Of a stretch of 64,000 bases of DNA, positions 1-64,000 are shown piece by piece. Every line of letters begins with the position of its first letter. The stretch's first letter is position 1. The position numbers were made by a program, and so were the translations under genes. The stretch spans positions 248,001 to 312,000 of the forward strand of contig NZ_JAEHHL010000001.1 of assembly GCF_016623495.1 (NCBI RefSeq). Direction: 5' to 3'. Source of the DNA: Thermohalobaculum xanthum (lineage in GTDB: Bacteria; Pseudomonadota; Alphaproteobacteria; Rhodobacterales; Rhodobacteraceae). The notes beneath the pieces were generated by a model, which was given only the letters and a program-made list of their open reading frames with translations, had not been told where the DNA came from and did no database searches.

Positions 1-12
1 CGGCGAGACGGC

Positions 13-1875
13 TCAGTTGAGGATCGAGGCGCCCATCCCCTCACGGTCGCCGGCCGCGCCGCGAGGTTCGATCCCCATCTCGCGGATCTGTCTGAGCGCG
101 GCCTCGACTTTCAGCATCAGCATCTGCTCGCCGATCTCGGCCGTCGCGCGCGACGGGGCACCGGAATATCCAGGTTCGGCACCTTCTGGCGGCTCGACCG
201 GGCGCATGCGGACGCCCTCGCGGTTCACGGCGATCAGTTCCGACGTGTCGCGGATGCCGGCATGCGAGCCGATTTCGGCGTCGGTGAAGCCCTGGGCCCT
301 GAGCCAGTCGATCTGACCGTTGGCGGCATAGTAGGCGCCGACATGGAGGACGCGCACGCCCTCGTCGGCCCAGGCCGCGGTGAGCCGCTGGGCGACTTCG
401 GCCTGAGCGGCCTGGTTCCCGCCGCTGTCGCCGATGAGCAGGATGTTCCTGAAGCCATGCGCCTTGTAGCTTGCCGCCGCGGCTTCCAGAACCGACTGGA
501 ACAGGGGTTCCGGCAGGCTGAGGGTTCCGGCGAACGCCATGTGGCCCTCGCGCGTCGCGGGGTCGCCCTCGGGGACGTATGACAGGACCGGAGCGACCAA
601 TGTGCGGTCGAGCGCGCGCGCGATGCGTTCTGCCGTCTCGTGAATGATGTAGTTGTGCTTTCCGAGGATGACGTGGGGCCCGTTCTGCTCGGTTCCGCCC
701 GTAGGGATGATCACGGTGTCGAAGCCGCGGTCCTGTGCGCGGGCAATCTCGGTCCAGGTCAGGTCCTCGAGATGCACGCTGGGGACCGCCGACGCCGCCG
801 CGATCACCTGCCGCTGGGCGTGAAACACGAGACCATAGGCGGCAACGCACATGCCCACCGATGCCGCCATCACGATGCGCCGGCGCTTGCCGCCCTCGCG
901 CGGTGCGATGATCTCCCAGGCATTGGCGAAGGGCTTGAGATAGAGCTCGCGCACCGACGAGAACGGGTTGGGCTCGGACCGGTTGATGCCGAAGCTCAGC
1001 TTCTCGTAGCCCTTCGGCACATAGAGCGTTCCGAACATCCAGTCCCAGAACGCGAAGACGAGGCCAAAGTTCTTGTCGAAATGCCGCACCTCGACCGAGT
1101 GGTGCGTCTGGTGCTGGGCGGGGCTGATCAGGATGAAGCTGAGCCAGCGAGGATAGCCGAGCCAGATATGCGAGTGCCGCAGGTTATAGCCGACGAGGTA
1201 GAAGACGAAGATCACCACGTTGACGCCGGCGATGGTCGTCTCCTTCGGCGGCTCGCCCGTGAGGTAGACGAAGAGCGCCAGGGCCAGCGCCACGCAGGCC
1301 GCGCCCACGATCCCCGTGAAGAACAGGTCGACAGGGTGCATGCGGTAGACCGTGACCGGCGTCAGGACCTCGGCCGAATGGTGCACCTGGTGGAACTGCC
1401 AGAGAACCTGCACCTTGTGTTGCAGGTAATGCGTTATGAACACGGCAAAATCCGCCGCCATCACGGCCGCGAGGGTGTAGAGGATCGCGGTCAGCGGCGT
1501 TGCCGGGAAGACCGGAGTTTCCGGGCGCCCGAAGATCGCGTCGAGCGTGACACCGAAGACGCCATAGAAGATGTGCGCGCCGATCAGCAGTTGCGAGACG
1601 ATGCCGGCATAGATCAGGCCGTTCACCACGAAATACACGTAGTCCTGCCGGGCCGAGCGGTGGAGCCAAACCTCGCGGTCGAAGATATACCCCCAGAGCC
1701 CCTTGCTCACGCCATCGGGACGATCCGCGCCTTCCTCATGGGCCTTGAAGAAGATGTAGGTGCCCGTCGCGATGACGAAGGCCGCCAGAAGATAGAGCCA
1801 GAACACCCGTTGGCTGGGGAGAACCAGCGCTGTGAGGTGCGAGGTGGTCTGATCGATCAGGGTATCGAGAAACAT
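13..1875 (-). CDS. Membrane fatty acid hydroxylase/sterol desaturase fused to a creatininase-family domain
   Basis: 620 residues in one uninterrupted frame. Residues 1-325 form a multi-pass di-iron oxygenase of the fatty acid hydroxylase/sterol desaturase superfamily, with His boxes HYLQH (149-153), HQVHH (162-166), HSH (234-236) and HQTHH (255-259). An extra hydrophobic segment (about 333-351), preceded by KRRR, leads into a creatininase/creatinine amidohydrolase-like domain (about 370-600) with GGTEQNGPH, EGHMAF, GDSGGN and SHAGIRDTSE. The positive-inside rule would place this second domain in the periplasm (inference). Usual creatininase ligands are altered: EQHG is EQNG and GHGGN is GDSGGN. 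I chose the ATG at 1875; the frame extends 14 codons to a TTG with no better ribosome site. Substrate unknown; it could act on a lipid or a cyclic amide. Confidence 0.8.
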   Translation of the reverse strand: MFLDTLIDQTTSHLTALVLPSQRVFWLYLLAAFVIATGTYIFFKAHEEGADRPDGVSKGLWGYIFDREVWLHRSARQDYVYFVVNGLIYAGIVSQLLIGAHIFYGVFGVTLDAIFGRPETPVFPATPLTAILYTLAAVMAADFAVFITHYLQHKVQVLWQFHQVHHSAEVLTPVTVYRMHPVDLFFTGIVGAACVALALALFVYLTGEPPKETTIAGVNVVIFVFYLVGYNLRHSHIWLGYPRWLSFILISPAQHQTHHSVEVRHFDKNFGLVFAFWDWMFGTLYVPKGYEKLSFGINRSEPNPFSSVRELYLKPFANAWEIIAPREGGKRRRIVMAASVGMCVAAYGLVFHAQRQVIAAASAVPSVHLEDLTWTEIARAQDRGFDTVIIPTGGTEQNGPHVILGKHNYIIHETAERIARALDRTLVAPVLSYVPEGDPATREGHMAFAGTLSLPEPLFQSVLEAAAASYKAHGFRNILLIGDSGGNQAAQAEVAQRLTAAWADEGVRVLHVGAYYAANGQIDWLRAQGFTDAEIGSHAGIRDTSELIAVNREGVRMRPVEPPEGAEPGYSGAPSRATAEIGEQMLMLKVEAALRQIREMGIEPRGAAGDREGMGASILN

Positions 1876-1977
1876 GTGCCGCGGTCCGCTCGTCTGCCTG
1901 ACGCAATGAAACACCAATCTGGGACCGTTTCATGGCAAAGGGCAGAATAACTGTCCTCTCAACGCGATAGCGGCGCC

Positions 1978-3585
1978 CTAGACGTGCGTTTCCTTGGTCG
2001 CGCTCAATCTGAGCTCCGGCCAGTCGCGCTCGACCCGGTCGATGTCCCATTGCAGCCGCGTCATGTAGACTGGGTCGCCGTCGTGGTCCGTCGCCATGTG
2101 GCCCCGGTTCGCCTTGACGAAGGCGTCGATCTTGTCCTGCGGCCCCGAGATCCAGCGGGCCGAGGTGAATTGCGTCTGCTCGAAGCGGACGGGCAGGCCG
2201 TATTCGATCTCGATGCGGCTGGCCAGCACGTCGAACTGGAGCGAGCCGACGACGCCCACGATCCAGCCCGAGCCGATGGCGGGTTTGAAAAGCTTGGCGG
2301 CGCCTTCCTCGGCGAACTGTGTGAGCGCCTTGTCGAGATGCTTGGCCTTCATCGGGTCGCCTGCCCGGACGGCCTGCAGCAACTCGGGCGCGAAGGAGGG
2401 GATGCCCGAGAAGCGCAGATCCTCGCCTTCGGTCAGCGCGTCGCCGATGCGAAGCTGCCCGTGGTTGGGGATGCCGATGATGTCGCCCGCCCAGGCGTCC
2501 TCGGCGATCTCGCGCTCGCTGGCAAGGAAGAGAACCGGGTTTGAGACCGCCATCGGCTTGCCCGCGCGGACGTGGTGCAGCTTCATGCCTCGCATGAAGT
2601 GTCCGCTGCAAAGCCTTACGAAAGCGACACGATCCCGGTGCTTCGGATCCATGTTTGCCTGCACCTTGAAGACAAAGCCCGTGACCCTCTTCTCCTCGGC
2701 GCCCACCTGGCGCGAGGCGGTCAGGCGGGGCTGAGGCGCGGGGGCGTTCTCGGCAATTCCATCCATCAACTCCTTGACGCCAAAGGAATTGATGGCCGAG
2801 CCGAACCAGATCGGGGTCATATGCCCTTCGAGGAAAGACTGTTTGTCGAAGGCCGGCAGCAATTCGCGCGCCATCTCGACTTCCTCGCGCAGCTTGCCGA
2901 GCAGCTCGGTCGGCACATGAGCCTCGATCCGCGGGTCGTCGAGGCCGTCAAGCGCGATCGACTGGCCGCGCTTGTTGCGGTCGGCCCGGTCCATCAGTTC
3001 GAGCCGGTCGTGGATCAGGTCGTAGGCGCCGAGGAAATCGCGGCCCATGCCGATCGGCCAGGACGCGGGTGCGACGTCGAGGGCCAGGCTCTCCTGGATC
3101 TCGTCGATGATCTCGAAGGTGTCGCGGCTCTCGCGGTCCATCTTGTTGCAGAAAGTCAGGATCGGCAGATCCCGCAGGCGGCAGACCTCGAACAGTTTTT
3201 TTGTCTGGCTTTCCACGCCCTTGGCGCCGTCGATTACCATGATCGCGGCGTCGACGGCGGTCAGCGTGCGGTAGGTGTCCTCCGAGAAATCCTCGTGGCC
3301 CGGCGTGTCCACCAGGTTGAACCAGTTCTTGCCGTACTCGAACGACATCGCCGAGGCCGAGACCGAGATCCCGCGCTCCTGCTCGAGCTTCATGAAGTCC
3401 GACCGTGTCCGTCGTGCCTCACCCTTGGCACGGACCTGGCCCGCCATCTGGATCGCGCCTCCGAACAGCAGCAGCTTTTCGGTCAGCGTCGTCTTGCCCG
3501 CATCGGGATGCGAGATGATTGCGAAGGTCCGTCGCCGCGCGATCTCGGGCGGCAGGACGGGGGCATTTGATCCATGGTCGCGCAT
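1978..3585 (-). CDS. prfC: Peptide chain release factor 3
   Basis: Class II release-factor GTPase that recycles RF1/RF2 from the ribosome after termination. The 535 residues match the family length of about 530. The GTPase domain shows G1 SHPDAGKTT, G3 DTPGHEDF and G4 NKMD, then the EF-G-like domain II and the RF3 C-terminal domain. The ATG at 3585 gives MRDHGSNAP and puts the P-loop about 25 residues in, as in the E. coli protein; an upstream in-frame ATG adds 22 residues of low-complexity Arg-rich sequence and is unlikely. It is a single gene, divergent from the ABC ATPase on the other side. Confidence 0.95.
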   Translation of the reverse strand: MRDHGSNAPVLPPEIARRRTFAIISHPDAGKTTLTEKLLLFGGAIQMAGQVRAKGEARRTRSDFMKLEQERGISVSASAMSFEYGKNWFNLVDTPGHEDFSEDTYRTLTAVDAAIMVIDGAKGVESQTKKLFEVCRLRDLPILTFCNKMDRESRDTFEIIDEIQESLALDVAPASWPIGMGRDFLGAYDLIHDRLELMDRADRNKRGQSIALDGLDDPRIEAHVPTELLGKLREEVEMARELLPAFDKQSFLEGHMTPIWFGSAINSFGVKELMDGIAENAPAPQPRLTASRQVGAEEKRVTGFVFKVQANMDPKHRDRVAFVRLCSGHFMRGMKLHHVRAGKPMAVSNPVLFLASEREIAEDAWAGDIIGIPNHGQLRIGDALTEGEDLRFSGIPSFAPELLQAVRAGDPMKAKHLDKALTQFAEEGAAKLFKPAIGSGWIVGVVGSLQFDVLASRIEIEYGLPVRFEQTQFTSARWISGPQDKIDAFVKANRGHMATDHDGDPVYMTRLQWDIDRVERDWPELRLSATKETHV

Positions 3586-3736
3586 GGCGCGCCGTATAGC
3601 CCGGCGCCGCGCCGAGGTGAAGGGCGAAGCGGCATGGGTGGTGCGCCTCACTGTCTCGCCCCGCGGTGCAGGCCTTGTCAGCCTTGGGGCGGCTTGTTAC
3701 CTGTGACTTGATGCGAGCCTGACAAAATTGCTCGGG

Positions 3737-4906
3737 ATGGGTATGCCGGCTGGAAAGAACGTCGTGCACGTGATCGAAGGGGGCAAGCCGCCGCCGCGGC
3801 TCGCGCTCGACGGTATTTGCGTGAATTTCGATGGCGTTCCCGCCGTTCAGGACCTGACGCTTGATGTCGGGGCGGGCGAGTTGGTGTGCCTTCTGGGCCC
3901 ATCGGGTTGCGGAAAATCCACGACCTTGCGTGTCGCAGCCGGTGTCGAGCGCCAGACCAGCGGTCGGGTTTTTGTCGACGGCTCGGTGGTGTCCGACGAG
4001 CGCGTCCACGCTCCGCCCGAGGCACGGTCGGTTGGCCTCATGTTCCAGGATTTCGCGCTGTTTCCCCATCTGACGGTGGCGGAAAATGTCGGTTTCGGGC
4101 TGCGCAAGGGCGTGGGCGCTGCCGAACGTGCGGCGACGGTGACCGATTACCTGCGGCGTGTAGGTCTTTCGGGATACGAGCGAAAGTATCCCCACCAGCT
4201 TTCGGGCGGAGAACAGCAGCGCGTGGCCCTGGCGCGCGCGCTCGCGCCGCGGCCGCGCGTGATGCTGATGGACGAGCCCTTCTCGGGGCTGGACAACCGG
4301 CTTCGCGATGAAGTGCGCGACGAGTCGCTCTCTATCCTCAAGGAGGAGGGGGCGGGCGTCCTTCTGGTGACCCATGACCCCGACGAGGCGATGCGCATGT
4401 CCGACCGCATCGCGCTGATGCGCGAGGGACGGATCGTGCAGGTGGGCGCGGCCTATCACATCTACAATTACCCCAAGGACCGCGCGGCGGCGGCCTTCTT
4501 CTCGGATCTGAACGTGATCCACGGGGTGGTTAACGACCGCCAGACGGATACGCCTTTCGGGCTGTTCCTGACGCCCGGGCTCGTCGACGGCGCGGATGTC
4601 GAGATCATCGTACGGCCCCAGCACCTCAAGGTGACGGCGGACAAGGGGCAGGCGCCCGCGCTCAGCCCCGACGACGGGATCGCCGCCCGCGGACGCGTGG
4701 TGCGTGCCCGCTTCGTGGGCGCGCAAAGCCTCATCGAGGTCGCGATGGACCATGACGGCCAGGTGCTGCGCGCGACCGTGCCGCATGCCTGGCTGCCCGA
4801 GGCAGGGGCGCCCGTATGGTTGTCGATGCGGCGCGACCGCTGCTTCGTGTTCCCCTGCGCCCAGCAGAGCCGCGTCGCGACACCCTACGCGGCGGCGGCC
4901 GAGTAG
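3737..4906 (+). CDS. ABC transporter ATP-binding protein, FbpC/PotA type (orphan)
   Basis: 389-residue ATPase of the iron(III)/spermidine/sulfate importer class. Walker A GPSGCGKST, Q-loop MFQDFALFPH, signature LSGGEQQR, Walker B VMLMDEPFSGLD and H-loop THD are all intact. The C-terminal third is a TOBE-like regulatory domain (IIVRPQHLKV and following). No permease or binding protein lies beside it; the neighbours are prfC (divergent) and tatA (downstream, same strand), so the partner must be encoded elsewhere. The start could also be the ATG at 3743. Substrate cannot be read from the sequence; Fe(III) is the best guess from the family. Confidence 0.85.
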   Translation: MGMPAGKNVVHVIEGGKPPPRLALDGICVNFDGVPAVQDLTLDVGAGELVCLLGPSGCGKSTTLRVAAGVERQTSGRVFVDGSVVSDERVHAPPEARSVGLMFQDFALFPHLTVAENVGFGLRKGVGAAERAATVTDYLRRVGLSGYERKYPHQLSGGEQQRVALARALAPRPRVMLMDEPFSGLDNRLRDEVRDESLSILKEEGAGVLLVTHDPDEAMRMSDRIALMREGRIVQVGAAYHIYNYPKDRAAAAFFSDLNVIHGVVNDRQTDTPFGLFLTPGLVDGADVEIIVRPQHLKVTADKGQAPALSPDDGIAARGRVVRARFVGAQSLIEVAMDHDGQVLRATVPHAWLPEAGAPVWLSMRRDRCFVFPCAQQSRVATPYAAAAE

Positions 4907-5074
4907 CGGTTTCGGCAAGCATCGCCCTCGCGGATTCCGTCCGCCTCGGGCGATTGTGTCAGCACGTCAAATCAGGTCTTTCAACCGCGACGCCGAGCGA
5001 ATATGTGTGTCCGGGACCGACGATCCGCGCCCGCCCGAGAGGCGGCGCATCGCAGTGACAGGGAGACGAGATTC

Positions 5075-5299
5075 ATGGGCCTCAGCATCTGGCAAATCCT
5101 GATTGTGGTGCTGCTTCTGGTCCTGCTCTTCGGGCGCGGCAAGATTTCCGAGCTGATGGGCGACATGGCCAAGGGCATCAAGAGCTTCAAGAAAGGGATG
5201 GCCGAAGATCCCGACGAGGCTCCGAAGGTTGCCGAACAGCGCGACCAGACCATCGACGTGACGCCCAGCAAGTCGGAGCAGGGCAAGGACAACGCCTGA
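5075..5299 (+). CDS. tatA: Twin-arginine translocase subunit TatA
   Basis: 74 residues: a single N-terminal membrane helix (about 4-20) with the family's [12 protein letters not shown] hinge, an amphipathic helix and a charged soluble tail. TatA oligomerises to form the pore that moves folded, often cofactor-bearing, proteins across the inner membrane. The ATG at 5075 is preceded by a good Shine-Dalgarno (agggagacgag). First gene of tatA-tatB-tatC-DUF815, with a 24-base gap to tatB. Confidence 0.96.
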
Positions 5300-5323
5300 T
5301 CGGCGGGAGGGGGAGCGCGCCCC

Positions 5324-5758
5324 ATGTTCGACATCGGCTGGAGCGAGCTTCTCGTCATCGGCATGCTGGCGCTGATCGTGGTCGGCCCCAAGGAGCTTCC
5401 TGGGCTGCTGCGGACGGTCGGCCAGTATGTCGGCAAGGCGCGCTCGGTCGCGCGCGAGTTCCAGAGGTCGATGGAGGATGCCGCGCGCGAGGCCGACATC
5501 GGGAACCTCAAGGAGCTTCGTGACGCCAAGCGCGACCTCGACTCGATGACCCGGCTCGATTTCGCCGAGCAGGCAAAGCGCAGCAGCGCGAGCCTGGCGG
5601 CGGGCGGCAAGAGCGGTGGCACGACATCATCGGGCTCCACCAAGACCGCCGTTCCCGACAAGGCTCCGGCCGAGCCAAAGAAAGTAGCCGAGGCGCCAGC
5701 ACCGGCGCCCGCGCCCGAACCGGCGGCGGCCCGGTCCGGTGGCGCAGAAGACGCCTGA
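5324..5758 (+). CDS. tatB: Twin-arginine translocase subunit TatB
   Basis: 144 residues with the TatB pattern: start [10 protein letters not shown], one membrane helix, the [11 protein letters not shown] hinge and a long amphipathic helix, then an Ala/Pro/Lys-rich disordered tail of roughly 60 residues. TatB joins TatC in the receptor that recognises twin-Arg signal peptides. The stop is 13 bases before the tatC start, consistent with one transcript. Confidence 0.95.
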
Positions 5759-5771
5759 CACCGGATGGCAG

Positions 5772-6626
5772 ATGACTGAAAAGCATATCGACGACAGCTC
5801 TGCGCCGCTGATCGAGCATCTGATCGAACTCCGGAGCCGCCTGATCTGGTCGCTCGTCGGTCTCGGCGGGGGCTTCGTGGTCTGCTGGATCTTCGCCGAG
5901 GACATCTACACGATCCTCACGCTGCCGTTGTGCGAAGCGCTCGAAGACCGCGGCCAGCGTTGCGGGCTGATCTTCACCGCCCTGCATGAAGCCTTCTTCA
6001 CCTACCTCAAGCTCGCGCTGTTCGGCGGCTTCTGCCTAGCTTTCCCGGTGATCGCCAACCAGTTGTGGCGCTTCGTCGCGCCCGGCCTCTACACCTCCGA
6101 GCAGAAGGCGTTTCTGCCGTTTCTGGTCGCGACGCCGATCCTGTTCATCCTTGGCGGCAGCTTCGTCTACTTCCTGATCATGCCGCTCGCCATCGACTTC
6201 TTCCTGAACTTCCAGGTTCCGGGGGATGGCACGGGCGCTACGCATATCGAGTTCCTGGGCAAGGTGAACGAGTATCTCACGCTCTCCATGACCTTCATTC
6301 TTGCTTTTGGCGTGTGCTTCCAGCTGCCCGTTCTGCTGACGCTGATGGGTCGGGCGGGGCTCGTGACGGCCGATGGTCTTGCCCGCAAGCGCAAATACGC
6401 CATCGTCGGGATCGCCGCGGTCGCGGCCGTGCTGACGCCGCCCGACGTGATCAGCCAGGTTGGCCTCGGCGCGGCGGTCTATCTCCTCTACGAGATCTCG
6501 ATCCATCTCGTTCGTTTCAACGAACGAAAGCGCGCGGCCGCCGCGGCCGACGAGGAGGAAGACGAGGAAGCAGGCTTGCCCGAGAGTGTCGAGTCCGCCT
6601 CCTCGACGCCGGAGAAGGACTCGTGA
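5772..6626 (+). CDS. tatC: Twin-arginine translocase subunit TatC
   Basis: 284 residues with six membrane segments. Hallmarks present: LIEHLIELRSRL near the N terminus (signal-peptide binding), the FTALHEAFFTYLK stretch in the first periplasmic loop and VAPGLYTSEQK. TatC is the core receptor for RR signal peptides. The C-terminal tail is Ala/Glu rich and acidic. The ATG at 5772 follows the tatB stop and has a cggatgg ribosome site; a GTG at 5739 inside tatB is less likely. The stop overlaps the next gene's GTG. Confidence 0.96.
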   Translation: MTEKHIDDSSAPLIEHLIELRSRLIWSLVGLGGGFVVCWIFAEDIYTILTLPLCEALEDRGQRCGLIFTALHEAFFTYLKLALFGGFCLAFPVIANQLWRFVAPGLYTSEQKAFLPFLVATPILFILGGSFVYFLIMPLAIDFFLNFQVPGDGTGATHIEFLGKVNEYLTLSMTFILAFGVCFQLPVLLTLMGRAGLVTADGLARKRKYAIVGIAAVAAVLTPPDVISQVGLGAAVYLLYEISIHLVRFNERKRAAAAADEEEDEEAGLPESVESASSTPEKDS

Positions 6627-7474
6627 GCGCTGACGACGCGGTGCTGGTACGGATCGCCGAGGCGCTCGAACGGATCGCGCCTCCGCCTGCGCCGGCACCG
6701 GATTTTTCGGCCGCGGACGCGTTCGTCTGGGCGCCCGAGCCCGACCGCCTGATCCCCGTCCCCCGCGTCAACCGCGTCGAGATGGGGCTGCTGGTCGGCA
6801 TCGATCGGTCGCGCGATACGCTGATGGAGAACACGCTTCGCTTCGCCCGAGGCCTGCCCGCGAACAACGCACTTCTGTGGGGCGCGCGCGGCATGGGCAA
6901 GTCGTCGCTGGTAAAGGCGGCGCATGCGCGCGCCAATGCCGAAACAGGCACGCTGCGCCTGATCGAGATCCACCGCGAGGATATCCCGAGCATCGGCCGT
7001 CTGCTCGGCCTGCTGCGCGATCAGGGCCTGCGATTCCTGGTGTTCTGCGACGACCTTTCCTTCGACAAGGACGACAGCCACTACAAGTCGCTCAAGGCGG
7101 TGCTCGACGGCGGTATTGCCGGGCGTCCCGCGAATGTCCTGTTCTACGCCACCTCGAACCGCCGCCACCTGATGCCGCGCGACATGATCGAGAACGAGCG
7201 CTCGACGGCGATCAACCCGTCGGAGGCGACCGAGGAGAAGGTCTCGCTCTCGGACCGTTTCGGGCTGTGGCTTGGCTTCCACCCCTGCACGCAGGACGAG
7301 TTCCTGGCGATGATCCGTGGCTACTGCGATCACTTCGGCATCGACATCGACGACGCGCGGCTGCGGGCCGAGGCGGTGGAATGGCGACAGTCACGCGGTG
7401 CCATGTCTGGCCGCGTGGCCTGGCAGTTCGTCCAGGACCTCGCCGGACGCGAGGGCGTGCCGCTCGACCTCTGA
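6623..7474 (+). CDS. DUF815 AAA+ family ATPase
   Basis: 283-residue AAA+ ATPase of the DUF815 (PF05673) type. Walker A GARGMGKSS is at about 87-95; a Walker B-like FLVFCDDLSF, the sensor-like YATSNRRHL and the conserved LSDRFGLWL stretch follow. The GTG start overlaps the tatC stop (GTGA) with a strong ggagaagg ribosome site inside tatC, so translation is probably coupled to tatC. The biochemical role of the family is not established as far as I know. The gene ends at a hairpin facing nlpD. Confidence 0.85.
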   Translation: MSADDAVLVRIAEALERIAPPPAPAPDFSAADAFVWAPEPDRLIPVPRVNRVEMGLLVGIDRSRDTLMENTLRFARGLPANNALLWGARGMGKSSLVKAAHARANAETGTLRLIEIHREDIPSIGRLLGLLRDQGLRFLVFCDDLSFDKDDSHYKSLKAVLDGGIAGRPANVLFYATSNRRHLMPRDMIENERSTAINPSEATEEKVSLSDRFGLWLGFHPCTQDEFLAMIRGYCDHFGIDIDDARLRAEAVEWRQSRGAMSGRVAWQFVQDLAGREGVPLDL

Positions 7475-7520
7475 TCGAATGCGCCGGGCCTTGGTCGGCG
7501 TGTACGGGCTCTAATGAAAT

Positions 7521-7560
7521 GGGCGCTGCCGTTTGATCGCAGCAGCGCCCTTCGCGGTTT
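7521..7560. terminator. Bidirectional hairpin terminator between the DUF815 gene and nlpD
   Basis: Perfect 9-base arms GGGCGCTGC (7521-7529) and GCAGCGCCC (7542-7550) with a 12-base loop, in the gap between two convergent operons. The flank ttcgcggttt is T-enriched on the plus strand. Confidence 0.75.
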
Positions 7561-7594
7561 CGGGCCTGATCGGTCCGGCCTCTCGGCCCGAGCG

Positions 7595-8770
7595 TCAGAA
7601 GAACGGCATCGGGTCGACGCTGACCGCGCCGCGGCGCACCTCGAAATGCATGCGCGGCTCGCCGCCGTCGGGCGAGGGGGCAACCGTCCCGATCGGCTGC
7701 CCACGCCGCACCGTGGTGCCCTTGCCGACCGTCACGCCCTCGACGCGACCATAGACGGTGAGCAGCTCGTCCGGGTGACGGACGACCACGATCGTGCCGA
7801 GACCGCCCAGCGACGGCGAGACGAGCGCAACCGAGCCGTCCGCGGCCGCCACCACCGGCGTGCCGACAGGGGCGGCGAAGTCGACGCCCTCGTTGCGGGT
7901 GCCGCCGGCACCCCAGGTATCGTAGCCGACCACCACGGGGCCATCGACGGGTTTGGTGAGGCGCAGGTTCTCGAGCCCGGCGGGCCGCGCCGACGGCGAG
8001 GCGGCGGCAAGTTCCTGCTCGGCGGCGCGCTCTGCCTCGACGGCGGCGCGCTCGGTTGCTGCGGTGGTAGCGGCTGCGGTGCCCGAGGGGTCCGCGCTCG
8101 GGGCAGGGGTCTGATACTGCCCCAGATCGGGCGAGGGCAGATCCGCCGGGCGTTCCGGCTCCGGCGGAAGCGGCGTGGCAGCCGAGGGAGGCGGCTCGAG
8201 CGGCGCGTCCGCCGTGCCTGCCCGATCGATCGCCGCGGCCGCGAGGTCCGGCGACCAGCCGCCACTGGACGTCGCCGGGGCTGCGCTCTCGGCGGCGGCG
8301 GTTCCCGCGCTCGCCGGGGCAGCGGTGTCGAAGGTCGGGCCTGGGGTCGTCGTCACGATGCCCGGCGTTGCGCCAGCGCCCGTGGCGGTGCTGGCCGACG
8401 CGACCGCTGTGCCGCCATAGCCGCCCGGTCGCGGAGGCAGGACCAGCTCGTCGCCGGCCCGCAGCTGCTGCGTCGGCGAGAGGCCGTTGTATGAGCCGAG
8501 CTCGCTGGCCGACAGGCCGACCCGGTCTGCGAGGCTTGCGACCGTGTCTCCCTGGCTCGCACGGATGGCTTCGTACCCGTCATAGGCGATCACGCCTCCG
8601 GGGCCTGTGGCCGGCGCGCCGGGGGCCGGCTGCGTGACCGCGCCGCCGCTGCCCGTGCCGCGATACTCGACCGCGGCCTGGTTCGAGGATTTACTGCCGG
8701 CGCAGCCGGCGAGCGTCATCGCCGATACGAGCGCGAGGCCGAGCCCCGCCTTCTGACTGATGGACCGCAT
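7595..8770 (-). CDS. nlpD: NlpD-like lipoprotein: LysM plus degenerate M23/LytM domain
   Basis: 391 residues. A lipoprotein signal peptide ends in a lipobox (TLAGC, Cys about 23). A LysM motif follows (about 55-105), then an Ala/Pro/Thr-rich linker and a C-terminal LytM (peptidase M23) fold with GVDFAAPVGTPV and RMHFEVRRG. Two zinc ligands are missing: the first His is Asn (NEG) and the HxH motif is RMH. The same losses occur in E. coli NlpD, an activator of a cell-wall amidase at the septum rather than an enzyme, so I infer that role here. It is the last gene of serS-surE-pcm-nlpD, the order seen around nlpD in gammaproteobacteria too. The start is set by the signal peptide. Confidence 0.88.
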   Translation of the reverse strand: MRSISQKAGLGLALVSAMTLAGCAGSKSSNQAAVEYRGTGSGGAVTQPAPGAPATGPGGVIAYDGYEAIRASQGDTVASLADRVGLSASELGSYNGLSPTQQLRAGDELVLPPRPGGYGGTAVASASTATGAGATPGIVTTTPGPTFDTAAPASAGTAAAESAAPATSSGGWSPDLAAAAIDRAGTADAPLEPPPSAATPLPPEPERPADLPSPDLGQYQTPAPSADPSGTAAATTAATERAAVEAERAAEQELAAASPSARPAGLENLRLTKPVDGPVVVGYDTWGAGGTRNEGVDFAAPVGTPVVAAADGSVALVSPSLGGLGTIVVVRHPDELLTVYGRVEGVTVGKGTTVRRGQPIGTVAPSPDGGEPRMHFEVRRGAVSVDPMPFF

Positions 8771-8858
8771 GGTGCTTCCAGCTCCTGCCTCTTTCGTTTC
8801 TGGTCCGGTTGCGACCGCCGTCGGCGGCCGCCGCATCTACCCGCTGCGGCCCGCCTGC

Positions 8859-9515
8859 TCAGGGGCCGTTCTCCTCGGGCATCCCCTCGATCAGCGGAAC
8901 GAAAAGCACGTCCGACAAGACCGTGTAATCGAGACCGTCCTCAGTCTTCTCGATCTTGATCAGCTGCTGAACCTCGTCCGACTGCCCGACGGGCACCACC
9001 ATTATGCCACCGGGGCGCAACTGATCCAACAGCATGCGCGGCGCGTCGTCGGCCGCGGCGGCGACCAGGATGCGGTCGAACGGCGCCTGCTCCGGCCAGC
9101 CGCGCGTGCCGTCGCCGGTGCGGATGGTGACGTTGTGGATGCCAAGGCCCTCGAGCCGCTCGCGGGCCAGCCGGACCAGCGGTCGGTGCCGCTCGATGGC
9201 GTAGACCCGGCGCGCGAGGCGCGCGAGGATCGCGGTCTGGTAGCCCGAGCCTGCGCCGATCTCGAGCACCTTGCAGCGTGGTGTCACGTTGAGCGCTTCG
9301 GTCATCACGGCGACGATCGAGGGCTGCGAGATCGTCTGGCCGCAGGCGATGGGAAGCGGCCGGTCCTCCCACGAGCGATCCTTGAAGGCGCGGTCGACGA
9401 ACACGTCGCGCGGCACCGACTCCATGGCCGTCAGCACGCGCTTGTCGGTGACGCCCGCCTGTCTGAGGCTGAGCATCAGGCGCATCAGGCTCTCGGAACG
9501 ATGATCGGGCGTCAT
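8859..9515 (-). CDS. pcm: Protein-L-isoaspartate O-methyltransferase
   Basis: Uses S-adenosylmethionine to methylate L-isoaspartyl residues in aged proteins and so start their repair. 218 residues (E. coli 208) with SAM motif [15 protein letters not shown], the upstream [12 protein letters not shown] substrate loop and a [10 protein letters not shown] post-I motif. It lies 39 bases after surE and 88 bases before nlpD on the same strand. Confidence 0.95.
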
Positions 9516-9554
9516 GGGAAGCTCCGACTGGAAGGACGCGACATCTGGCCGAGC

Positions 9555-10352
9555 CTAGACCGAAGCCGCGCGGCTGTCATTCGACAGCGTGGCCCGGGCG
9601 CCCTCGATCAGGTCATAGGCGGTCATCTGCGGGATGACCGGCGTCGCGGTGATCCAGCCTTCGAGGCAGAGCCGCGCGTCCGAGCCCTCGGGCGCCGAGC
9701 TGTTCGCCGTGGTGTGACGCAGGAACTGGAACTCGCGCCCGTTGGGCGCGGTGTAGGGGACAACCTCGAAGGTGGCCTCGGCGCGCAGGCCGTGCGGGCA
9801 GACGGCCAAACCCTTGACCGCTTCGGGGCGCACGGCGGGGAAGTTCACGTTGTAGAACACGCCGCGCCGGCGGGGCATGGCGAGGACGCGGCGCAGCGTC
9901 TCGGTGCCATGGGCGCGCGCGGGGTCCCAAAGGTCGTCGGGCGCGCCTTCCCAGTTGCGGAAGAACTGGCTCATCGAGATCGCGGGGAAGCCGGCCAGCG
10001 CCGCCTCCATCGCCGCGCCCACGGTGCCGGAATAGACAAGGTCCTCGGCCACGTTGTGGCCCCGGTTGATGCCCGAGATCACCAGATCGGGCGGGCATTC
10101 CTTCATGACGCGATGGAGCCCCACCAGCGCGCAGTCGGCGGGGTAGCCGTCGACCGAGAAGCGCCGGTCCGAGAGCCGGGTGAGGCGCATCGGCGCGGTG
10201 TAGGAGATCGCGTGGCTCGCGCCCGACCGCTCGTTGTCGGGGGCCACCACCCAGACCTCGCCTGACGGGCCGGCGATCTCAGCCGCGATCGACTCGGCCA
10301 GCTTCAGGCCCGGCGCGTTGATGCCGTCGTCGTTGGTGATGAGAATCCGCAT
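9555..10352 (-). CDS. surE: 5'/3'-nucleotidase SurE
   Basis: Metal-dependent survival-protein phosphatase acting on nucleoside monophosphates. 265 residues, starting MRILITNDDG, where the Asp pair and an Asn bind metal; DNERSGAS and SGINRGHN complete the site. It is co-directional with pcm and nlpD. The 315 bases upstream hold the serS terminator, an AT-rich island and a perfect palindrome, so surE probably has its own promoter. Confidence 0.95.
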   Translation of the reverse strand: MRILITNDDGINAPGLKLAESIAAEIAGPSGEVWVVAPDNERSGASHAISYTAPMRLTRLSDRRFSVDGYPADCALVGLHRVMKECPPDLVISGINRGHNVAEDLVYSGTVGAAMEAALAGFPAISMSQFFRNWEGAPDDLWDPARAHGTETLRRVLAMPRRRGVFYNVNFPAVRPEAVKGLAVCPHGLRAEATFEVVPYTAPNGREFQFLRHTTANSSAPEGSDARLCLEGWITATPVIPQMTAYDLIEGARATLSNDSRAASV

Positions 10353-10520
10353 GCTGCCCGCTCCCGCCGCCTGTCTTGCCTGTGGGGCGTTTTAGGGGTG
10401 AGGCGGAGCCGCGTCCATGGCGGATTTCTCGGGTGCGATGGGCGGGCGCTCCGGTGAGCGGGCCGATATGCGGCCGCGGATCGCGTGGAAGTGACGCCGC
10501 GACATGTCGAGGACGCGGGC

Positions 10521-10534
10521 TTTCACGCGTGAAA
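10521..10534. promoter_or_regulatory. Perfect 14-base palindrome, putative operator upstream of surE
   Basis: TTTCACGCGTGAAA, a perfect dyad, lies between the AT-rich island and the surE start, just downstream of a candidate promoter. The identical 14-mer, with the same two bases (gc) on its left, recurs at 43251-43264 before cobU. I cannot name the regulator. The position fits a repressor site near the transcription start (inference). Confidence 0.55.
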
Positions 10535-10545
10535 CCCTACGTAAC

Positions 10546-10574
10546 ATATTGTTTTTATATAGTTTATGTGTGAA
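10546..10574 (-). promoter_or_regulatory. Candidate promoter for surE-pcm-nlpD
   Basis: On the minus strand a TTCACA -35-like hexamer (10569-10574) is followed after 17 bases by CAATAT (10546-10551) inside the AT-rich island; TATAAA at 10554-10559 is an alternative -10. The -10 match is weak, so this is tentative. Confidence 0.35.
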
Positions 10575-10632
10575 CGCACGTGAGTGCATCGACGACAGGA
10601 AGGGTCTTCGGCAATCATTGCCCGCGCGGAAG

Positions 10633-10657
10633 GGATCCCGGCGCTGGTCCGGGATCC
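10633..10657 (-). terminator. Hairpin downstream of serS
   Basis: Inverted repeat GGATCCCGG (10633-10641) / CCGGGATCC (10649-10657) with a 7-base loop, 10 bases past the serS stop. It lacks a clear U-run, so it may only slow or partly terminate transcription. Confidence 0.55.
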
Positions 10658-10667
10658 TGCTGGTTAC

Positions 10668-11960
10668 TTAGCCGAGCGAGCCGTCCGCGCGGATGACCGT
10701 GGCGCCCTTCATGTAGGGCCGCAGCACCTCGGGGATAGTGATCGAGCCGTCGGCCTGCTGGCCGTTCTCCATCACCGCGATCAGCGCGCGGCCGACCGCG
10801 AGGCCCGAGCCGTTCAGGGTGTGCACGAAATCGGGCCGCTTTTCCCCTTCACGGCGGAAGCGGGCGTTCATGCGCCGGGCCTGGAAATCGCCGCAGACCG
10901 AGCACGACGAGATCTCGCGGTAGGTGTCCTGGCCGGGCAGCCAGACCTCGATGTCGTGGGTCCGCTGGGCGCCGAAGCCCATGTCTCCGGTGCAGAGCAC
11001 CACGGTGCGGTAGGGCAGGCCGAGCTTCTCGAGAATACCCTCGGCGCAGCGGGTCATGCGCTCGTGCTCGGCCAGCGCGTCCTCGGGCGTGGTGATCGAG
11101 ACCATCTCGACCTTCTCGAATTGGTGCTGGCGCAGCATGCCGCGGGTGTCCTTGCCGGCCGAGCCCGCCTCGGACCGGAAGCATTGCGTCCAGGCGGTGA
11201 AGCGCAGGGGCAGGGTGCCGGCATCGAGGATCTCGCCGGCCGCGATGTTGGTGAGCGTCACCTCGGCCGTGGGGATGAGCCACCAGCCATTGGTCGTCTG
11301 GTAGCTGTCCTCGGCGAATTTCGGCAGCTGCCCGGTGCCGACCATGGCCTCGTCCTTGACCAGCACGGGGGTCCAGACCTCGGTCAGGCCGTTCTCGTCG
11401 ACATGGGTGTCGAGCATGAACTGCGCCAGCGCGCGATGCAGGCGGATGAGCGCGCCCTTGAGCGTGACGAAGCGCGCGCCCGAGAGGCGGGCGGCGAACT
11501 CGAAATCCATGCATCCCATGGCCTCGCCCAACTCGAAATGCTCGCGCGGCGCGAAATCGAACGTGCGCGGGGTGCCCCAGCGGTGCAGCTCGACATTCTG
11601 GCTCTCGTCGGCGCCGTCGGGCACCGAATCGAGCGGCAGGTTGGGGATCGTGAGCAGGAGCGCCTCGAGACGCTCGTCCTCGGCCTTGGCCTCGGCCTCG
11701 AGGCGGGCGATCTCGTCCTTCTTCTCGGCCACCAGCGCGCGCAGCCGCTCGAACTCGGCCTCGTCGCCGCTGGCCTTGGCCTTGCCCACGTCCTTCGATG
11801 CCGCGTTGCGTGCGGCCAGTGCGGCCTCGGCCGCGGTGATCCTGGCGCGGCGCGCCTCGTCGATCGCGAGGATCTCGGCCGCGACCGGCGCGAGCCCGCG
11901 GCGCGAGAGCGCGGCATCAAATGCAGCCGGGTTTTCGCGGATGGCGCGGATGTCGTGCAT
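10668..11960 (-). CDS. serS: Seryl-tRNA synthetase
   Basis: Charges tRNA-Ser and tRNA-Sec with serine in the cytoplasm. 430 residues. The N-terminal coiled-coil arm (about 30-105) binds the tRNA; the class II core has motif 2 ([16 protein letters not shown]) and [12 protein letters not shown] motif 3. The ATG at 11960 gives [11 protein letters not shown], the family's usual start; an upstream in-frame ATG would add 16 residues. It heads the minus-strand block serS-surE-pcm-nlpD. Confidence 0.96.
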
Positions 11961-12109
11961 GGTCAGCTCCTTCGGGACCGAGCGGGCGGGATGGACCCGG
12001 CGCGGCATAGCCGATCCTGATGGGCTTTTCCAGCACGCGCGAACCGGCGCGCGCGGCCCCGTTGGGCGTGCGCGGGCATGCAGGGCAGGCAGGTCCTACG
12101 GGTCGGGTA

Positions 12110-12190
12110 TCAGACGAACGCGATGGCCATCACTGCGGCGTAGAGGGTAATGCCGAGCGCGGCGGCACTGTAATACATGACGTCGAGCAT
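12110..12190 (-). CDS. 26-residue single-pass membrane peptide
   Basis: Starts MLDVMYYSAAALGI and is almost entirely one hydrophobic helix with no charged residue after Asp3. The ATG is preceded by gggagagaacgc, a good ribosome site. Upstream on the same strand lies an FNR/CRP-type dyad at the class II distance from a -10-like hexamer, the main reason to think it is expressed. I do not recognise a family. By size it resembles accessory subunits of respiratory oxidases (CydX-like), but no sequence link can be claimed. Confidence 0.6.
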   Translation of the reverse strand: MLDVMYYSAAALGITLYAAVMAIAFV

Positions 12191-12508
12191 GCGTTCTCTC
12201 CCGGGCAGATCGTTTTTCTTTTCGCCGTTGGTACGATAACCGCACCAGAGCCGAGCAACTTTGACATGTGTCAAAGGTCTCGATCTCCGCGCAACAATAT
12301 TGCAGGGATAAAAATTTATTGCAAGTGCGAAGTCGTGCTGCAAGCGCGAAAAAGCGCGCCACAAGGCACCCTGCGGGCGTTGCCGGGTGAAGCGGGCCGG
12401 TCGGGCCGGGCGTTGCTTGCATGGGGCGGGGGCGCCGTATATATCGCCGGTGCCTGCGCTCGCGACGTTCGTGGCGCGCCAGAAACAGTTGTCACGAAAG
12501 GAGTCCGC
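12191..12508. other. Divergent promoter region between the membrane peptide and yajC
   Basis: About 318 bases without a gene. Contents: the peptide's leader and -10-like TATCGT (12233-12238, minus strand), the FNR-like dyad (12260-12275), an AT-rich stretch around 12295-12320, a pair of 11-base direct repeats (12321-12331 and 12340-12350, one mismatch), and the yajC ribosome site aaaggag just before 12509. Confidence 0.65.
12260..12275 (-). promoter_or_regulatory. FNR/CRP-family-like binding site
   Basis: TTTGACA-TG-TGTCAAA: 7-base arms around a 2-base centre, containing TTGAC-N4-GTCAA, close to the FNR consensus TTGAT-N4-ATCAA. The centre lies 29.5 bases from the first base of a TATCGT hexamer on the minus strand, which puts it at -41.5, the class II activator position. 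Rhodobacterales carry FnrL and related Dnr regulators; which one binds, if any, is inference. Confidence 0.55.
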
Positions 12509-12841
12509 ATGTTTGCGACCCCCGCCTACGCCCAGGCCGCCGGCGCCGCGCCCGGTGGAGGCTTCCTGCCTTCGCTGCTGCCGCTGATCCTGATCTTCGT
12601 CATCTTCTACTTCCTGCTGATCCGCCCGCAGCAAAAACGCGCGAAGGAGCACAAGCAGATGATCGAGGCGCTGCGGCGCGGCGACCAGGTCGTCCTGGCG
12701 GGCGGCATCATGGGCAAGGTCGTCCGCGTCCGCGACGAGGACGAGGCCGAGGTCGAGATCGCCGAGGGCGTGAAGATCCGGGTGGTCAAGTCGACCATTG
12801 CCCAGGTCGTCTCCAAGACCGAGCCCGCGAACGACGCCTGA
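12509..12841 (+). CDS. yajC: Sec translocase accessory subunit YajC
   Basis: 110 residues: short Ala-rich N terminus, one membrane helix (about 22-40) followed by the family motif FYFLLIRPQQKRAKEH, then a small soluble domain (LRRGDQVVLAGGIMGKV). It forms part of the SecDF-YajC complex that helps complete protein export. The ATG at 12509 has an aaaggag ribosome site; the longer frame upstream starts in non-coding sequence. It lies 84 bases before secDF. Confidence 0.95.
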   Translation: MFATPAYAQAAGAAPGGGFLPSLLPLILIFVIFYFLLIRPQQKRAKEHKQMIEALRRGDQVVLAGGIMGKVVRVRDEDEAEVEIAEGVKIRVVKSTIAQVVSKTEPANDA

Positions 12842-12925
12842 GACCCGCGGAGGGCCGGGCGCGATCGCGGGCCTGGCCATTCGCCCTCGGGACCCACGAC
12901 ACCAAGCCCCTGAAGGCCGCGCCCT

Positions 12926-15484
12926 ATGCTCTACTTCCCGCTCTGGAAAAAGATCTGGATCATCGGGCTCTGCGTGCTCGGCATCCTGTTCGCCCTGCCG
13001 AACCTGGCGACGCAGGAGATGCGCGACAGCATCCCCGACTGGCTGCCGCGCGATTCGGTGAACCTGGGGCTCGACCTGCGGGGCGGGGCGCATCTGCTGG
13101 TCGAGGTCCAGGTCGGCGAGGTCGAGGCCGACCGGATGGAGGCGCTGCGCGCCGATGTGCGCCAGGCCCTGATCGACGCCGATGTGCGCCGGTTCACCGG
13201 CCTGCGGGCGGCGGAGGACCACGTCTCGGTCCGCATCACCAATGCCGACGACATGGCGCGCGCGCTCGAGGCGCTGCGCGCGCTCGCCCAGCCGGTGACG
13301 GGCTTGCTGGGCACGGGCCTGCCGGGCATGGCGGCGGGCAGCGACCTCGAGGTGACCGACAGCGGCGACCAGACCCTGCGCATCGGTCTGACCGAGCCCG
13401 CCATCGCCGCGATGAACGAGCGCACGATGGCGCAGTCGCTGGAGATCGTGCGCCGCCGCATCGACGAGAGCGGCACGCGCGAGCCCACCATCCAGCGCCA
13501 GGGCGAGGACCGTATCCTGGTCCAGGTGCCGGGCATCGGCTCGGCCGAGGAACTTCTGGGGCTGATCGGGCGCACCGCGAAGCTGACCTTCCACGCGGTC
13601 AAGGGCATCGGCGCCGAGGCGCAGAACCCGGGGCCGGGCGAGATGGTGCTGAACGACGCCACGAGCGCCGAGCCGCTGCTGCTGGAGCGCCGGGCGATCC
13701 TGACCGGCGATCAGCTGGTCGACAGCCAGCTGGGCTTCCACCCCGACACCGGCCTGCCGGTGGTCAATTTCCGCTTCGATTCCGGCGGCGCGCGCATCTT
13801 CGGCAACTACACGGCCGCGAATGTCGGGCAGCTTTTCGCCATCGTGCTGGACAACGAGGTGATCACCGCGCCGCGCATCCAGTCGCCGATCCTGGGCGGA
13901 TCGGGCTTCATCGAGGGCAACTTCACGGTCGAGAGCGCGACCGAGCTGTCGATCCTGCTGCGCTCGGGCGCGCTGCCCGCCTCGATCAAGGTGCTCGAGC
14001 AGCGCACGGTCGGGCCCGATCTCGGCGCGGATTCGATTGCCAAGGGCGAGGTCGCGACCGCGCTGGCCTTCGCCGCGGTCATCGGCTTCATGCTGCTGGT
14101 CTACCGGATCTTCGGCGTCTTTGCCTGCGTCGCGCTGGTCGTCAACGTCGCGCTGATCATGGGCGTGCTGTCGGCCATCGGGGCCACGCTGACATTGCCG
14201 GGCATCGCCGGCATCGTGCTGACCATCGGCATGGCGGTCGATGCCAACGTGCTGATCTTCGAGCGAATACGCGAGGAGCTGCGCCGCTCGAAAGGCGTGA
14301 GCCGCGCCATCGAGAAGGGCTATTCCGAGGCGTTCTCGGCCATCATCGACGCCAACATCACCACGCTCATCGCGGCGGTGATCCTGTTTGCGATCGGCTC
14401 GGGGCCGGTGAAGGGTTTCGCCGTGACGCTGGGCATCGGCATCGTGACCTCGGTCTTCACCGCGGTGCTGCTGACGCGCCTGATGATCTCGATGTGGCTC
14501 GAGCGCGCTCGACCCAAGACGCTGCAGGTCGAGCGGTTCCGGCTGGTGCCCGACGAGACGCATCTCCACTTCATGAAGATGCGCCGGGCCTGCTTCGGCG
14601 TCTCGGTCGCCGGCGTCGTGGTGTCGCTGGGCCTGCTGGTCGCGATGGGGCTGAACTTCGGCATCGACTTCCGCGGCGGCACGATGATCGAGTTCCGCAC
14701 CGCGCAGGAGGCCGATCTGGGCGCGATCCGCTCGGAGGTCTCGGGGCTTGGGATCGGCGATGTCCAGGTCCAGAGCTTCGGCACCGAGCGCGACGTGCTG
14801 GTCCGGGTCGAGGCGCAGGGCGCCGATGGCGACGAGCGCATGGCCGTGGCCGACGCCGTGGGCGACCGGCTGACCGAGGTCTTCGAGGGCGGCGAGGTGC
14901 GGCGCGTCGAGGTCGTCGGTCCCAAGGTCTCGGGCGAGTTGCTGGAGGCGGGCATCCTGGCCATCGTGCTCGCGGTGACGGCGGTGCTGGTCTACATCTG
15001 GCTGCGGTTCGAATGGCAGTTCGGCGTGGGTGCGGTGATCGCGCTGGTGCATGACGTGGCACTGACCATCGGGGTCTTTGCGCTGGTCGGGATCGAGTTC
15101 AACCTGTCGATCATCGCGGCATTGCTGGCGATCGTCGGCTACTCGCTCAACGACACCGTGGTCGTCTATGACCGCGTGCGCGAGAACCTTCGAAAATACA
15201 AGAAGATGGATCTGGCCCAGCTGCTGGACCTCTCGGTCAACGAGACCCTCTCGCGCACCTTGATGACCTCGCTCACCACGCTGGTCGCGCTGGTCGCGAT
15301 GTTCCTGCTGGGACCGCAGGTGATCCAGGGCTTCACCTTCGCCATGATCTGGGGAATCGTGATCGGCACCTATTCCTCGATCTTCGTGGCGGCGGCGCTG
15401 CTGCTGTCGCTGAAGATCAAGCGCGACTGGACCGAGGAAGACCCGCAGAAGGCGGGCGTCCAGTTCGGCAGCGCCGAGGGATGA
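12926..15484 (+). CDS. secDF: Fused protein translocase subunit SecDF
   Basis: 852 residues covering all of SecD and SecF. SecD half: N-terminal helix, LGLDLRGGAHLLVEV, a large periplasmic domain and helices with GIVLTIGMAVDANVLIFERI. SecF half begins about residue 530 with FRLVPDETHLHFMKMRR, then GLNFGIDFRGGTMIEF and the VGYSLNDTVVVYDRVREN proton-relay motif; total about 12 membrane helices. The complex uses the proton gradient to pull secreted proteins into the periplasm. The join looks like a SecD end run directly into a SecF start. Confidence 0.95.
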   Translation: MLYFPLWKKIWIIGLCVLGILFALPNLATQEMRDSIPDWLPRDSVNLGLDLRGGAHLLVEVQVGEVEADRMEALRADVRQALIDADVRRFTGLRAAEDHVSVRITNADDMARALEALRALAQPVTGLLGTGLPGMAAGSDLEVTDSGDQTLRIGLTEPAIAAMNERTMAQSLEIVRRRIDESGTREPTIQRQGEDRILVQVPGIGSAEELLGLIGRTAKLTFHAVKGIGAEAQNPGPGEMVLNDATSAEPLLLERRAILTGDQLVDSQLGFHPDTGLPVVNFRFDSGGARIFGNYTAANVGQLFAIVLDNEVITAPRIQSPILGGSGFIEGNFTVESATELSILLRSGALPASIKVLEQRTVGPDLGADSIAKGEVATALAFAAVIGFMLLVYRIFGVFACVALVVNVALIMGVLSAIGATLTLPGIAGIVLTIGMAVDANVLIFERIREELRRSKGVSRAIEKGYSEAFSAIIDANITTLIAAVILFAIGSGPVKGFAVTLGIGIVTSVFTAVLLTRLMISMWLERARPKTLQVERFRLVPDETHLHFMKMRRACFGVSVAGVVVSLGLLVAMGLNFGIDFRGGTMIEFRTAQEADLGAIRSEVSGLGIGDVQVQSFGTERDVLVRVEAQGADGDERMAVADAVGDRLTEVFEGGEVRRVEVVGPKVSGELLEAGILAIVLAVTAVLVYIWLRFEWQFGVGAVIALVHDVALTIGVFALVGIEFNLSIIAALLAIVGYSLNDTVVVYDRVRENLRKYKKMDLAQLLDLSVNETLSRTLMTSLTTLVALVAMFLLGPQVIQGFTFAMIWGIVIGTYSSIFVAAALLLSLKIKRDWTEEDPQKAGVQFGSAEG

Positions 15485-15541
15485 GCGCCGTTCGGCGCGC
15501 GGCCTTGACGCGGGGGCGGTGAGCCCCCATCACTCGGGGCC

Positions 15542-15910
15542 ATGCGCATGAACGAGATCACATTCGGCGGCCAGCGCCCGGTCGATGGCTATGGGCCCGG
15601 CGGCTTTCGCATCGCGGGCGAATGGCACGAGGGGCCACTGGTGCTGTTGCCCTCGGGCATCCAGCCGATGGCCGGGGGCGCGCTGGGCGATGCCGCGATT
15701 GCCCCCGTGCTGGCGGCGGCGGCCGAGATCGACGTGGTGCTGGTCGGGCAGGGTGCCGAGATCGCACCCCTGCCGCGGGCGCTGCGCGAGGCTTTCGAGG
15801 CCGCGGGCATCGGTGTCGAGATGATGTCGACCCCCTCCGCCTGCCGCACCTACAACGTTCTTCTGGCCGAGGATCGCCGGGTCGCGGCGCTGCTGATCGC
15901 TGTGGGCTGA
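15542..15910 (+). CDS. Mth938-like (DUF498/NDUFAF3 family) protein
   Basis: 122-residue soluble single-domain protein with the family's GYGPGGFRIAG start, LPSGIQPM, a central VVLVGQGAEI strand and SACRTYNVLLAEDRRVAALL at the end. The family includes NDUFAF3, a mitochondrial complex I assembly factor; the bacterial role is unclear. It lies 57 bases after secDF on the same strand. The ATG at 15542 or the second ATG two codons on could be used. Confidence 0.85.
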   Translation: MRMNEITFGGQRPVDGYGPGGFRIAGEWHEGPLVLLPSGIQPMAGGALGDAAIAPVLAAAAEIDVVLVGQGAEIAPLPRALREAFEAAGIGVEMMSTPSACRTYNVLLAEDRRVAALLIAVG

Positions 15911-15912
15911 GC

Positions 15913-15928
15913 CCGGCCGCGCGGCCGG
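15913..15928. terminator. GC-rich perfect palindrome after the Mth938-like gene
   Basis: CCGGCCGC followed directly by GCGGCCGG, three bases past the stop. It could act as a hairpin end of the yajC-secDF transcript, but there is no T-run and no loop without melting of the central pairs. Confidence 0.3.
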
Positions 15929-16094
15929 CGAGGGGCAGGGCCATAGCCCGGGCGTCGCGCTGGCTTACCGTATCGCCGGCATTGGCCGGATCGCGCCGAA
16001 TTCCCTTTCATCCGGGCGGCAAGGTCATATATTCCGCCCCGAGGGGCGACCACGCCCCCGAGGATTTCAGCGACCCGACAGAGAGGGGACCCCC

Positions 16095-16709
16095 ATGGCT
16101 TTCACGCTTCCCGACCTTCCCTATGCCCATGACGCGCTGGCGCCGTTCGGGATGTCGAAGGAGACGCTCGAGTTCCACCACGACCTCCACCACAAGGCCT
16201 ATGTCGACAACGGCAACAAGCTGATCGCCGGCACCGAGTGGGAGGGCAAGTCGCTCGAGGAGATCGTCAAGGGCACCTACCAGGCCGGTGCCGTGGCGCA
16301 GTCGGGCATCTTCAACAACGCCTCGCAGCATTGGAATCACAACCAGTTCTGGGAAATGATGGGCCCCAAGCGCACGGGCATGCCCGGCGCGCTGGAGAAG
16401 GCGATCACCGACGCCTTCGGCTCGGTCCAGAAGTTCAAGGACGACTTCGCCGCCGCGGGTGCGGGCCAGTTCGGCTCGGGCTGGTGCTGGCTGGTCAAGG
16501 ACAAGGACGGCTCGCTGAAGGTGACCAAGACCGAGAACGGCGTGAACCCGCTGTGCTTCGGTCAGACCGCGCTGCTGGGCTGCGACGTGTGGGAGCACAG
16601 CTACTACATCGACTATCGCAACAAGCGGCCGGCATACCTGTCGAACTTCCTCGACAATCTCGTGAACTGGGAAAACGTGGCCGAGCGGCTGGCGAAGGCC
16701 GGCGGCTGA
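16095..16709 (+). CDS. sodB: Superoxide dismutase, Fe/Mn type
   Basis: Converts superoxide to oxygen and peroxide in the cytoplasm. 204 residues with metal ligands in LEFHHDLHHKAY, the QHWNHNQFW block and DVWEHSYYIDY. FNNASQHWNH and FGSGWCWLV favour the iron form, as in other Rhodobacterales, but metal choice cannot be fixed by eye. Single gene with a tgagaggggaccccc leader just upstream and a strong terminator after it. Confidence 0.95.
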   Translation: MAFTLPDLPYAHDALAPFGMSKETLEFHHDLHHKAYVDNGNKLIAGTEWEGKSLEEIVKGTYQAGAVAQSGIFNNASQHWNHNQFWEMMGPKRTGMPGALEKAITDAFGSVQKFKDDFAAAGAGQFGSGWCWLVKDKDGSLKVTKTENGVNPLCFGQTALLGCDVWEHSYYIDYRNKRPAYLSNFLDNLVNWENVAERLAKAGG

Positions 16710-16749
16710 GGCAACGGCGGGCCCCGGCACGGGGCCCTGCGAGGAACGG

Positions 16750-16782
16750 CCCCGGGGCGAGGCAGCTTGCCCCGGGGTCTTT
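16750..16782 (+). terminator. Rho-independent-type terminator after sodB
   Basis: Arms CCCCGGGGC (16750-16758) and GCCCCGGGG (16769-16777), 10-base loop, followed by tcttt. It lies 41 bases past the sodB stop. Confidence 0.8.
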
Positions 16783-16797
16783 GCGTGGAGGACGGGC

Positions 16798-17730
16798 ATG
16801 GCGGGGCTTTGGGCCGCGGTGACGGCGGCGACCATCTGGGGTTTCGCGCCGCTGTTCTTCGCGCTGTTGCGTCACGTGCCGGCCGAGGAACTGCTGGCGC
16901 ACCGCATCATCTGGGCGGCCGTGTTCGTGGGTGGCTTCTGCCTGCTGACCGGGCGCACCGAGCGGATCCGCGCCGCGCTCGCGGACCGCAGCGAGCGCCG
17001 CGTGCTGGCGTTGAGCGCGCTCCTGATCGGCGCGAACTGGTTCATCTTCCTCATGGCGATCCAGGCGGGCCGCGTCGCCGAGTGCGGCATCGGCTACTAC
17101 ATCATGCCGCTGGTCGGTGTGGTGCTGGGCGTCATGGTGCTGGGCGAGCGGCTCGACCGCGCGCAATGGGCGGCGGTGGCGCTGGCGGGCCTGGCAGTCG
17201 TGGTGCTGTCGGTCGGCACCGGCACGGCGCCCTGGCTGCCGCTGTCGCTGGCGCTGAGCTTCTCGGTCTACGGGCTTCTGCGCAAACGCGCGGCGACGGG
17301 CGCGATCTCGGGCTTCGTGGTCGAGACGCTGGTGCTGGTGCCGCTGGCGCTGGCCTGGGTCTGGGGCGCGGACGCGCTGGGGTGGAGCGGCCTGTCGGGC
17401 CTCCAGGGCGGGCATTTCGGCACCGACCTCGAAACCTCGCTGCTGCTGATCGCGGCGGGTCCGGTGACCGGGGTCCCGCTGATCCTGTTCGCCGAGGCCG
17501 CGCGGCGGCTCAACTACTCGACCACGGGGCTGATCCTCTATATCGGCCCGACCTTGCAGGTGCTGCTGGCCGTGACCGTGCTGGGCGAGCACCTTACCGA
17601 CTGGCACGCCGTGGCGCTGCCGATGATCTGGGCGGCGCTGGCGCTCTATTCCGCCTCGGCCTACCGGCGCGACAGGGCGTCGCGCAGGGCGCTGACGGCC
17701 GCGTCGACGGTGTCGACGACCGTCAGGTAG
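16798..17730 (+). CDS. rarD: RarD/EamA-type inner membrane transporter
   Basis: 310 residues and about ten membrane helices in two EamA-like halves. The opening GLWAAVTAATIWGFAPLFFALLRHV region and GANWFIFLMAIQ match the RarD branch (chloramphenicol-sensitive protein) of the drug/metabolite transporter superfamily; the substrate is unknown. The ATG at 16798 sits 21 bases after the sodB terminator stem. The last 70 bases overlap the convergent LOG-family gene. Confidence 0.88.
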   Translation: MAGLWAAVTAATIWGFAPLFFALLRHVPAEELLAHRIIWAAVFVGGFCLLTGRTERIRAALADRSERRVLALSALLIGANWFIFLMAIQAGRVAECGIGYYIMPLVGVVLGVMVLGERLDRAQWAAVALAGLAVVVLSVGTGTAPWLPLSLALSFSVYGLLRKRAATGAISGFVVETLVLVPLALAWVWGADALGWSGLSGLQGGHFGTDLETSLLLIAAGPVTGVPLILFAEAARRLNYSTTGLILYIGPTLQVLLAVTVLGEHLTDWHAVALPMIWAALALYSASAYRRDRASRRALTAASTVSTTVR

Positions 17731-18224
17731 TCGCGGAAGGGCGCGCCGACGAAGCCCTCGTCGATCATGTGGTCGAAGAGCGCGAGGAGCGGGCCCCAGT
17801 AATCCTCGGGATTGAGCAGGACGACGGGCTTCTCGTGCAGGCCGAGGTGGCGCCAGGTCAGCACCTCGATCAGTTCGTCCAGCGTGCCGGGACCGCCGGG
17901 CAGGGCCAGCACCGCATCGGAGTTGCCGAACATCAGCTTCTTGCGCTCGTGCATGGTCTCGGTGACGATCAGGGCGTCGATGTCGTTCTTGCAGACCTCG
18001 AGCTCGAAGAGGTGACGCGGGATGAACCCGGTGACGCGGGCGCCGGCATTGCGGGCTGAACGGGCGGTTTCGCCCATCAGGCCAAGGTCCCCGGCGCCGT
18101 AGACGACACCGAATCCGGCGCGCCCGAGCGACTCGCCCACTGCGCGTGCGACCTTGACGTGACCGGGCCGTCTTCCGGCACGAGAGCCACAATAGATGCA
18201 AATCGTTGCCGTCTGCCCGGTCAT
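17661..18224 (-). CDS. LOG-family nucleotide 5'-monophosphate phosphoribohydrolase
   Basis: 187 residues, Rossmann-like, with the family signature ALPGGPGTLDELIEVLTW and the GAGDLGLMGETARSA nucleotide loop. LOG proteins remove ribose 5-phosphate from cytokinin nucleotides or AMP; older annotations call them lysine decarboxylases, which is not supported. The C terminus is encoded opposite the rarD C terminus (17661-17730). Divergent from the LysM gene. Confidence 0.9.
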   Translation of the reverse strand: MTGQTATICIYCGSRAGRRPGHVKVARAVGESLGRAGFGVVYGAGDLGLMGETARSARNAGARVTGFIPRHLFELEVCKNDIDALIVTETMHERKKLMFGNSDAVLALPGGPGTLDELIEVLTWRHLGLHEKPVVLLNPEDYWGPLLALFDHMIDEGFVGAPFRDYLTVVDTVDAAVSALRDALSRR

Positions 18225-18337
18225 CCTGCCCCCTCGTGCCTGAACGTGGCTTGACTATCCACATGGCGTGGCTTTCATGCAATAGAGGGGCGGAGGAACG
18301 GGGTGTTGCGGCTGGGCCGCAGGATGAGGCATCTGGG

Positions 18338-19765
18338 ATGAAGAGGGCTCGCCGAGGCTGGCTGATCTCTGCCGTCGTGTTGGCGCTGGCGGGGGTCGCA
18401 TTGACCCATCTTGTGCCGGACTGGCGCGTGCGGCTCGGCTTGGAGCGCCCTGAGGCGCCCGTGCCCGAGGCGGTCGCGCAGGCCGATGGCACCGTGACGC
18501 CCGCGGCCGATGCGCCGGCCGAGCCCGCGCCCGACAACGCCGCGCCCGCCGAGAAGGCTGCCGATGGCGCCGCCGCCCCGGCCACGGACGTGGCCACGGA
18601 CACCCAGGCCGAGCCCTCCGAGACCGAGATCATACCCAGCGACGCCGAGATCGCCGCCGTGCCCGAGGCCGCGGCCGATGGCGCCGCCCCTGCGGACGCG
18701 GGCGAGGCGGAGACCGAGCCGGCCGCCGCCGACATGCCGGCGATCGGAACGGACGCCGAGACGGTCACGGCCGAGGACGCCGCGCCCGTCGTCGCCCTGG
18801 CCGACGACACGACGCCGGTGTTCGACGTGGTGCGCGTCGACCCCGAAGGCGAGGCGGTCATCGCGGGGAGCGCCCAGCCGGGCGCCGAGGTCGAGTTGCT
18901 GATCGACGGCGTGGTGATCGCCAGTGCGATCGCGGGCGGCGATGGCAGCTTCGTGGTCCTCGCAAGCCTTGGCCGCAGTGACCGGGCGCGCGCGCTGCAG
19001 CTGCGCGCCGCCGGCGCGGCGGCGGCATCGGCGGTGGATCAGGAGGCGGTGGAGGTCGTCACCACGTCGCCCGAGGCCGCCAGCGACGGGAAGCAGGCCG
19101 GCACGGCCGAGGGCGAGGTCGCGGCCGCGGCGGATGCCGATACGGCGGCCGGCCAGGCGAAGGCCGCGTTGACGGCCGAGCCTGCCCGCGCGGGGCTGAG
19201 CGCGCCCGTGGTGATCCTGCCCTCCGAGACCGGCAGCGATGCGCCGCTGATCGTGGCGCCCGAGGCGGAGAGCGTGGCCCTTCTGCAACCCGCGGCGACC
19301 GAGAGCGCGCGCGTCGTGCTCGACCGGATTTCCTACAGCCAGGGCGGAGACGCCGTCGCAGCGGGGCGCGCGCGTCCCGGACACGCGGTGCGCGCCTATG
19401 CGAACGCCGAATTCGTGACGGATGCCGCGGTCTCGGCCACCGGGGACTGGCAGCTGACCCTGCCGCGCGCCGTGGCCGAGACCGCCAAGCTGCTGCGCTT
19501 CGACGAGGTTTCGGCGTCGGGCGAGGTGACCAGCCGGCTCGAGACGCCGTTCAGCTACGATAACGGGTCGGGCGGGGTCGAGACGCGCCAGCGGCGTATC
19601 GTGGTGCAGCGCGGCGACAACCTGTGGCGCATCGCCGAGCAGCACTATGGCGAGGGGATCCGCTACTCGGTGATCTTCGGCGCGAATTCCGGGCTGATCC
19701 GCGATCCGGACCTGATCTATCCCGGGCAGGTTTTCAGCATCCCCGAACTGATTGCCGCCGATTGA
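18338..19765 (+). CDS. LysM-domain envelope protein with a long Ala-rich linker
   Basis: 475 residues. An Arg-rich start and one hydrophobic helix (about 9-25) form a signal anchor. A very Ala/Pro/Glu/Asp-rich region follows (about 35-155), then two Ig/CARDB-like beta segments (about 160-215 and 325-410; AEVELLIDGVVIA and HAVRAYANAEFV), and a C-terminal LysM (about 420-472: RRIVVQRGDNLWRIAEQHYG). It probably faces the periplasm and binds peptidoglycan. The ATG at 18338 is chosen because the signal anchor starts there; upstream frame is non-coding. Family resemblance is to LysM proteins common in Rhodobacterales; function unknown. Confidence 0.8.
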   Translation: MKRARRGWLISAVVLALAGVALTHLVPDWRVRLGLERPEAPVPEAVAQADGTVTPAADAPAEPAPDNAAPAEKAADGAAAPATDVATDTQAEPSETEIIPSDAEIAAVPEAAADGAAPADAGEAETEPAAADMPAIGTDAETVTAEDAAPVVALADDTTPVFDVVRVDPEGEAVIAGSAQPGAEVELLIDGVVIASAIAGGDGSFVVLASLGRSDRARALQLRAAGAAAASAVDQEAVEVVTTSPEAASDGKQAGTAEGEVAAAADADTAAGQAKAALTAEPARAGLSAPVVILPSETGSDAPLIVAPEAESVALLQPAATESARVVLDRISYSQGGDAVAAGRARPGHAVRAYANAEFVTDAAVSATGDWQLTLPRAVAETAKLLRFDEVSASGEVTSRLETPFSYDNGSGGVETRQRRIVVQRGDNLWRIAEQHYGEGIRYSVIFGANSGLIRDPDLIYPGQVFSIPELIAAD

Positions 19766-19917
19766 GCGGTCGCCCGTCCGGGCCCGCTTCCCGGCCCGAG
19801 GCAGGTGGGCCCGACGACTTGTGCGCGCCTCCCGGGTTGGAAAGAGGCTTTCAGCGCTTAGATGGAGCGCATGTGCCGCGTGGCAGCTCGCGCCGCGCGC
19901 GTGACGCGGAGAGAGTG

Positions 19918-21723
19918 ATGCGTGGATCGCGGCGGCGTGCCCTGACCCAGGGGACGCCCGACATCAAGACGCTGTGGCGTGTGCTGCCCGACCTCTGGCC
20001 CGAGGGCCGGCCCGAGCTGCGGGTCCGGGTCGTGATCGCGTTGCTGCTGCTGGTCGCGGCCAAGGGCGCGACCCTCGTGACGCCCTTCCTCTACCGCGCC
20101 GCGGTCGATGCGCTCGAGCCCGGTACGGCGGCCCAGGCCGTGGCGGCGCCGGTCATGCTGGTGGTCGCCTATGGCGTGGTGCGCCTGTCGGGCACGGTGC
20201 TGCAGCAGGTGCGCGACATGATCTTTGCCCGGGTCAGCCAGCATGCACTGCGCGGTCTGGCGAACCGGACATTCGCCCATGTCCACCGGCTGAGCCTTGG
20301 CTATCACCTGGCGCGGCGCACGGGCGAGCTGAGCCGCGTGGTCGACCGCGGCATCAAGGCCATCGACTTCCTGCTGCGCTTCCTGGTGTTCAACGTCGTG
20401 CCACTGGCGCTGGAGCTGGTCGTCGTCTGCATCATCTTCTGGGTCGAGTTCGGATTCGCCTACTTCGCCGTCCTGCTGGCGACCATCGCCGCCTACGTGG
20501 TCTTCACCTTCCGCGTCACCGAGTGGCGGCTGAAGATCCGGGTGCAGATGAACAAGGACGACCAGGACGCGCACCAGAAGGCGGTCGACAGCCTGCTGAA
20601 CTACGAGACGGTCAAGTATTTCAACGCCGAGTCGCGCGAGAGCGCGCGCTACGACCGGGCGATGGCGTCCTACCAGGAGGCCGCGATCAAGACGGCGACG
20701 TCGCTGGGGATCCTGAACTCGGGCCAGGCTGCGATCATCGCCGCGGGGCTGGTCGGCGTGATGGCGATGTCGGCAGTCGAGGTGCAGGCGGGAAGCCTGA
20801 CGGTCGGCAGCTTCGTCATGGTGAACGCCTTCCTGATCCAGATCACGGTTCCGCTCAACTTCCTCGGCACCGTCTATCGCGAGATCCGGCAGTCGATGAT
20901 CGACATGCGCGAGATGTATGCGCTGGCCGACACCGCGCCCGAGGTCGTCGACCGCCCCGGCGTGCCGCCGCTGCGTGTGGGCGAGGGGCGGGTGCGGTTT
21001 CGCGATGTCGAGTTCGGATACGGCCCCGAGCGGCCGATCCTGCGCGGCGTCGACTTTGACGTGGCGGGCGGCGGCACGCTGGCGGTGGTCGGGCCGTCGG
21101 GGGCGGGAAAGTCGACCATCGCGCGGCTGCTGTTCCGCTTCTACGACGTGACCGGTGGCGCCATCGAGATCGACGGGCAGGACCTGCGTGGGGTGCAGCA
21201 GACCTCGATACGCGCCGCGATCGGCGTGGTCCCGCAGGACACGGTGCTGTTCAACGACACGATCGGCTACAACATCGCCTATGGCGCCGAGAAAGCGTCA
21301 CGCGACGATGTCGAGCGCGCGGCGCGCGCGGCGCGCATCCATGACTTCATAATGACGCTGCCCGAGGGCTACGACACCATGGTGGGCGAGCGGGGCCTGA
21401 AACTGTCGGGTGGCGAGAAGCAGCGCGTCGCCATCGCGCGGACGATCCTGAAGGACCCGCCGATCCTGATCCTCGACGAGGCGACCTCGGCGCTCGATAC
21501 CGGGACCGAGCGCGAGATCCAGGCCGAGCTGCGGCGGCTGGGGCAGGGACGCACCGTGCTGATGATCGCGCACCGCCTGTCGACCGTGGTCGATGCCGAC
21601 GAGATCGTGGTGCTCGAGGCCGGCCGGGTGGTCGAACGCGGCCGGCACGAGCGGCTCTTGGCGCTGGGCGGTCGCTATGCCGAGATGTGGGCGCGCCAGG
21701 AGGCGGAGGCCGAGACGGCTTAG
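19918..21723 (+). CDS. ABC exporter of the Atm1/HMT1 (heavy-metal tolerance) family
   Basis: 601 residues: half-size exporter with six helices (about 35-310) and an ATPase with Walker A GPSGAGKST, signature LSGGEKQR, Walker B ILILDEATSALD. QKAVDSLLNYETVKYFNAE in the membrane domain is the Atm1/ABCB7 hallmark. Relatives export glutathione persulfide or metal-glutathione conjugates linked to Fe-S cluster biogenesis and metal tolerance. The ATG at 19918 follows ggagagagtg. It should act as a homodimer in the inner membrane. Confidence 0.92.
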   Translation: MRGSRRRALTQGTPDIKTLWRVLPDLWPEGRPELRVRVVIALLLLVAAKGATLVTPFLYRAAVDALEPGTAAQAVAAPVMLVVAYGVVRLSGTVLQQVRDMIFARVSQHALRGLANRTFAHVHRLSLGYHLARRTGELSRVVDRGIKAIDFLLRFLVFNVVPLALELVVVCIIFWVEFGFAYFAVLLATIAAYVVFTFRVTEWRLKIRVQMNKDDQDAHQKAVDSLLNYETVKYFNAESRESARYDRAMASYQEAAIKTATSLGILNSGQAAIIAAGLVGVMAMSAVEVQAGSLTVGSFVMVNAFLIQITVPLNFLGTVYREIRQSMIDMREMYALADTAPEVVDRPGVPPLRVGEGRVRFRDVEFGYGPERPILRGVDFDVAGGGTLAVVGPSGAGKSTIARLLFRFYDVTGGAIEIDGQDLRGVQQTSIRAAIGVVPQDTVLFNDTIGYNIAYGAEKASRDDVERAARAARIHDFIMTLPEGYDTMVGERGLKLSGGEKQRVAIARTILKDPPILILDEATSALDTGTEREIQAELRRLGQGRTVLMIAHRLSTVVDADEIVVLEAGRVVERGRHERLLALGGRYAEMWARQEAEAETA

Positions 21724-21754
21724 ACCGAGAGGGCGCGGGGCCCGGCCTGCGGGC

Positions 21755-24700
21755 TCACTCGGCGGCGCGGACGATGCGGCGGCTGACCCTGGGGGGCTCG
21801 TCCCAGATGATCTCGGTCTCGGCCTTGCGCGCCAGGGCCGTACGCAGCCGCCAGTCGGCGAGATAGGGATGCGCGCGATGCGCGGGCCAGATTGCGGCCA
21901 GCGCGAGGTGCCATCCGAGCCTGAGCCCGACGCCCACCCCATGCGTCACCCAGACCCGTGCGGCGAGTGCCGCGGGCGTCACGATCAGCGTCAGGAAGGT
22001 CGCAATGCCCAGCCCGAAGACGACGGCCGTGGCAAGCTGCACCCACCAGAGCGCCGTCGGCGCGCCCTGCATGATCCGCCCTTCCGAGAAATCGAGCGAG
22101 GCTGCGAACATCATCGGCGCAAGCCCCGCCATGGTGGTGACGGTGGTCAGCAGGACCGGTCGGATGCGCGCCTCGGCGGTGCGCACGATGGCCTCGAGCT
22201 GCGGCATGCGCCGGCTGAATTCCTGGAAGGTGTCGATCAGGATGATGTTGTTGTTCACCACGATGCCGGCCAACGCCACGATGCCCGTGCCGGTCATGAT
22301 GATCGAGAAGGTCTGCCCCATCACGATCATGCCGACCAGCACGCCGGCCACCGACATCACCACGGCCGAGAGGACGAGGACGGCGTTGTAGAGCGAGTTG
22401 AACTGCGCCAGCAGGATCACGAACATCAGCCCCAGCGCGCCCGCGAAGGCCATGCCCAGGAAGGCCATGCTTTCCTGCTGTTCCTCGCGGTCGCCGGTGA
22501 AGCGCGTGGCGACGGCGGGCGGGAAGGGGTTCTCCTCGGCGATCCAGCGCTCGAGCTCCTCGATCCGCGCGATCTCGGAGGTGTCGGCGTCGACACCGGC
22601 GCGGACCATGAAGAAGCGCTCGCCGTCGCGGCGCTGGATCTCGCCCAGCTTGGGCACGGCGTTGCGCTCGACGAAGTTCGAAACCGGCACGAGGCCAAGC
22701 GCGGTCGGCATCTTGAGGGTGTCGAGAGTGCCGAGGCTGCGGTCCTGGGCGGGGAAGCGGACGCGGATGTCGAGCTCGTCGTCGGAATCGTCGGGGCGGA
22801 AGGTGTCGAGCGTGGCGCCTCGGGTGACGAGCTGCACGATCGGCCCGACATTCGCGACATCGGCGCCGAAGCGCCCCGCGGTGGCGCGGTCGACGGTGAC
22901 CTGCCACTCGATGCCGGGCAAAGGCCGCGTATCGTCGATGTTGATCAGGCCCGGCATCGTCTCGAACTTGGCGCGCGCGATGTCGGCGGCCGCGTGCAGC
23001 TCGGCCCAGTTGTTCGAGCGCAGCTCGAGCTGGATGGGCTTGCCCTGCTGTGGGCCGTCCTGCTGCTCGGAGAGCTCGGCGATGACGCCGGGCACGCTGG
23101 CGACGCGGCGCTTGATCTCCTCGATGATCGGGTCTCCCGAGCCGCGCTCGGCCCACGGGGCGAGTTCGAGTTGGACCTGGCCGATCGCGTCGGGCGGCCC
23201 CTCGGCCCCGGATTTCGCCGCGAGCCCGCCAGTGCCGGAGAAGGAAAAGACCGACGCGACGCCGGGCACGCCCGCCACGCGCTCCTCGACCGAACGCACC
23301 AGCCGGTCGCGGACGTCGACACCAAGGTTGCCGCGGGCGCGGACATAGACGATGGCCCGCTCGGGGTCGGTCTTGACGAAGAACTCGGTGCCGTTGTTGG
23401 CCGCGCCATACCACGTGAAGACGCCGGCAAGGGCCGCGCCGGCGACACCCAGCGCGAGCCACGGCCCGAGCGGGCGCAGCACGATCGCGGCGATGAACCG
23501 GCCGAAGGGTGTGCGGCGGTAGGGCTGCACGCCGGGGGCTGGTGCGGCCTTGCGCTGCGGAACGATGCGGCCCAGCAACCGCGAGATGCGGCCCGCGACC
23601 CCGCCCATCACCGGCAGATAGAGCAGCGCCACGATCAGCGAGGCCGAAAGCACGAAGATCAGCGTCACGGGCAGCTGCCCCATGAATTCGCCCGGCATTC
23701 CCGGCCAGAACAGCATCGGCAGGAAGGCGCAGAGCGTCGTCGCCGTCGAGGCGGTGATCGGCCAGAACATGCGGCGCGCGGCCTCGGTGTAGGCGGTCAT
23801 CGGGCCCACGCCCTCCGAGATGCGCTTGTCGGCGTACTCGACCACCACGATGGCGCCGTCGACCAGCATGCCGACGGCGAGGATCAGCCCGAACATCGTC
23901 ATGTTGTTCACGGTCATGCCCAGCACGGCCATGAGCGCGAAGGTGAGCAGGAACGAGCAGGGGATGGCGATGCCCACCAGCACAGCCGAGCGGAAGCCCA
24001 GCGTTGCCAGCACCACCATCATGACCAGCAGCACCGCCGTCATGACCGAGCTTTCCAGCTGGCCCACCATGTCGAGGACGCGCGCGCTCTCGTCCATCGA
24101 GAAGTCGACGTTCACGGCCGATTGCAGCGCCGGGGGCCATGCCGCGATCTCGCTCTCGACGACGCCGCGCACGGTCCGGACCGTATCGATGATGTTCTCG
24201 CCCACGCGCTTCGAGACCTGGAGCGAGATTGCCGGCTCGCCGTTGTAGCGCGCGCGCCCCTCGGCGTCCTCGAAGGTGCGCCGAACCTCGCCGATGTCGA
24301 AGAGGCGCACGACCCGGTCACCCTTGACCTTCACGGGCAGGTTGCCGACTTCGGCGGGGTTCTCGAAGGCGCCGGGCAGGGTGACGGCGAACTCGGCGCT
24401 GCCGCTCTCGACCTGGCCCGCGGCGACGAGGCGGTTGTTGCGGTCGACGATGCTGAGCAGGTCGGCTGCGGTGACGCCGTAGCTCTCCATCTTGAGCGGG
24501 TCGATCAGCACCTCGATCATCTCGTCGCGATGACCGGCGAGCTCGGCCTCGAGGACGGCGGGCACGGCCTCGACGGCGCGTTGAAGGTCCTTGCCCAGGC
24601 GCAGCAGCGCGCGCTCGGGCACCTCGCCCGAGAGCGAGATCACGAGGATCGGAAACTGGCTGAGATTGACCTCGTTGATGACCGCGACCTCGGCGTCGTC

Positions 24701-25063
24701 GGGAAACTCGGCCTGGGCGCGGTCCACGCGGTCACGCACATCGGCCAGCACGGCGGCCTTGTCCCATCCGAACTCGAATTCGAGCAGGACGCCGGCGTGG
24801 TCCTGGCTCGCGATGCCGGTCATCTGCTTGAGCCCCTCGAGGCCCCGCAGCTCCTGTTCGAGCGGTTTGACCAGCAGGCGCTCGGAATCGGTCGCCGAGA
24901 CGCCCGGCAGCGGCACCGAGACGTAGAGCACGGGCACGTCGATGTCGGGCGCGCCTTCCTTCGGCAGGCCGAGATAGGCGAGCATGCCGGCGCCGATCGA
25001 CACCGCGATGAACACCATCATCATCCGCGCACGGGCGGCGAGCCAGTCGACGACGCGCGTCAT
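21755..25063 (-). CDS. RND-family efflux transporter, inner-membrane pump
   Basis: 1102 residues, AcrB/MMPL-like, with two repeats each of one helix, a large periplasmic loop and five further helices. TM4 carries GMLVDGAIVVVEYADKR: only one of the two neighbouring Asp residues found in AcrB (VDD) is present. It starts MTRVVDWLAARARM and overlaps the adaptor gene by four bases (ATGA). No outer-membrane channel gene is adjacent, so it must borrow a TolC-like partner. Substrate unknown. Confidence 0.92.
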   Translation of the reverse strand: MTRVVDWLAARARMMMVFIAVSIGAGMLAYLGLPKEGAPDIDVPVLYVSVPLPGVSATDSERLLVKPLEQELRGLEGLKQMTGIASQDHAGVLLEFEFGWDKAAVLADVRDRVDRAQAEFPDDAEVAVINEVNLSQFPILVISLSGEVPERALLRLGKDLQRAVEAVPAVLEAELAGHRDEMIEVLIDPLKMESYGVTAADLLSIVDRNNRLVAAGQVESGSAEFAVTLPGAFENPAEVGNLPVKVKGDRVVRLFDIGEVRRTFEDAEGRARYNGEPAISLQVSKRVGENIIDTVRTVRGVVESEIAAWPPALQSAVNVDFSMDESARVLDMVGQLESSVMTAVLLVMMVVLATLGFRSAVLVGIAIPCSFLLTFALMAVLGMTVNNMTMFGLILAVGMLVDGAIVVVEYADKRISEGVGPMTAYTEAARRMFWPITASTATTLCAFLPMLFWPGMPGEFMGQLPVTLIFVLSASLIVALLYLPVMGGVAGRISRLLGRIVPQRKAAPAPGVQPYRRTPFGRFIAAIVLRPLGPWLALGVAGAALAGVFTWYGAANNGTEFFVKTDPERAIVYVRARGNLGVDVRDRLVRSVEERVAGVPGVASVFSFSGTGGLAAKSGAEGPPDAIGQVQLELAPWAERGSGDPIIEEIKRRVASVPGVIAELSEQQDGPQQGKPIQLELRSNNWAELHAAADIARAKFETMPGLINIDDTRPLPGIEWQVTVDRATAGRFGADVANVGPIVQLVTRGATLDTFRPDDSDDELDIRVRFPAQDRSLGTLDTLKMPTALGLVPVSNFVERNAVPKLGEIQRRDGERFFMVRAGVDADTSEIARIEELERWIAEENPFPPAVATRFTGDREEQQESMAFLGMAFAGALGLMFVILLAQFNSLYNAVLVLSAVVMSVAGVLVGMIVMGQTFSIIMTGTGIVALAGIVVNNNIILIDTFQEFSRRMPQLEAIVRTAEARIRPVLLTTVTTMAGLAPMMFAASLDFSEGRIMQGAPTALWWVQLATAVVFGLGIATFLTLIVTPAALAARVWVTHGVGVGLRLGWHLALAAIWPAHRAHPYLADWRLRTALARKAETEIIWDEPPRVSRRIVRAAE

Positions 25064-26199
25064 CCGAGGTCGTCCCAGCTCACGGGCGTGGAAAGGATTG
25101 GCCGGCCGTCGCGCACGAATTCCTGGCCAACGACGATCACGCGCGCGGTCTCGGGCAGGCCCGTGACCCAGACGCCGCCGGTATCCTCGCGCACGATGCG
25201 CACCGGCAGGAAGCGGGCGGTGCTGTCGTCGGCAAGCCGCACGCCCAGCCGCCCCTCGTCGTCGAGCGTGAGCGCGGCCTGGGGAATGCGGTGGGCGCGT
25301 TCGGCCGGCAATTCCACCCCGATCTCGGCCGTCATTCCGTCGCGGATCGAGCCGTCCGCGTTCGGCAGGCGGGCTTCGACGCGATAGGTGCGGGTGCTCT
25401 CGTCCGCCATGCTGCCGATGAAGCCGATGGCGCCCTCGTGCACCGCGCCCGAGATCAGCCGCACGGTCACCGGCTGGCCGACCGAGAGCCGGTCGACATC
25501 CTGTTCCGAGACATAGCCGGTGACCTTGACCTCCGAGAGGTCGATCACCGTCGCGCAGGCGTCACCGATGCCAAGGCGCGCCCCGAATTCCGCCGTGTCG
25601 CTCTCGAGAATGCCGGCGAAGGGGGCGCGGATCTCGAGCCGCGCGATGTCGAGGCGCACGAGGTCGAGCGCTGCCTCGGCGCGCTGAAGCGCTGCGAGCC
25701 GCGCAACGCGGGTCGTCTCGGCGGTGAACCCTTTCTGCGAGAGCTGGGTCGCGGCATCGGCCTCGACCTGCGCTTCGGCCAGCGCGGCCTCGGCCTCGGC
25801 CACCTGGGCCTGGCGCGCGCCCGGCTCGAGCCGGCACAAGAGCGTCCCGTCGTCGACCCGCGTTCCCGCGCGCAGCGGCTCCGAGATCACGCGGCCAGGC
25901 GTCTCGGCCCGCACCACGACGTTGCGGTTCGCCTCGGTCCTGCCGCGCAGGGTGATGCGGTCGATGGTCGGCTCGGCGCTGATCTCCATGATCATCACGG
26001 GCACGGCGCCGGGCGATGGGGCGCCGGGCGAGGGGGCGTCGGCGCTGGCGGGGCTTCCGGCCCTGGTGGTTGCCTGTTCGGCCGTCGCCGTGGCGTCCTG
26101 CGCGCCAGCAGAATCCTGCCGCCCCGAGACATGCGGGACGAACCACCAGGCAAGGCCGGCGGCGAGGCCAAGGGCCAGTATCAGCGGCGCGACGCGCAT
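25060..26199 (-). CDS. RND efflux periplasmic adaptor (membrane fusion protein)
   Basis: 379 residues: N-terminal signal/anchor helix, an Ala/Pro/Ser linker, then the HlyD-like order of barrel-sandwich half, alpha-helical hairpin (about 130-185, Ala/Glu rich), second lipoyl half (RAPFAGILE) and beta-barrel. It bridges the pump to an outer-membrane channel. Upstream of the pump on the same transcript. The 216-base divergent gap to panB should hold both promoters. Confidence 0.9.
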   Translation of the reverse strand: MRVAPLILALGLAAGLAWWFVPHVSGRQDSAGAQDATATAEQATTRAGSPASADAPSPGAPSPGAVPVMIMEISAEPTIDRITLRGRTEANRNVVVRAETPGRVISEPLRAGTRVDDGTLLCRLEPGARQAQVAEAEAALAEAQVEADAATQLSQKGFTAETTRVARLAALQRAEAALDLVRLDIARLEIRAPFAGILESDTAEFGARLGIGDACATVIDLSEVKVTGYVSEQDVDRLSVGQPVTVRLISGAVHEGAIGFIGSMADESTRTYRVEARLPNADGSIRDGMTAEIGVELPAERAHRIPQAALTLDDEGRLGVRLADDSTARFLPVRIVREDTGGVWVTGLPETARVIVVGQEFVRDGRPILSTPVSWDDLG

Positions 26200-26415
26200 T
26201 CCTCACTCTCCGCCGGTCTAAAGCGTCGGCACGTCTAACGCCGTCCGGCCGGATTTCCGTTGCAGTGCAGAAGATAATCGCTTCGTGACGTGCGGGGAAG
26301 GGTGCCGCGGCGTAAACACGCGGAGGCCCGGCAAGGCCCCGCTTCAGGCCCCTTCACCGTCGCATGGCGCCGGGCTATGGTCGTCGCCCCGCCACGGCGC
26401 AGAGGGAGTAGAGCG

Positions 26416-27276
26416 ATGTCCACGCGGAGCACCATCTCGAAGAAATCCGCGATCAGCGACCCGGACCAGAAACCGGGTGGGCGCAAGCGCATGACCGTGC
26501 CGGCCTTCATGGCACGCAAGGGCGGCGACCCGCTGGTCTGCCTGACATCCTATACCGCCCATGTCGCGCGGATCTGTGATGAGGTCTGCGACCTGCTGCT
26601 GGTGGGCGACAGCCTCGGCATGGTGATCCACGGCATGCCGAACACTCTGGGTGTGACGCTTGAGCACATGATCATGCACGGCCAGGCCGTGGTGCGCGGG
26701 GCCGAGCGGTCCCTGGTCGTCGTGGACATGCCCTTCGGGAGCTTCGAGGAAAGCCCCGAGGTCGCGTTCCGCAACGCGAGCCGGGTGGTGAAGGAGACCG
26801 GGTGCCACGCGATCAAGCTCGAGGGCGGGCGCGAGATGGCACCGACGATCCAGTACCTCGCCCGGCGCGGGATCCCGGTGATGGCGCATATCGGGCTGAT
26901 GCCCCAGGCGATGAACACCGCCGGCGGGTTCAAGGCCGTGCGCGACGAGGCGCAATTCGACGCGGTCGTCGATGACGCGAAGGCGGTCGAGGAGGCGGGC
27001 GCCTTCTCGGTCGTCGTCGAGGGGGTGGCGGCGCCGCTGGCAGACCGGATCACTCACGCGATCTCGATTCCCACCATCGGCATCGGCGCCTCGGCGAACT
27101 GCGACGGCCAGATCCTGGTGTTCGAGGACATGGTCGGCCTGTTCCCGACCGTCCCGTCCTTCGTGAAGCGCTACGGCACCATGGAGGAGATGATGCGCCA
27201 CGCGGTCACAACCTACGCGACCGAGGTGCAGGCGCGCAGCTTCCCGGGCGACGAGCACACCTACAAGAAGAAGTGA
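26416..27276 (+). CDS. panB: 3-methyl-2-oxobutanoate hydroxymethyltransferase
   Basis: First committed step of pantothenate synthesis: transfers a hydroxymethyl group from 5,10-methylenetetrahydrofolate to 2-ketoisovalerate. 286 residues with [28 protein letters not shown] (Mg ligand Asp), [14 protein letters not shown] and [14 protein letters not shown]. The ATG at 26416 is preceded by agagggagtagagcg. panC does not follow; the next gene starts within the stop codon and is unrelated. Confidence 0.95.
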
Positions 27277-27974
27277 GCACGCCCCCGCGCGAGATTGCCT
27301 ACCCGCCGCTCGAGATCGAGCTGCACGACTGGTGGGCGGGTGTATACGACCATGTATTTGTGGCCCTGCACCCGCTTCACCGCGTGGCGCTGCATCGCGG
27401 CGGCGAGGACGATCTCGACGCGATCAAGACCGCGCGGCCGGTCCGCTGGGACGAGTTGCGCCGCGCGGTCGGAACACCGCCATTCCCGACATTCGCGCTG
27501 GCGCTGTGGTGCGCGGCGCTGGCCGCGAACCGCGACGATGCCGATGCCCGTCTGGTCGACCGGATCGAGCGCACGCTGGCCGCCAACGAATTGGCGGCGC
27601 CGTGGGAGGACACGGTGGCGCCGATTCTCGAGCGCCCCTTGGGCGAGGCCTTCGCGCGGCTGGGCGTCGGCGAGGTCACGGCCTGGGACGAGACGCGCGA
27701 GGTTTCGACCATGCTGACGCCGGGCGATCTTGCCGCGGCGCCCGCCATCGCCCGGCGCATCCCGTTCTTTGGCCCGTTCGCGCTGTCCGCTCCCGGAATA
27801 CTGGCAGTCACGGGCACCGAGGACATCGCGACCCTGATCGCCCTGAGCGACGAGGCGCGCGAGCGAGTCGCGCCCGAGGCGCATCTCGAGGGCTTCTATG
27901 CTCCGGACGGGACCTATTGCGACTGGATCAATCCGCCGGATTTCTTCCAGCGTGCACCGCGCGCGGCGAAATGA
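27273..27974 (+). CDS. Unrecognised soluble protein translationally coupled to panB
   Basis: 233 residues, no membrane segment and no signal peptide. The GTG start overlaps the panB stop (GTGA). Sequence landmarks: [17 protein letters not shown] near the N terminus, [18 protein letters not shown] in the middle, and [19 protein letters not shown] at the C terminus. Codon use and GC match the neighbours. I do not recognise the family and assign no function. The coupling suggests it is needed in step with PanB or simply rides on its transcript. Confidence 0.7.
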
Positions 27975-28080
27975 GCCGTGCGGGATCGGCTCGGCAGGGC
28001 ACTTCCGCCTTTGACTGGGGCGACGGCGGCGATAATGTGCGCGCGGCCCGGACAGCGGGCGCAACCGTCATGGGGGCAGT

Positions 28081-28725
28081 GTGAGCGATACCGACAGCTT
28101 CATCCGCGAGGTGAGCGAGGAAGTCCGGCAGGACCGGATGTTCCGTCTGTGGAAGAAGTACGGAGCGCTGGTGATCGGCGCGATCGCGGTGATCGTGGGC
28201 GGCACGGCGGTGTGGTCGTGGCTCGAGCAGCAGGAACTGCAGGCCCGCGCCGAGCGTGGCGAGGCGTTCCTGGCCGTCGCGGCGGGCGATGTCGCGGCGC
28301 ACCAGGCACTGATCGCGCAGCAGGAGGGTGCGGCTGCCGCGCTCGCCGGGCTGCGGATGGCCGAGGCGCAGGCGGCCTCGGGCGACACCGACGCGGCGAT
28401 TGCCACCTATGAGCAGGTTGCGGCCGAGGCGCAGGCGGGCGCGGCCTATACCGATCTCGCGCGCCTCGAGGCGATCCGGCTGCGTTCGGCGAGCGCGGCG
28501 CCGGACGAGATGATCGCCGAGCTTGCGCCGCTGGTCGCCGAGGGTGCGCCCTACCGGCTGCTGGCGCTGGAGCTGCGCGCGGCGCTGGCGCTCAACGCGG
28601 GCGATGTCGCGGCGGCGCGCGCGGATCTCGATGCCATCGTCTCGGATCCCGCAGCGACGGGCGAGACGCGCAGCCGCGTACAGGCGGTGATACAGACGCT
28701 GGGGCCGGCGGCGTCGGCGAGCTGA
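28081..28725 (+). CDS. YfgM-like TPR membrane-anchored periplasmic protein
   Basis: 214 residues: FIREVSEEVRQDRMFRLWKKYG, then one membrane helix (about 28-46, IVGGTAVWSW), then Ala-rich helical repeats of TPR type. This is the YfgM/DUF2133-like ancillary protein that E. coli links to SecYEG and periplasmic chaperones. The GTG at 28081 is the only start in register with the conserved N terminus. Directly upstream of bamB, as in many proteobacteria. Confidence 0.85.
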   Translation: MSDTDSFIREVSEEVRQDRMFRLWKKYGALVIGAIAVIVGGTAVWSWLEQQELQARAERGEAFLAVAAGDVAAHQALIAQQEGAAAALAGLRMAEAQAASGDTDAAIATYEQVAAEAQAGAAYTDLARLEAIRLRSASAAPDEMIAELAPLVAEGAPYRLLALELRAALALNAGDVAAARADLDAIVSDPAATGETRSRVQAVIQTLGPAASAS

Positions 28726-28805
28726 GCCGCGCCGGAGCCGCGTGGTGCAAGAGGATATTGATCCCGCCGTCGGCCTGGTCCGGCGGCGCAGGGGAGGGAC
28801 GACGC

Positions 28806-30134
28806 ATGAGGGGTGAGTGGCGTTCGGTCGGCGCGGTGGCGCGGACGACGGCGATGGTCATCGCCGCGGCGGCTTTGCTGAGCGGCTGCGGGCTCTTCGA
28901 TGACGAGGAGATCCTCGAAGGCGAGCGCATCCGTCTGCGTTCCGAATCCTCGGCCGCCCCCAGCAACTTCGGCGGCGCCGCGCTGCCACAGCCGCGCGAG
29001 ATTCGCGACTGGACGCAAACCAACGGAAGCGCCTCGCACAACTCGGGTCACCTGGCCGGGCCCGCGTCGCTGGCGGTGGCCTGGAGTCGGGACATCGGCG
29101 CCGGCAGCAGCTCCGAGAGCGCGATCACCAGCGCGCCCATCGTGGTCGGCGGTGTCGTCTACGCCATGGACGCCGCTGCAGAGGTCAGCGCGCTCGATGC
29201 CGCGAGCGGCACCGAGAAATGGCGGGTCGACCTGTCGCCCGAGGGCGAGAGCGGGCGCGAGGGCTTTGGCGGCGGGCTTGCCGCCTCGGGTGGCCGGATT
29301 TTCGCCGCCACGGGGTTCGGCGAGGTCGTGTCGCTTGACCCTGCCTCGGGCGAGATCGCGTGGCGCACTCCGCTGGGCGCCCCGGTGCGCGCGGCGCCGG
29401 CGGCCGAGGCCGGCCTTGTCGTGGCGGTGACCCGCGACAACCGTGCCTTCGGGCTGGATGCCGAGACGGGCACGCCGGTTTGGCGGGTTCCTTCGGTGAC
29501 CTCGGACGCGGGCGTTCTGGGTGGGGCCAGCCCGTCGCTGGCTGGCGGACTGGCGTTCCTGCCCTTCGCCTCGGGCGAGCTGATCGCCATCGAGGCGCGC
29601 AGCGGGCGCCGATTGTGGAGCGCGGTGCTGTCCGGCGGAAGGCGCGGCCTTGCCCGTGCGGCAATCTCGGACGTGACCGGCGATCCGGTGGTCGTCGGCC
29701 CCTATGTCATCGCGGCCAACCAGGCCGGGCGCATGGTCGCCATCGACGCGCGCTCGGGCCAGCGGGCCTGGACCCGGTCGGTCGGCGCGCAGGGGCCGAT
29801 CTGGGCGGCGGGCGACACGGTCTTCGTCACCACTGACGATTCGAAGCTGATGCGCATCTCGGCGCGCGACGGCACCACGATCTGGGAGACCGAGCTTCAG
29901 GCCTTCGACGACCCCGAGGACCGGGAGGACCCGATTTCGTATTCCGGCCCGGTGCTGGTCGAGGGACGGCTGCTGATCACCTCGTCCGAGGGGGAGCTGA
30001 TCGCCTTCGACGGCGTGGGCGGCGAGGAACTGAGCCGCATCGACCTCGCTGGCGGGTCGATCACCGGGCCGGTGGTATCGGGCGACACGATCTTCGTGCT
30101 GACCGACCGGGGCACGGTGCAGGCCCTGCGCTGA
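28806..30134 (+). CDS. bamB: Outer-membrane assembly lipoprotein BamB (beta-propeller)
   Basis: 442 residues. Lipoprotein signal with lipobox LLSGC (Cys about 31), then PQQ-like WD/beta-propeller repeats such as GVVYAMDAAAEVSALDAASG and GRIFAATGFGEVVSLDPASG. BamB is a subunit of the BAM complex that inserts outer-membrane proteins. The ATG at 28806 is the one that places the signal peptide correctly. It follows the yfgM-like gene by 80 bases; der lies 1.1 kb further, beyond a reversed EamA gene. Confidence 0.9.
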   Translation: MRGEWRSVGAVARTTAMVIAAAALLSGCGLFDDEEILEGERIRLRSESSAAPSNFGGAALPQPREIRDWTQTNGSASHNSGHLAGPASLAVAWSRDIGAGSSSESAITSAPIVVGGVVYAMDAAAEVSALDAASGTEKWRVDLSPEGESGREGFGGGLAASGGRIFAATGFGEVVSLDPASGEIAWRTPLGAPVRAAPAAEAGLVVAVTRDNRAFGLDAETGTPVWRVPSVTSDAGVLGGASPSLAGGLAFLPFASGELIAIEARSGRRLWSAVLSGGRRGLARAAISDVTGDPVVVGPYVIAANQAGRMVAIDARSGQRAWTRSVGAQGPIWAAGDTVFVTTDDSKLMRISARDGTTIWETELQAFDDPEDREDPISYSGPVLVEGRLLITSSEGELIAFDGVGGEELSRIDLAGGSITGPVVSGDTIFVLTDRGTVQALR

Positions 30135-30153
30135 CGCCGCGCGTGGGCAGGGC

Positions 30154-31077
30154 TCAGAGGACGCCGCGCGCGCCTTCGGCCCGGCGCGCGGCGGCGGCGG
30201 CAGCGCGGGCGAGGCGCTGCTCGCGGTGGAAGCTGTAGACGCCGCTGCCCACGACCAGCGCGGCGCCGGTCAGGGTCAGCGCGTCGGGCAGGTCGCCGAA
30301 CACGGCATAGCCCAGGACCAGCGCCCAGATCATCACGGCATAGCGGAACGGCGCGACGAAGCCGATCTCGCCGACGCGCACGGCCTTCACGCCGAAGAAG
30401 TAGCCGACATTGACGGCGATCGCCGATCCGGCCAGCAGCGCCAGCGTGGGGCCGCTGAGCGGGCGCCAGTCGTCGAACAGGGTCACCGCGCCCCCCATGA
30501 TGCTGACCGCGCTGGCGGTGGCGAACACGACCAGCAGCGACGGCACGCCCGGCGAGAGCTGGCGGGTCGCAAGCTCGCGTAGGACGACGAAGGCGACCGC
30601 GGCGATCGCGAACAGCGAGGCGGACGAGAAGCCCTCGGCCCCCGGCCGCACGATCAGCAGAACGCCCGTGAAGCCGATGATGATGGCCGACACGCGGCGC
30701 CAACCCACGGGCTCGCCAAGAAAAACCGCGGCCGCGAGCGTGATGCCGAGCGGGCCCGATTGCAGGATCGCGGTGACATTCGCCAGCGGCATCTGGAACA
30801 GTGCGGTGAGGAACAGCGTCGCCGCCGCCATCTCGCCCACGACCCGCAGCGCCAGCACCCGCCGGTCGCGTGGCACGATGTGGGCCCGGAAGGCGCCGGC
30901 GCGCCAGGCGATGACCGCGATCAGGGCGCTGGCCATCAGACCGCGCACGAACAGGAGCTGAAAGACGCTCATATCGGACGAGGCCAGCTTGACCAGCGTG
31001 TCGTTGACCACGAAGCCTGCCATGCTGACCGACATGAAAGCAGCGCCGCGCATGTTGTCGGTCAGACCGGCGATCAT
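30154..31077 (-). CDS. EamA/DMT-family transporter
   Basis: 307 residues, ten predicted helices in two EamA repeats (FMSVSMAGFVVNDTLVKLA; LFVRGLMASALIAVIAW; VTAILQSGPLGITLAAAVFLGEPVGW). The C-terminal tail is Arg/Ala rich and cytoplasmic. It runs against the bamB-der direction, 19 bases after the bamB stop and 183 bases from the divergent der start. Substrate unknown. The ATG at 31077 gives MIAGLTDNMRG; no strong alternative. Confidence 0.85.
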   Translation of the reverse strand: MIAGLTDNMRGAAFMSVSMAGFVVNDTLVKLASSDMSVFQLLFVRGLMASALIAVIAWRAGAFRAHIVPRDRRVLALRVVGEMAAATLFLTALFQMPLANVTAILQSGPLGITLAAAVFLGEPVGWRRVSAIIIGFTGVLLIVRPGAEGFSSASLFAIAAVAFVVLRELATRQLSPGVPSLLVVFATASAVSIMGGAVTLFDDWRPLSGPTLALLAGSAIAVNVGYFFGVKAVRVGEIGFVAPFRYAVMIWALVLGYAVFGDLPDALTLTGAALVVGSGVYSFHREQRLARAAAAAARRAEGARGVL

Positions 31078-31260
31078 TGCTCGAGAGCCTCCGGAATTGG
31101 GCGCATGCGACGGTCGGGCCGGAAATTGGCCCGGACGCGGCGCCGGAATGGATCTGAGCCCCCCTAATGGCCTTCCTTGGCGCACGGCGCCAGAGCTTTC
31201 GATTGCAGTCCGCGCAAGGCTGCTTGCCACCCGCCCCGGCAACGCGTAGACAACGCCGCC

Positions 31261-32631
31261 ATGTCTTTTACCCTCGCCATCATCGGCCGGCCCAATGTCG
31301 GCAAATCGACCCTGTTCAACCGCCTCGTCGGCAAGCGGCTGGCGCTGGTGGATGACCAGCCGGGCGTCACGCGCGACCTGCGCGAGGGCGAGGGGCGGCT
31401 GGGCGACCTGCGCTTCACCGTCGTCGACACCGCCGGGCTCGAGGATGCGACTGACGACAGCCTGCCCGCACGCATGCGCCGCCTGACCGAACGCGCGGTC
31501 GCCGAATCGGACCTGTGCCTCTTCGTGATCGACGCGCGCAGCGGCATCACGCCCGTGGACCGGATCTTTGCCGAGATCCTGCGCAAGCGCGGCACCGAGG
31601 TGATCCTGGTCGCCAACAAGTCGGAAGGGCGCGCCGGGGAGGCGGGTCTCTACGAGGCGTTCGAACTGGGCCTCGGCGAGCCGCTCGCCATCTCGGCCGA
31701 GCATGGCGAGGGGATGGGCGACCTCTATGCGACGCTCGAGCCCTATGCCGAGCGCTTCGAGGCCGCTGCCGCCGAGATCGAGTTCGATCCCGACGCCGAG
31801 GAGGACGCGCTGGCCGAGAACCGGCCGCTGCAGATCGCCGTCGTCGGCCGCCCCAATGCCGGGAAGTCGACCCTGGTCAACGCGGTGCTGGGCGAGGACC
31901 GCCTGCTGACCGGGCCCGAGGCCGGAATCACGCGCGACGCCATCGCCGTCACCACCGATTGGGGCGGGCGGCCGTTCCGCATCTTCGACACGGCCGGGCT
32001 GCGCAAGAAGGCCAAGGTGCAGGAGAAGGTCGAGCGGCTCTCGACCTCGGACGCGATTCGCGCGGTACGCTTCGCCGAGGTCGTGGTCGTGCTGATGGAT
32101 GCCGACAACGCCTTCGAGGCCCAGGACCTGCGCATCGCCGACCTCGCCGAGCGCGAGGGCCGCGCCGTGGTCTTCGCCGTCAACAAGTGGGACCAGGTCG
32201 AGGACAAGCCGCGTGCGCTGGCCGATCTGCGCGAGCGTGCCGAGCGGCTTCTGCCGCAGCTCAAGGGCACGCCGCTGGTGACCGTCTCGGCGCTCACCGG
32301 CAAGGGGCTCGACCGCCTGCGAGAGGCGATCGGCAAGATGCACCGGATGTGGAACATCCGCGTGCCGACGAACCGGCTGAACCGCTGGCTGATCGAGCAG
32401 ACCGAGATGCATCCGCCGCCGGCGGTCCGCGGTCGCCGGATCCGTCTGCGCTTCATGACCCAGGTGCGCACGCGCCCGCCGGGTTTCGTCGCCTTCTGCT
32501 CGCGGCCCGAGGACCTGCCGGACAGCTATGTCCGCTACCTCGTCAACGGGCTGCGGCGCGACTTCGGCATCGAGGGCGTGCCGATCCGCTTCACGCTGAG
32601 GAAGGGCGAGAACCCCTACGCCAAGGACTGA
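31261..32631 (+). CDS. der: Ribosome biogenesis GTPase Der (EngA)
   Basis: 456 residues with two tandem GTPase domains (GRPNVGKST near 8, [15 protein letters not shown] near 195, [12 protein letters not shown]) and a C-terminal KH-like domain. Essential GTPase in 50S subunit maturation. The ATG at 31261 gives [12 protein letters not shown], the usual family start. Convergent with the cobalamin operon, whose cobM ends 42 bases later. Confidence 0.96.
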
Positions 32632-32673
32632 GGCGCCGAGGACTTAGGCGCCAAGTGCCGGGGCGCTCTCGCC

Positions 32674-33438
32674 TCACGCGCTGCGCTTGGGGCGCAGGAT
32701 GTGGGGATGCGCCCCGTCGTAGAGCGCCGAGTCGCGGAAGTCCTGTTCCGCGAGCGCCCGCCCGATCAGGATCAACGCCGTGCGCGTGATCTTGGCGGCG
32801 CGAACCTTCTCGCGAATGTTCGACAGCGTGCCCTCGATGAAGCACTGGTCGGGCCAGCCGACGCGGTAGGCGACGATGACCGGGCAGTCGGGCCCGTAGA
32901 GCGGCGCGAGCGTGCGTTCGATCTCCAGCAGGTTCCGGATCGAGAGGTGGATCGCCAGCGTCGCGCCGGTCCGGCCCAGCGTCGCGAGATCCTCGCCCGG
33001 CGGCATGGCCGAGGACTTCATCGCCGTGCGCGTCAGGATCACGGTCTGCGCGACCTCGGGAATCGTGAGCTCGCGCCCCAGCGCGGCGGCGGCGGCGGCG
33101 TAGGCCGACACGCCGGGCGTGATGTCGAAGGGGATGCCAAGCGTCCTGAGCCGCCGGATCTGCTCGGCGATCGCGCCGTAGAGCGAGGGGTCGCCGGAAT
33201 GGACCCGCGCCACGTCCTCGCCCCGCGCATGCGCGGCCTCGATCTCGGCGATGATCTGGTCGAGCGTCATGGGCGCCGTGTCGATCACCCGCGCGCCCTC
33301 GGGCGCGGCGGCGACGACGGCCTCGGGCACCAGGCTGCCGGCATAAAGGCAGACCGGGCAGGACTGGATCAGCCTGAGCCCCTTGACGGTGATCAGATCC
33401 GGATCGCCGGGACCCGCGCCGATGAAATGGACGGTCAT
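32674..33438 (-). CDS. cobM: Precorrin-4 C11-methyltransferase
   Basis: SAM-dependent corrin methylase acting at C11 of precorrin-4. 254 residues with VHFIGAGPGDPDLITVKG at the start and SGDPSLYGAIAEQIR, the class III methylase loops. Overlaps the upstream cobJ gene by four bases (ATGA). Last gene of the minus-strand cob arm, so transcription should run from the 40.2 kb region. Confidence 0.95.
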   Translation of the reverse strand: MTVHFIGAGPGDPDLITVKGLRLIQSCPVCLYAGSLVPEAVVAAAPEGARVIDTAPMTLDQIIAEIEAAHARGEDVARVHSGDPSLYGAIAEQIRRLRTLGIPFDITPGVSAYAAAAAALGRELTIPEVAQTVILTRTAMKSSAMPPGEDLATLGRTGATLAIHLSIRNLLEIERTLAPLYGPDCPVIVAYRVGWPDQCFIEGTLSNIREKVRAAKITRTALILIGRALAEQDFRDSALYDGAHPHILRPKRSA

Positions 33439-35240
33439 GCCGCTCCCTCGATCTTCTTTGCGTAACCCCGCGGCGTGAACATCCGCGGCCCTTCGCCAAG
33501 CCGCGCGAGCCGTGACTGTGACGAGCCGACCAGAACCACTGTCAGCATGTCGACCTCGTCGACCTGCAGTTCCGCGAGGGCACGGTATCGGATTGTTTCC
33601 TCCGGCCGGCCAAGCGAGCTTGCCAGCAGCACCGGGCAGTCCGCCGGGCGGTGGCGCAGCAGGATCTCGCGCGCCTCGGCCAGCAGCGTGCGCCGGCGCA
33701 TCGAGACGGGGTTGTAGAAGGCGATCACGAAATCGCCCTCGGCCGCCGCGCGCACCCGCCGGATGATGTCCTCGCGCGGGGTCAGGAGGTCCGAGAGCGA
33801 GATCGCGCAGAAGTCATGGCCCAACGGCGCGCCCGCCCGCGCCGCTGCGGCCTGGAGCGCCGAGACGCCCGGGGCCGAAAGCACCTCGACCCGGCGGGCT
33901 GCGTCCGAGACGCCATGCGCCGCGCGGTCGAGAAGCTCGAAGACCAGCGCGCCCATGGCGTAGATGCCGGCGTCGCCCGAACAGATGATGGCGACGTTGA
34001 CGCCCTCGGCCGCGCGCTCCAGCGCATAACGGCACCGGTCCTCCTCGCCGCCCAGCGGGAAATCGCGGCGCTGTTTGCCGGCGGCGAGGGGGCCGAGAAG
34101 GTCGATGTAGAGCCCGTAGCCCACCAGTTCGTCGGCCTCGGCGATCAGGCGCGAGGCCTCGGGCGTGCGCCATTCGGCCTGACCGGGCCCGATGCCGACA
34201 AGGGCGACGCGGCCGCGAGCGCGGCCCGGCAGGTCGGCGAGCGGTTCGGGCGCGCGGGCGATGGCGACCGTGGCGTTGGCCGACTTGCGCTTGTCGAGGA
34301 TCAGCGTGCCCGCCGGGCCGACGGCCGCGAGCGCGGCGCCTTCGGCCACGCCGTGGCAGCCGACCTCGGCGAAGACGACCTCCGAGGGCGTCGCGAGGCG
34401 CGGCGCCTCGGCCTCGAGCGTCGCGGCGTCGAACACCCGCAGCGGCACGCCGAGCCGTCGGGCAACGGCGTTCACGGCCGCCTCGTCGGCCTTCAGGTCT
34501 AGCGAGAAGACCCCCGCGACGGCGCCCGGGGCGACCCCGGCCTCGGCCAGCGCGGCATCGACCAGCGCGCCCAGTTCGTCCTCGGGGCAGTTGCGGGCGC
34601 AGCCCACGCCCAGCGCGATGCGCTGCGGGTGGTAGACGAGGCGGTCGGCCCCGCCGGGCACCGGCGCCTCGGTGGCGATCAGGGTCACGGGCGCGCCAGT
34701 TCCGGCACGTGCCGTGGCGGCCAGCCAGTCCGCCTCGCCCGCGACCACCACCGGCGCGCCGGCCAGCACCGCGGCCATCGCGGGCTTGGCGTCGTCCGGG
34801 TTGGCGAGGCGCCAGCCCGCGGGGGGCTCGTCGAGCGCGAGGCCGAGCGAGAGGTCGCCGGCGGTCGTGACCGCGGCAACGGCCGAGATCGCATCGGCCA
34901 CGCGGCGCGCCAGCCGGTTCGCCCCCCGGTGCCCGCCCAGCAGCGGCACGACGGTCGAGCCGTCCTCGGCCACCGCCAGCACCGGCGGCTCGGCCCGCTT
35001 GTCGGAAAGCAGCGGCGCCACTGCGCGCACAAGGATCCCGGCGGCGCAGACGCCGACGACGGGCACGCGCGCGGCGAACAGGTTGCGCACATGGTCGAGC
35101 GCATTGGCAAAGAACGCGTCGGCGTTCGCGACGCGGCCCTCGCGGCCATGCACGGGCGCGCCCAGGGCCAGGGCGACACGCTTCGCCACGTCCTCGCCCG
35201 AGCGGGAGAGGCAGATCACTACGGGGGTCAGCTCAGCCAC
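33435..35240 (-). CDS. cobJ: CbiG-CobJ fusion: cobalt-precorrin 5A hydrolase-like plus precorrin-3B C17-methyltransferase
   Basis: 601 residues in one frame. Residues about 1-330 are CbiG-like: N domain with GVCAAGILVRAV and LLGGHRGANRLA, and C domain with IALGVGCARNCPEDEL and EVGCHGVAEGAAL. From about 340 on is CobJ/CbiH (GRVALVGIGPGQAEWRTPEA; SGDAGIYAMG), the ring-contracting methylase of precorrin-3B. CbiG opens the delta-lactone in the anaerobic, early-cobalt pathway. Start is GTG at 35240, overlapping cobI by 13 bases. Confidence 0.92.
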   Translation of the reverse strand: MAELTPVVICLSRSGEDVAKRVALALGAPVHGREGRVANADAFFANALDHVRNLFAARVPVVGVCAAGILVRAVAPLLSDKRAEPPVLAVAEDGSTVVPLLGGHRGANRLARRVADAISAVAAVTTAGDLSLGLALDEPPAGWRLANPDDAKPAMAAVLAGAPVVVAGEADWLAATARAGTGAPVTLIATEAPVPGGADRLVYHPQRIALGVGCARNCPEDELGALVDAALAEAGVAPGAVAGVFSLDLKADEAAVNAVARRLGVPLRVFDAATLEAEAPRLATPSEVVFAEVGCHGVAEGAALAAVGPAGTLILDKRKSANATVAIARAPEPLADLPGRARGRVALVGIGPGQAEWRTPEASRLIAEADELVGYGLYIDLLGPLAAGKQRRDFPLGGEEDRCRYALERAAEGVNVAIICSGDAGIYAMGALVFELLDRAAHGVSDAARRVEVLSAPGVSALQAAAARAGAPLGHDFCAISLSDLLTPREDIIRRVRAAAEGDFVIAFYNPVSMRRRTLLAEAREILLRHRPADCPVLLASSLGRPEETIRYRALAELQVDEVDMLTVVLVGSSQSRLARLGEGPRMFTPRGYAKKIEGAA

Positions 35241-35992
35241 GGGTCATCCCCCTTGTAGAGCAGGATCATCGAGAAATAGGGCGCGGGGTCGGGGGCCTCG
35301 CTCAGCGGGCGCACAGCCTCGGCGCCCAGCGAGGCGCGCTCGACATAGCCCGCTTGCACTGTCAGGCCCAGCTCGTCGAGCAGGCGGCGCACCCGGCCCA
35401 GGTGCCGGCCCAGCTTCATGATGGCGACGGCCTGCGCGCCCTCGATCCGGGCGCGCAGCGCGGCATCGGGCAGCGGCGCGGGGATCACCGTGAGCACGTC
35501 GTTGCGGGCGGTCAGAGGGCGGCGCAGCGCGGCCGCGCAGGCGCCCAGCGAGGAAACGCCGGGCACCACCTCGATCCGGAAGCGGTCGACGAGGCGCGCG
35601 AAGAGATACATGAAGGATCCGTAGAAGAACGGGTCGCCCTCGCACAGGCACACCACGTCCTCGCCCGCGGCAAGGCGGGCGGCGATGCGCTCGGCCGCGT
35701 CGGCATAGACCTCCTGCGCCGGGAAGCGATCGGTGCGCATCGGGACGATCATCGGGATTTCCTCGGCGCCCGCGGCGATCGACCCGGCCGCGATCTCGCG
35801 CGCAAGGCTCGGGCCGGTGTCGGGGGCGGGATAGGCCACCACGCGCGCGCCGCTGATCAGCCGGTGGGCCTTGAGCGTCATCAGCTCGGGGTCGCCGGGA
35901 CCCACGCCCACGCCCCAGAGCGTGCCTGAGAGCGTGCCCGGCGCCGCGTCGCCGCTATTCGCTGTCGTTGCCGTCACTTCAACAGGCTCCAC
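35228..35992 (-). CDS. cobI: Precorrin-2 C20-methyltransferase
   Basis: 254 residues, SAM-dependent methylase for C20 of precorrin-2, with LWGVGVGPGDPELMTLKA, CEGDPFFYGSFMYLF and VPGVSSLGACAAAL. The start is a GTG at 35992 inside the end of cobL (19-base overlap); an internal start nearer LSGTLW would shorten a 20-residue unaligned N terminus. Tight overlaps on both sides indicate coupled translation. Confidence 0.92.
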   Translation of the reverse strand: MEPVEVTATTANSGDAAPGTLSGTLWGVGVGPGDPELMTLKAHRLISGARVVAYPAPDTGPSLAREIAAGSIAAGAEEIPMIVPMRTDRFPAQEVYADAAERIAARLAAGEDVVCLCEGDPFFYGSFMYLFARLVDRFRIEVVPGVSSLGACAAALRRPLTARNDVLTVIPAPLPDAALRARIEGAQAVAIMKLGRHLGRVRRLLDELGLTVQAGYVERASLGAEAVRPLSEAPDPAPYFSMILLYKGDDPWLS

Positions 35993-37215
35993 TGCGTCAC
36001 CGGCATCATCGGGCGCCAGCCGGTCAGCCCGCCCACCGGGCCCGCGCGCGCCACCGATAGGCGGGTGAGTTCACCCCCCAACTCGGACTGGAGCGCGATC
36101 AGAAGCGCCTCGGATTCGAGCGTCACGGCATTCGCGACCAGCCGGCCCGAGGGCTTCAGCGCGGACCAGGCCGCAGCCACGGTCTCGCGCGCTAGGCCTC
36201 CGCCGATGAAGACGGCATCGGGTCGGCGCAGGTCGGGCTTGGTGCCCACGGGCGCAGGCAGGGATGCCAACACGCCCGGTGCCGCGCCCTCGATCAACGC
36301 AAGGCGCGGGGTGCCCAGTTCCTCGGCATTGCGGCGGGCCATCTCAAGCCGCTCCGGCCTGAGGTCGAAACCCACGGCGGTCGCGTCGGGGGCCGCGCGC
36401 ATCCACTCGATGGCGACGGATCCGCAGCCAGTTCCGATGTCCCACAACAGCGCGCCGCGCGAGGGCATCAGGCGCGAGAGCGTGACCGCGCGGACCTCGC
36501 GCTTGGTGATCTTGCCGTCATGGGTGAAGGCCTCGTCCGGCAGGCCAGGCACGCGGCCCAGCAGCAGGTCGGGCGTGCCGCGGCATTCGACCGCCAGCGT
36601 GTGCAGGGGCGGCACGTTCACCGCGGGGTTCGACGCCGCCCAGTCGCGCGCCGTGCCCTCCATCCGGCTTTCGGCCTCGCCCCCCAGGTTTCCAAGCACG
36701 GTCATCGCGGAGTCGCCGTAACCGCGCGCCACCAGAAGCCGGGCGATCTCGCCCGGCGTCTCGGGCCCCGAGGTCAGGATCAGGAGCCGCACGCCCGGCC
36801 AGAAGGCGGGGATAACCTGTGCCGCCGGACGGCCATGCGCGGTCAGCGTCTCGACATCGGCGAGCGACCAGCCCATCCGGCACGACGCCCACTGGAAGGC
36901 CGAGAGCTGCGGGTGGAAGACGATCTCCTCGCGCGGGATGGCGCTGGCGATCCGCGCGCCGACCGAGAACCACAGCGGGTCGCCGGTCGCCAGGATGACG
37001 ACGCGGCGTCCGCGATTGGCGCGGATCAGATCGACAAGCGCGTCGAAGGGCGAGGGCCATGCGACCCGCTCGGCTGTGAGGCCGGGGGCCAGCGCGTGGT
37101 GGCGTTCGCCGCCGATGATGATCTCGGCCTGCTCGACCGCGCGGCGCGCGGCGGCCGAGAGGCCGGCCATCCCGTCCTCGCCGATGCCTGCGATGGTGAG
37201 CCAGGGCGCCGTCAT
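35974..37215 (-). CDS. cobL: Precorrin-6Y C5,15-methyltransferase/decarboxylase
   Basis: 413 residues, bifunctional. N-terminal CbiE-like methylase domain (WLTIAGIGEDGMAGLS; ATGDPLWFSVG) and C-terminal CbiT-like SAM methylase (LLWDIGTGCGSVAIEWMR). It methylates C5 and C15 and decarboxylates the C12 acetate. The ATG at 37215 overlaps the upstream cobH stop by four bases. Confidence 0.95.
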   Translation of the reverse strand: MTAPWLTIAGIGEDGMAGLSAAARRAVEQAEIIIGGERHHALAPGLTAERVAWPSPFDALVDLIRANRGRRVVILATGDPLWFSVGARIASAIPREEIVFHPQLSAFQWASCRMGWSLADVETLTAHGRPAAQVIPAFWPGVRLLILTSGPETPGEIARLLVARGYGDSAMTVLGNLGGEAESRMEGTARDWAASNPAVNVPPLHTLAVECRGTPDLLLGRVPGLPDEAFTHDGKITKREVRAVTLSRLMPSRGALLWDIGTGCGSVAIEWMRAAPDATAVGFDLRPERLEMARRNAEELGTPRLALIEGAAPGVLASLPAPVGTKPDLRRPDAVFIGGGLARETVAAAWSALKPSGRLVANAVTLESEALLIALQSELGGELTRLSVARAGPVGGLTGWRPMMPVTQWSLLK

Positions 37216-38840
37216 CGCGGTGCCTCGAGCCCCGCTGCCAGCGCGTTCACCGCAGCCGCCGCCATCGCCGATCCGCCACGGCGCCCGCGCAGCGTGATGA
37301 ACGGCACGCCACGCGGGTCGGCACAAAGTGCCGCCTTGGATTCCGCCGCGCCGACGAAGCCCACCGGCAGCCCGATGATCGCCGCCGGCCGCGGCCAGCC
37401 CTCGTCCATGAGCTCGAGAAGGTGGAAAAGTGCGGTCGGCGCGTTGCCGATCACCACGACCGCGCCCGCGAGCCGGTCGCGCCACAGGCGCACGGCGGCG
37501 GCGGAGCGGGTATTGCCGATCTCGGCCGCCAGGGGCGCGACGGCGGGATCGTTGAGCGTGCAGATGACGTCATTTCCGGCAGGCAGGCGCGCGCGGACGA
37601 TGCCGCTCGCCACCATCTCGGCGTCGCACAGGATCGGCGCGCCCGACGCGAGCGCACCGCGCGCCGCAGCCGCCACGTCGTCCGACCAGGCGAGCCGGTT
37701 CGGAACGTCCGTCATGCCGCAGGCATGGACCATGCGGATCGCGACCTCGTGCAGGTCGGAAGGCAGGTGAGCGAGCCGCACCTCGGCGCGAACCGTCTCC
37801 CACGACTGGCGGTAGATCTCGTGCGGGTCGCGCTCGTAATGCATTGGCTTGGGGGTGGTGGGGAAAGCGATGACCTCGCTGCGGGTTTGGTCCCCCTCCG
37901 CCGCGCAGGCGGCGGCCCGGGGCCGTGCGCATGCGCGGCGTGCCGCCATCGCCAGCGCGGGCTCGTGTCCGACACCCAGGATCCAGGCCTCTTCGCGCTC
38001 GGCTGCGGCGCGCTCGGTGTCCGTCATCCCCGGCGCGCCGGCAAAGAGGGGCCCCAGCCCACCCGCGCGGTCGAGCGCGGCATAGGCTGCGGCGGTCACG
38101 CGGACCTGTGCTGCGTCCATCACCTCGTCCGCCGCCTGTGCCGCCCGGATCTCGGCGTCGAGCAGCGAGGGATAAACCTCGGCCAGCACCACCGGCGCTG
38201 CGGGGGTCGCGAGCCCCGTCTCGAACGGCCAGATCGCGACGCGGCCCGAAAGCCGGGGGCCGGCGCGCAGGCGCGCGAGCGCGGGGAGCCCGGTCAGCAC
38301 CTGACCGCCCACAGCGCCCGTCGTGTAGAGCTTCCACACGGGCTGCGCCCGGCGGCAGCGCGCCTCGACGGCACGGCGCTCGGGCGGGTGGTCCCGATGG
38401 CGGACGGGTTTCCTCTCGGGCAGGGCGGGCAGGGCGCGTCCCCGAGGGCGGCCCCAGAACGGCCCGTCGCCCGGGAAGGCGCCGTTGAGCCGTGCCGCTG
38501 CCTCGAACCGGTTGTTCGCGTTGTCGGGGGCATCCTCGATCAGCGTCGCGAGGTGATCCCAGATCGCGCGCCAGCCGTCGCACCCTGTCAGGGCCCGTGC
38601 CGTGCCGGCCGGGTAGCCGAAGGGGAAGTCGAAACCCGCGAGCACGCGTCGGCCCGCATCCGCCTCGGCCGCCAGAAGCCCGGCGATCCGCTCGATGGCG
38701 GCCGCGCGGGTCGGGTGGTTCTCGACCAGCCTGACCGCGCCGTCCGAGGCCAGCGCCAGCCAGATGCTGTTGGCGCCGGTCACCGGGGACGCGGCCGAGG
38801 ACCAATCGACGATAAGAACGCTGTCGAAGAGCGTCGTCAC
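37212..38840 (-). CDS. cobH: DUF429-like domain fused to precorrin-8X methylmutase
   Basis: 542 residues without a stop. The last 210 (from Met333, MHYERDPHEIYRQSWETV) are a complete CobH, the normal stand-alone length, with IRMVHACGMTD and GNAPTALFHLLE; it moves the C11 methyl group to C12 to give hydrogenobyrinate. Residues 1-332 are a separate domain with LIVDWSSAASP, AGFDFPFGYPAGTA, NNRFEAAARLN, TGAVGGQVLTGLPAL and AEVYPSL. They resemble DUF429-type (RNase H-like fold) proteins that Rhodobacterales genomes carry as free genes; function unknown. The internal ATG at 37844 could allow separate CobH synthesis. Overlaps cbiX by four bases. Confidence 0.88.
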   Translation of the reverse strand: MTTLFDSVLIVDWSSAASPVTGANSIWLALASDGAVRLVENHPTRAAAIERIAGLLAAEADAGRRVLAGFDFPFGYPAGTARALTGCDGWRAIWDHLATLIEDAPDNANNRFEAAARLNGAFPGDGPFWGRPRGRALPALPERKPVRHRDHPPERRAVEARCRRAQPVWKLYTTGAVGGQVLTGLPALARLRAGPRLSGRVAIWPFETGLATPAAPVVLAEVYPSLLDAEIRAAQAADEVMDAAQVRVTAAAYAALDRAGGLGPLFAGAPGMTDTERAAAEREEAWILGVGHEPALAMAARRACARPRAAACAAEGDQTRSEVIAFPTTPKPMHYERDPHEIYRQSWETVRAEVRLAHLPSDLHEVAIRMVHACGMTDVPNRLAWSDDVAAAARGALASGAPILCDAEMVASGIVRARLPAGNDVICTLNDPAVAPLAAEIGNTRSAAAVRLWRDRLAGAVVVIGNAPTALFHLLELMDEGWPRPAAIIGLPVGFVGAAESKAALCADPRGVPFITLRGRRGGSAMAAAAVNALAAGLEAPR

Positions 38841-40024
38841 CCCTTCACGCCCTTGAGGTACTTGCGCACGCTCTCGGGACCCAGCGGGTGCTTGGCGTGC
38901 GGGTAGGGCGGGTGGTGATGGTCGTGCCCGTCATCCCCGTGGGCATGATCGTGGTCGTGATCATGATCATGGGTGTGATCGTGCGGGTGGTCATGGTCGT
39001 GGCGGTGATGCCCGTGCCCGTGGCTGTGCACATGATGGTGCCCGTGATGATGCCCCTGGCCCGCATCCTCCATCGCCAGCCGGCATGCCCCCGTGCAGAA
39101 CGTGTCGCAGAGCGTGCAGTCCTCGACGTTCGAGCCGGGGGCCGAGGCGCCCTGGCCCTCGACATGGTGGTGGTGGCTCTCCTGCGGCATGCCGACCTCG
39201 GCCTCGAAGCCCAGGACCTGCGCGCGGTACTTGCACATCGCGCAGTTCATCGCGTTCTGGCCTTCGAGGATCTCGGTCACGCGCTCAGCGAAGGTCGCGA
39301 TCACCTGCGGGTGGTCGTTGAGATAGCCCGCCTTGACGAACTGAAGATAGGGATGCGCCCGCGCCACCTGGTCGGTGAAGCCGTAGATGCGGTCGATCAG
39401 GATCCCGGTGAAGAGGAAATAGGGGAACACGACGATCCGGCGGAAGCCGAGCCGAGCGGCGCGCTCGAGGCAGGGCTCGACCAGCGGGAAGGTCACGCCG
39501 GAATAGCCGGTCTCGGCCCAGCCGAAGCCCATCCCCTCCCACAACAGCCGCGTGATCTTGGCGACGTTGGAATTGGCGTCCGGATCCGAGGCGCCGCGGC
39601 CGATCACCACCAGGCAGGTGTCGGAAAGCGGCACCTCACCCAACTCGGCATTGGCGCGGTCGACGGCCTCGCGCACGCGCTCGCCCGCCGCCGCGACCAT
39701 CTTGGGGTCGACGCCAAGCTCGCGTCCGTACTGGATCTTGATGCCGTGCTGCGCGGCATAGGTGTTGAGCACCGAGGGAATGTCGTTCTTCGCGTGCATC
39801 GCCGCGAACAGCATCCCGGGCACCGCCAGGATGTGGTCGCACCCGGCCTCGCGCAGCCGGTCGAGCCCGTCGCGAAGCACGGGGTTCGCGAATTCGAGAT
39901 AGCCGTATTCGACCGGCCAGTCCGGAAAGACCGGGCGCAGGCGCTCGGCCACCACGGCGAATTCGTCGACCGCGGCCTGGCTGCGCGAGCCGTGGCCGCA
40001 GACCATCACCCCGATGCGGGACAT
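38837..40024 (-). CDS. cbiX: CbiX-type sirohydrochlorin chelatase with a His-rich tail
   Basis: 395 residues. Residues 1-260 are two CbiX/CbiK-like halves (MVCGHGSRSQAAVDEF; FPYFLFTGILIDRIYGF). A Cys-rich segment follows with MNCAMCKYRAQ and CTLCDTFCTGAC; the MxCxxC motif carries an Fe-S cluster in characterised long CbiX proteins. The last 80 residues hold about 30 His mixed with Asp, a likely metal store. It inserts cobalt (or Fe, for siroheme) into sirohydrochlorin. The ATG overlaps the stop of the upstream small gene (TGATG). Confidence 0.92.
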   Translation of the reverse strand: MSRIGVMVCGHGSRSQAAVDEFAVVAERLRPVFPDWPVEYGYLEFANPVLRDGLDRLREAGCDHILAVPGMLFAAMHAKNDIPSVLNTYAAQHGIKIQYGRELGVDPKMVAAAGERVREAVDRANAELGEVPLSDTCLVVIGRGASDPDANSNVAKITRLLWEGMGFGWAETGYSGVTFPLVEPCLERAARLGFRRIVVFPYFLFTGILIDRIYGFTDQVARAHPYLQFVKAGYLNDHPQVIATFAERVTEILEGQNAMNCAMCKYRAQVLGFEAEVGMPQESHHHHVEGQGASAPGSNVEDCTLCDTFCTGACRLAMEDAGQGHHHGHHHVHSHGHGHHRHDHDHPHDHTHDHDHDHDHAHGDDGHDHHHPPYPHAKHPLGPESVRKYLKGVKG

Positions 40025-40227
40025 CAGCGGGTCTCCGCCCGCACATCCTTCCGCGCACGGCGGATGCTGCGGGCGCGGCGCACGACCGCGACGGCGGTGA
40101 CGAGGCCCGCCAGGCCCATCGCGCCCAGGGCCAGCCAGTGGGTGTGCCCCGCAGTCTCGGCGTAATGGCCGGGATGGGCGAGGGCCGTGGCGGGCACGGC
40201 GGCGAGCAGGGCTGCGAGCTTCTTCAT
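40024..40227 (-). CDS. Small HPGH membrane protein heading the cob arm (DUF6732-like)
   Basis: 67 residues: cleavable-looking signal (KKLAALLAAVPATALA), then AHPGHYAETAGHTHW, a possible metal-binding His cluster, one membrane helix (about 31-49) and an Arg/Lys-rich tail predicted to be cytoplasmic. The ribosome site aggaggggat is strong. First gene of the minus-strand operon, coupled to cbiX. Similar small proteins accompany cobalamin genes in relatives (recollection); an accessory role in cobalt handling is inference. Confidence 0.75.
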   Translation of the reverse strand: MKKLAALLAAVPATALAHPGHYAETAGHTHWLALGAMGLAGLVTAVAVVRRARSIRRARKDVRAETR

Positions 40228-40288
40228 GGGGATCCCCTCCTGACAATGGCCGGCAGGACGGGCGGGCGCGCCAGTGCGTGCCCGGTAC

Positions 40289-40375
40289 GAACAGCCTCGG
40301 GTGGAGACCCCGTGTTGGGTCGGCTCCGTGCCCGAATCCGCTCCGCCCCCGTCCACCGGGTGCGCTGTTCACCCG
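40289..40375 (-). promoter_or_regulatory. Putative structured leader of the CbiX operon
   Basis: Stem GAACAGC (40289-40295) with GCTGTTC (40364-40370) encloses GGTGGA (40300-40305) with TCCACC (40352-40357), which encloses the hairpin GACCC-N6-GGGTC (40306-40321). A competing hairpin CGGGTG/CACCCG (40357-40362 with 40370-40375) shares bases with both outer stems, so two folds exclude each other. Lies 62 bases before the small gene's ATG. Not a known class to me. Confidence 0.4.
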
Positions 40376-40410
40376 ACGTGCTTACGCGTCCGGCGCCCAA
40401 GGCTCAAACG

Positions 40411-40438
40411 AAAAAGCGCCGCATCGGGGCGGTGGCGC
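40411..40438 (-). terminator. Terminator-like hairpin upstream of the CbiX leader
   Basis: On the minus strand GCGCC (40434-40438 complement) pairs with GGCGC (40416-40420 complement), followed by five T. Short stem. It could attenuate transcripts entering the cbiX operon or stop antisense reads from the plus arm. Confidence 0.4.
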
Positions 40439-40549
40439 GACATGGCGTGCCGCGCGCGTCCAAAACCGCTTTACAGGGCGCGCGCCGCTGTCCCAAGGTC
40501 GCGCGCGGTTGCCCCCGCGAGCCGGGCGCCATGCCGAGCCGGGGAGAAG

Positions 40550-40957
40550 ATGCGCCAGCCTGTGACCACCATCGTCGTCTGCGACACCTGCCGTTACTCG
40601 GTCGAGGAGAAGACCGCGCCCTGCGGCATGACCGGCGGCGAGATCCTGGCCGCCGAGGTCGAGCGCCTCGCCGCCGGGCGCGAGGGGATCGAGGTGCGCC
40701 GCACCTCGTGCCTGATGGGCTGCGAGCGCCACTGCAACACCGCCGTGATGGCCGATGGCAAGATCACCTATGTGCTCGGCAAGTTCGCGCCCGATGCCGA
40801 GGCAGCCGGGGCGGTCGTCGATTACGCGGGGCTTCACCGCGACAGCGCGACCGGGCAGGTGCCCTTCAAGCAGTGGCCGCAAGGCGTGAAGGGGCATTTC
40901 ATCGCGCGGCTGCCGGTCCTTGCCGCTGCGCCGACGCCGCCGAGGCTCGACGACTGA
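40550..40957 (+). CDS. DUF1636 metal-binding protein
   Basis: 135 residues with CDTCRYSVEE, APCGMTGGE and the SCLMGCERHCNTAV cluster: seven conserved Cys in the thioredoxin-like, 2Fe-2S-ferredoxin-type arrangement of DUF1636. The family sits in cobalamin loci of alphaproteobacteria, role undefined. The ATG at 40550 follows ggggagaag. First gene of the plus-strand arm, one base before cobT. Confidence 0.88.
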   Translation: MRQPVTTIVVCDTCRYSVEEKTAPCGMTGGEILAAEVERLAAGREGIEVRRTSCLMGCERHCNTAVMADGKITYVLGKFAPDAEAAGAVVDYAGLHRDSATGQVPFKQWPQGVKGHFIARLPVLAAAPTPPRLDD

Positions 40958-40958
40958 G

Positions 40959-42005
40959 ATGCTCGAGGCGCTGACCATCCCGCCCGTGCCCGAAGGCCTC
41001 GCCGCCCGCATCGCGGCGCGCATCGACGCCAAGACCAAGCCGCCCGGCTCGCTGGGCCGGATCGAGGATCTCGCCATTGCGCTTGGGCTAGCCCAGCGGC
41101 GCGATGACCCCGAGGCGGATCCGGCCGAGCTGATGATCTTCGCGGCCGACCACGGCATCGTGGCCGAGGGGGTCTCGGCCTGGCCGGCCGAGGTCACGGC
41201 GCAGATGGTGCTGAATTTCCTGGGCGGCGGGGCTGCGGCCAATGTTTTCGCCCGCGCGGCGGGGGTGGGCGTGCAGGTGATCGACGCCGGTGTCGCCTCG
41301 GACCTGCCCGTCGCCCCGGGCCTGGTCCGCGCGGGGATCAGGCGCGGCACCCGCAACGCCGCGGCCGAGGACGCGCTGAGCCCGGCCGAGGTCGAGGCCG
41401 CGCTGGAGTTTGGCGCGGCGCTTGCGCGCGATGCCGCGGCGCGCGGCGTACGGGTGATCGCGCTGGGCGAGATGGGGATCGGCAACACCTCGACCGCGGC
41501 GCTGCTGGCCCATGCAGTCGAAGGCCTTCCGCTGGCGCCGCTGGCCGGCCCCGGTGCGGGGCTCGACGCGCCCGGCGTGACGCGCAAGATCGCGATCCTC
41601 GAGCGCGCCGCCGCGCGCCGGCCGGGACGCCTCGCGCCGCTCGACGCGCTCGCGGCCTTCGGGGGGTTCGAGATCGCCGCAATGGCGGGCGCGCTGATCG
41701 GTGCGGCCTCGGCGGGCGTGGCGGTCCTGGTCGACGGCTACATCTCGACCGCGGCGGCGATGGTGGCGCTGGCGGCGCGGCCCGAGGCGCGGGCGTCGTG
41801 CCTCTTCGCCCATCGCAGCCACGAGCCCGGCCACCGGCTGATGCTGGCGCATCTGGGCGTCGACCCGCTGCTCGACCTCGACATGCGGCTGGGCGAGGGG
41901 ACGGGCGCGCTGCTGGCCGTGCCCATCGTCCGCGCGGCCGCGAGGATGCTGGCCGAGATGGCGACCTTCGAGAGCGCGGGCGTCTCGGGACGTGGCGGGG
42001 CCTGA
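40959..42005 (+). CDS. cobT: Nicotinate-nucleotide--dimethylbenzimidazole phosphoribosyltransferase
   Basis: Makes alpha-ribazole phosphate from NaMN and 5,6-dimethylbenzimidazole, the lower ligand of B12. 348 residues with KTKPPGSLGRIEDLA, FAADHGIVAEGVSAWP, GEMGIGNTSTAAL and FAHRSHEPGH; the catalytic Glu lies in the LDMRLGEGTGAL region. The start at 40959 is in TGAGATG after DUF1636; three bases separate it from cobS downstream. Confidence 0.95.
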   Translation: MLEALTIPPVPEGLAARIAARIDAKTKPPGSLGRIEDLAIALGLAQRRDDPEADPAELMIFAADHGIVAEGVSAWPAEVTAQMVLNFLGGGAAANVFARAAGVGVQVIDAGVASDLPVAPGLVRAGIRRGTRNAAAEDALSPAEVEAALEFGAALARDAAARGVRVIALGEMGIGNTSTAALLAHAVEGLPLAPLAGPGAGLDAPGVTRKIAILERAAARRPGRLAPLDALAAFGGFEIAAMAGALIGAASAGVAVLVDGYISTAAAMVALAARPEARASCLFAHRSHEPGHRLMLAHLGVDPLLDLDMRLGEGTGALLAVPIVRAAARMLAEMATFESAGVSGRGGA

Positions 42006-42008
42006 GCG

Positions 42009-42752
42009 ATGCGCCTTGGCCCGGTCCTCAGCGCGATCCAGTTTCTCACGCGCCTGCCCGTGCCCGACCCGGGATGGGAGGAGGGGCGGCTGCGCGCGGC
42101 GCTGGCGTTCTTTCCCGTCGCGGGGGCCCTGGTGGGCCTGATCGGCGCGGGGGTCTGGTGGGGCGCGGTGCAGGTCCTGCCGGCGGCGGTCGCAGCGGGA
42201 CTGGCCTTGGCGGCGATGCTGCTCGCGACCGGGGCGATGCACGAGGATGGGCTGGGCGACGTCGCGGACGGGCTGGGCGGCGGCGCCACGGCCGAGCGCG
42301 CGCTCGAGATCATGCGCGACTCGCGGATCGGCAGCTATGCGCTCTTGGCCGTCGGCCTCGCGGTTGGCCTGAGATGGGCGGCGCTGGCGGCCCTGAGCGC
42401 TGCCGATGGCGCGCTCGCGCTCGTGATCGCGGCGACCGCGGCGCGGGCCGCGATGGTGCCGGCAAGCTGCATCGCCGCGCCCGCGCGGCCCGATGGGCTG
42501 GGGCGGATGCTCGGGCAGGGCGCGGATGGGCGTGGTGTCGGTCTGGCGCTGGGGCTGGGCCTCGCCGCCGCGCTGGCTGGCGGCTGGGCGGGCCTCGGCG
42601 CGCTGGTGGCTGCGCTGGTCGTGATGGGGCTGGTCGTGCGGATCATGCGCAGGCGCGTGGGAGGCATGACCGGCGACGGCTATGGCGCCATTGCCTCGCT
42701 GGCCGAAACGGCGGCAATGCTGGTCTTCGCCGCGGCATGGGGGGGCACATGA
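42009..42752 (+). CDS. cobS: Adenosylcobinamide-GDP ribazoletransferase (cobalamin synthase)
   Basis: 247-residue polytopic membrane enzyme that joins alpha-ribazole(-phosphate) to AdoCbi-GDP. It shows IQFLTRLPVPDP at the N terminus and HEDGLGDVADGLGGG with the Asp metal site, then REIMRDSRIGSYA-like EIMRDSRIGSYAL. Also called CobV. Overlaps cobC by four bases. Confidence 0.94.
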   Translation: MRLGPVLSAIQFLTRLPVPDPGWEEGRLRAALAFFPVAGALVGLIGAGVWWGAVQVLPAAVAAGLALAAMLLATGAMHEDGLGDVADGLGGGATAERALEIMRDSRIGSYALLAVGLAVGLRWAALAALSAADGALALVIAATAARAAMVPASCIAAPARPDGLGRMLGQGADGRGVGLALGLGLAAALAGGWAGLGALVAALVVMGLVVRIMRRRVGGMTGDGYGAIASLAETAAMLVFAAAWGGT

Positions 42753-43282
42753 TCTTCCTGCGCCATCCACGGCCCGACGTGGCCCCCGGCATCTGCTATG
42801 GCCGCCTCGACCTGGGGCTTGCGGCCGATGCGGGTGCGTCGATCGGGCAAGCGCTGGCGGCAACGCCGCGGGCCGAGGCCGTGCTCGCCAGCCCCGCCGC
42901 CCGCTGCCGGGCGCTGGCCGATGCGCTGGCTGCCCGCGACGGGCTGACGGTTGCGATCGAGCCCGGGCTTGCCGAGCTCGATTTCGGCGCCTGGGAGGGG
43001 CGAGCCTGGGACGACATCGACCGCGCCGAGAGCGACCCCTGGGCCGCCGACCCCTGGCGCGTCGCCCCGCCGGGCGGCGAGACCTTTGGCGCGCTCCATG
43101 CCCGGGTCGGCGCGATGCTGGCGCGCGCGCCGCGTGGGGCGGTGATCGTGAGCCATGCCGGGCCGATCCGGGCGGCGCGCATGATCCTTGCCGGGGCGAG
43201 CTTCGAGACGGTCTTCACCACGCCCGTGCCCTACGCCCGGCCGATCGTGCTTTCACGCGTGAAAGACAACTTAAATGCATGA
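42749..43282 (+). CDS. cobC: Alpha-ribazole phosphatase-like histidine phosphatase
   Basis: 177 residues of the phosphoglycerate mutase-like superfamily; here the phospho-His motif is FLRHPRP (usually LxRHGxT), followed by ELDFGAWEGRAWDDI and VSHAGPIRAA. It should remove the phosphate of alpha-ribazole 5'-phosphate or cobalamin 5'-phosphate. The last codons are unusually AT rich and contain the 14-base palindrome. Overlaps cobU by eight bases. Confidence 0.88.
   Translation: MIFLRHPRPDVAPGICYGRLDLGLAADAGASIGQALAATPRAEAVLASPAARCRALADALAARDGLTVAIEPGLAELDFGAWEGRAWDDIDRAESDPWAADPWRVAPPGGETFGALHARVGAMLARAPRGAVIVSHAGPIRAARMILAGASFETVFTTPVPYARPIVLSRVKDNLNA
43251..43264. promoter_or_regulatory. Second copy of the 14-base palindrome, 10 bases before cobU
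   Basis: TTTCACGCGTGAAA, identical to 10521-10534, falls in the last codons of cobC and ends 10 bases before the cobU ATG. The local sequence to 43300 is AT rich against its surroundings. Position suggests regulation of an internal cobU promoter or of cobU translation. Confidence 0.5.
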
Positions 43283-43790
43283 AACATTGCTCATTCTTGG
43301 TGGCGCGCGCTCCGGGAAGTCGGCGCGGGCGCTGACGCTTGCGGCCGAGCCGCCGCATGTCTTCGTGGCGACGGCCGAGGCGCTCGATGCCGAGATGGCC
43401 GACCGCATCGCCCGCCACCGGGCCGAGCGCGGCGACAGCTGGCAGGTGGTGGAGGAGCCGCTCGACCTTGCCGGAGCGATCGCCGCCCATGCCGCCGAGG
43501 GCACGACGATCCTGGTCGACTGCCTGACGCTGTGGCTGTCGAACCTCATGCACCACGGGCGCGACCCCGAGGCCGAGACGGCGCGCCTGGTCGCCGCGAT
43601 CGAGGCGGCTCCGGGCCGGATCGTGCTGGTGTCGAACGAGATCGGGCTGGGGCTGGCACCGATGAACGAACTGGGCCGGGCCTTTCGCGATGCACAGGGG
43701 CGACTCAATCAGCGCATCGCTGCCGTGGCCGACCATGTCGAGTTCGTGGCCGCAGGCCTGCCGCTGACGCTCAAGGGCGGGCCGCGATGA
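43275..43790 (+). CDS. cobU: Adenosylcobinamide kinase/guanylyltransferase
   Basis: 171 residues (CobU/CobP). P-loop [15 protein letters not shown], the [12 protein letters not shown] guanylylation region (an RHRAERG-like [11 protein letters not shown]), [10 protein letters not shown], and [13 protein letters not shown]. It phosphorylates adenosylcobinamide and transfers GMP. The stop overlaps the cobQ start (ATGA). Confidence 0.95.
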
Positions 43791-45247
43791 CGCGCACGCC
43801 CGCGCTGATGATCCAGGGCACCGGCTCGAATGTCGGCAAGTCGGTGCTGGTCGCGGGGCTTGCGCGCGCCTTCACGCGTCGCGGGCTGAAGGTGCGGCCG
43901 TTCAAGCCGCAGAACATGTCGAACAACGCCGCCGTCACCGCGGATGGCGGCGAGATCGGGCGCGCCCAGGCGTTGCAGGCCCGCGCGGCCGGCGTCGAGC
44001 CCACGGTCCACATGAACCCCGTGCTGTTGAAGCCCGAATCCGAGAAGGGCGCGCAGGTGGTGGTGCAGGGCAGGCGGCTGACCCATGCCATGGCGCGCGA
44101 CTACGCGCGGCTGAAGCCGCAGCTGCTGGCCGGCGTGCTCGACAGCTTTGGACGCATGGAGGCCGAGGCCGACCTCGTGCTGGTCGAAGGGGCGGGCAGC
44201 CCGGCCGAGGTGAACCTGCGCACGGGCGACATTGCCAACATGGGCTTTGCCGAAGCCGCCGACCTGCCGGTGATCCTGGCCGGCGACATCGACCGGGGCG
44301 GCGTGATCGCCCAGATCGTGGGCACGAAGGCGGTGCTTCCGCCCGAGGACTCTGGACGCGTAAAAGGCTTTCTGATCAACAAGTTTCGTGGCGATGTTAC
44401 GCTGTTCGACGACGGCTTTGCGATGATCGCCGAGACCACGGGCTGGCGGGGATTCGGCATCGTGCCCTGGTTTCAGGGTGCCAATCGGCTGCCTGCCGAG
44501 GATGCCGCTGACATCCGCGCCGACACCGCTGGCGGGCGCGTGAAGATTGCCGTGCCAATGCTCTCGCGCATCGCGAATTTCGACGATCTAGACCCGCTCA
44601 AGCTCGAGCCCGGCGTGTCGGTGGTGATGGTGCGCCCGGGCGAGGCGCTGCCGGGGGATGCCGACCTCGTGATCCTGCCCGGCTCGAAATCGACGCGTGG
44701 CGACCTCGCCTTCCTGCGCGAGCAGGGCTGGGACATCGACCTCCTGGCCCATCGGCGGCGCGGCGGGCGGATCCTGGGGATCTGCGGCGGCTACCAGATG
44801 CTGGGACGTCGGATTGCCGACCCCGAGGGGATCGAGGGCGCGCCCGGCGTGAGCGAGGGCCTGGGCCTTCTCGACGTCGAGACGGTGATGACGCCCGACA
44901 AGACGCTGACCCGGATCGATGCGGTCGAGATCGCCACGGGGCTGCCGGTCGCCGGCTACGAGATCCATATCGGTCGCACCGACGGCCCCGACCGGGCCCG
45001 CCCTCTGTTTCGGCTGGGCGCGGAGGCCGAGGGCGCCGCAAGCCCCGATGGCCGGGTCATGGGCGCCTACCTGCACGGCCTGTTCACATCCGACGATTAC
45101 CGGGCGGGGTTTCTTGCGCGAATGGGCGTGGCGCCGTCGGGGCAGGGTTACGACGCCTCGGTCGAGGCGACGCTGGACGCGCTGGCTGATCATCTCGAGA
45201 AGTTCCTCGATCTCGACGGCATGCTGGCTGTTGCAGCCATGCGCTGA
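43787..45247 (+). CDS. cobQ: Cobyric acid synthase
   Basis: 486 residues. ATP/glutamine-dependent amidation of peripheral carboxylates b, d, e and g of adenosylcobyrinate a,c-diamide. N-terminal BioD-like P-loop ([19 protein letters not shown]), [12 protein letters not shown], then a class I glutamine amidotransferase domain with [11 protein letters not shown] (nucleophile Cys) and ending in YLHGLF. Last gene of the plus cob arm. Confidence 0.95.
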
Positions 45248-45328
45248 GAGCGTCACGCAACTGCAATATTCCTCTTCGCAACCGCGACGATTCGGTGTAA
45301 CAAAGATCACGTTTTCGTGTGGTCAAAG

Positions 45329-46255
45329 ATGTCCGAATCGCTCGACGCGCTCAAAAAACCGGTTCCCTTCGAGTGGCCTACACTCATCCTCATCGTTTTT
45401 TGCTATGTTGCATTCGCCCTGCTGACGCTCAATGCCGATGCGCTGGGCGGCTGGCTCGCGGTGCCGCTTCTGGGTGTGGTGCTGGCGCTGCACTCGTCGC
45501 TGCAGCACGAGGTGCTGCATGGGCATCCCTTCGCGGACCAGCGGCGGTCTGATGCGCTCGTCTTCGTGGCGCTTGGTTTCTTCGTGCCTTACGAGCGGTT
45601 CCGGGAGACGCATCTGGCGCATCATCGCGACGAGATCCTAACCGACCCTTACGACGATCCGGAATCGAACTACCTGGCCCCCGAAGTCTGGAGCCGGCTG
45701 CCGGGCTGGCGCAAGGCCTTCCTGCGCGCGAACAACACGTTGGCCGGGCGCATGGCGCTGGGGCCCGCGATCGGCTTGACGGCCTTCTATGCGGGCGATC
45801 TGCACCTCATCGCTTCGGGCGACCGCGCGGTGCGCCGCGCCTATGTGCTGCACGCAATGGGCGTCGCGCCTGTGCTGGCCTGGCTGTTCACCGTCGCGAC
45901 CGTGCCGTTCTGGCAGTATCTCCTCGCGGCCTATCTGGGGCTGTCGCTGCTGAAGATCCGCACCTTCCTCGAGCACCGAGCGCATGAGAAGGCGGCCGGG
46001 CGCAGCGTGATCATCGAGGATCGTGGCCCGCTGGCGCTGCTGTTTCTCAACAACAATTACCACGCGGTGCACCACGCCAGCCCGCGCGTCGCCTGGTACC
46101 GGCTGCCAGAACTCTATCGCGCGCGGCGCGACGAGGTGCTGCGCCGAAACCGCGGCTATGTCTACGGCTCGTATGCTGAGGTTTTCGCGCGGCACCTTCT
46201 GCGCGCGAAGGACCCCGTGGCGCATCCGCTTAGGCCCGAGGGCGGCGAGGGCTGA
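45329..46255 (+). CDS. Fatty acid desaturase-family membrane di-iron protein
   Basis: 308 residues with the three histidine boxes HEVLHGH, HLAHH and HAVHH (within NNNYHAVHH) and about four helices. The family covers acyl-lipid desaturases, carotenoid ketolases/hydroxylases and alkane hydroxylases. The closest feel is a fatty acid desaturase; the substrate is not readable. The start is the ATG at 45329, as the GTG four codons upstream has no better ribosome site. Lies 81 bases after cobQ, so possibly read through from it, but functionally unrelated. Confidence 0.8.
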   Translation: MSESLDALKKPVPFEWPTLILIVFCYVAFALLTLNADALGGWLAVPLLGVVLALHSSLQHEVLHGHPFADQRRSDALVFVALGFFVPYERFRETHLAHHRDEILTDPYDDPESNYLAPEVWSRLPGWRKAFLRANNTLAGRMALGPAIGLTAFYAGDLHLIASGDRAVRRAYVLHAMGVAPVLAWLFTVATVPFWQYLLAAYLGLSLLKIRTFLEHRAHEKAAGRSVIIEDRGPLALLFLNNNYHAVHHASPRVAWYRLPELYRARRDEVLRRNRGYVYGSYAEVFARHLLRAKDPVAHPLRPEGGEG

Positions 46256-46301
46256 GAGGCGGGGCCGGGCCGAGGCGCGCGTTTCTGCACCCCGCGTACG
46301 G

Positions 46302-48725
46302 TCAGAATTGCGGCGTCACCTGCCAGACATCGCGGGCATAGCCCCTGATCGTGCGGTCCGACGAGAACCGCCCCATCGGCGCGATGTTGAGCACCGCCTT
46401 GCGCGCCCAGCCGTTCGGGTCCGCCCAGGCGGCATCGACCCGGCGCTGCGCGTCCCAGTAGGTGTCGAAATCGGCCGCGACCATGAACCAGTCGTGCCCG
46501 GTCAGATTGTCCGCGACCGCCCGGTGACGCTCGCCATCGCCGTCCGAGAAGACGCCGGCGCGGATCTGCGCCACCACCTCGGACAGGCGCCCGGAACGGG
46601 CGACATGGGCGCCGGGGTCATACCCCTCGGCGCGCAGCCGGCTCACGTCCTCGGCGTCGAGTCCGAAGATGAAGATGTTGTCGGCGCCCACCGCCTCGTG
46701 GATCTCGACATTCGCGCCGTCCATCGTGCCGATGGTCAGCGCCCCGTTCATCGCGAGCTTCATGTTGCCGGTGCCCGAGGCCTCCATCCCGGCGGTCGAG
46801 ATCTGCTCGGACAGGTCCGCCGCGGGGATCAAGCGCTCGGCCATGGTGACGTTGTAGTTCGGCGGGTAGACGACCGCGAGCCGGCCCTTCATCGCCGGGT
46901 CGGCGTTGATCGTGCGGCCGATGTCGTTGATGAGCTTGATGATCGCCTTGGCCATGGCATAGCCGGGCGCGGCCTTGCCGCCGAAGATCCGCACCCGCGG
47001 CGGCACCGGGGCGCCGGGGTCGCGGCGCATTTCGTTCCACAGTGCCGCAAGCTCGAGCACGTTCATCAGCTGGCGCTTGTATTCGTGGATGCGCTTGATC
47101 TGCACGTCGAACATCGCGCCGGGGTCGACCGTCAGCCCGCAGGTCGCACCGATCCAGTCGGCGAGGTGCCGCTTGTTGGCCTGCTTCGCCGCCATCACGC
47201 GTTCGCGGAACGCGGCGTCGCCGGCCAGCGGCCCGAGCGCCGCGAGGCGGTCGAGATCGGCCTCCCAGCCCTCGCCGGCGGCCTCGGTGATCACGGCCGA
47301 GAGCTTGGGGTTGCAGCTCCTGAGCCACCGCCGCGGCGTGACGCCGTTGGTCTGGTTGACGATCCGATCGGGGTGCAGCGCGTGCAGGTCGCGGAACACC
47401 GTGCGGCGCATCAGGTCGGTGTGCAGCGCCGAGACGCCGTTGACCCGCCGCGCGGCGATGAAGGAGAGGTCGCCCATGCGCACCTCGCCGTCGCGGATGC
47501 AACCCACGCTGTCGGGCCGGGGACGCCCGGCGGCACGCATCTCGGCGGCATGCGCGGCGTCCATCCGCTCGATGATCTGCATGTGGCGCGGCAGGACCCG
47601 CGCCATCAGCTCGGCCGGCCATTTCTCCAGCGCCTCGGGCATCAGGGTGTGGTTGGTGTAGTGAAGCGTGCCGCGGGCGATGGCGAAGGCCTCGTCGAAA
47701 CCCAGGCCGCGCTCGTCCATCAGGATCCGCACGAGCTCGGGCCCCGCGATCGCGGGGTGCGTGTCGTTGAGCTGGATCGCCACGCGGCTCGGCAGCAGGC
47801 CCGCGTCGTCATGGTCGCTGAAGAAGCGCCGCATCAGGTCGCGCAGGCTGGCCGCGGTGAAGAAATATTCCTGCTTCAGCCGCAGCTCCTTGCCCTGTGG
47901 CGTGGTGTCGTCGGGGTAGAGCACCCGGCTGATGGTCTGCGCCAGGACCGCGGGGGCGGCGGCGGCCATGTAGTCGCCGCGGTTGAAGGGCTCGAGGTCG
48001 AAGATCTTCGTGGGCTTGGCCGACCACAGCCGCAGGGTGTTCACCCAGCGGCCCTGCCAGCCGGGGATCGGCGTGTCATAGGCCGCGGCCAGCACGGTCT
48101 CGGCCGGCTCCCAGCGCGGGCGGCCGTCGCGGGTGGTGACCTCGCCGCCGAAACCGATGGGCCAGACGGCCTCGGTGCGCTCGAACTCCCAGGGGTGGCT
48201 CTGCGCCAGCCAGTCCTCGGCGTCCTCGATCTGCCAGCCGTCGCGGAAGCTCTGGCGGAACAGGCCGTGGTCGTAGCGGATGCCGTAGCCATGGGCGGCG
48301 ATGCCAAGCGTCGACATGGAATCGAGGAAACAGGCCGCGAGCCGCCCCAGCCCGCCATTGCCCAGCGCCGCGTCCGGCTCGTCCAGCATCGCCGCGTCGA
48401 AATCGACACCGAGGCTGGCGAGCGCCTCGCGCGCGGCCGGCTCGAGCCCGAGATTGTTCACCGCGTCCTCGATCAGGCGGCCGATCAGGAACTCCATCGA
48501 GAGGTAATAGACCCGCTTGAGATCATGCGCGTAGACATGCCGCGTGGTCGCGACCCATGGGTCGACGATGCGGTCGCGGATCGCGCGCGAGAGCGCGAGA
48601 CGCCAGTCGCTCAGCTTCGCCGCGTCCGGTGTCTTGCCGATCGAGTAGACCAGGTGGTGGCGTGTCGCCTCGGCCAGCTCGGCGGGCGCGAGCTCGCGCG
48701 GCATGCGGCTGTGGTCGAAGGTCAT
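46302..48725 (-). CDS. glgP: Glycogen phosphorylase
   Basis: 807 residues, PLP-dependent release of glucose-1-phosphate from glycogen. Visible blocks: VYYLSMEFLIGR, GNGGLGRLAACFLDS, QLNDTHPAI, RIHEYKRQLMNVL and EASGTGNMKLAMNGALTIGT (PLP lysine). Length near the 815 of E. coli. Last gene of the minus-strand glg operon, 170 bases from malQ, the widest spacing in it. Confidence 0.96.
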   Translation of the reverse strand: MTFDHSRMPRELAPAELAEATRHHLVYSIGKTPDAAKLSDWRLALSRAIRDRIVDPWVATTRHVYAHDLKRVYYLSMEFLIGRLIEDAVNNLGLEPAAREALASLGVDFDAAMLDEPDAALGNGGLGRLAACFLDSMSTLGIAAHGYGIRYDHGLFRQSFRDGWQIEDAEDWLAQSHPWEFERTEAVWPIGFGGEVTTRDGRPRWEPAETVLAAAYDTPIPGWQGRWVNTLRLWSAKPTKIFDLEPFNRGDYMAAAAPAVLAQTISRVLYPDDTTPQGKELRLKQEYFFTAASLRDLMRRFFSDHDDAGLLPSRVAIQLNDTHPAIAGPELVRILMDERGLGFDEAFAIARGTLHYTNHTLMPEALEKWPAELMARVLPRHMQIIERMDAAHAAEMRAAGRPRPDSVGCIRDGEVRMGDLSFIAARRVNGVSALHTDLMRRTVFRDLHALHPDRIVNQTNGVTPRRWLRSCNPKLSAVITEAAGEGWEADLDRLAALGPLAGDAAFRERVMAAKQANKRHLADWIGATCGLTVDPGAMFDVQIKRIHEYKRQLMNVLELAALWNEMRRDPGAPVPPRVRIFGGKAAPGYAMAKAIIKLINDIGRTINADPAMKGRLAVVYPPNYNVTMAERLIPAADLSEQISTAGMEASGTGNMKLAMNGALTIGTMDGANVEIHEAVGADNIFIFGLDAEDVSRLRAEGYDPGAHVARSGRLSEVVAQIRAGVFSDGDGERHRAVADNLTGHDWFMVAADFDTYWDAQRRVDAAWADPNGWARKAVLNIAPMGRFSSDRTIRGYARDVWQVTPQF

Positions 48726-48895
48726 GCGCGGGTTCTCCTTTCCCGGCGCGTCGTGCGGATGCGCGGGGTTGCCTGCCTGTCGGGACCCGTTCCGGGCGCG
48801 TCTGTCTCCCGCGGTCGTCTTTGCACCGGCCTCTGCCGGGCCGGGTCGGTGCGGGATACTAACGCATCCCGGCCGAGGGGGAAGGGGGTGGCGGC

Positions 48896-50950
48896 TCAGC
48901 GCGGCCGCTCGCTGGCCACGGCGCGCGCGACGGCGGCGAGCACCGGGTCGCCGGCAAGCGCCTCGACCGGCCGCGCGACCGGGCGGCGCCAGTTGGGATG
49001 GGCATCGACCGTGCCGGGGATGTTGGCCTGCTCGACCGTGCCCAGCACATCGTCGATCTGGACGGCGAGGATCGCGGATGGCGCCCGCGCCAGCGCCCGA
49101 TGGATCGCTGCGTTGAGCGCGGGCGGTAGCGGGCCGTCCGGCGGCGATGCGGGGTCGATGCCCTCGGGCAGCAGTCCCTCGCGCGCCAGCAGGTGCAGCA
49201 GGCGGCGGCGGTCCTCGGTCCGCGCGCCACGCCAGCGCGCGGCATCCTCGGCGGTGGTGCGGCCCAACCGCTCGGCCCAGTCGATGTCGCGCGCCTCCCA
49301 CCACCCCGCGATCGTCGGGGTGTCGTGGGTGCCGACCGAGGCGGCGGCCCGCGCCGGATAGTCCGCGGGCGGACGGAAATCGCCGGCGAAATCGCGCTCG
49401 AACTGCATCACGGCCGAGCCGTGCAGGTGAGATTCGGCCATCCGCTCGCGCAGCCCCTCGGGCACCACGCCAAGGTCCTCGCCGATCACGACGGCGCTGG
49501 CGCGGACGGCTTCGAGCCGGACGATCGCCATCAGCACATCGCGCGGCATCCGGACATAGCTGCCGGGAGCCCCGTTGCGCGGCACCCAGAAGGTCCGGTC
49601 GAAGCCCAGGATATGGTCGATCCGCACCAGCCCCGCGTGGCGCATGACGGCGCGGATTGTCTCGATGAACGGCCGGTAGCCGGCAGCGGCGAGCCCCTCG
49701 GGCGAGAAGGGCGCGAGGCCCCAGGCCTGCCCGTCGGGCGAGAACTGGTCGGGCGGTGCACCCAGCGACACGCCCATGGCGAAGACGCCCGGGCGGGCCC
49801 AGACCTCGGCTCCGTCGGGGCGCACGCCGACCGCGAGGTCGGCATAGATCCCCAGCGCCATGCCGGCTGCGCGCGCCGCGTCCTGCGCGGCGCCAAGCTG
49901 GCTGTCTGCAACCCATTGCAGCCAGGCGTGGAAATCAAGCTCGGTGGGGTTCTCTCTGGCGAAGGCGCGGGCGCCGGGCGCTTCGGGGCTCTCGATGCCC
50001 GCGGGCCAGTTTCGCCAGTCGCCCCCATGCCGAAGCGAGAGCGCCTCGAACAGCACGAAATCCGCGAGCGCGCGACCGCGTGCTGCCCGGAAGGCGTCGT
50101 GCGCCGCGCGCGCCTCGGCACGCGCATCGTCCGCGAAGGCACGATGCAGCGCTCGCAGCGCGGCGTCGCGCCAGGCCCGCGCCGCCTCGTGGTCGATCAG
50201 GCCATTGGCCGCGGGGCCGTGACGCGCCGCGATCAGCGCCTGTGCCGTGGAATCGTGTTCGAAGCCCGGGATCCGGTCCGGCGCGATGGCGCGGGTGTCG
50301 AGGAACCCGCGATGGCCCGGCGAGTAGGGGCTGTATCCGGGGTAGGCCGCACCCAGGGCATGCAGCGGATTGATCCCGAGGAAATCGGCGCCGAGCGGCG
50401 CAAGGGCCGCGGCCGCCGCGCCAAGATCCGCGTAATCCCCGGGCCCGACGGGATTGCGCGTCGAGTGCAGCGCATGCACCGCTCCCGTGAAGCCCCAGAT
50501 GCGCGTGCGTCCGCAGAGATCCGCGACAGACGGCGCCTCGGCCGGCGAGGCGATCACCAGGCAGCGCTCGTCGCCGACCGCAAGCTCGTGCAGCCCCGGC
50601 GGCAGAGCCGGGAGTTCGAGCACGCCGGCCGAGCGGCCCTCGGCGATGCCGCCGGTCTCGAAGGTCAGCCGCCACTCGATGGCACCGCGGGGCAGGGAGA
50701 GGTCGGACGGCCGCCAGGCACGCGCGACATGCGCCCGCGGCAGGTGGCGTGCGGCGCGCGCCGCCCGCATCGCCGCGGCGGCCTCGGCGGCGTCGCCTGC
50801 CGCGCGGATCAGGCCCATCGCGGACAAGAGCGCCACGGCGGTCTCGCGCGTGGTGGTGTGGACATGGCCCGAAAGGTCGACCCAGGCCGGCAGGATGCCC
50901 GCCAGCCCCGCCAGGTCGAGGATCGGGTCGGGCAGGGGCTCGGGCGTCAT
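48896..50950 (-). CDS. malQ: 4-alpha-glucanotransferase (amylomaltase)
   Basis: 684 residues, GH77. It moves maltodextrin segments between chains. Catalytic signatures: RIDHILGFDR (nucleophile Asp), VVIGEDLGVVPEGLRE (acid Glu) and GTHDTPTIAGWW. The N terminus has the beta-sandwich extension typical of long proteobacterial MalQ. Its ATG overlaps the glgX stop (ATGA). Confidence 0.95.
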   Translation of the reverse strand: MTPEPLPDPILDLAGLAGILPAWVDLSGHVHTTTRETAVALLSAMGLIRAAGDAAEAAAAMRAARAARHLPRAHVARAWRPSDLSLPRGAIEWRLTFETGGIAEGRSAGVLELPALPPGLHELAVGDERCLVIASPAEAPSVADLCGRTRIWGFTGAVHALHSTRNPVGPGDYADLGAAAAALAPLGADFLGINPLHALGAAYPGYSPYSPGHRGFLDTRAIAPDRIPGFEHDSTAQALIAARHGPAANGLIDHEAARAWRDAALRALHRAFADDARAEARAAHDAFRAARGRALADFVLFEALSLRHGGDWRNWPAGIESPEAPGARAFARENPTELDFHAWLQWVADSQLGAAQDAARAAGMALGIYADLAVGVRPDGAEVWARPGVFAMGVSLGAPPDQFSPDGQAWGLAPFSPEGLAAAGYRPFIETIRAVMRHAGLVRIDHILGFDRTFWVPRNGAPGSYVRMPRDVLMAIVRLEAVRASAVVIGEDLGVVPEGLRERMAESHLHGSAVMQFERDFAGDFRPPADYPARAAASVGTHDTPTIAGWWEARDIDWAERLGRTTAEDAARWRGARTEDRRRLLHLLAREGLLPEGIDPASPPDGPLPPALNAAIHRALARAPSAILAVQIDDVLGTVEQANIPGTVDAHPNWRRPVARPVEALAGDPVLAAVARAVASERPR

Positions 50951-53055
50951 GCGGCCTCCGGCGCGGGCGAGGCCGCGAAGAGCACAACTGAATCGCCCTC
51001 GAGCGCCTGCCGGGTTTCGTCGGCGGGGACCTCGTCACGCTCGGGACGGGCCGTGTCGATCACGCGCATCCAGCGCATCCCGTCGGGCGCGGCGGGCATG
51101 GCCAGGCTCGCCGCCTGTGTCGTGCCGTTGACCGCGATCAGCACGTCGCCCGCGACGCGCGCGCTGGGCGGGGCCTCGGCCGCGCCGCGCAGACGCAGGC
51201 AGAAGCCGCGCAACCGCGGGTTTCGCCAGTTGAGCGCGCCGCCCGCCAGGTCCTGCCACTCGACATCCGGCGCGCCGTCCTCGTCGCGCGTCCCGCCATG
51301 CAGGAAGCGTGTCTGGCGCAGTACGGGATGGGCGCGCCGTACTGCCGAGAGCCGCGCGACAAAGCGCAGGAGCGCCTCGTCCGCGCCCCCCCAGTCGACC
51401 CAGCCGATCCCGTTGTCCTGGCAATAGGCGTTGTTGTTGCCCCACTGGGAATTGCCGACCTCGTCGCCGGCGAGCAGCATTGGCGTGCCTTGCGACAGAA
51501 ACAGCGTGGCCAGCAGGTTGCGCATGCGGCGCGCGCGGCGCAGCAGGATCCCGGCCACGTCGGCCGGCCCCTCGGTGCCGCAGTTGTCGCTGAAATTCTC
51601 GGCATGGCCGTCGCGGTTGCCCTCGGCGTTCGCCTCGTTGTGCCGGCGGGCATAGGTGGTGAGATCGGCCAGGGTGAAGCCGTCATGGCTGGCGACATAG
51701 TTCACCGATGACCAGCTGCGCCGGCCGGCCCGGTCGAAGATCTCGGCCGATCCCATCAGCCGCGCGGCAAGGTCTGGCGCCGCATGATCGTCGCCACGCC
51801 AGAAGCGGCGCACATCGTCTCGGAAACGGTCGTTCCACTCGGCGAAGGGGGGCGGGAACCCGCCCAGCCGGTAGCCGCCGGGGCCGACGTCCCAGGGCTC
51901 GGCCACGAGCTTCACGCCGGCCAGCACCGGGTCCTGGCGCAGCGCGTCGAGAAATCCGCCCATGGGGTCGAAGCCGCCGGCCTCGCGCGCCAGCGTGGTC
52001 GCGAGGTCGAAGCGGAAGCCGTCGACGCCCCAGTCCGTCACCCAGTGCCGCAGGCTGTCGAGCGCCATGCGCGCGACCATGGGGTTCGACAGGTCGAGCG
52101 TGTTGCCGCAGCCCGTGTCGTCGATGTTGAAGCGCGCGCGCCCCGGCTGGAGCCGGTAGTAGGACCGGTTGTCGAGCCCGCGGAAGCTGAGCGTCGGCCC
52201 CGTGTGGTCGCCCTCGGCGCTGTGGTTGAGCACGACGTCGAGGATCACCTCGATACCCGCCCCGTGCAGGGCCGCGATTGTCGCGCGCATCCCCTCGCGG
52301 CCGCGCGGGCCCATGTAGCGCGGCTCGGGCGCGAAATAGCCGATACTGTTGTAACCCCAGTAGTTTGTGAGACCGCGTTCGATCAGGAATCCCTCGTCGC
52401 GCAGGGCCTGCACCGGCAGAAGCTCGATCGCCGTGACCCCCAGGCGCAGGAGATGCTCGATCACCCGCGGCTGGCCCAGCGCCTCCCACGTGCCGGCAAG
52501 CTCGGGGTCGAGCCCGGGAAACCGCTTGGTCAGCCCCTTGAGATGCGCCTCGTAGATCAGCGTCTCGCCCCAGTCGCGCCGGGGCGGGGGGGGCGGCGCG
52601 GCTTCGGGCGGGACAACCACGCATTTGGGCACGAAGGGCGCGCTGTCGCGCGTGTCGAAGGTCAGATCCGCCCCGGGCGCACGCCGGTCGTAGCCGTAAA
52701 TCGCGTCCGATTCCACGAACCGGCCCGACAGTGCCCGCGTGTAGGGGTCGATCAGCAGCTTGTGCGCGTTGAAGCGCAGGCCGCGCTCGGGCGCATAGGC
52801 GCCATGCGCCCGCAGGCCGTAGAGCGTGCCGGCGGAAAGACCCGGGATCTCGCCGTGCCAGATGTCGCCGGTGCGCTCGGGCAGGGCTGCGCGCGCGGTC
52901 TCGCGTCCCTCGGTGTCAAAGAGGCAGACCTCGATCTGCGCCGCGTTCGCCGAGAATACCGCGAAGTTCACCCCCTCGCCGGTCAGATGCGCGCCCAGCC
53001 GGTCGGGCGAGCCGGCGCGGATCTCGGCGGGGGCGGGGGGCGAGAGCGGTGTCAT
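50947..53055 (-). CDS. glgX: Glycogen debranching enzyme
   Basis: 702 residues, GH13. An N-terminal CBM48-like domain (GVNFAVFSANAAQIEVCLFD) precedes the barrel with VVLNHSAEGD, DGFRFDLATTLAR (nucleophile), and KLVAEPWDVGPGGY (acid). GlgX cleaves alpha-1,6 branches of limit dextrins left by GlgP. Not a branching enzyme: length and the GEGVNFAVFSA start are GlgX-like. Spaced 115 bases from glgA, overlapping malQ. Confidence 0.94.
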   Translation of the reverse strand: MTPLSPPAPAEIRAGSPDRLGAHLTGEGVNFAVFSANAAQIEVCLFDTEGRETARAALPERTGDIWHGEIPGLSAGTLYGLRAHGAYAPERGLRFNAHKLLIDPYTRALSGRFVESDAIYGYDRRAPGADLTFDTRDSAPFVPKCVVVPPEAAPPPPPRRDWGETLIYEAHLKGLTKRFPGLDPELAGTWEALGQPRVIEHLLRLGVTAIELLPVQALRDEGFLIERGLTNYWGYNSIGYFAPEPRYMGPRGREGMRATIAALHGAGIEVILDVVLNHSAEGDHTGPTLSFRGLDNRSYYRLQPGRARFNIDDTGCGNTLDLSNPMVARMALDSLRHWVTDWGVDGFRFDLATTLAREAGGFDPMGGFLDALRQDPVLAGVKLVAEPWDVGPGGYRLGGFPPPFAEWNDRFRDDVRRFWRGDDHAAPDLAARLMGSAEIFDRAGRRSWSSVNYVASHDGFTLADLTTYARRHNEANAEGNRDGHAENFSDNCGTEGPADVAGILLRRARRMRNLLATLFLSQGTPMLLAGDEVGNSQWGNNNAYCQDNGIGWVDWGGADEALLRFVARLSAVRRAHPVLRQTRFLHGGTRDEDGAPDVEWQDLAGGALNWRNPRLRGFCLRLRGAAEAPPSARVAGDVLIAVNGTTQAASLAMPAAPDGMRWMRVIDTARPERDEVPADETRQALEGDSVVLFAASPAPEAA

Positions 53056-53169
53056 CGGGCCCTGTCTGCGATGCGGTCCGGGAATTCCAGGTTCGGGCGG
53101 GGCCGTGCGGCCCCCGATTGAATTGGCATTTGCCCTGCGGCGTCAAGGGAATGGCCGAAATCGGCGATT

Positions 53170-54603
53170 CTATCCGGCAAGGCCGTCATAAAGCGCGCGG
53201 TAGGCCGCGGCCGAGACCTCCCAGCCCACCGGCTGGCCCATGGCACGGCGCATCGTCCGCCGCCATGCCGGCCGGTCGGCCCAGAGATCGCAGAGCCGGT
53301 CGAGCGCGTCGCCCAGCGCGGCGGCGGTGACCGGGGCGAACTGGATGCCGGTCGCCACCCCGGTCGCCAGCGCCGCCGGGTTCGCGTCGATGACGGTATC
53401 GGCCAGGCCCCCGGTGCGCGCGACCACCGGCAGGCAGCCATAGCGCAGTCCGTAGAGCTGGGTGAGGCCGCAGGGCTCGAACCGCGAGGGGATGCAGATC
53501 GCGTCCGCGCCGCCGAAGATCAGGTGGGCGAGCGCCTCGTCGAAGCCGATGACCACCGCGACCCGGTCTGGGTCGGCCTCGGCCTGGGCGCGGAAGGCGG
53601 CCTCGAGCCCGGTCGCGCCGGTTCCCAGCAGCGCAAGCCGCCCGCCGCGCGCCAGGAACCGCGGAAGCACCTCGGCCAGCAGGTCGAGGCCCTTCTGTTC
53701 GGTCAGCCGGCTGACCACCGCCAGCAGCGGGCCCGGCATCCCCGCCGCGAGGCCGAGCCGTCTCTCGAGCGCGCGCCGCGCTGCCGCCTTGCCGGCCATC
53801 GCGCGTGCGCTGTAGGGGCGGGGCAGCGCGGGGTCGGTCTCGGGGTCCCAGGCGCGGGTGTCGATCCCGTTGAGGATCCCGCTCACCACTGTGCGGCGAT
53901 GGCGCAGCAGGCCGTCGAGCCCCATGCCGAATTCGGGCGTCATCAGCTCGCGCGCATAGGTCGGGCTGACGGTCGTGATCCGGTCGGCATGGACCAGCGC
54001 GCCCTTGAGAAAGCCCACCTTGCCCCAGAACTCGTAGCCGTCCTGCGCGAAACCGGACCGGTCGAGCCCAAGCGGACCGATCACCGAGGCCGGAAACAGC
54101 CCCTGGAAGGCGACATTGTGGATCGTCAGCACCGTTGCGGGCCGTGGACCCGTCCGCTGGTGCAGGTAGACCGGCGCGAGCCCGGTCTGCCAGTCATGCA
54201 GGTGCAGCACGTCGGGCCGCCAGTCGCGGTCGGCACCCTGCGCGAGCGCCGCCGCGGCATGCGACAATGCCGCAAAACGCAGGTGATTGTCGGGCCAGTC
54301 CCGCCCCGCGGTGTCGGAGTATGGCCCGCCCGGCCGGTCGAACAGCGCGGGCGCGTCGAGCGCGACGACATCGAGGCCCGCCGCGCGCCCCACGACCAGC
54401 CGCGCCGGGCCGCCGGGCGTCTCGATCGGGCCCAGCGTGGCCGCGCCCTCCAGCGCCGCCATCACGGGCCCATAGCCCGGCAGCAGCACCCGGACCTCGA
54501 CGCCCTCGGCCGCCAGCGCGGCGGGCAGGGCGCCCACGACGTCGGCGAGGCCTCCGGTCTTGACGAAGGGCACGCATTCCGAGGCGGCGAAGAGGACGCG
54601 CAT
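53170..54603 (-). CDS. glgA: Glycogen synthase (ADP-glucose type)
   Basis: 477 residues, equal to E. coli GlgA. GT5 enzyme extending alpha-1,4-glucan from ADP-glucose. N-terminal FVKTGGLADVVGALP holds the ADP-glucose-binding KTGGL; ILNGIDTRAWDPETD and the C-terminal SRFEPCGLTQLYGLRYG follow. Seven bases after glgC stop. Confidence 0.96.
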   Translation of the reverse strand: MRVLFAASECVPFVKTGGLADVVGALPAALAAEGVEVRVLLPGYGPVMAALEGAATLGPIETPGGPARLVVGRAAGLDVVALDAPALFDRPGGPYSDTAGRDWPDNHLRFAALSHAAAALAQGADRDWRPDVLHLHDWQTGLAPVYLHQRTGPRPATVLTIHNVAFQGLFPASVIGPLGLDRSGFAQDGYEFWGKVGFLKGALVHADRITTVSPTYARELMTPEFGMGLDGLLRHRRTVVSGILNGIDTRAWDPETDPALPRPYSARAMAGKAAARRALERRLGLAAGMPGPLLAVVSRLTEQKGLDLLAEVLPRFLARGGRLALLGTGATGLEAAFRAQAEADPDRVAVVIGFDEALAHLIFGGADAICIPSRFEPCGLTQLYGLRYGCLPVVARTGGLADTVIDANPAALATGVATGIQFAPVTAAALGDALDRLCDLWADRPAWRRTMRRAMGQPVGWEVSAAAYRALYDGLAG

Positions 54604-54610
54604 CGCCCGC

Positions 54611-55879
54611 TCAGGCCTCCAGCCGGTCGATCATCGGCTGCGTGATCAGGCACACCCCCGCCTCGGTCCTGCGGAAGCGGCGGGCGTCCGCCTCGGGGTC
54701 CTCGCCCACGACAAGCCCGGGCGGGATCCTGACCCCGCGGTCGATCACCACGTTCTTCAGGCGCGCATGGCGGCCGATATCGACATAGGGCAGGGCGACC
54801 GCGCCCGTCAGCTCGGACCAGGAATTCGCCTTCACGCCGGTGAACAGCAGGCTGCGCGTCACCGCCGCGCCCGAGATGATGCACCCGCCCGACACCATCG
54901 AGGACACCGCCGAGCCGCGCCGGCGCTCCTCGTCGTGGATGAACTTGGCGGGCGGCGTCTGCTCAGCATAGGTCCAGATCGGCCAGGTGTTGTCATAGAG
55001 GTCGAGCTCGGGCTCGAAATCCGTGAGGTCGATATTGGCCTGCCAGAAAGCGTCTATCGTGCCCACGTCGCGCCAGTAGGGCGCCTTCTCGGTACCGGTG
55101 GTAATGCAGCTCTCCGAGAAGGGATGCGCCACCGCCTTGCCGCCCTTGACCAGTTTCGGGATCAGGTCCTTGCCGAAATCGTGGCTCGAACCGGGGTCCG
55201 CCTGGTCGGCGCGCAGCAGGTCGAGCAGAAAGCGGGTCGCGAAGACATAGATCCCCATCGAGGCGAGGCACAGGCCCGGCTGGCCGGGCATCTCGGGCGG
55301 GTCGGCGGGCTTCTCGACGAAATCGACGATCCGCCCCGTCGCGTCGACCGCCATGACGCCGAAGGCGGACGCCTCGTCGCGGGTCACCTCGATGCAGCCC
55401 ACGGTCACGTCCGCGCCGGTCTCGACATGCTGGCGCAGCATCATCTCGTAGTCCTGCTTGTAGATGTGGTCGCCGGCAAGGATCACCATGAAGGCCGGGC
55501 CGTAACTCTCGATGATATCGGTGTTCTGGGCCACTGCGTCGGCGGTGCCGAGATACCACTGCCCTTCGTCGACCCGCTGGCTCGCGGGCAGGATGTCGAG
55601 CATCTCGCGCCGCTCGGCGCGAAAGAAGTTCCAGCCGCGCTGAAGGTGGCGGATCAGGGAGTGCGCCTTGTACTGCGTCGCCACGCCGATGCGGCGAATG
55701 CCCGAGTTGACGGCATTCGAGAGGGCGAAATCGATGATCCGCGTCTTGCCGCCGAAATAGACCGCGGGTTTCGCGCGCTTGTCGGTCAGTTCCTTGAGCC
55801 GCGAGCCGCGCCCGCCGGCCAGCACAAAGGCCATCGCGTCGCGCGAGAGATTGGTGGGCAGTTCGGCTCGCTGCGGCAT
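54611..55879 (-). CDS. glgC: Glucose-1-phosphate adenylyltransferase
   Basis: 422 residues; makes ADP-glucose from ATP and glucose-1-phosphate, the regulated step. Pyrophosphorylase motif [30 protein letters not shown], then the left-handed beta-helix C-terminal domain ([16 protein letters not shown]). First gene of the operon glgC-glgA-glgX-malQ-glgP; fructose effectors are known to regulate the family in phototrophic relatives. Confidence 0.96.
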
Positions 55880-55940
55880 GGCTCACCTCTCTCGCTGGTC
55901 CGCGCACGCCCCGGCGGGGCAGCCCGTGGTCATGGGGCCC

Positions 55941-57065
55941 TCACGCGGCGAACCGCGTGGGGCAGAGCGCCGCGATCACCTCGTCCCCGACGCCGTCGGG
56001 GCGCGGCGCGCCGGCCACCAGATGCGCGGCGAGCGCCGAGAGGGCGGGCGCCGTCTGGATCCCGTAGCCGCCTTGCCCGGCCAGCCAGAAGAAGCCCTCG
56101 GCGGCCTGGTCGAAGCCCGCGACCGGGGTGCGGTCGGGTGCGAAGGTCCGAAGGCCCGCCCAGGTCCGATCGACCCGGGTCACCGGCTCGGTGACCATTG
56201 CCTCGTAGCGCGCAAGCCCCTCGGCGATCACCATGTCGTCGGCCCAGGCGTCCATCGGGTCGCAGGGGTCCTCGTCGGCCGGGCTGACCATCAGCCGGCC
56301 CGCATCGGGACGTGCATACCACGTCTCGGTCGCGTTCGCGATCAGCGGCCAGCCCGTCACGTCGTGCCCGCCGGGCGCAGGGATGATCGCGGCCGAGCGG
56401 CGCATCGGCGTAAGCGGCACCGCCGTCGCGCCGGCCAGACGGCCGACCGCGCCCGCCCAGGCGCCGGCCGCGTTGATCACCACCGGTGCCTCGAAGACGC
56501 CCGCGGCCGTGTCGACCCGCCAGGCGCCATCGCGGCGGGCAAGCGCGCCCGTGCGCGCGCGACACACCACCTGCGCGCCATGCACGCGCGCGATCCGCAG
56601 GAAGCCCTGCAGCAGCCGGTCGACGTCGATATCGCGCGCGCTCGCCTCGAAGGCCGCGGCGACCACCATCTCGCGCCGCAGGATCGGGAACATGCGCACC
56701 GCGTCGCCGGGGTCGAGCGGCGCGAGCGCCGGGGCCGCGGCCATGTGGCTTGCCAGCGCCTCTTCCTCTCCCGGGGCCGCGACGATCATCTCGCCGCGCC
56801 GGACCAGCAGGCTGCCCTCGGCCAGCGCCGGGTCGGGATCGGCAAGGGTCGCCTCGCTCGCAGCGGTCAGCGCCTGGATCGTGGCGTTGCCGTAGTTCAG
56901 CAGGAAGGCCGCGGCCGAGCGCCCGGTGGCGTGGTATCCGGGCGCGTCCTCGGCCTCGAGCACCACGACCGAGGCATGCGGCGCCAGCCGCGCCGCGGCG
57001 CCCGCGCCGGCCATGCCGCCCCCGATGATGATCACGTCCGCCGTGCCCGCCGTTCCGTCCGACAT
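55941..57065 (-). CDS. DadA-type FAD-dependent oxidoreductase
   Basis: 374 residues. FAD Rossmann motif VIIIGGGMAGAGAA at the N terminus, VVINAAGAWAG in the middle and FFWLAGQGGYGIQTAPAL near the C-terminal FAD contact; the family oxidises glycine, sarcosine or D-amino acids. The in-frame ATG at 57065 gives MSDGTAGT; a 26-residue extension to 57143 is Cys/Arg rich and not conserved-looking. Substrate undetermined. It runs toward glgC start, 61 bases away, same strand, so may share a transcript. Confidence 0.88.
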   Translation of the reverse strand: MSDGTAGTADVIIIGGGMAGAGAAARLAPHASVVVLEAEDAPGYHATGRSAAAFLLNYGNATIQALTAASEATLADPDPALAEGSLLVRRGEMIVAAPGEEEALASHMAAAPALAPLDPGDAVRMFPILRREMVVAAAFEASARDIDVDRLLQGFLRIARVHGAQVVCRARTGALARRDGAWRVDTAAGVFEAPVVINAAGAWAGAVGRLAGATAVPLTPMRRSAAIIPAPGGHDVTGWPLIANATETWYARPDAGRLMVSPADEDPCDPMDAWADDMVIAEGLARYEAMVTEPVTRVDRTWAGLRTFAPDRTPVAGFDQAAEGFFWLAGQGGYGIQTAPALSALAAHLVAGAPRPDGVGDEVIAALCPTRFAA

Positions 57066-57202
57066 GACTGTCCCCGCTGCTCGCCGCCGCAACCACTCAA
57101 TCGCGTGGCGCGGGGGCGCGCAACCCCCGCCGCAACCGGGCATGGACCGCGCGCCCGTGCCATGCCTAGACTTCGCGCAGGCGGTCGGAACCGGGGGTAG
57201 AG

Positions 57203-58078
57203 ATGCGGCGGCGATCGGAACTGGGCGCGCGGCGTCTTGCGGGCGCGCTGTGCGGCCTCGCCCTTGTGACGCTCGGCGGCTGCGACCGTGTCGCGGGGCT
57301 GTTCTCCCGTGACGCGGAGGCGGGCTTGCCGCAGTTCCAGCGGGCGGTGGACGACCAGGCGGAGATCCGGGTGGCCGGCATCTCGGCCCAGAACCGGCGC
57401 TATGGCTACCGGCTGCGGCGGACCGGCGGGCTTTCGCTGATTGGCGGGCGTTTCGTCGACGTGAAGTATGGCGTGGGCATCGACGGCAGCGGCCTCAAGG
57501 CCCGCGAGGGCGAGGCCAGCCTGATCCGCGACCTGTCGGTCAAGGGCTGGAAGCGCTTCGACGCCTATGGCGCGGCGGTCACCGTTGCGGCGGCCGGACC
57601 GGTCTACATCGCCAACCTGCACGCCGACATGGGGCACGGCCCCAGCACCAACTACAAGCAGTGGAACATCGACGGCGTCGCGCTCGAGCGCGGCGGTCCG
57701 CTCGCAGTCACGATGCTGCGCGACGCCGAGATCCACAACGTCACCGACGCGCTGATCGACGCCAAGCACCGCGCCGTGGTGGACAACCTGCGCGGGGGAA
57801 ACGCGCTTCATCTTCTCAAGGTCTGGCGTGACGAGGGAGAGATCGTGATCGCCAACAGCGACCTGTCTCTGGGCCTGGGCCGGCATTTCATCGAGCTGAT
57901 CGGCGGTGCGCGCGTCTCGGCCTACAACTGCCGCTGGCGGCTGCCCGACGGGACGGTCTACACGCGGCTCGCCGACATCCCGGATCGCTACATCAGCCTC
58001 AATCGCGGCGCGAAGCGCGACCAGTTGGTCGATCTCGACGCCGACCCGCTGGCTGGGCTTCCATTCTTTGCCGGGTGA
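57203..58078 (+). CDS. Putative lipoprotein, right-handed beta-helix-like
   Basis: 291 residues. Signal peptide with a lipobox-like TLGGC (Cys about 27). Then repeated short strands with Gly/Asn/Asp turns (GLSLIGGRFVDVKYGVGIDG; NSDLSLGLGRHFIELIGG), consistent with a parallel beta-helix of the pectate-lyase type but no catalytic residues can be named. Divergent from the FAD enzyme. Family not recognised; localisation in the envelope is the only safe inference. Confidence 0.65.
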   Translation: MRRRSELGARRLAGALCGLALVTLGGCDRVAGLFSRDAEAGLPQFQRAVDDQAEIRVAGISAQNRRYGYRLRRTGGLSLIGGRFVDVKYGVGIDGSGLKAREGEASLIRDLSVKGWKRFDAYGAAVTVAAAGPVYIANLHADMGHGPSTNYKQWNIDGVALERGGPLAVTMLRDAEIHNVTDALIDAKHRAVVDNLRGGNALHLLKVWRDEGEIVIANSDLSLGLGRHFIELIGGARVSAYNCRWRLPDGTVYTRLADIPDRYISLNRGAKRDQLVDLDADPLAGLPFFAG

Positions 58079-58092
58079 AACTCAGGCGGGCG

Positions 58093-58362
58093 TCAGAGCG
58101 ACTCGACGCCGTCCGCGAGGTCGCGCAGTGTCGCCGAGACGGATTGGCCCGAGAGGCCCATGCGGTTGGCCCGCTCGACGGCGGCGATCGTGACGGCCGC
58201 CAGCAACTGCTTGGGGGTGAGACGCTTGCCGATATCGGATTCCGAGAAATCCCTCACGACCTCGAATGCACTCAAGACGGCGGCGTCGACGTTCTTGACC
58301 TCTGCGTCACTGAACGGAAATTCCATGCCGGGCACCCCACGCAACGAAAAGAAATTATCCAT
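58093..58362 (-). CDS. Small hypothetical protein, helical, unknown
   Basis: 89 residues: MDNFFSLRGVPGMEF then mostly amphipathic helices (NVDAAVLSAFEVVRDF; TPKQLLAAVTIAAVERANRM). No signal, no membrane helix, no Cys. The ATG at 58362 follows an AT-rich leader. GC and codon use fit. It is convergent with the lipoprotein gene 14 bases away. Function unknown. Confidence 0.6.
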   Translation of the reverse strand: MDNFFSLRGVPGMEFPFSDAEVKNVDAAVLSAFEVVRDFSESDIGKRLTPKQLLAAVTIAAVERANRMGLSGQSVSATLRDLADGVESL

Positions 58363-58560
58363 CAATTGCGGGCAATTCCCCGCATGACCTAAGGTAAGCT
58401 ATCATCCCGGAATGAGACATATCAATGGCGGATTTATGCCGATTCAGAAATTATCCGCGGAAATTCGGTAGAAAGGCATGACGCTCGGGCAATGACCGCC
58501 GGCATGCGACGGATGTGAAGCCGGCCCCGTGCGGCAGCTTGGCGGTGTCGCACCCGCGCA

Positions 58561-60345
58561 TCAGGGCACGCGGATGCCTTCGGCCGCCGTCGGCACAAGA
58601 TCCGCGTTCCGGTCGAGCGGATGCACGATCAGGCGCACGATCCGCGAATAGAAGTTCTGGGGCAGGGGGCTGCTGGCGATGTTGAGCACGGCGCTCTCGG
58701 CAAGCTCGGTCGCGAGGATCCCCAGCAGGATCTCGCGGTTGGCCTCGTCCACCGGCGCGAGCGCGTCGTCCGAGATCAGCCATTTCGGCCTGTTGACCAG
58801 CAGCCGGGCATAGCCGATCCGCTCCTGCTCGCTCGCGGTCAGGTCCCGGTCCCAGCGCTCGACGCGGTCGAGCGAGGAGGCGAGGTGCCCCAGCCCCGCG
58901 CGCTCGAGCGCCGCGGCAAGGCGCGCGTCGTCGCAGGGCTTGTGCGAGGGCCAGCAGGTCAGCGCGCGGCGCAGCGTGCCGGCCGGAACGAAGGGGCGCT
59001 GCGACAGGAACATCGTCTCGCCTTCGGGCGGCGCGCTGATCCGACCGGTGCCGCGTTCCCACAGGCCCGCGATCGCCAGGAAGAGCGTGGTCTTGCCCGT
59101 GCCCGGTGGACTGGTCAGCAGGACCCGCTCGCCGGGCTCGAGCGCCAGGACCGGCTCGCTCAGCGCGATGCTGCCATGGTGGTTGGTCACGACCAGCCCG
59201 CGCAGTTCGAGCTTGCCCTCGGGGTGATCCGCGCGCTCGAGCCGCCCTTGGCCGCCATTGGCCTTTTCCAGGTCGAGCAGGGCCGCGCGGAAATCCATGA
59301 CGCGTGAGAGGGTTGCGCGCCAGTCGGCAATGGCGCCGGTGTTGTCGACGAACCAGCGCAGCGCCTGCTGGACTTGGATGAAGGCGCCGACCACCATCAT
59401 CAGCTCGCCAAAGCTCAGAGCCTGGCCGAAATAGCCGGGGGCCGCCAGCACGAAGGGCGCGATGATCGCGACCCAGCCATAGCTCACGGTCACGAAGGTC
59501 AGCGGCACGCGCGCCAGCACGATCCGCCCGCTGATCGCGAGGACGCGACCAAGATCGGCGTCGAGCTGGCGGCGCTCGTCGGGCTCGCTGCTGCTGAGGG
59601 CGATGCCGTCGGCCTGCGCGGCCCCGCGCACCAGCGCCACGCGCAGGTCCGCCTCGCGGCCGTAGCGCCGCACCTCCAGCGGCACCAGCCGCCGCCCCAT
59701 GCGCCAGGACAGCCACGAGCCGCTCAGCGCATAGAGCAGCGCGGCCCAGACCAGGTAGCCGGGAATATTGATCGCCTCGCCGCCGATCGGCAGCACGATA
59801 CTGCGCGACAGCACCCAAAGGACGCCGATGAAGCTGAACAGCAGGACCGTCGATTGCAGGAGCCCGACGCCGAGGTCGGTGCTGACCTCGGCCAGGTGGT
59901 GCGCATCGGCGTGGATCCTCTGGTCGGGGTTCACGCCGATCTCTCCGGCCCGCCCGATCCGCGCCGCGCGCTTGCGCGTCATCCAGGTCTCGATCAGGTC
60001 GCGGGTCACCAGCGCGCGCAGCTTCAGCCGGATCAGCTGGTTGAGCGAGGTCTGCGCGACGTTGAGGAACAGAAGGACGCCCGCGATGCCGGCAAAGACC
60101 ACCAGCTGCCGAAGGAACCCGTCCAGGTCCTTGCTCTGCACCGCGCTGTAGAACGGCTCGTTCCACGCGTTGAGCGCGACCTGCGCGACCGCGGTCAGGC
60201 CGATCACGGCGACGACGCCCAGGCACAACGCGTAAAGCGCGAGATGGCCCGGAACGCGGTGGATCGCCCCGAGAATGTCCTTCAGGTGTTGGCCGAGCCG
60301 GTGGTCGGCGGGCGTCACCGGCGGAGGAAGCGTCTGGGTCATCAT
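58561..60345 (-). CDS. SbmA/YddA-type ABC protein with eroded ATPase motifs
   Basis: 594 residues. N-terminal ABC_membrane_2 domain (about 35-330; NEPFYSAVQSKDLDGF, RWRATLSRVMDFR-type end) and C-terminal ATPase fold. Walker A is SPPGTGKTTL (412-421), with Ser for the first Gly; the signature is LTASE (502-506) instead of LSxGE; Walker B ends LISDD (523-527), Asp for catalytic Glu; the usual H-loop His is absent from NIASSPLPQ. Binding of ATP may persist but hydrolysis is doubtful. Relatives move peptides or long-chain acyl compounds. The start is Met-Met at 60345. Confidence 0.8.
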   Translation of the reverse strand: MMTQTLPPPVTPADHRLGQHLKDILGAIHRVPGHLALYALCLGVVAVIGLTAVAQVALNAWNEPFYSAVQSKDLDGFLRQLVVFAGIAGVLLFLNVAQTSLNQLIRLKLRALVTRDLIETWMTRKRAARIGRAGEIGVNPDQRIHADAHHLAEVSTDLGVGLLQSTVLLFSFIGVLWVLSRSIVLPIGGEAINIPGYLVWAALLYALSGSWLSWRMGRRLVPLEVRRYGREADLRVALVRGAAQADGIALSSSEPDERRQLDADLGRVLAISGRIVLARVPLTFVTVSYGWVAIIAPFVLAAPGYFGQALSFGELMMVVGAFIQVQQALRWFVDNTGAIADWRATLSRVMDFRAALLDLEKANGGQGRLERADHPEGKLELRGLVVTNHHGSIALSEPVLALEPGERVLLTSPPGTGKTTLFLAIAGLWERGTGRISAPPEGETMFLSQRPFVPAGTLRRALTCWPSHKPCDDARLAAALERAGLGHLASSLDRVERWDRDLTASEQERIGYARLLVNRPKWLISDDALAPVDEANREILLGILATELAESAVLNIASSPLPQNFYSRIVRLIVHPLDRNADLVPTAAEGIRVP

Positions 60346-60534
60346 CTGGACCTGTGCAGAGGATCGTTGGCAACCGATCGCGGCTCTGGGGTTGAGCGAA
60401 CCGGGTGGGTCGGGGCTTCGCGGCCACGCGCCTCGCCGCCCCGCATGACGCTCGCGAAGCGCGTGAAGCTGCGTCGCGCGCCTTCATCCCTGAACACGAT
60501 GCCCCGTGCCGCCCCGGCGGGTTTGCCACGCATT

Positions 60535-61359
60535 CTAGGCCGGAAGGCGCAGTGGCACGAAATGAAGCGCATAATCGGGGTCGACCTCGAAGACCGTGCC
60601 GTCGGGCACGCCTTTCCAGTCGTCGTTCGGGTGCAGGGGCTCCGAGGCGACCTCGACCGCACGATATCTGCTGGCGTGGTGGTGATGCACATGCGTCTCG
60701 TCACAGATCGGGCAGGGCGTCACCTCGCGGCGCTCGAGGAACCAGAGGCTGCGGTTGAGACGCGAGCCGACCATGCGCTCGCCATCGGTCAGCACGATGT
60801 TGAGCCCCACGGGCCGGCCGGGCGCCACCTCGGCGCACCAGGCGATCACCTGCTCGAGCCCCTGCTTGACCGTGCCCAGCATGTCCGTCTGCGGCCCGTG
60901 AGACCAGAGCGTCATCAGGTAATGAAAGACGTGCTCGCTGTCGGTCTGTCCCTTGATCTCGGTGCGATGCAGCGGATCGGTACGTTCCAGCAGCCGCTCG
61001 CGCACCTGCTCGAAGCCTGGCACCGTGCCGTTATGCGCAAAGATGAAGCGCCCCAGCGCGAAGGGGTGGGTGTTCTTGATGCTCGGCTCACCCACCGTGG
61101 CGCGGCGCACATGGGCGATGACCGTCTTGGCATAGACCCTTGCGGCCGTCTTCGTGAAATGCTCGCCATGGAAGGCGGCCCAGGTCTGCCTCTCGATCAG
61201 GGGCAGGCCGTCCTTGAAGTCGGCGACGCCCCAGCCGTGGCCGTTCATCAGCCCCTCGGCATCGCGCGCGCTCTGGCGCATGAGCGCGTTCTGCGAGCGC
61301 ACCAGCCCGCATTCGACCCGCGTCGGTTCGTTGGCCTTGAGCGCGAAGAGTCGGCACAT
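60535..61359 (-). CDS. Class II glutamine amidotransferase (YafJ/EgtC-like)
   Basis: 274 residues. Starts MCRLFALKANEP: Cys2 would be the N-terminal nucleophile after Met removal, which fixes the start at 61359; GHGWGVADF, THPFALGRFIFAHNGTV and TDSEHVFHYLM are Ntn-amidotransferase blocks. The C-terminal part has CPICDETHVHHHH, a Cys/His cluster that could bind metal and is not essential to the family. Substrate unknown. Confidence 0.88.
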   Translation of the reverse strand: MCRLFALKANEPTRVECGLVRSQNALMRQSARDAEGLMNGHGWGVADFKDGLPLIERQTWAAFHGEHFTKTAARVYAKTVIAHVRRATVGEPSIKNTHPFALGRFIFAHNGTVPGFEQVRERLLERTDPLHRTEIKGQTDSEHVFHYLMTLWSHGPQTDMLGTVKQGLEQVIAWCAEVAPGRPVGLNIVLTDGERMVGSRLNRSLWFLERREVTPCPICDETHVHHHHASRYRAVEVASEPLHPNDDWKGVPDGTVFEVDPDYALHFVPLRLPA

Positions 61360-61491
61360 GGCATGATCCTTCCGATGGAAGCCATGCACGAGCATAGGGC
61401 CACTCTGGCCGCGTTCCTTGATCATGCGCAAGACGCGCGGCGGCGGCGATGGCGCGCCGCCCCTGACGCCTGACGGCGCGCGGCGGCGGCG

Positions 61492-62238
61492 TCAAAGGAT
61501 CTGGCTCAGGAATTCCTGCGTGCGCGGGTCGGATGCCTCGGTGAAGAAGGTGGCGGGCGGCCCGTGCTCGACGATCACGCCCCTGTCGGTGAAATAGATG
61601 TGGTCGGCCACCTCGCGCGCGAAGCCCATCTCGTGGGTTACCAGGATGCAGGTCATGCCCTCGGCCGCCAGTTCCTTGATGGTGACCAGCACCTCCTTCA
61701 CCGTCTCGGGGTCGAGCGCCGCCGTCACCTCGTCGAACAGCATCACGTCGGGGTTCATGGCCAGGCTGCGCGCGATCGCCACGCGCTGCTGCTGGCCGCC
61801 CGACAACTCGCCCGGGTAGAAGTTCTCCTTCCCCTCGAGGCGCACCTTCTTCATCAGCCGGCGGGCGCGCTGCTCGACATCGGCCTTGGCCTGCTTGAGC
61901 ACCAGGAGCGGCGCCATCATCACGTTTTCCAGCGCCGTCTTGTGCGGGAACAGGTTGTACTGCTGGAACACCATCCCGACCTTCTTGCGCAGTTCCAGCT
62001 TGTCCAGGTTCGGGTCGTGGACTTCCTGACCCTCGACCGTGATCGAGCCGCGCTGGATGTCATTCAGCGCGTTGATGCAGCGGATCAGCGTCGACTTGCC
62101 CGAGCCCGAGGGACCGATGATGCAGATCACCTCGCCCTTCATCACGTCGAAGGTGATGCCCTTGAGCACCTCGAGATCGCCGAAGGACTTGTGCACGTCC
62201 TTGAGCGAGATGATCGGTTGGTCGGGGGTCCAGGTCAT
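61492..62238 (-). CDS. Polar amino acid ABC transporter ATP-binding protein
   Basis: 248 residues, GlnQ/AapP type. Walker A GPSGSGKST, Q-loop FQQYNLFPH, signature LSGGQQQR, Walker B MLFDEVTAALD, H-loop THE. Energises uptake with the two permeases upstream. Nine bases after the second permease. 3' end of the operon visible in the window. Confidence 0.95.
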   Translation of the reverse strand: MTWTPDQPIISLKDVHKSFGDLEVLKGITFDVMKGEVICIIGPSGSGKSTLIRCINALNDIQRGSITVEGQEVHDPNLDKLELRKKVGMVFQQYNLFPHKTALENVMMAPLLVLKQAKADVEQRARRLMKKVRLEGKENFYPGELSGGQQQRVAIARSLAMNPDVMLFDEVTAALDPETVKEVLVTIKELAAEGMTCILVTHEMGFAREVADHIYFTDRGVIVEHGPPATFFTEASDPRTQEFLSQIL

Positions 62239-62247
62239 GGCTGCACC

Positions 62248-63180
62248 TCAGAGTTTGACGGCAAAGCGCCGCTCGAGCGCGATCGTCAGCCGCGCGATCG
62301 GGTAGCAGTAGGCGAAGAACAGGAGCAGCGCGAAGGTGTAGAACGGCACCAGCAGCTCGGGGTGATTGTTCTCGCTCTCCATCGCCTGGCGGGTCAGGGT
62401 GATCAGCTCCTCGACGCCCAGCAGCGAGCACAGCGGCGTTGCCATGGTCAGGATCGCGTACCAGTTCATCCAGGGCGGGATCATCCGCTTGTAGCATTGC
62501 GGCAGGATGATCTGCCACAGCGTCTGGCGCCGGCTGAAGGCCAGGCTTTCCGACGCCTCCCACTGCGCGGTCGGCACCGACTGGACCGCGCCGCGCACGA
62601 TTTCCGAGATGTTGGCCATGACCGGCAGCGACAGGCCGAACACCGCCTTGGTCCAGTCGGGGATCGGGATCACCGTGCCGAACAGCGTCACCTCGAAGGG
62701 GAAGGCCAGCAGCACGATGAACAACAGCACCAGCCACGGCGAGTTGCGGAACAGCTGCGTGATGAACCAGGCCGCCTGCCGCACGGGGCGGTAGAGCGAG
62801 ATCTGCGCAAGACCCAGCGCGGCGCCCAGCACGGTCCCGATCGCCATCGACAGCACCGAGATCAGCACGTTGAAGAAGAAGCCCGAGGTCACGAGGAACG
62901 GGATCCAGCGCCACAGCGCCTCGGTCGCGTCGCCATAGGAATAGCGCACCTGCGCCGCCGCGATCGCGGGCCAGGCAAGCGCGGCGACGAACAGCATGAC
63001 CGGCACCCAGGGCGGGATGCCCGCGACCCAGCGCACCACCAGCATCGGGTCGGGGCCCGTGGTCGCGGGGCGGAAGGGCTTGAGCACGGGCAGGTCCGTG
63101 CGGCCGGGCGCGCCCAGGCCCGGGATCGACCGGATCCCGCGCGGCGCGGGACGGCCCATCGTCAGCGCCTCACGTGCCAT
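62248..63180 (-). CDS. Polar amino acid ABC transporter permease (AapM-like)
   Basis: 310 residues with N-terminal cytoplasmic Pro-rich tail, several helices, the EAA loop SEIVRGAVQSVPTAQWEASESL and the HisM/QM family pattern TQLFRNSPWLVLLFIVLLAF. Overlaps the partner permease by 11 bases. Together with it forms the membrane channel for glutamate/glutamine/aspartate-like substrates (family-based). Confidence 0.92.
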   Translation of the reverse strand: MAREALTMGRPAPRGIRSIPGLGAPGRTDLPVLKPFRPATTGPDPMLVVRWVAGIPPWVPVMLFVAALAWPAIAAAQVRYSYGDATEALWRWIPFLVTSGFFFNVLISVLSMAIGTVLGAALGLAQISLYRPVRQAAWFITQLFRNSPWLVLLFIVLLAFPFEVTLFGTVIPIPDWTKAVFGLSLPVMANISEIVRGAVQSVPTAQWEASESLAFSRRQTLWQIILPQCYKRMIPPWMNWYAILTMATPLCSLLGVEELITLTRQAMESENNHPELLVPFYTFALLLFFAYCYPIARLTIALERRFAVKL

Positions 63181-63913
63181 AGCCGGGGATCCTCATTGCG
63201 CGCTCCCAGCGGTGCATGCCGAAGACCAGCACCGCGACCAGGAGGATGTAGACGACGAACAGCAGCACCATCGTGGGGTTCTGCGCGCTGGGGTAGTCGT
63301 TCCAGATCGACACCGACTGGTAGAGCAGTTCGGGCACCGCAATGGCGAAGGCCTGCGTCGTGGTCTTCACCAGGTTCACCAGGTTGTTGTTCAGGGCGGG
63401 CAGGCAGACCCGGAAGGCCAGCGGCAGGACGACGTAGCGATAGCTCTGCAGCCGCGAGAAGCCGAGGCTTTCGCTCGCTTCCTGCGTCGATTGCGGCACG
63501 GCCTCGATGCCGGCGCGGAAAATCTCGACATTGAAGGCGCCGGCGAAGAACGACAGCGAGATGATCGCCCAGCCGACGTTCGAGATGATCGGCTGCTGCA
63601 GCCAGCCATCGGGCGAATAGGTCGGCGTGAACTGTCCCAGCGCGAAGTAGAAGAACAGCAGCTGCACGAAGGGCGGCGTATTGCGGAAGAACTGGATGTA
63701 GCCCGCCACCAACAGCCGCACCGGCGCCGCGCGCGCGCCCTGCAACCAGGCGCCGACGATGCCGATGACGACCGAAAGGGCCACGCAGGCGACCGCGAGC
63801 TTGATGGTCATCCAGATGCCCGACAGGATCTTGCCCTGCTGGCGCTCGTCATACATCCAGATGAAGTTCCAGCGCGGCGCGTCCTCGGCCAGCTGACGGA
63901 AGAAGTCCTCCAT
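63170..63913 (-). CDS. Polar amino acid ABC transporter permease (AapQ-like)
   Basis: 247 residues from the ATG at 63913, preceded by gggaggcgtg. Pattern TIKLAVACVALSVVIGIVG, GYIQFFRNTPPFVQLLFFYF, EIFRAGIEAVPQSTQEASESL (EAA loop). Shorter than the ~400-residue AapQ of some relatives. The frame continues to the window edge (64000), but the extension has no start signal. The binding protein is expected upstream, off the edge. Confidence 0.9.
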   Translation of the reverse strand: MEDFFRQLAEDAPRWNFIWMYDERQQGKILSGIWMTIKLAVACVALSVVIGIVGAWLQGARAAPVRLLVAGYIQFFRNTPPFVQLLFFYFALGQFTPTYSPDGWLQQPIISNVGWAIISLSFFAGAFNVEIFRAGIEAVPQSTQEASESLGFSRLQSYRYVVLPLAFRVCLPALNNNLVNLVKTTTQAFAIAVPELLYQSVSIWNDYPSAQNPTMVLLFVVYILLVAVLVFGMHRWERAMRIPGYGT

Positions 63914-64000
63914 CACGCCTCCCATTCCGGCCGGGGCGCTGGGCCGCCCCCGCAACTTTCTGTCCCGGACACTCTGCACGCCCCAAGTGTCAAAGCGCAA

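Follow-up and report, generated by a model that had tools for sequence, protein, structure and literature searches.

Within the 64-kb window (the whole stretch of DNA that was analysed from Thermohalobaculum xanthum, a marine bacterium of Limibaculum type) there is a short reading frame on the minus strand, lying between the housekeeping genes serS and yajC-secD. Its 26 codons run from 12190 to 12113, with the ATG at 12190 and the stop codon at 12112-12110. The gene serS is on the same strand as the frame and begins about 150 nt further downstream (start about 11960), and yajC-secD is on the opposite strand (start about 12510). The elements of the locus are as follows:

12110..12190, minus strand: 26-codon gene (MLDVMYYSAAALGITLYAAVMAIAFV) and its stop codon, a single hydrophobic helix without a basic residue
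12191..12226, minus strand: inferred 5′ leader of ~36 nt, with a ribosome site GGGAGAG at about 12196-12203, read from the sequence
12233..12238, minus strand: -10-like hexamer TATCGT, 22 nt from the dyad, with CATCGT at equal spacing in Limibaculum sediminis
12261..12274, minus strand: FNR/FnrL-type dyad TTGACACATGTCAA, centre 12267.5, read from the sequence, with an aligned copy TTGACACAAATCAA in L. sediminis
12290..12351, no strand assigned: AT-rich block between the dyad and yajC, 71% conserved, with two stretches exactly conserved

An earlier note on this DNA had described a leader, a ribosome site and a 26-codon frame encoding a single hydrophobic helix, all three of which are present in that order on the minus strand. 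The FNR/CRP-like dyad and the TATCGT -10-like hexamer that it placed before them are likewise there, on the same strand and 22 nt apart. The ribosome site preceding the frame is GGGAGAGAACGC, which contains GGGAG/GGGAGAG. The peptide has a 19-residue mean hydropathy of up to 2.06, with one acidic and no basic residue. Taking a 19-residue segment with a mean hydropathy of at least 1.6 as membrane-helix-like, we find such a segment in 3 of the window's 202 frames that start with ATG and have 20-40 codons, and among these three only the 26-codon frame has a ribosome-site-like sequence.

A DNA search of 61 genomes found the locus in a single relative, L. sediminis FT325. Between the frame and its orthologue 14 of 78 nt differ, 13 in third positions and one in a first position, and the sole residue change is Ser8 to Gly, at the only Ser codon of the peptide. 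Random placement of the same substitutions changed 8.3 residues on average, and in 20,000 such placements the number never fell to one or below. Each of the five other reading frames across the same block has between 5 and 13 residues changed. The 26-codon frame thus exhibits the purifying selection looked for in a translated small-protein gene. This nearly all-synonymous pattern of change is strong evidence, and unusually clean given the small size of the frame, for a translated and selected protein of 26 residues, and argues strongly that the frame is a gene under protein-coding constraint and not noise. The earlier note had made its case depend on conservation of the frame in relatives, and in L. 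sediminis, the single relative with the locus, this is borne out.

The ribosome site is identical in L. sediminis. The leader as a whole is 74% conserved, and the sequence after the stop, towards serS, is 55% conserved. A 1-nt indel in the leader lies ~20 nt before the ATG, just upstream of the ribosome site. This rules out a conserved N-terminal extension, and fixes the start of the frame near the ATG at 12190.

Upstream of the leader, the dyad matches the consensus TTGAY-N4-RTCAA perfectly in both T. xanthum and L. sediminis. The base changes in the L. sediminis copy stay within this consensus, while conservation is 27% in the bases immediately preceding the dyad. The earlier note had centred the dyad at -41.5 and expected that position to be conserved. 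The centre lies at -41.5 only if TATCGT occupies -12 to -7, from which the TSS is inferred to be 12226; on that assignment the spacing fits. Conservation of position holds for the dyad-to-hexamer gap, which is 22 nt in both species, and less well for the hexamer itself. In L. sediminis this is CATCGT, having lost the first T, so that the -10 is kept in position but is a weak match. A sigma-70 scan of the locus found no promoter. In a class II promoter the -35 element is not needed.

In Dinoroseobacter shibae the nosR2 and hemA3 promoters have sites at -41.5 (PMC5398030), and the published FnrL sites of R. capsulatus include TTGACACGGGTCAA and TTGACCAAGGTCAA, which are TTGAC-N4-GTCAA forms (PMC4634722). 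The FnrL regulon of R. capsulatus, R. sphaeroides and D. shibae has the same dyad type and the -41.5 geometry proposed here, and ccoN and hemN are among the targets that it shares with the T. xanthum dyads (PMC4634722, PMC5398030). The target descriptions in the consulted part of the R. capsulatus account include no counterpart of the microprotein (PMC4634722). The Iron-Rhodo-box (IscR) was considered as an alternative to an FnrL site; it is described in general terms, as a 19-bp palindrome resembling the RirA box, and the dyad here is TTGA-N6-TCAA, 14 bp in length, with just that part kept in L. sediminis.

FnrL is encoded in T. xanthum (NCBIfam equivalog NF045989, 360.9 bits against a cut-off of 300). 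Its 4.05-Mb genome contains the exact dyad TTGAYNNNNRTCAA 20 times, compared with 0 for the reversed control, and the L. sediminis genome has 32 exact dyads compared with 1 for the reversed control. The T. xanthum dyads lie, among other places, at the cluster of fnrL, hemN and ccoN, and next to the genes for Hsp20, FtsH, PEP synthase and a ClpB-like protein. At other dyad promoters in both genomes the -10-like hexamers lie at 22-23 nt, and in two of those in L. sediminis the hexamer is TATCGT, at 23 nt from the dyad. We read the locus as a standalone gene for a 26-residue membrane protein with an Fnr-type promoter, putatively of class II, and to the gene together with its Fnr-type promoter we give a probability of about 0.83. 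The microprotein gene is probably switched on at low oxygen, in keeping with the oxygen-regulated microprotein gene proposed in the earlier note.

The same gene and promoter could be served by a different activator, another Crp/Fnr paralogue of the Dnr/NnrR/FixK type that responds to nitric oxide or some other redox signal. Each genome has about ten strong matches to the Crp/Fnr-type HTH, and Fnr and Dnr sites have been treated as interchangeable in published work (PMC5398030). Against this, T. xanthum has FnrL itself, and its consensus dyads accompany genes that are well-known FnrL targets. We consider activation by such a paralogue unlikely, while keeping it in view.

There is one further exact copy of the 14-mer dyad in the T. 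xanthum genome (position 2545 of G000:C12:17700-22800). TATACT lies 23 nt away from this second copy, and 111 nt separate it from the gene for a 281-aa protein, which has a signal-peptide-like start and no NCBIfam match. Separately, an FtsH-family gene in both T. xanthum and L. sediminis has an Fnr-type dyad ~23 nt from a -10-like hexamer, and may possibly encode an oxygen-controlled membrane protease.

If the locus is a low-oxygen microprotein gene, its action might be as follows. When oxygen is scarce, FnrL in its [4Fe-4S] form, or else a closely related paralogue, would bind the dyad at -41.5. Class II activation would recruit RNA polymerase, compensating for the weak TATCGT -10. The sequence supports translation of a short mRNA from its own ribosome site to give the 26-residue protein, which on the basis of its hydropathy would be inserted in the inner membrane with a single pass. 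There it might, more speculatively, bind and tune some membrane complex that is made when oxygen is low. The cbb3 oxidase would be the first candidate for this partner because ccoN bears the same type of dyad, and the co-regulated FtsH protease would be the second; even taken together, we regard the two as tentative at best. Cytochrome bd was considered and excluded as partner because no CydA (PF01654) match is found in the T. xanthum genome, which is 99.94% complete. A PF01654 match is present in L. sediminis and in the congener G004.

Functionally, the closest analogue is E. coli YnhF/CydY (also CydH), a small subunit of cytochrome bd-I that is made at low oxygen and that, like the window peptide, is a single helix encoded by an unlinked solo gene (PMC6853902). 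It differs in that it has no sequence match to the window peptide, and in that T. xanthum has no detected bd subunit I. CcoM is a 36-aa subunit of the cbb3 oxidase of Pseudomonas stutzeri, tied to oxygen-limited growth (PMC10433244). It is longer than the window peptide, a PDB sequence search detected no homology between the two, and the window peptide gene is not linked to ccoNOQP. Comparison of the peptide with Pfam and NCBIfam models and PDB sequences at E up to 10 gave no match, nor is there any profile or sequence match to CydX, KdpF, CcoM or another catalogued small-subunit family. A frame upstream of KdpF in kdp operons shares with the peptide an MLDV[LM]Y start and a single helix of 26-27 residues, but the match is at chance level (E 0.26), the C-terminus is basic and no dyad was found nearby. 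In G234 this frame, MLDVLYFGLGAGGFALFALAVHRLERM, comes immediately before a KdpF-like frame and kdpA, at about 2295-2500 of the kdp locus L199.

Searches of three other congeners (G001, G003 and G004) did not detect the peptide; the G003 assembly is a draft, 85% complete, in which most of serS is likewise missing. In G001 the intergenic region between yajC and serS is about 265 bp compared with 550, and the peptide block is absent; a CTGGAAA...GATCG stretch adjoining serS persists. In G004 serS has different upstream neighbours, and the peptide was not found. A profile search of 395 other family genomes at E up to 10 gave no convincing match. Apart from the two genuine loci, its hits were at chance level, and the twenty of them that were inspected were rejected, being parts of other frames, kdp-linked or unrelated. 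Adjacency of yajC and serS is common in the family, and no peptide of this kind is encoded in the yajC-upstream regions of 29 other genera, where a perfect dyad is likewise lacking within 1 kb of yajC. There was no match to the peptide in the plasmid and phage collections.

Since the gene is found in two sister species only, a single branch of the genus would either have gained it or alone have retained it. The best reading is that it is a young and lineage-restricted microprotein gene, so far common to only these two species, and the microprotein is probably a new lineage-restricted case of a known class, that of single-helix microproteins under Fnr-type control. A more specific proposal is that an unlinked microprotein arose recently in one Limibaculum branch, was born directly under an FNR promoter, and was recruited to the cbb3 oxidase, or to a different membrane complex under FnrL control such as FtsH, as a dedicated subunit or regulator. 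We think this rather improbable as a whole.

A peptide that is hydrophobic, 26 aa in length, lineage-restricted and standalone might also be a type I toxin-like membrane peptide silenced by an antisense RNA. The usual type I toxins have terminal basic residues, whereas this peptide has none at either of its ends. Moreover, conservation of an Fnr-type activator site points to regulated use, there is no Rfam antitoxin match, and the peptide is absent from the plasmid and phage collections searched. We judge a toxin to be very unlikely. The same low standing is given to a dual-function low-oxygen small RNA that carries the frame, with the RNA as the main product. A short transcript is indeed expected, and the conservation of the leader would suit an RNA function, but the near-pure synonymous change indicates that selection acts on the protein. 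Downstream of the frame a search for a terminator gave none, and the post-stop sequence is conserved at only the 55% given above.

The position of the frame, on the strand of serS and ~150 nt before its start, could suggest a short-lived leader peptide or upstream frame that regulates serS. Yet the only Ser codon is replaced by Gly in L. sediminis, and no more than 55% of the sequence separating the frame from serS is conserved. From the inferred TSS as far as serS the degree of structure is unremarkable (z = +1.78), with no terminator found and no Rfam element, and the serS-proximal CTGGAAA...GATCG sequence persists in the congener that is without the peptide. A role in serS control is therefore most improbable. 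Finally, small frames are plentiful, with 202 of 20-40 codons in the window, but a chance frame beside a chance dyad is scarcely credible when both the coding and the dyad are conserved in the sister species.

A frame under the usual gene-calling size, previously unlisted, can thus be recognised as a selected gene from comparison of sequences alone, and its readable control signal predicts when to look for the microprotein. Two sister species have the gene, and the intergenic region of G001 and the family are apparently without it, which would make the gene tractable for studying how microproteins under oxygen control are born or lost. If the partner is a respiratory complex, the microprotein would join the unlinked oxidase subunits that are missed by operon-based annotation.

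Elsewhere in the region, an Rfam guanidine-II riboswitch match lies antisense inside yajC (12685-12731, minus strand). It scores 29.1 bits compared with a gathering threshold of 32, and is probably due to chance.

Within the AT-rich block between the dyad and yajC the two stretches that are identical in L. sediminis are GCGCAACAATATT and ATTGCAAGTGCGAA, read on the plus strand. The first of these, GCGCAACAATATT, occurs exactly once per genome. The block may possibly be a second control element or a divergent -10. On the plus strand AATATT lies 21 nt from the dyad in T. xanthum and L. sediminis alike, so that a divergent Fnr-type promoter directed towards yajC is possible.
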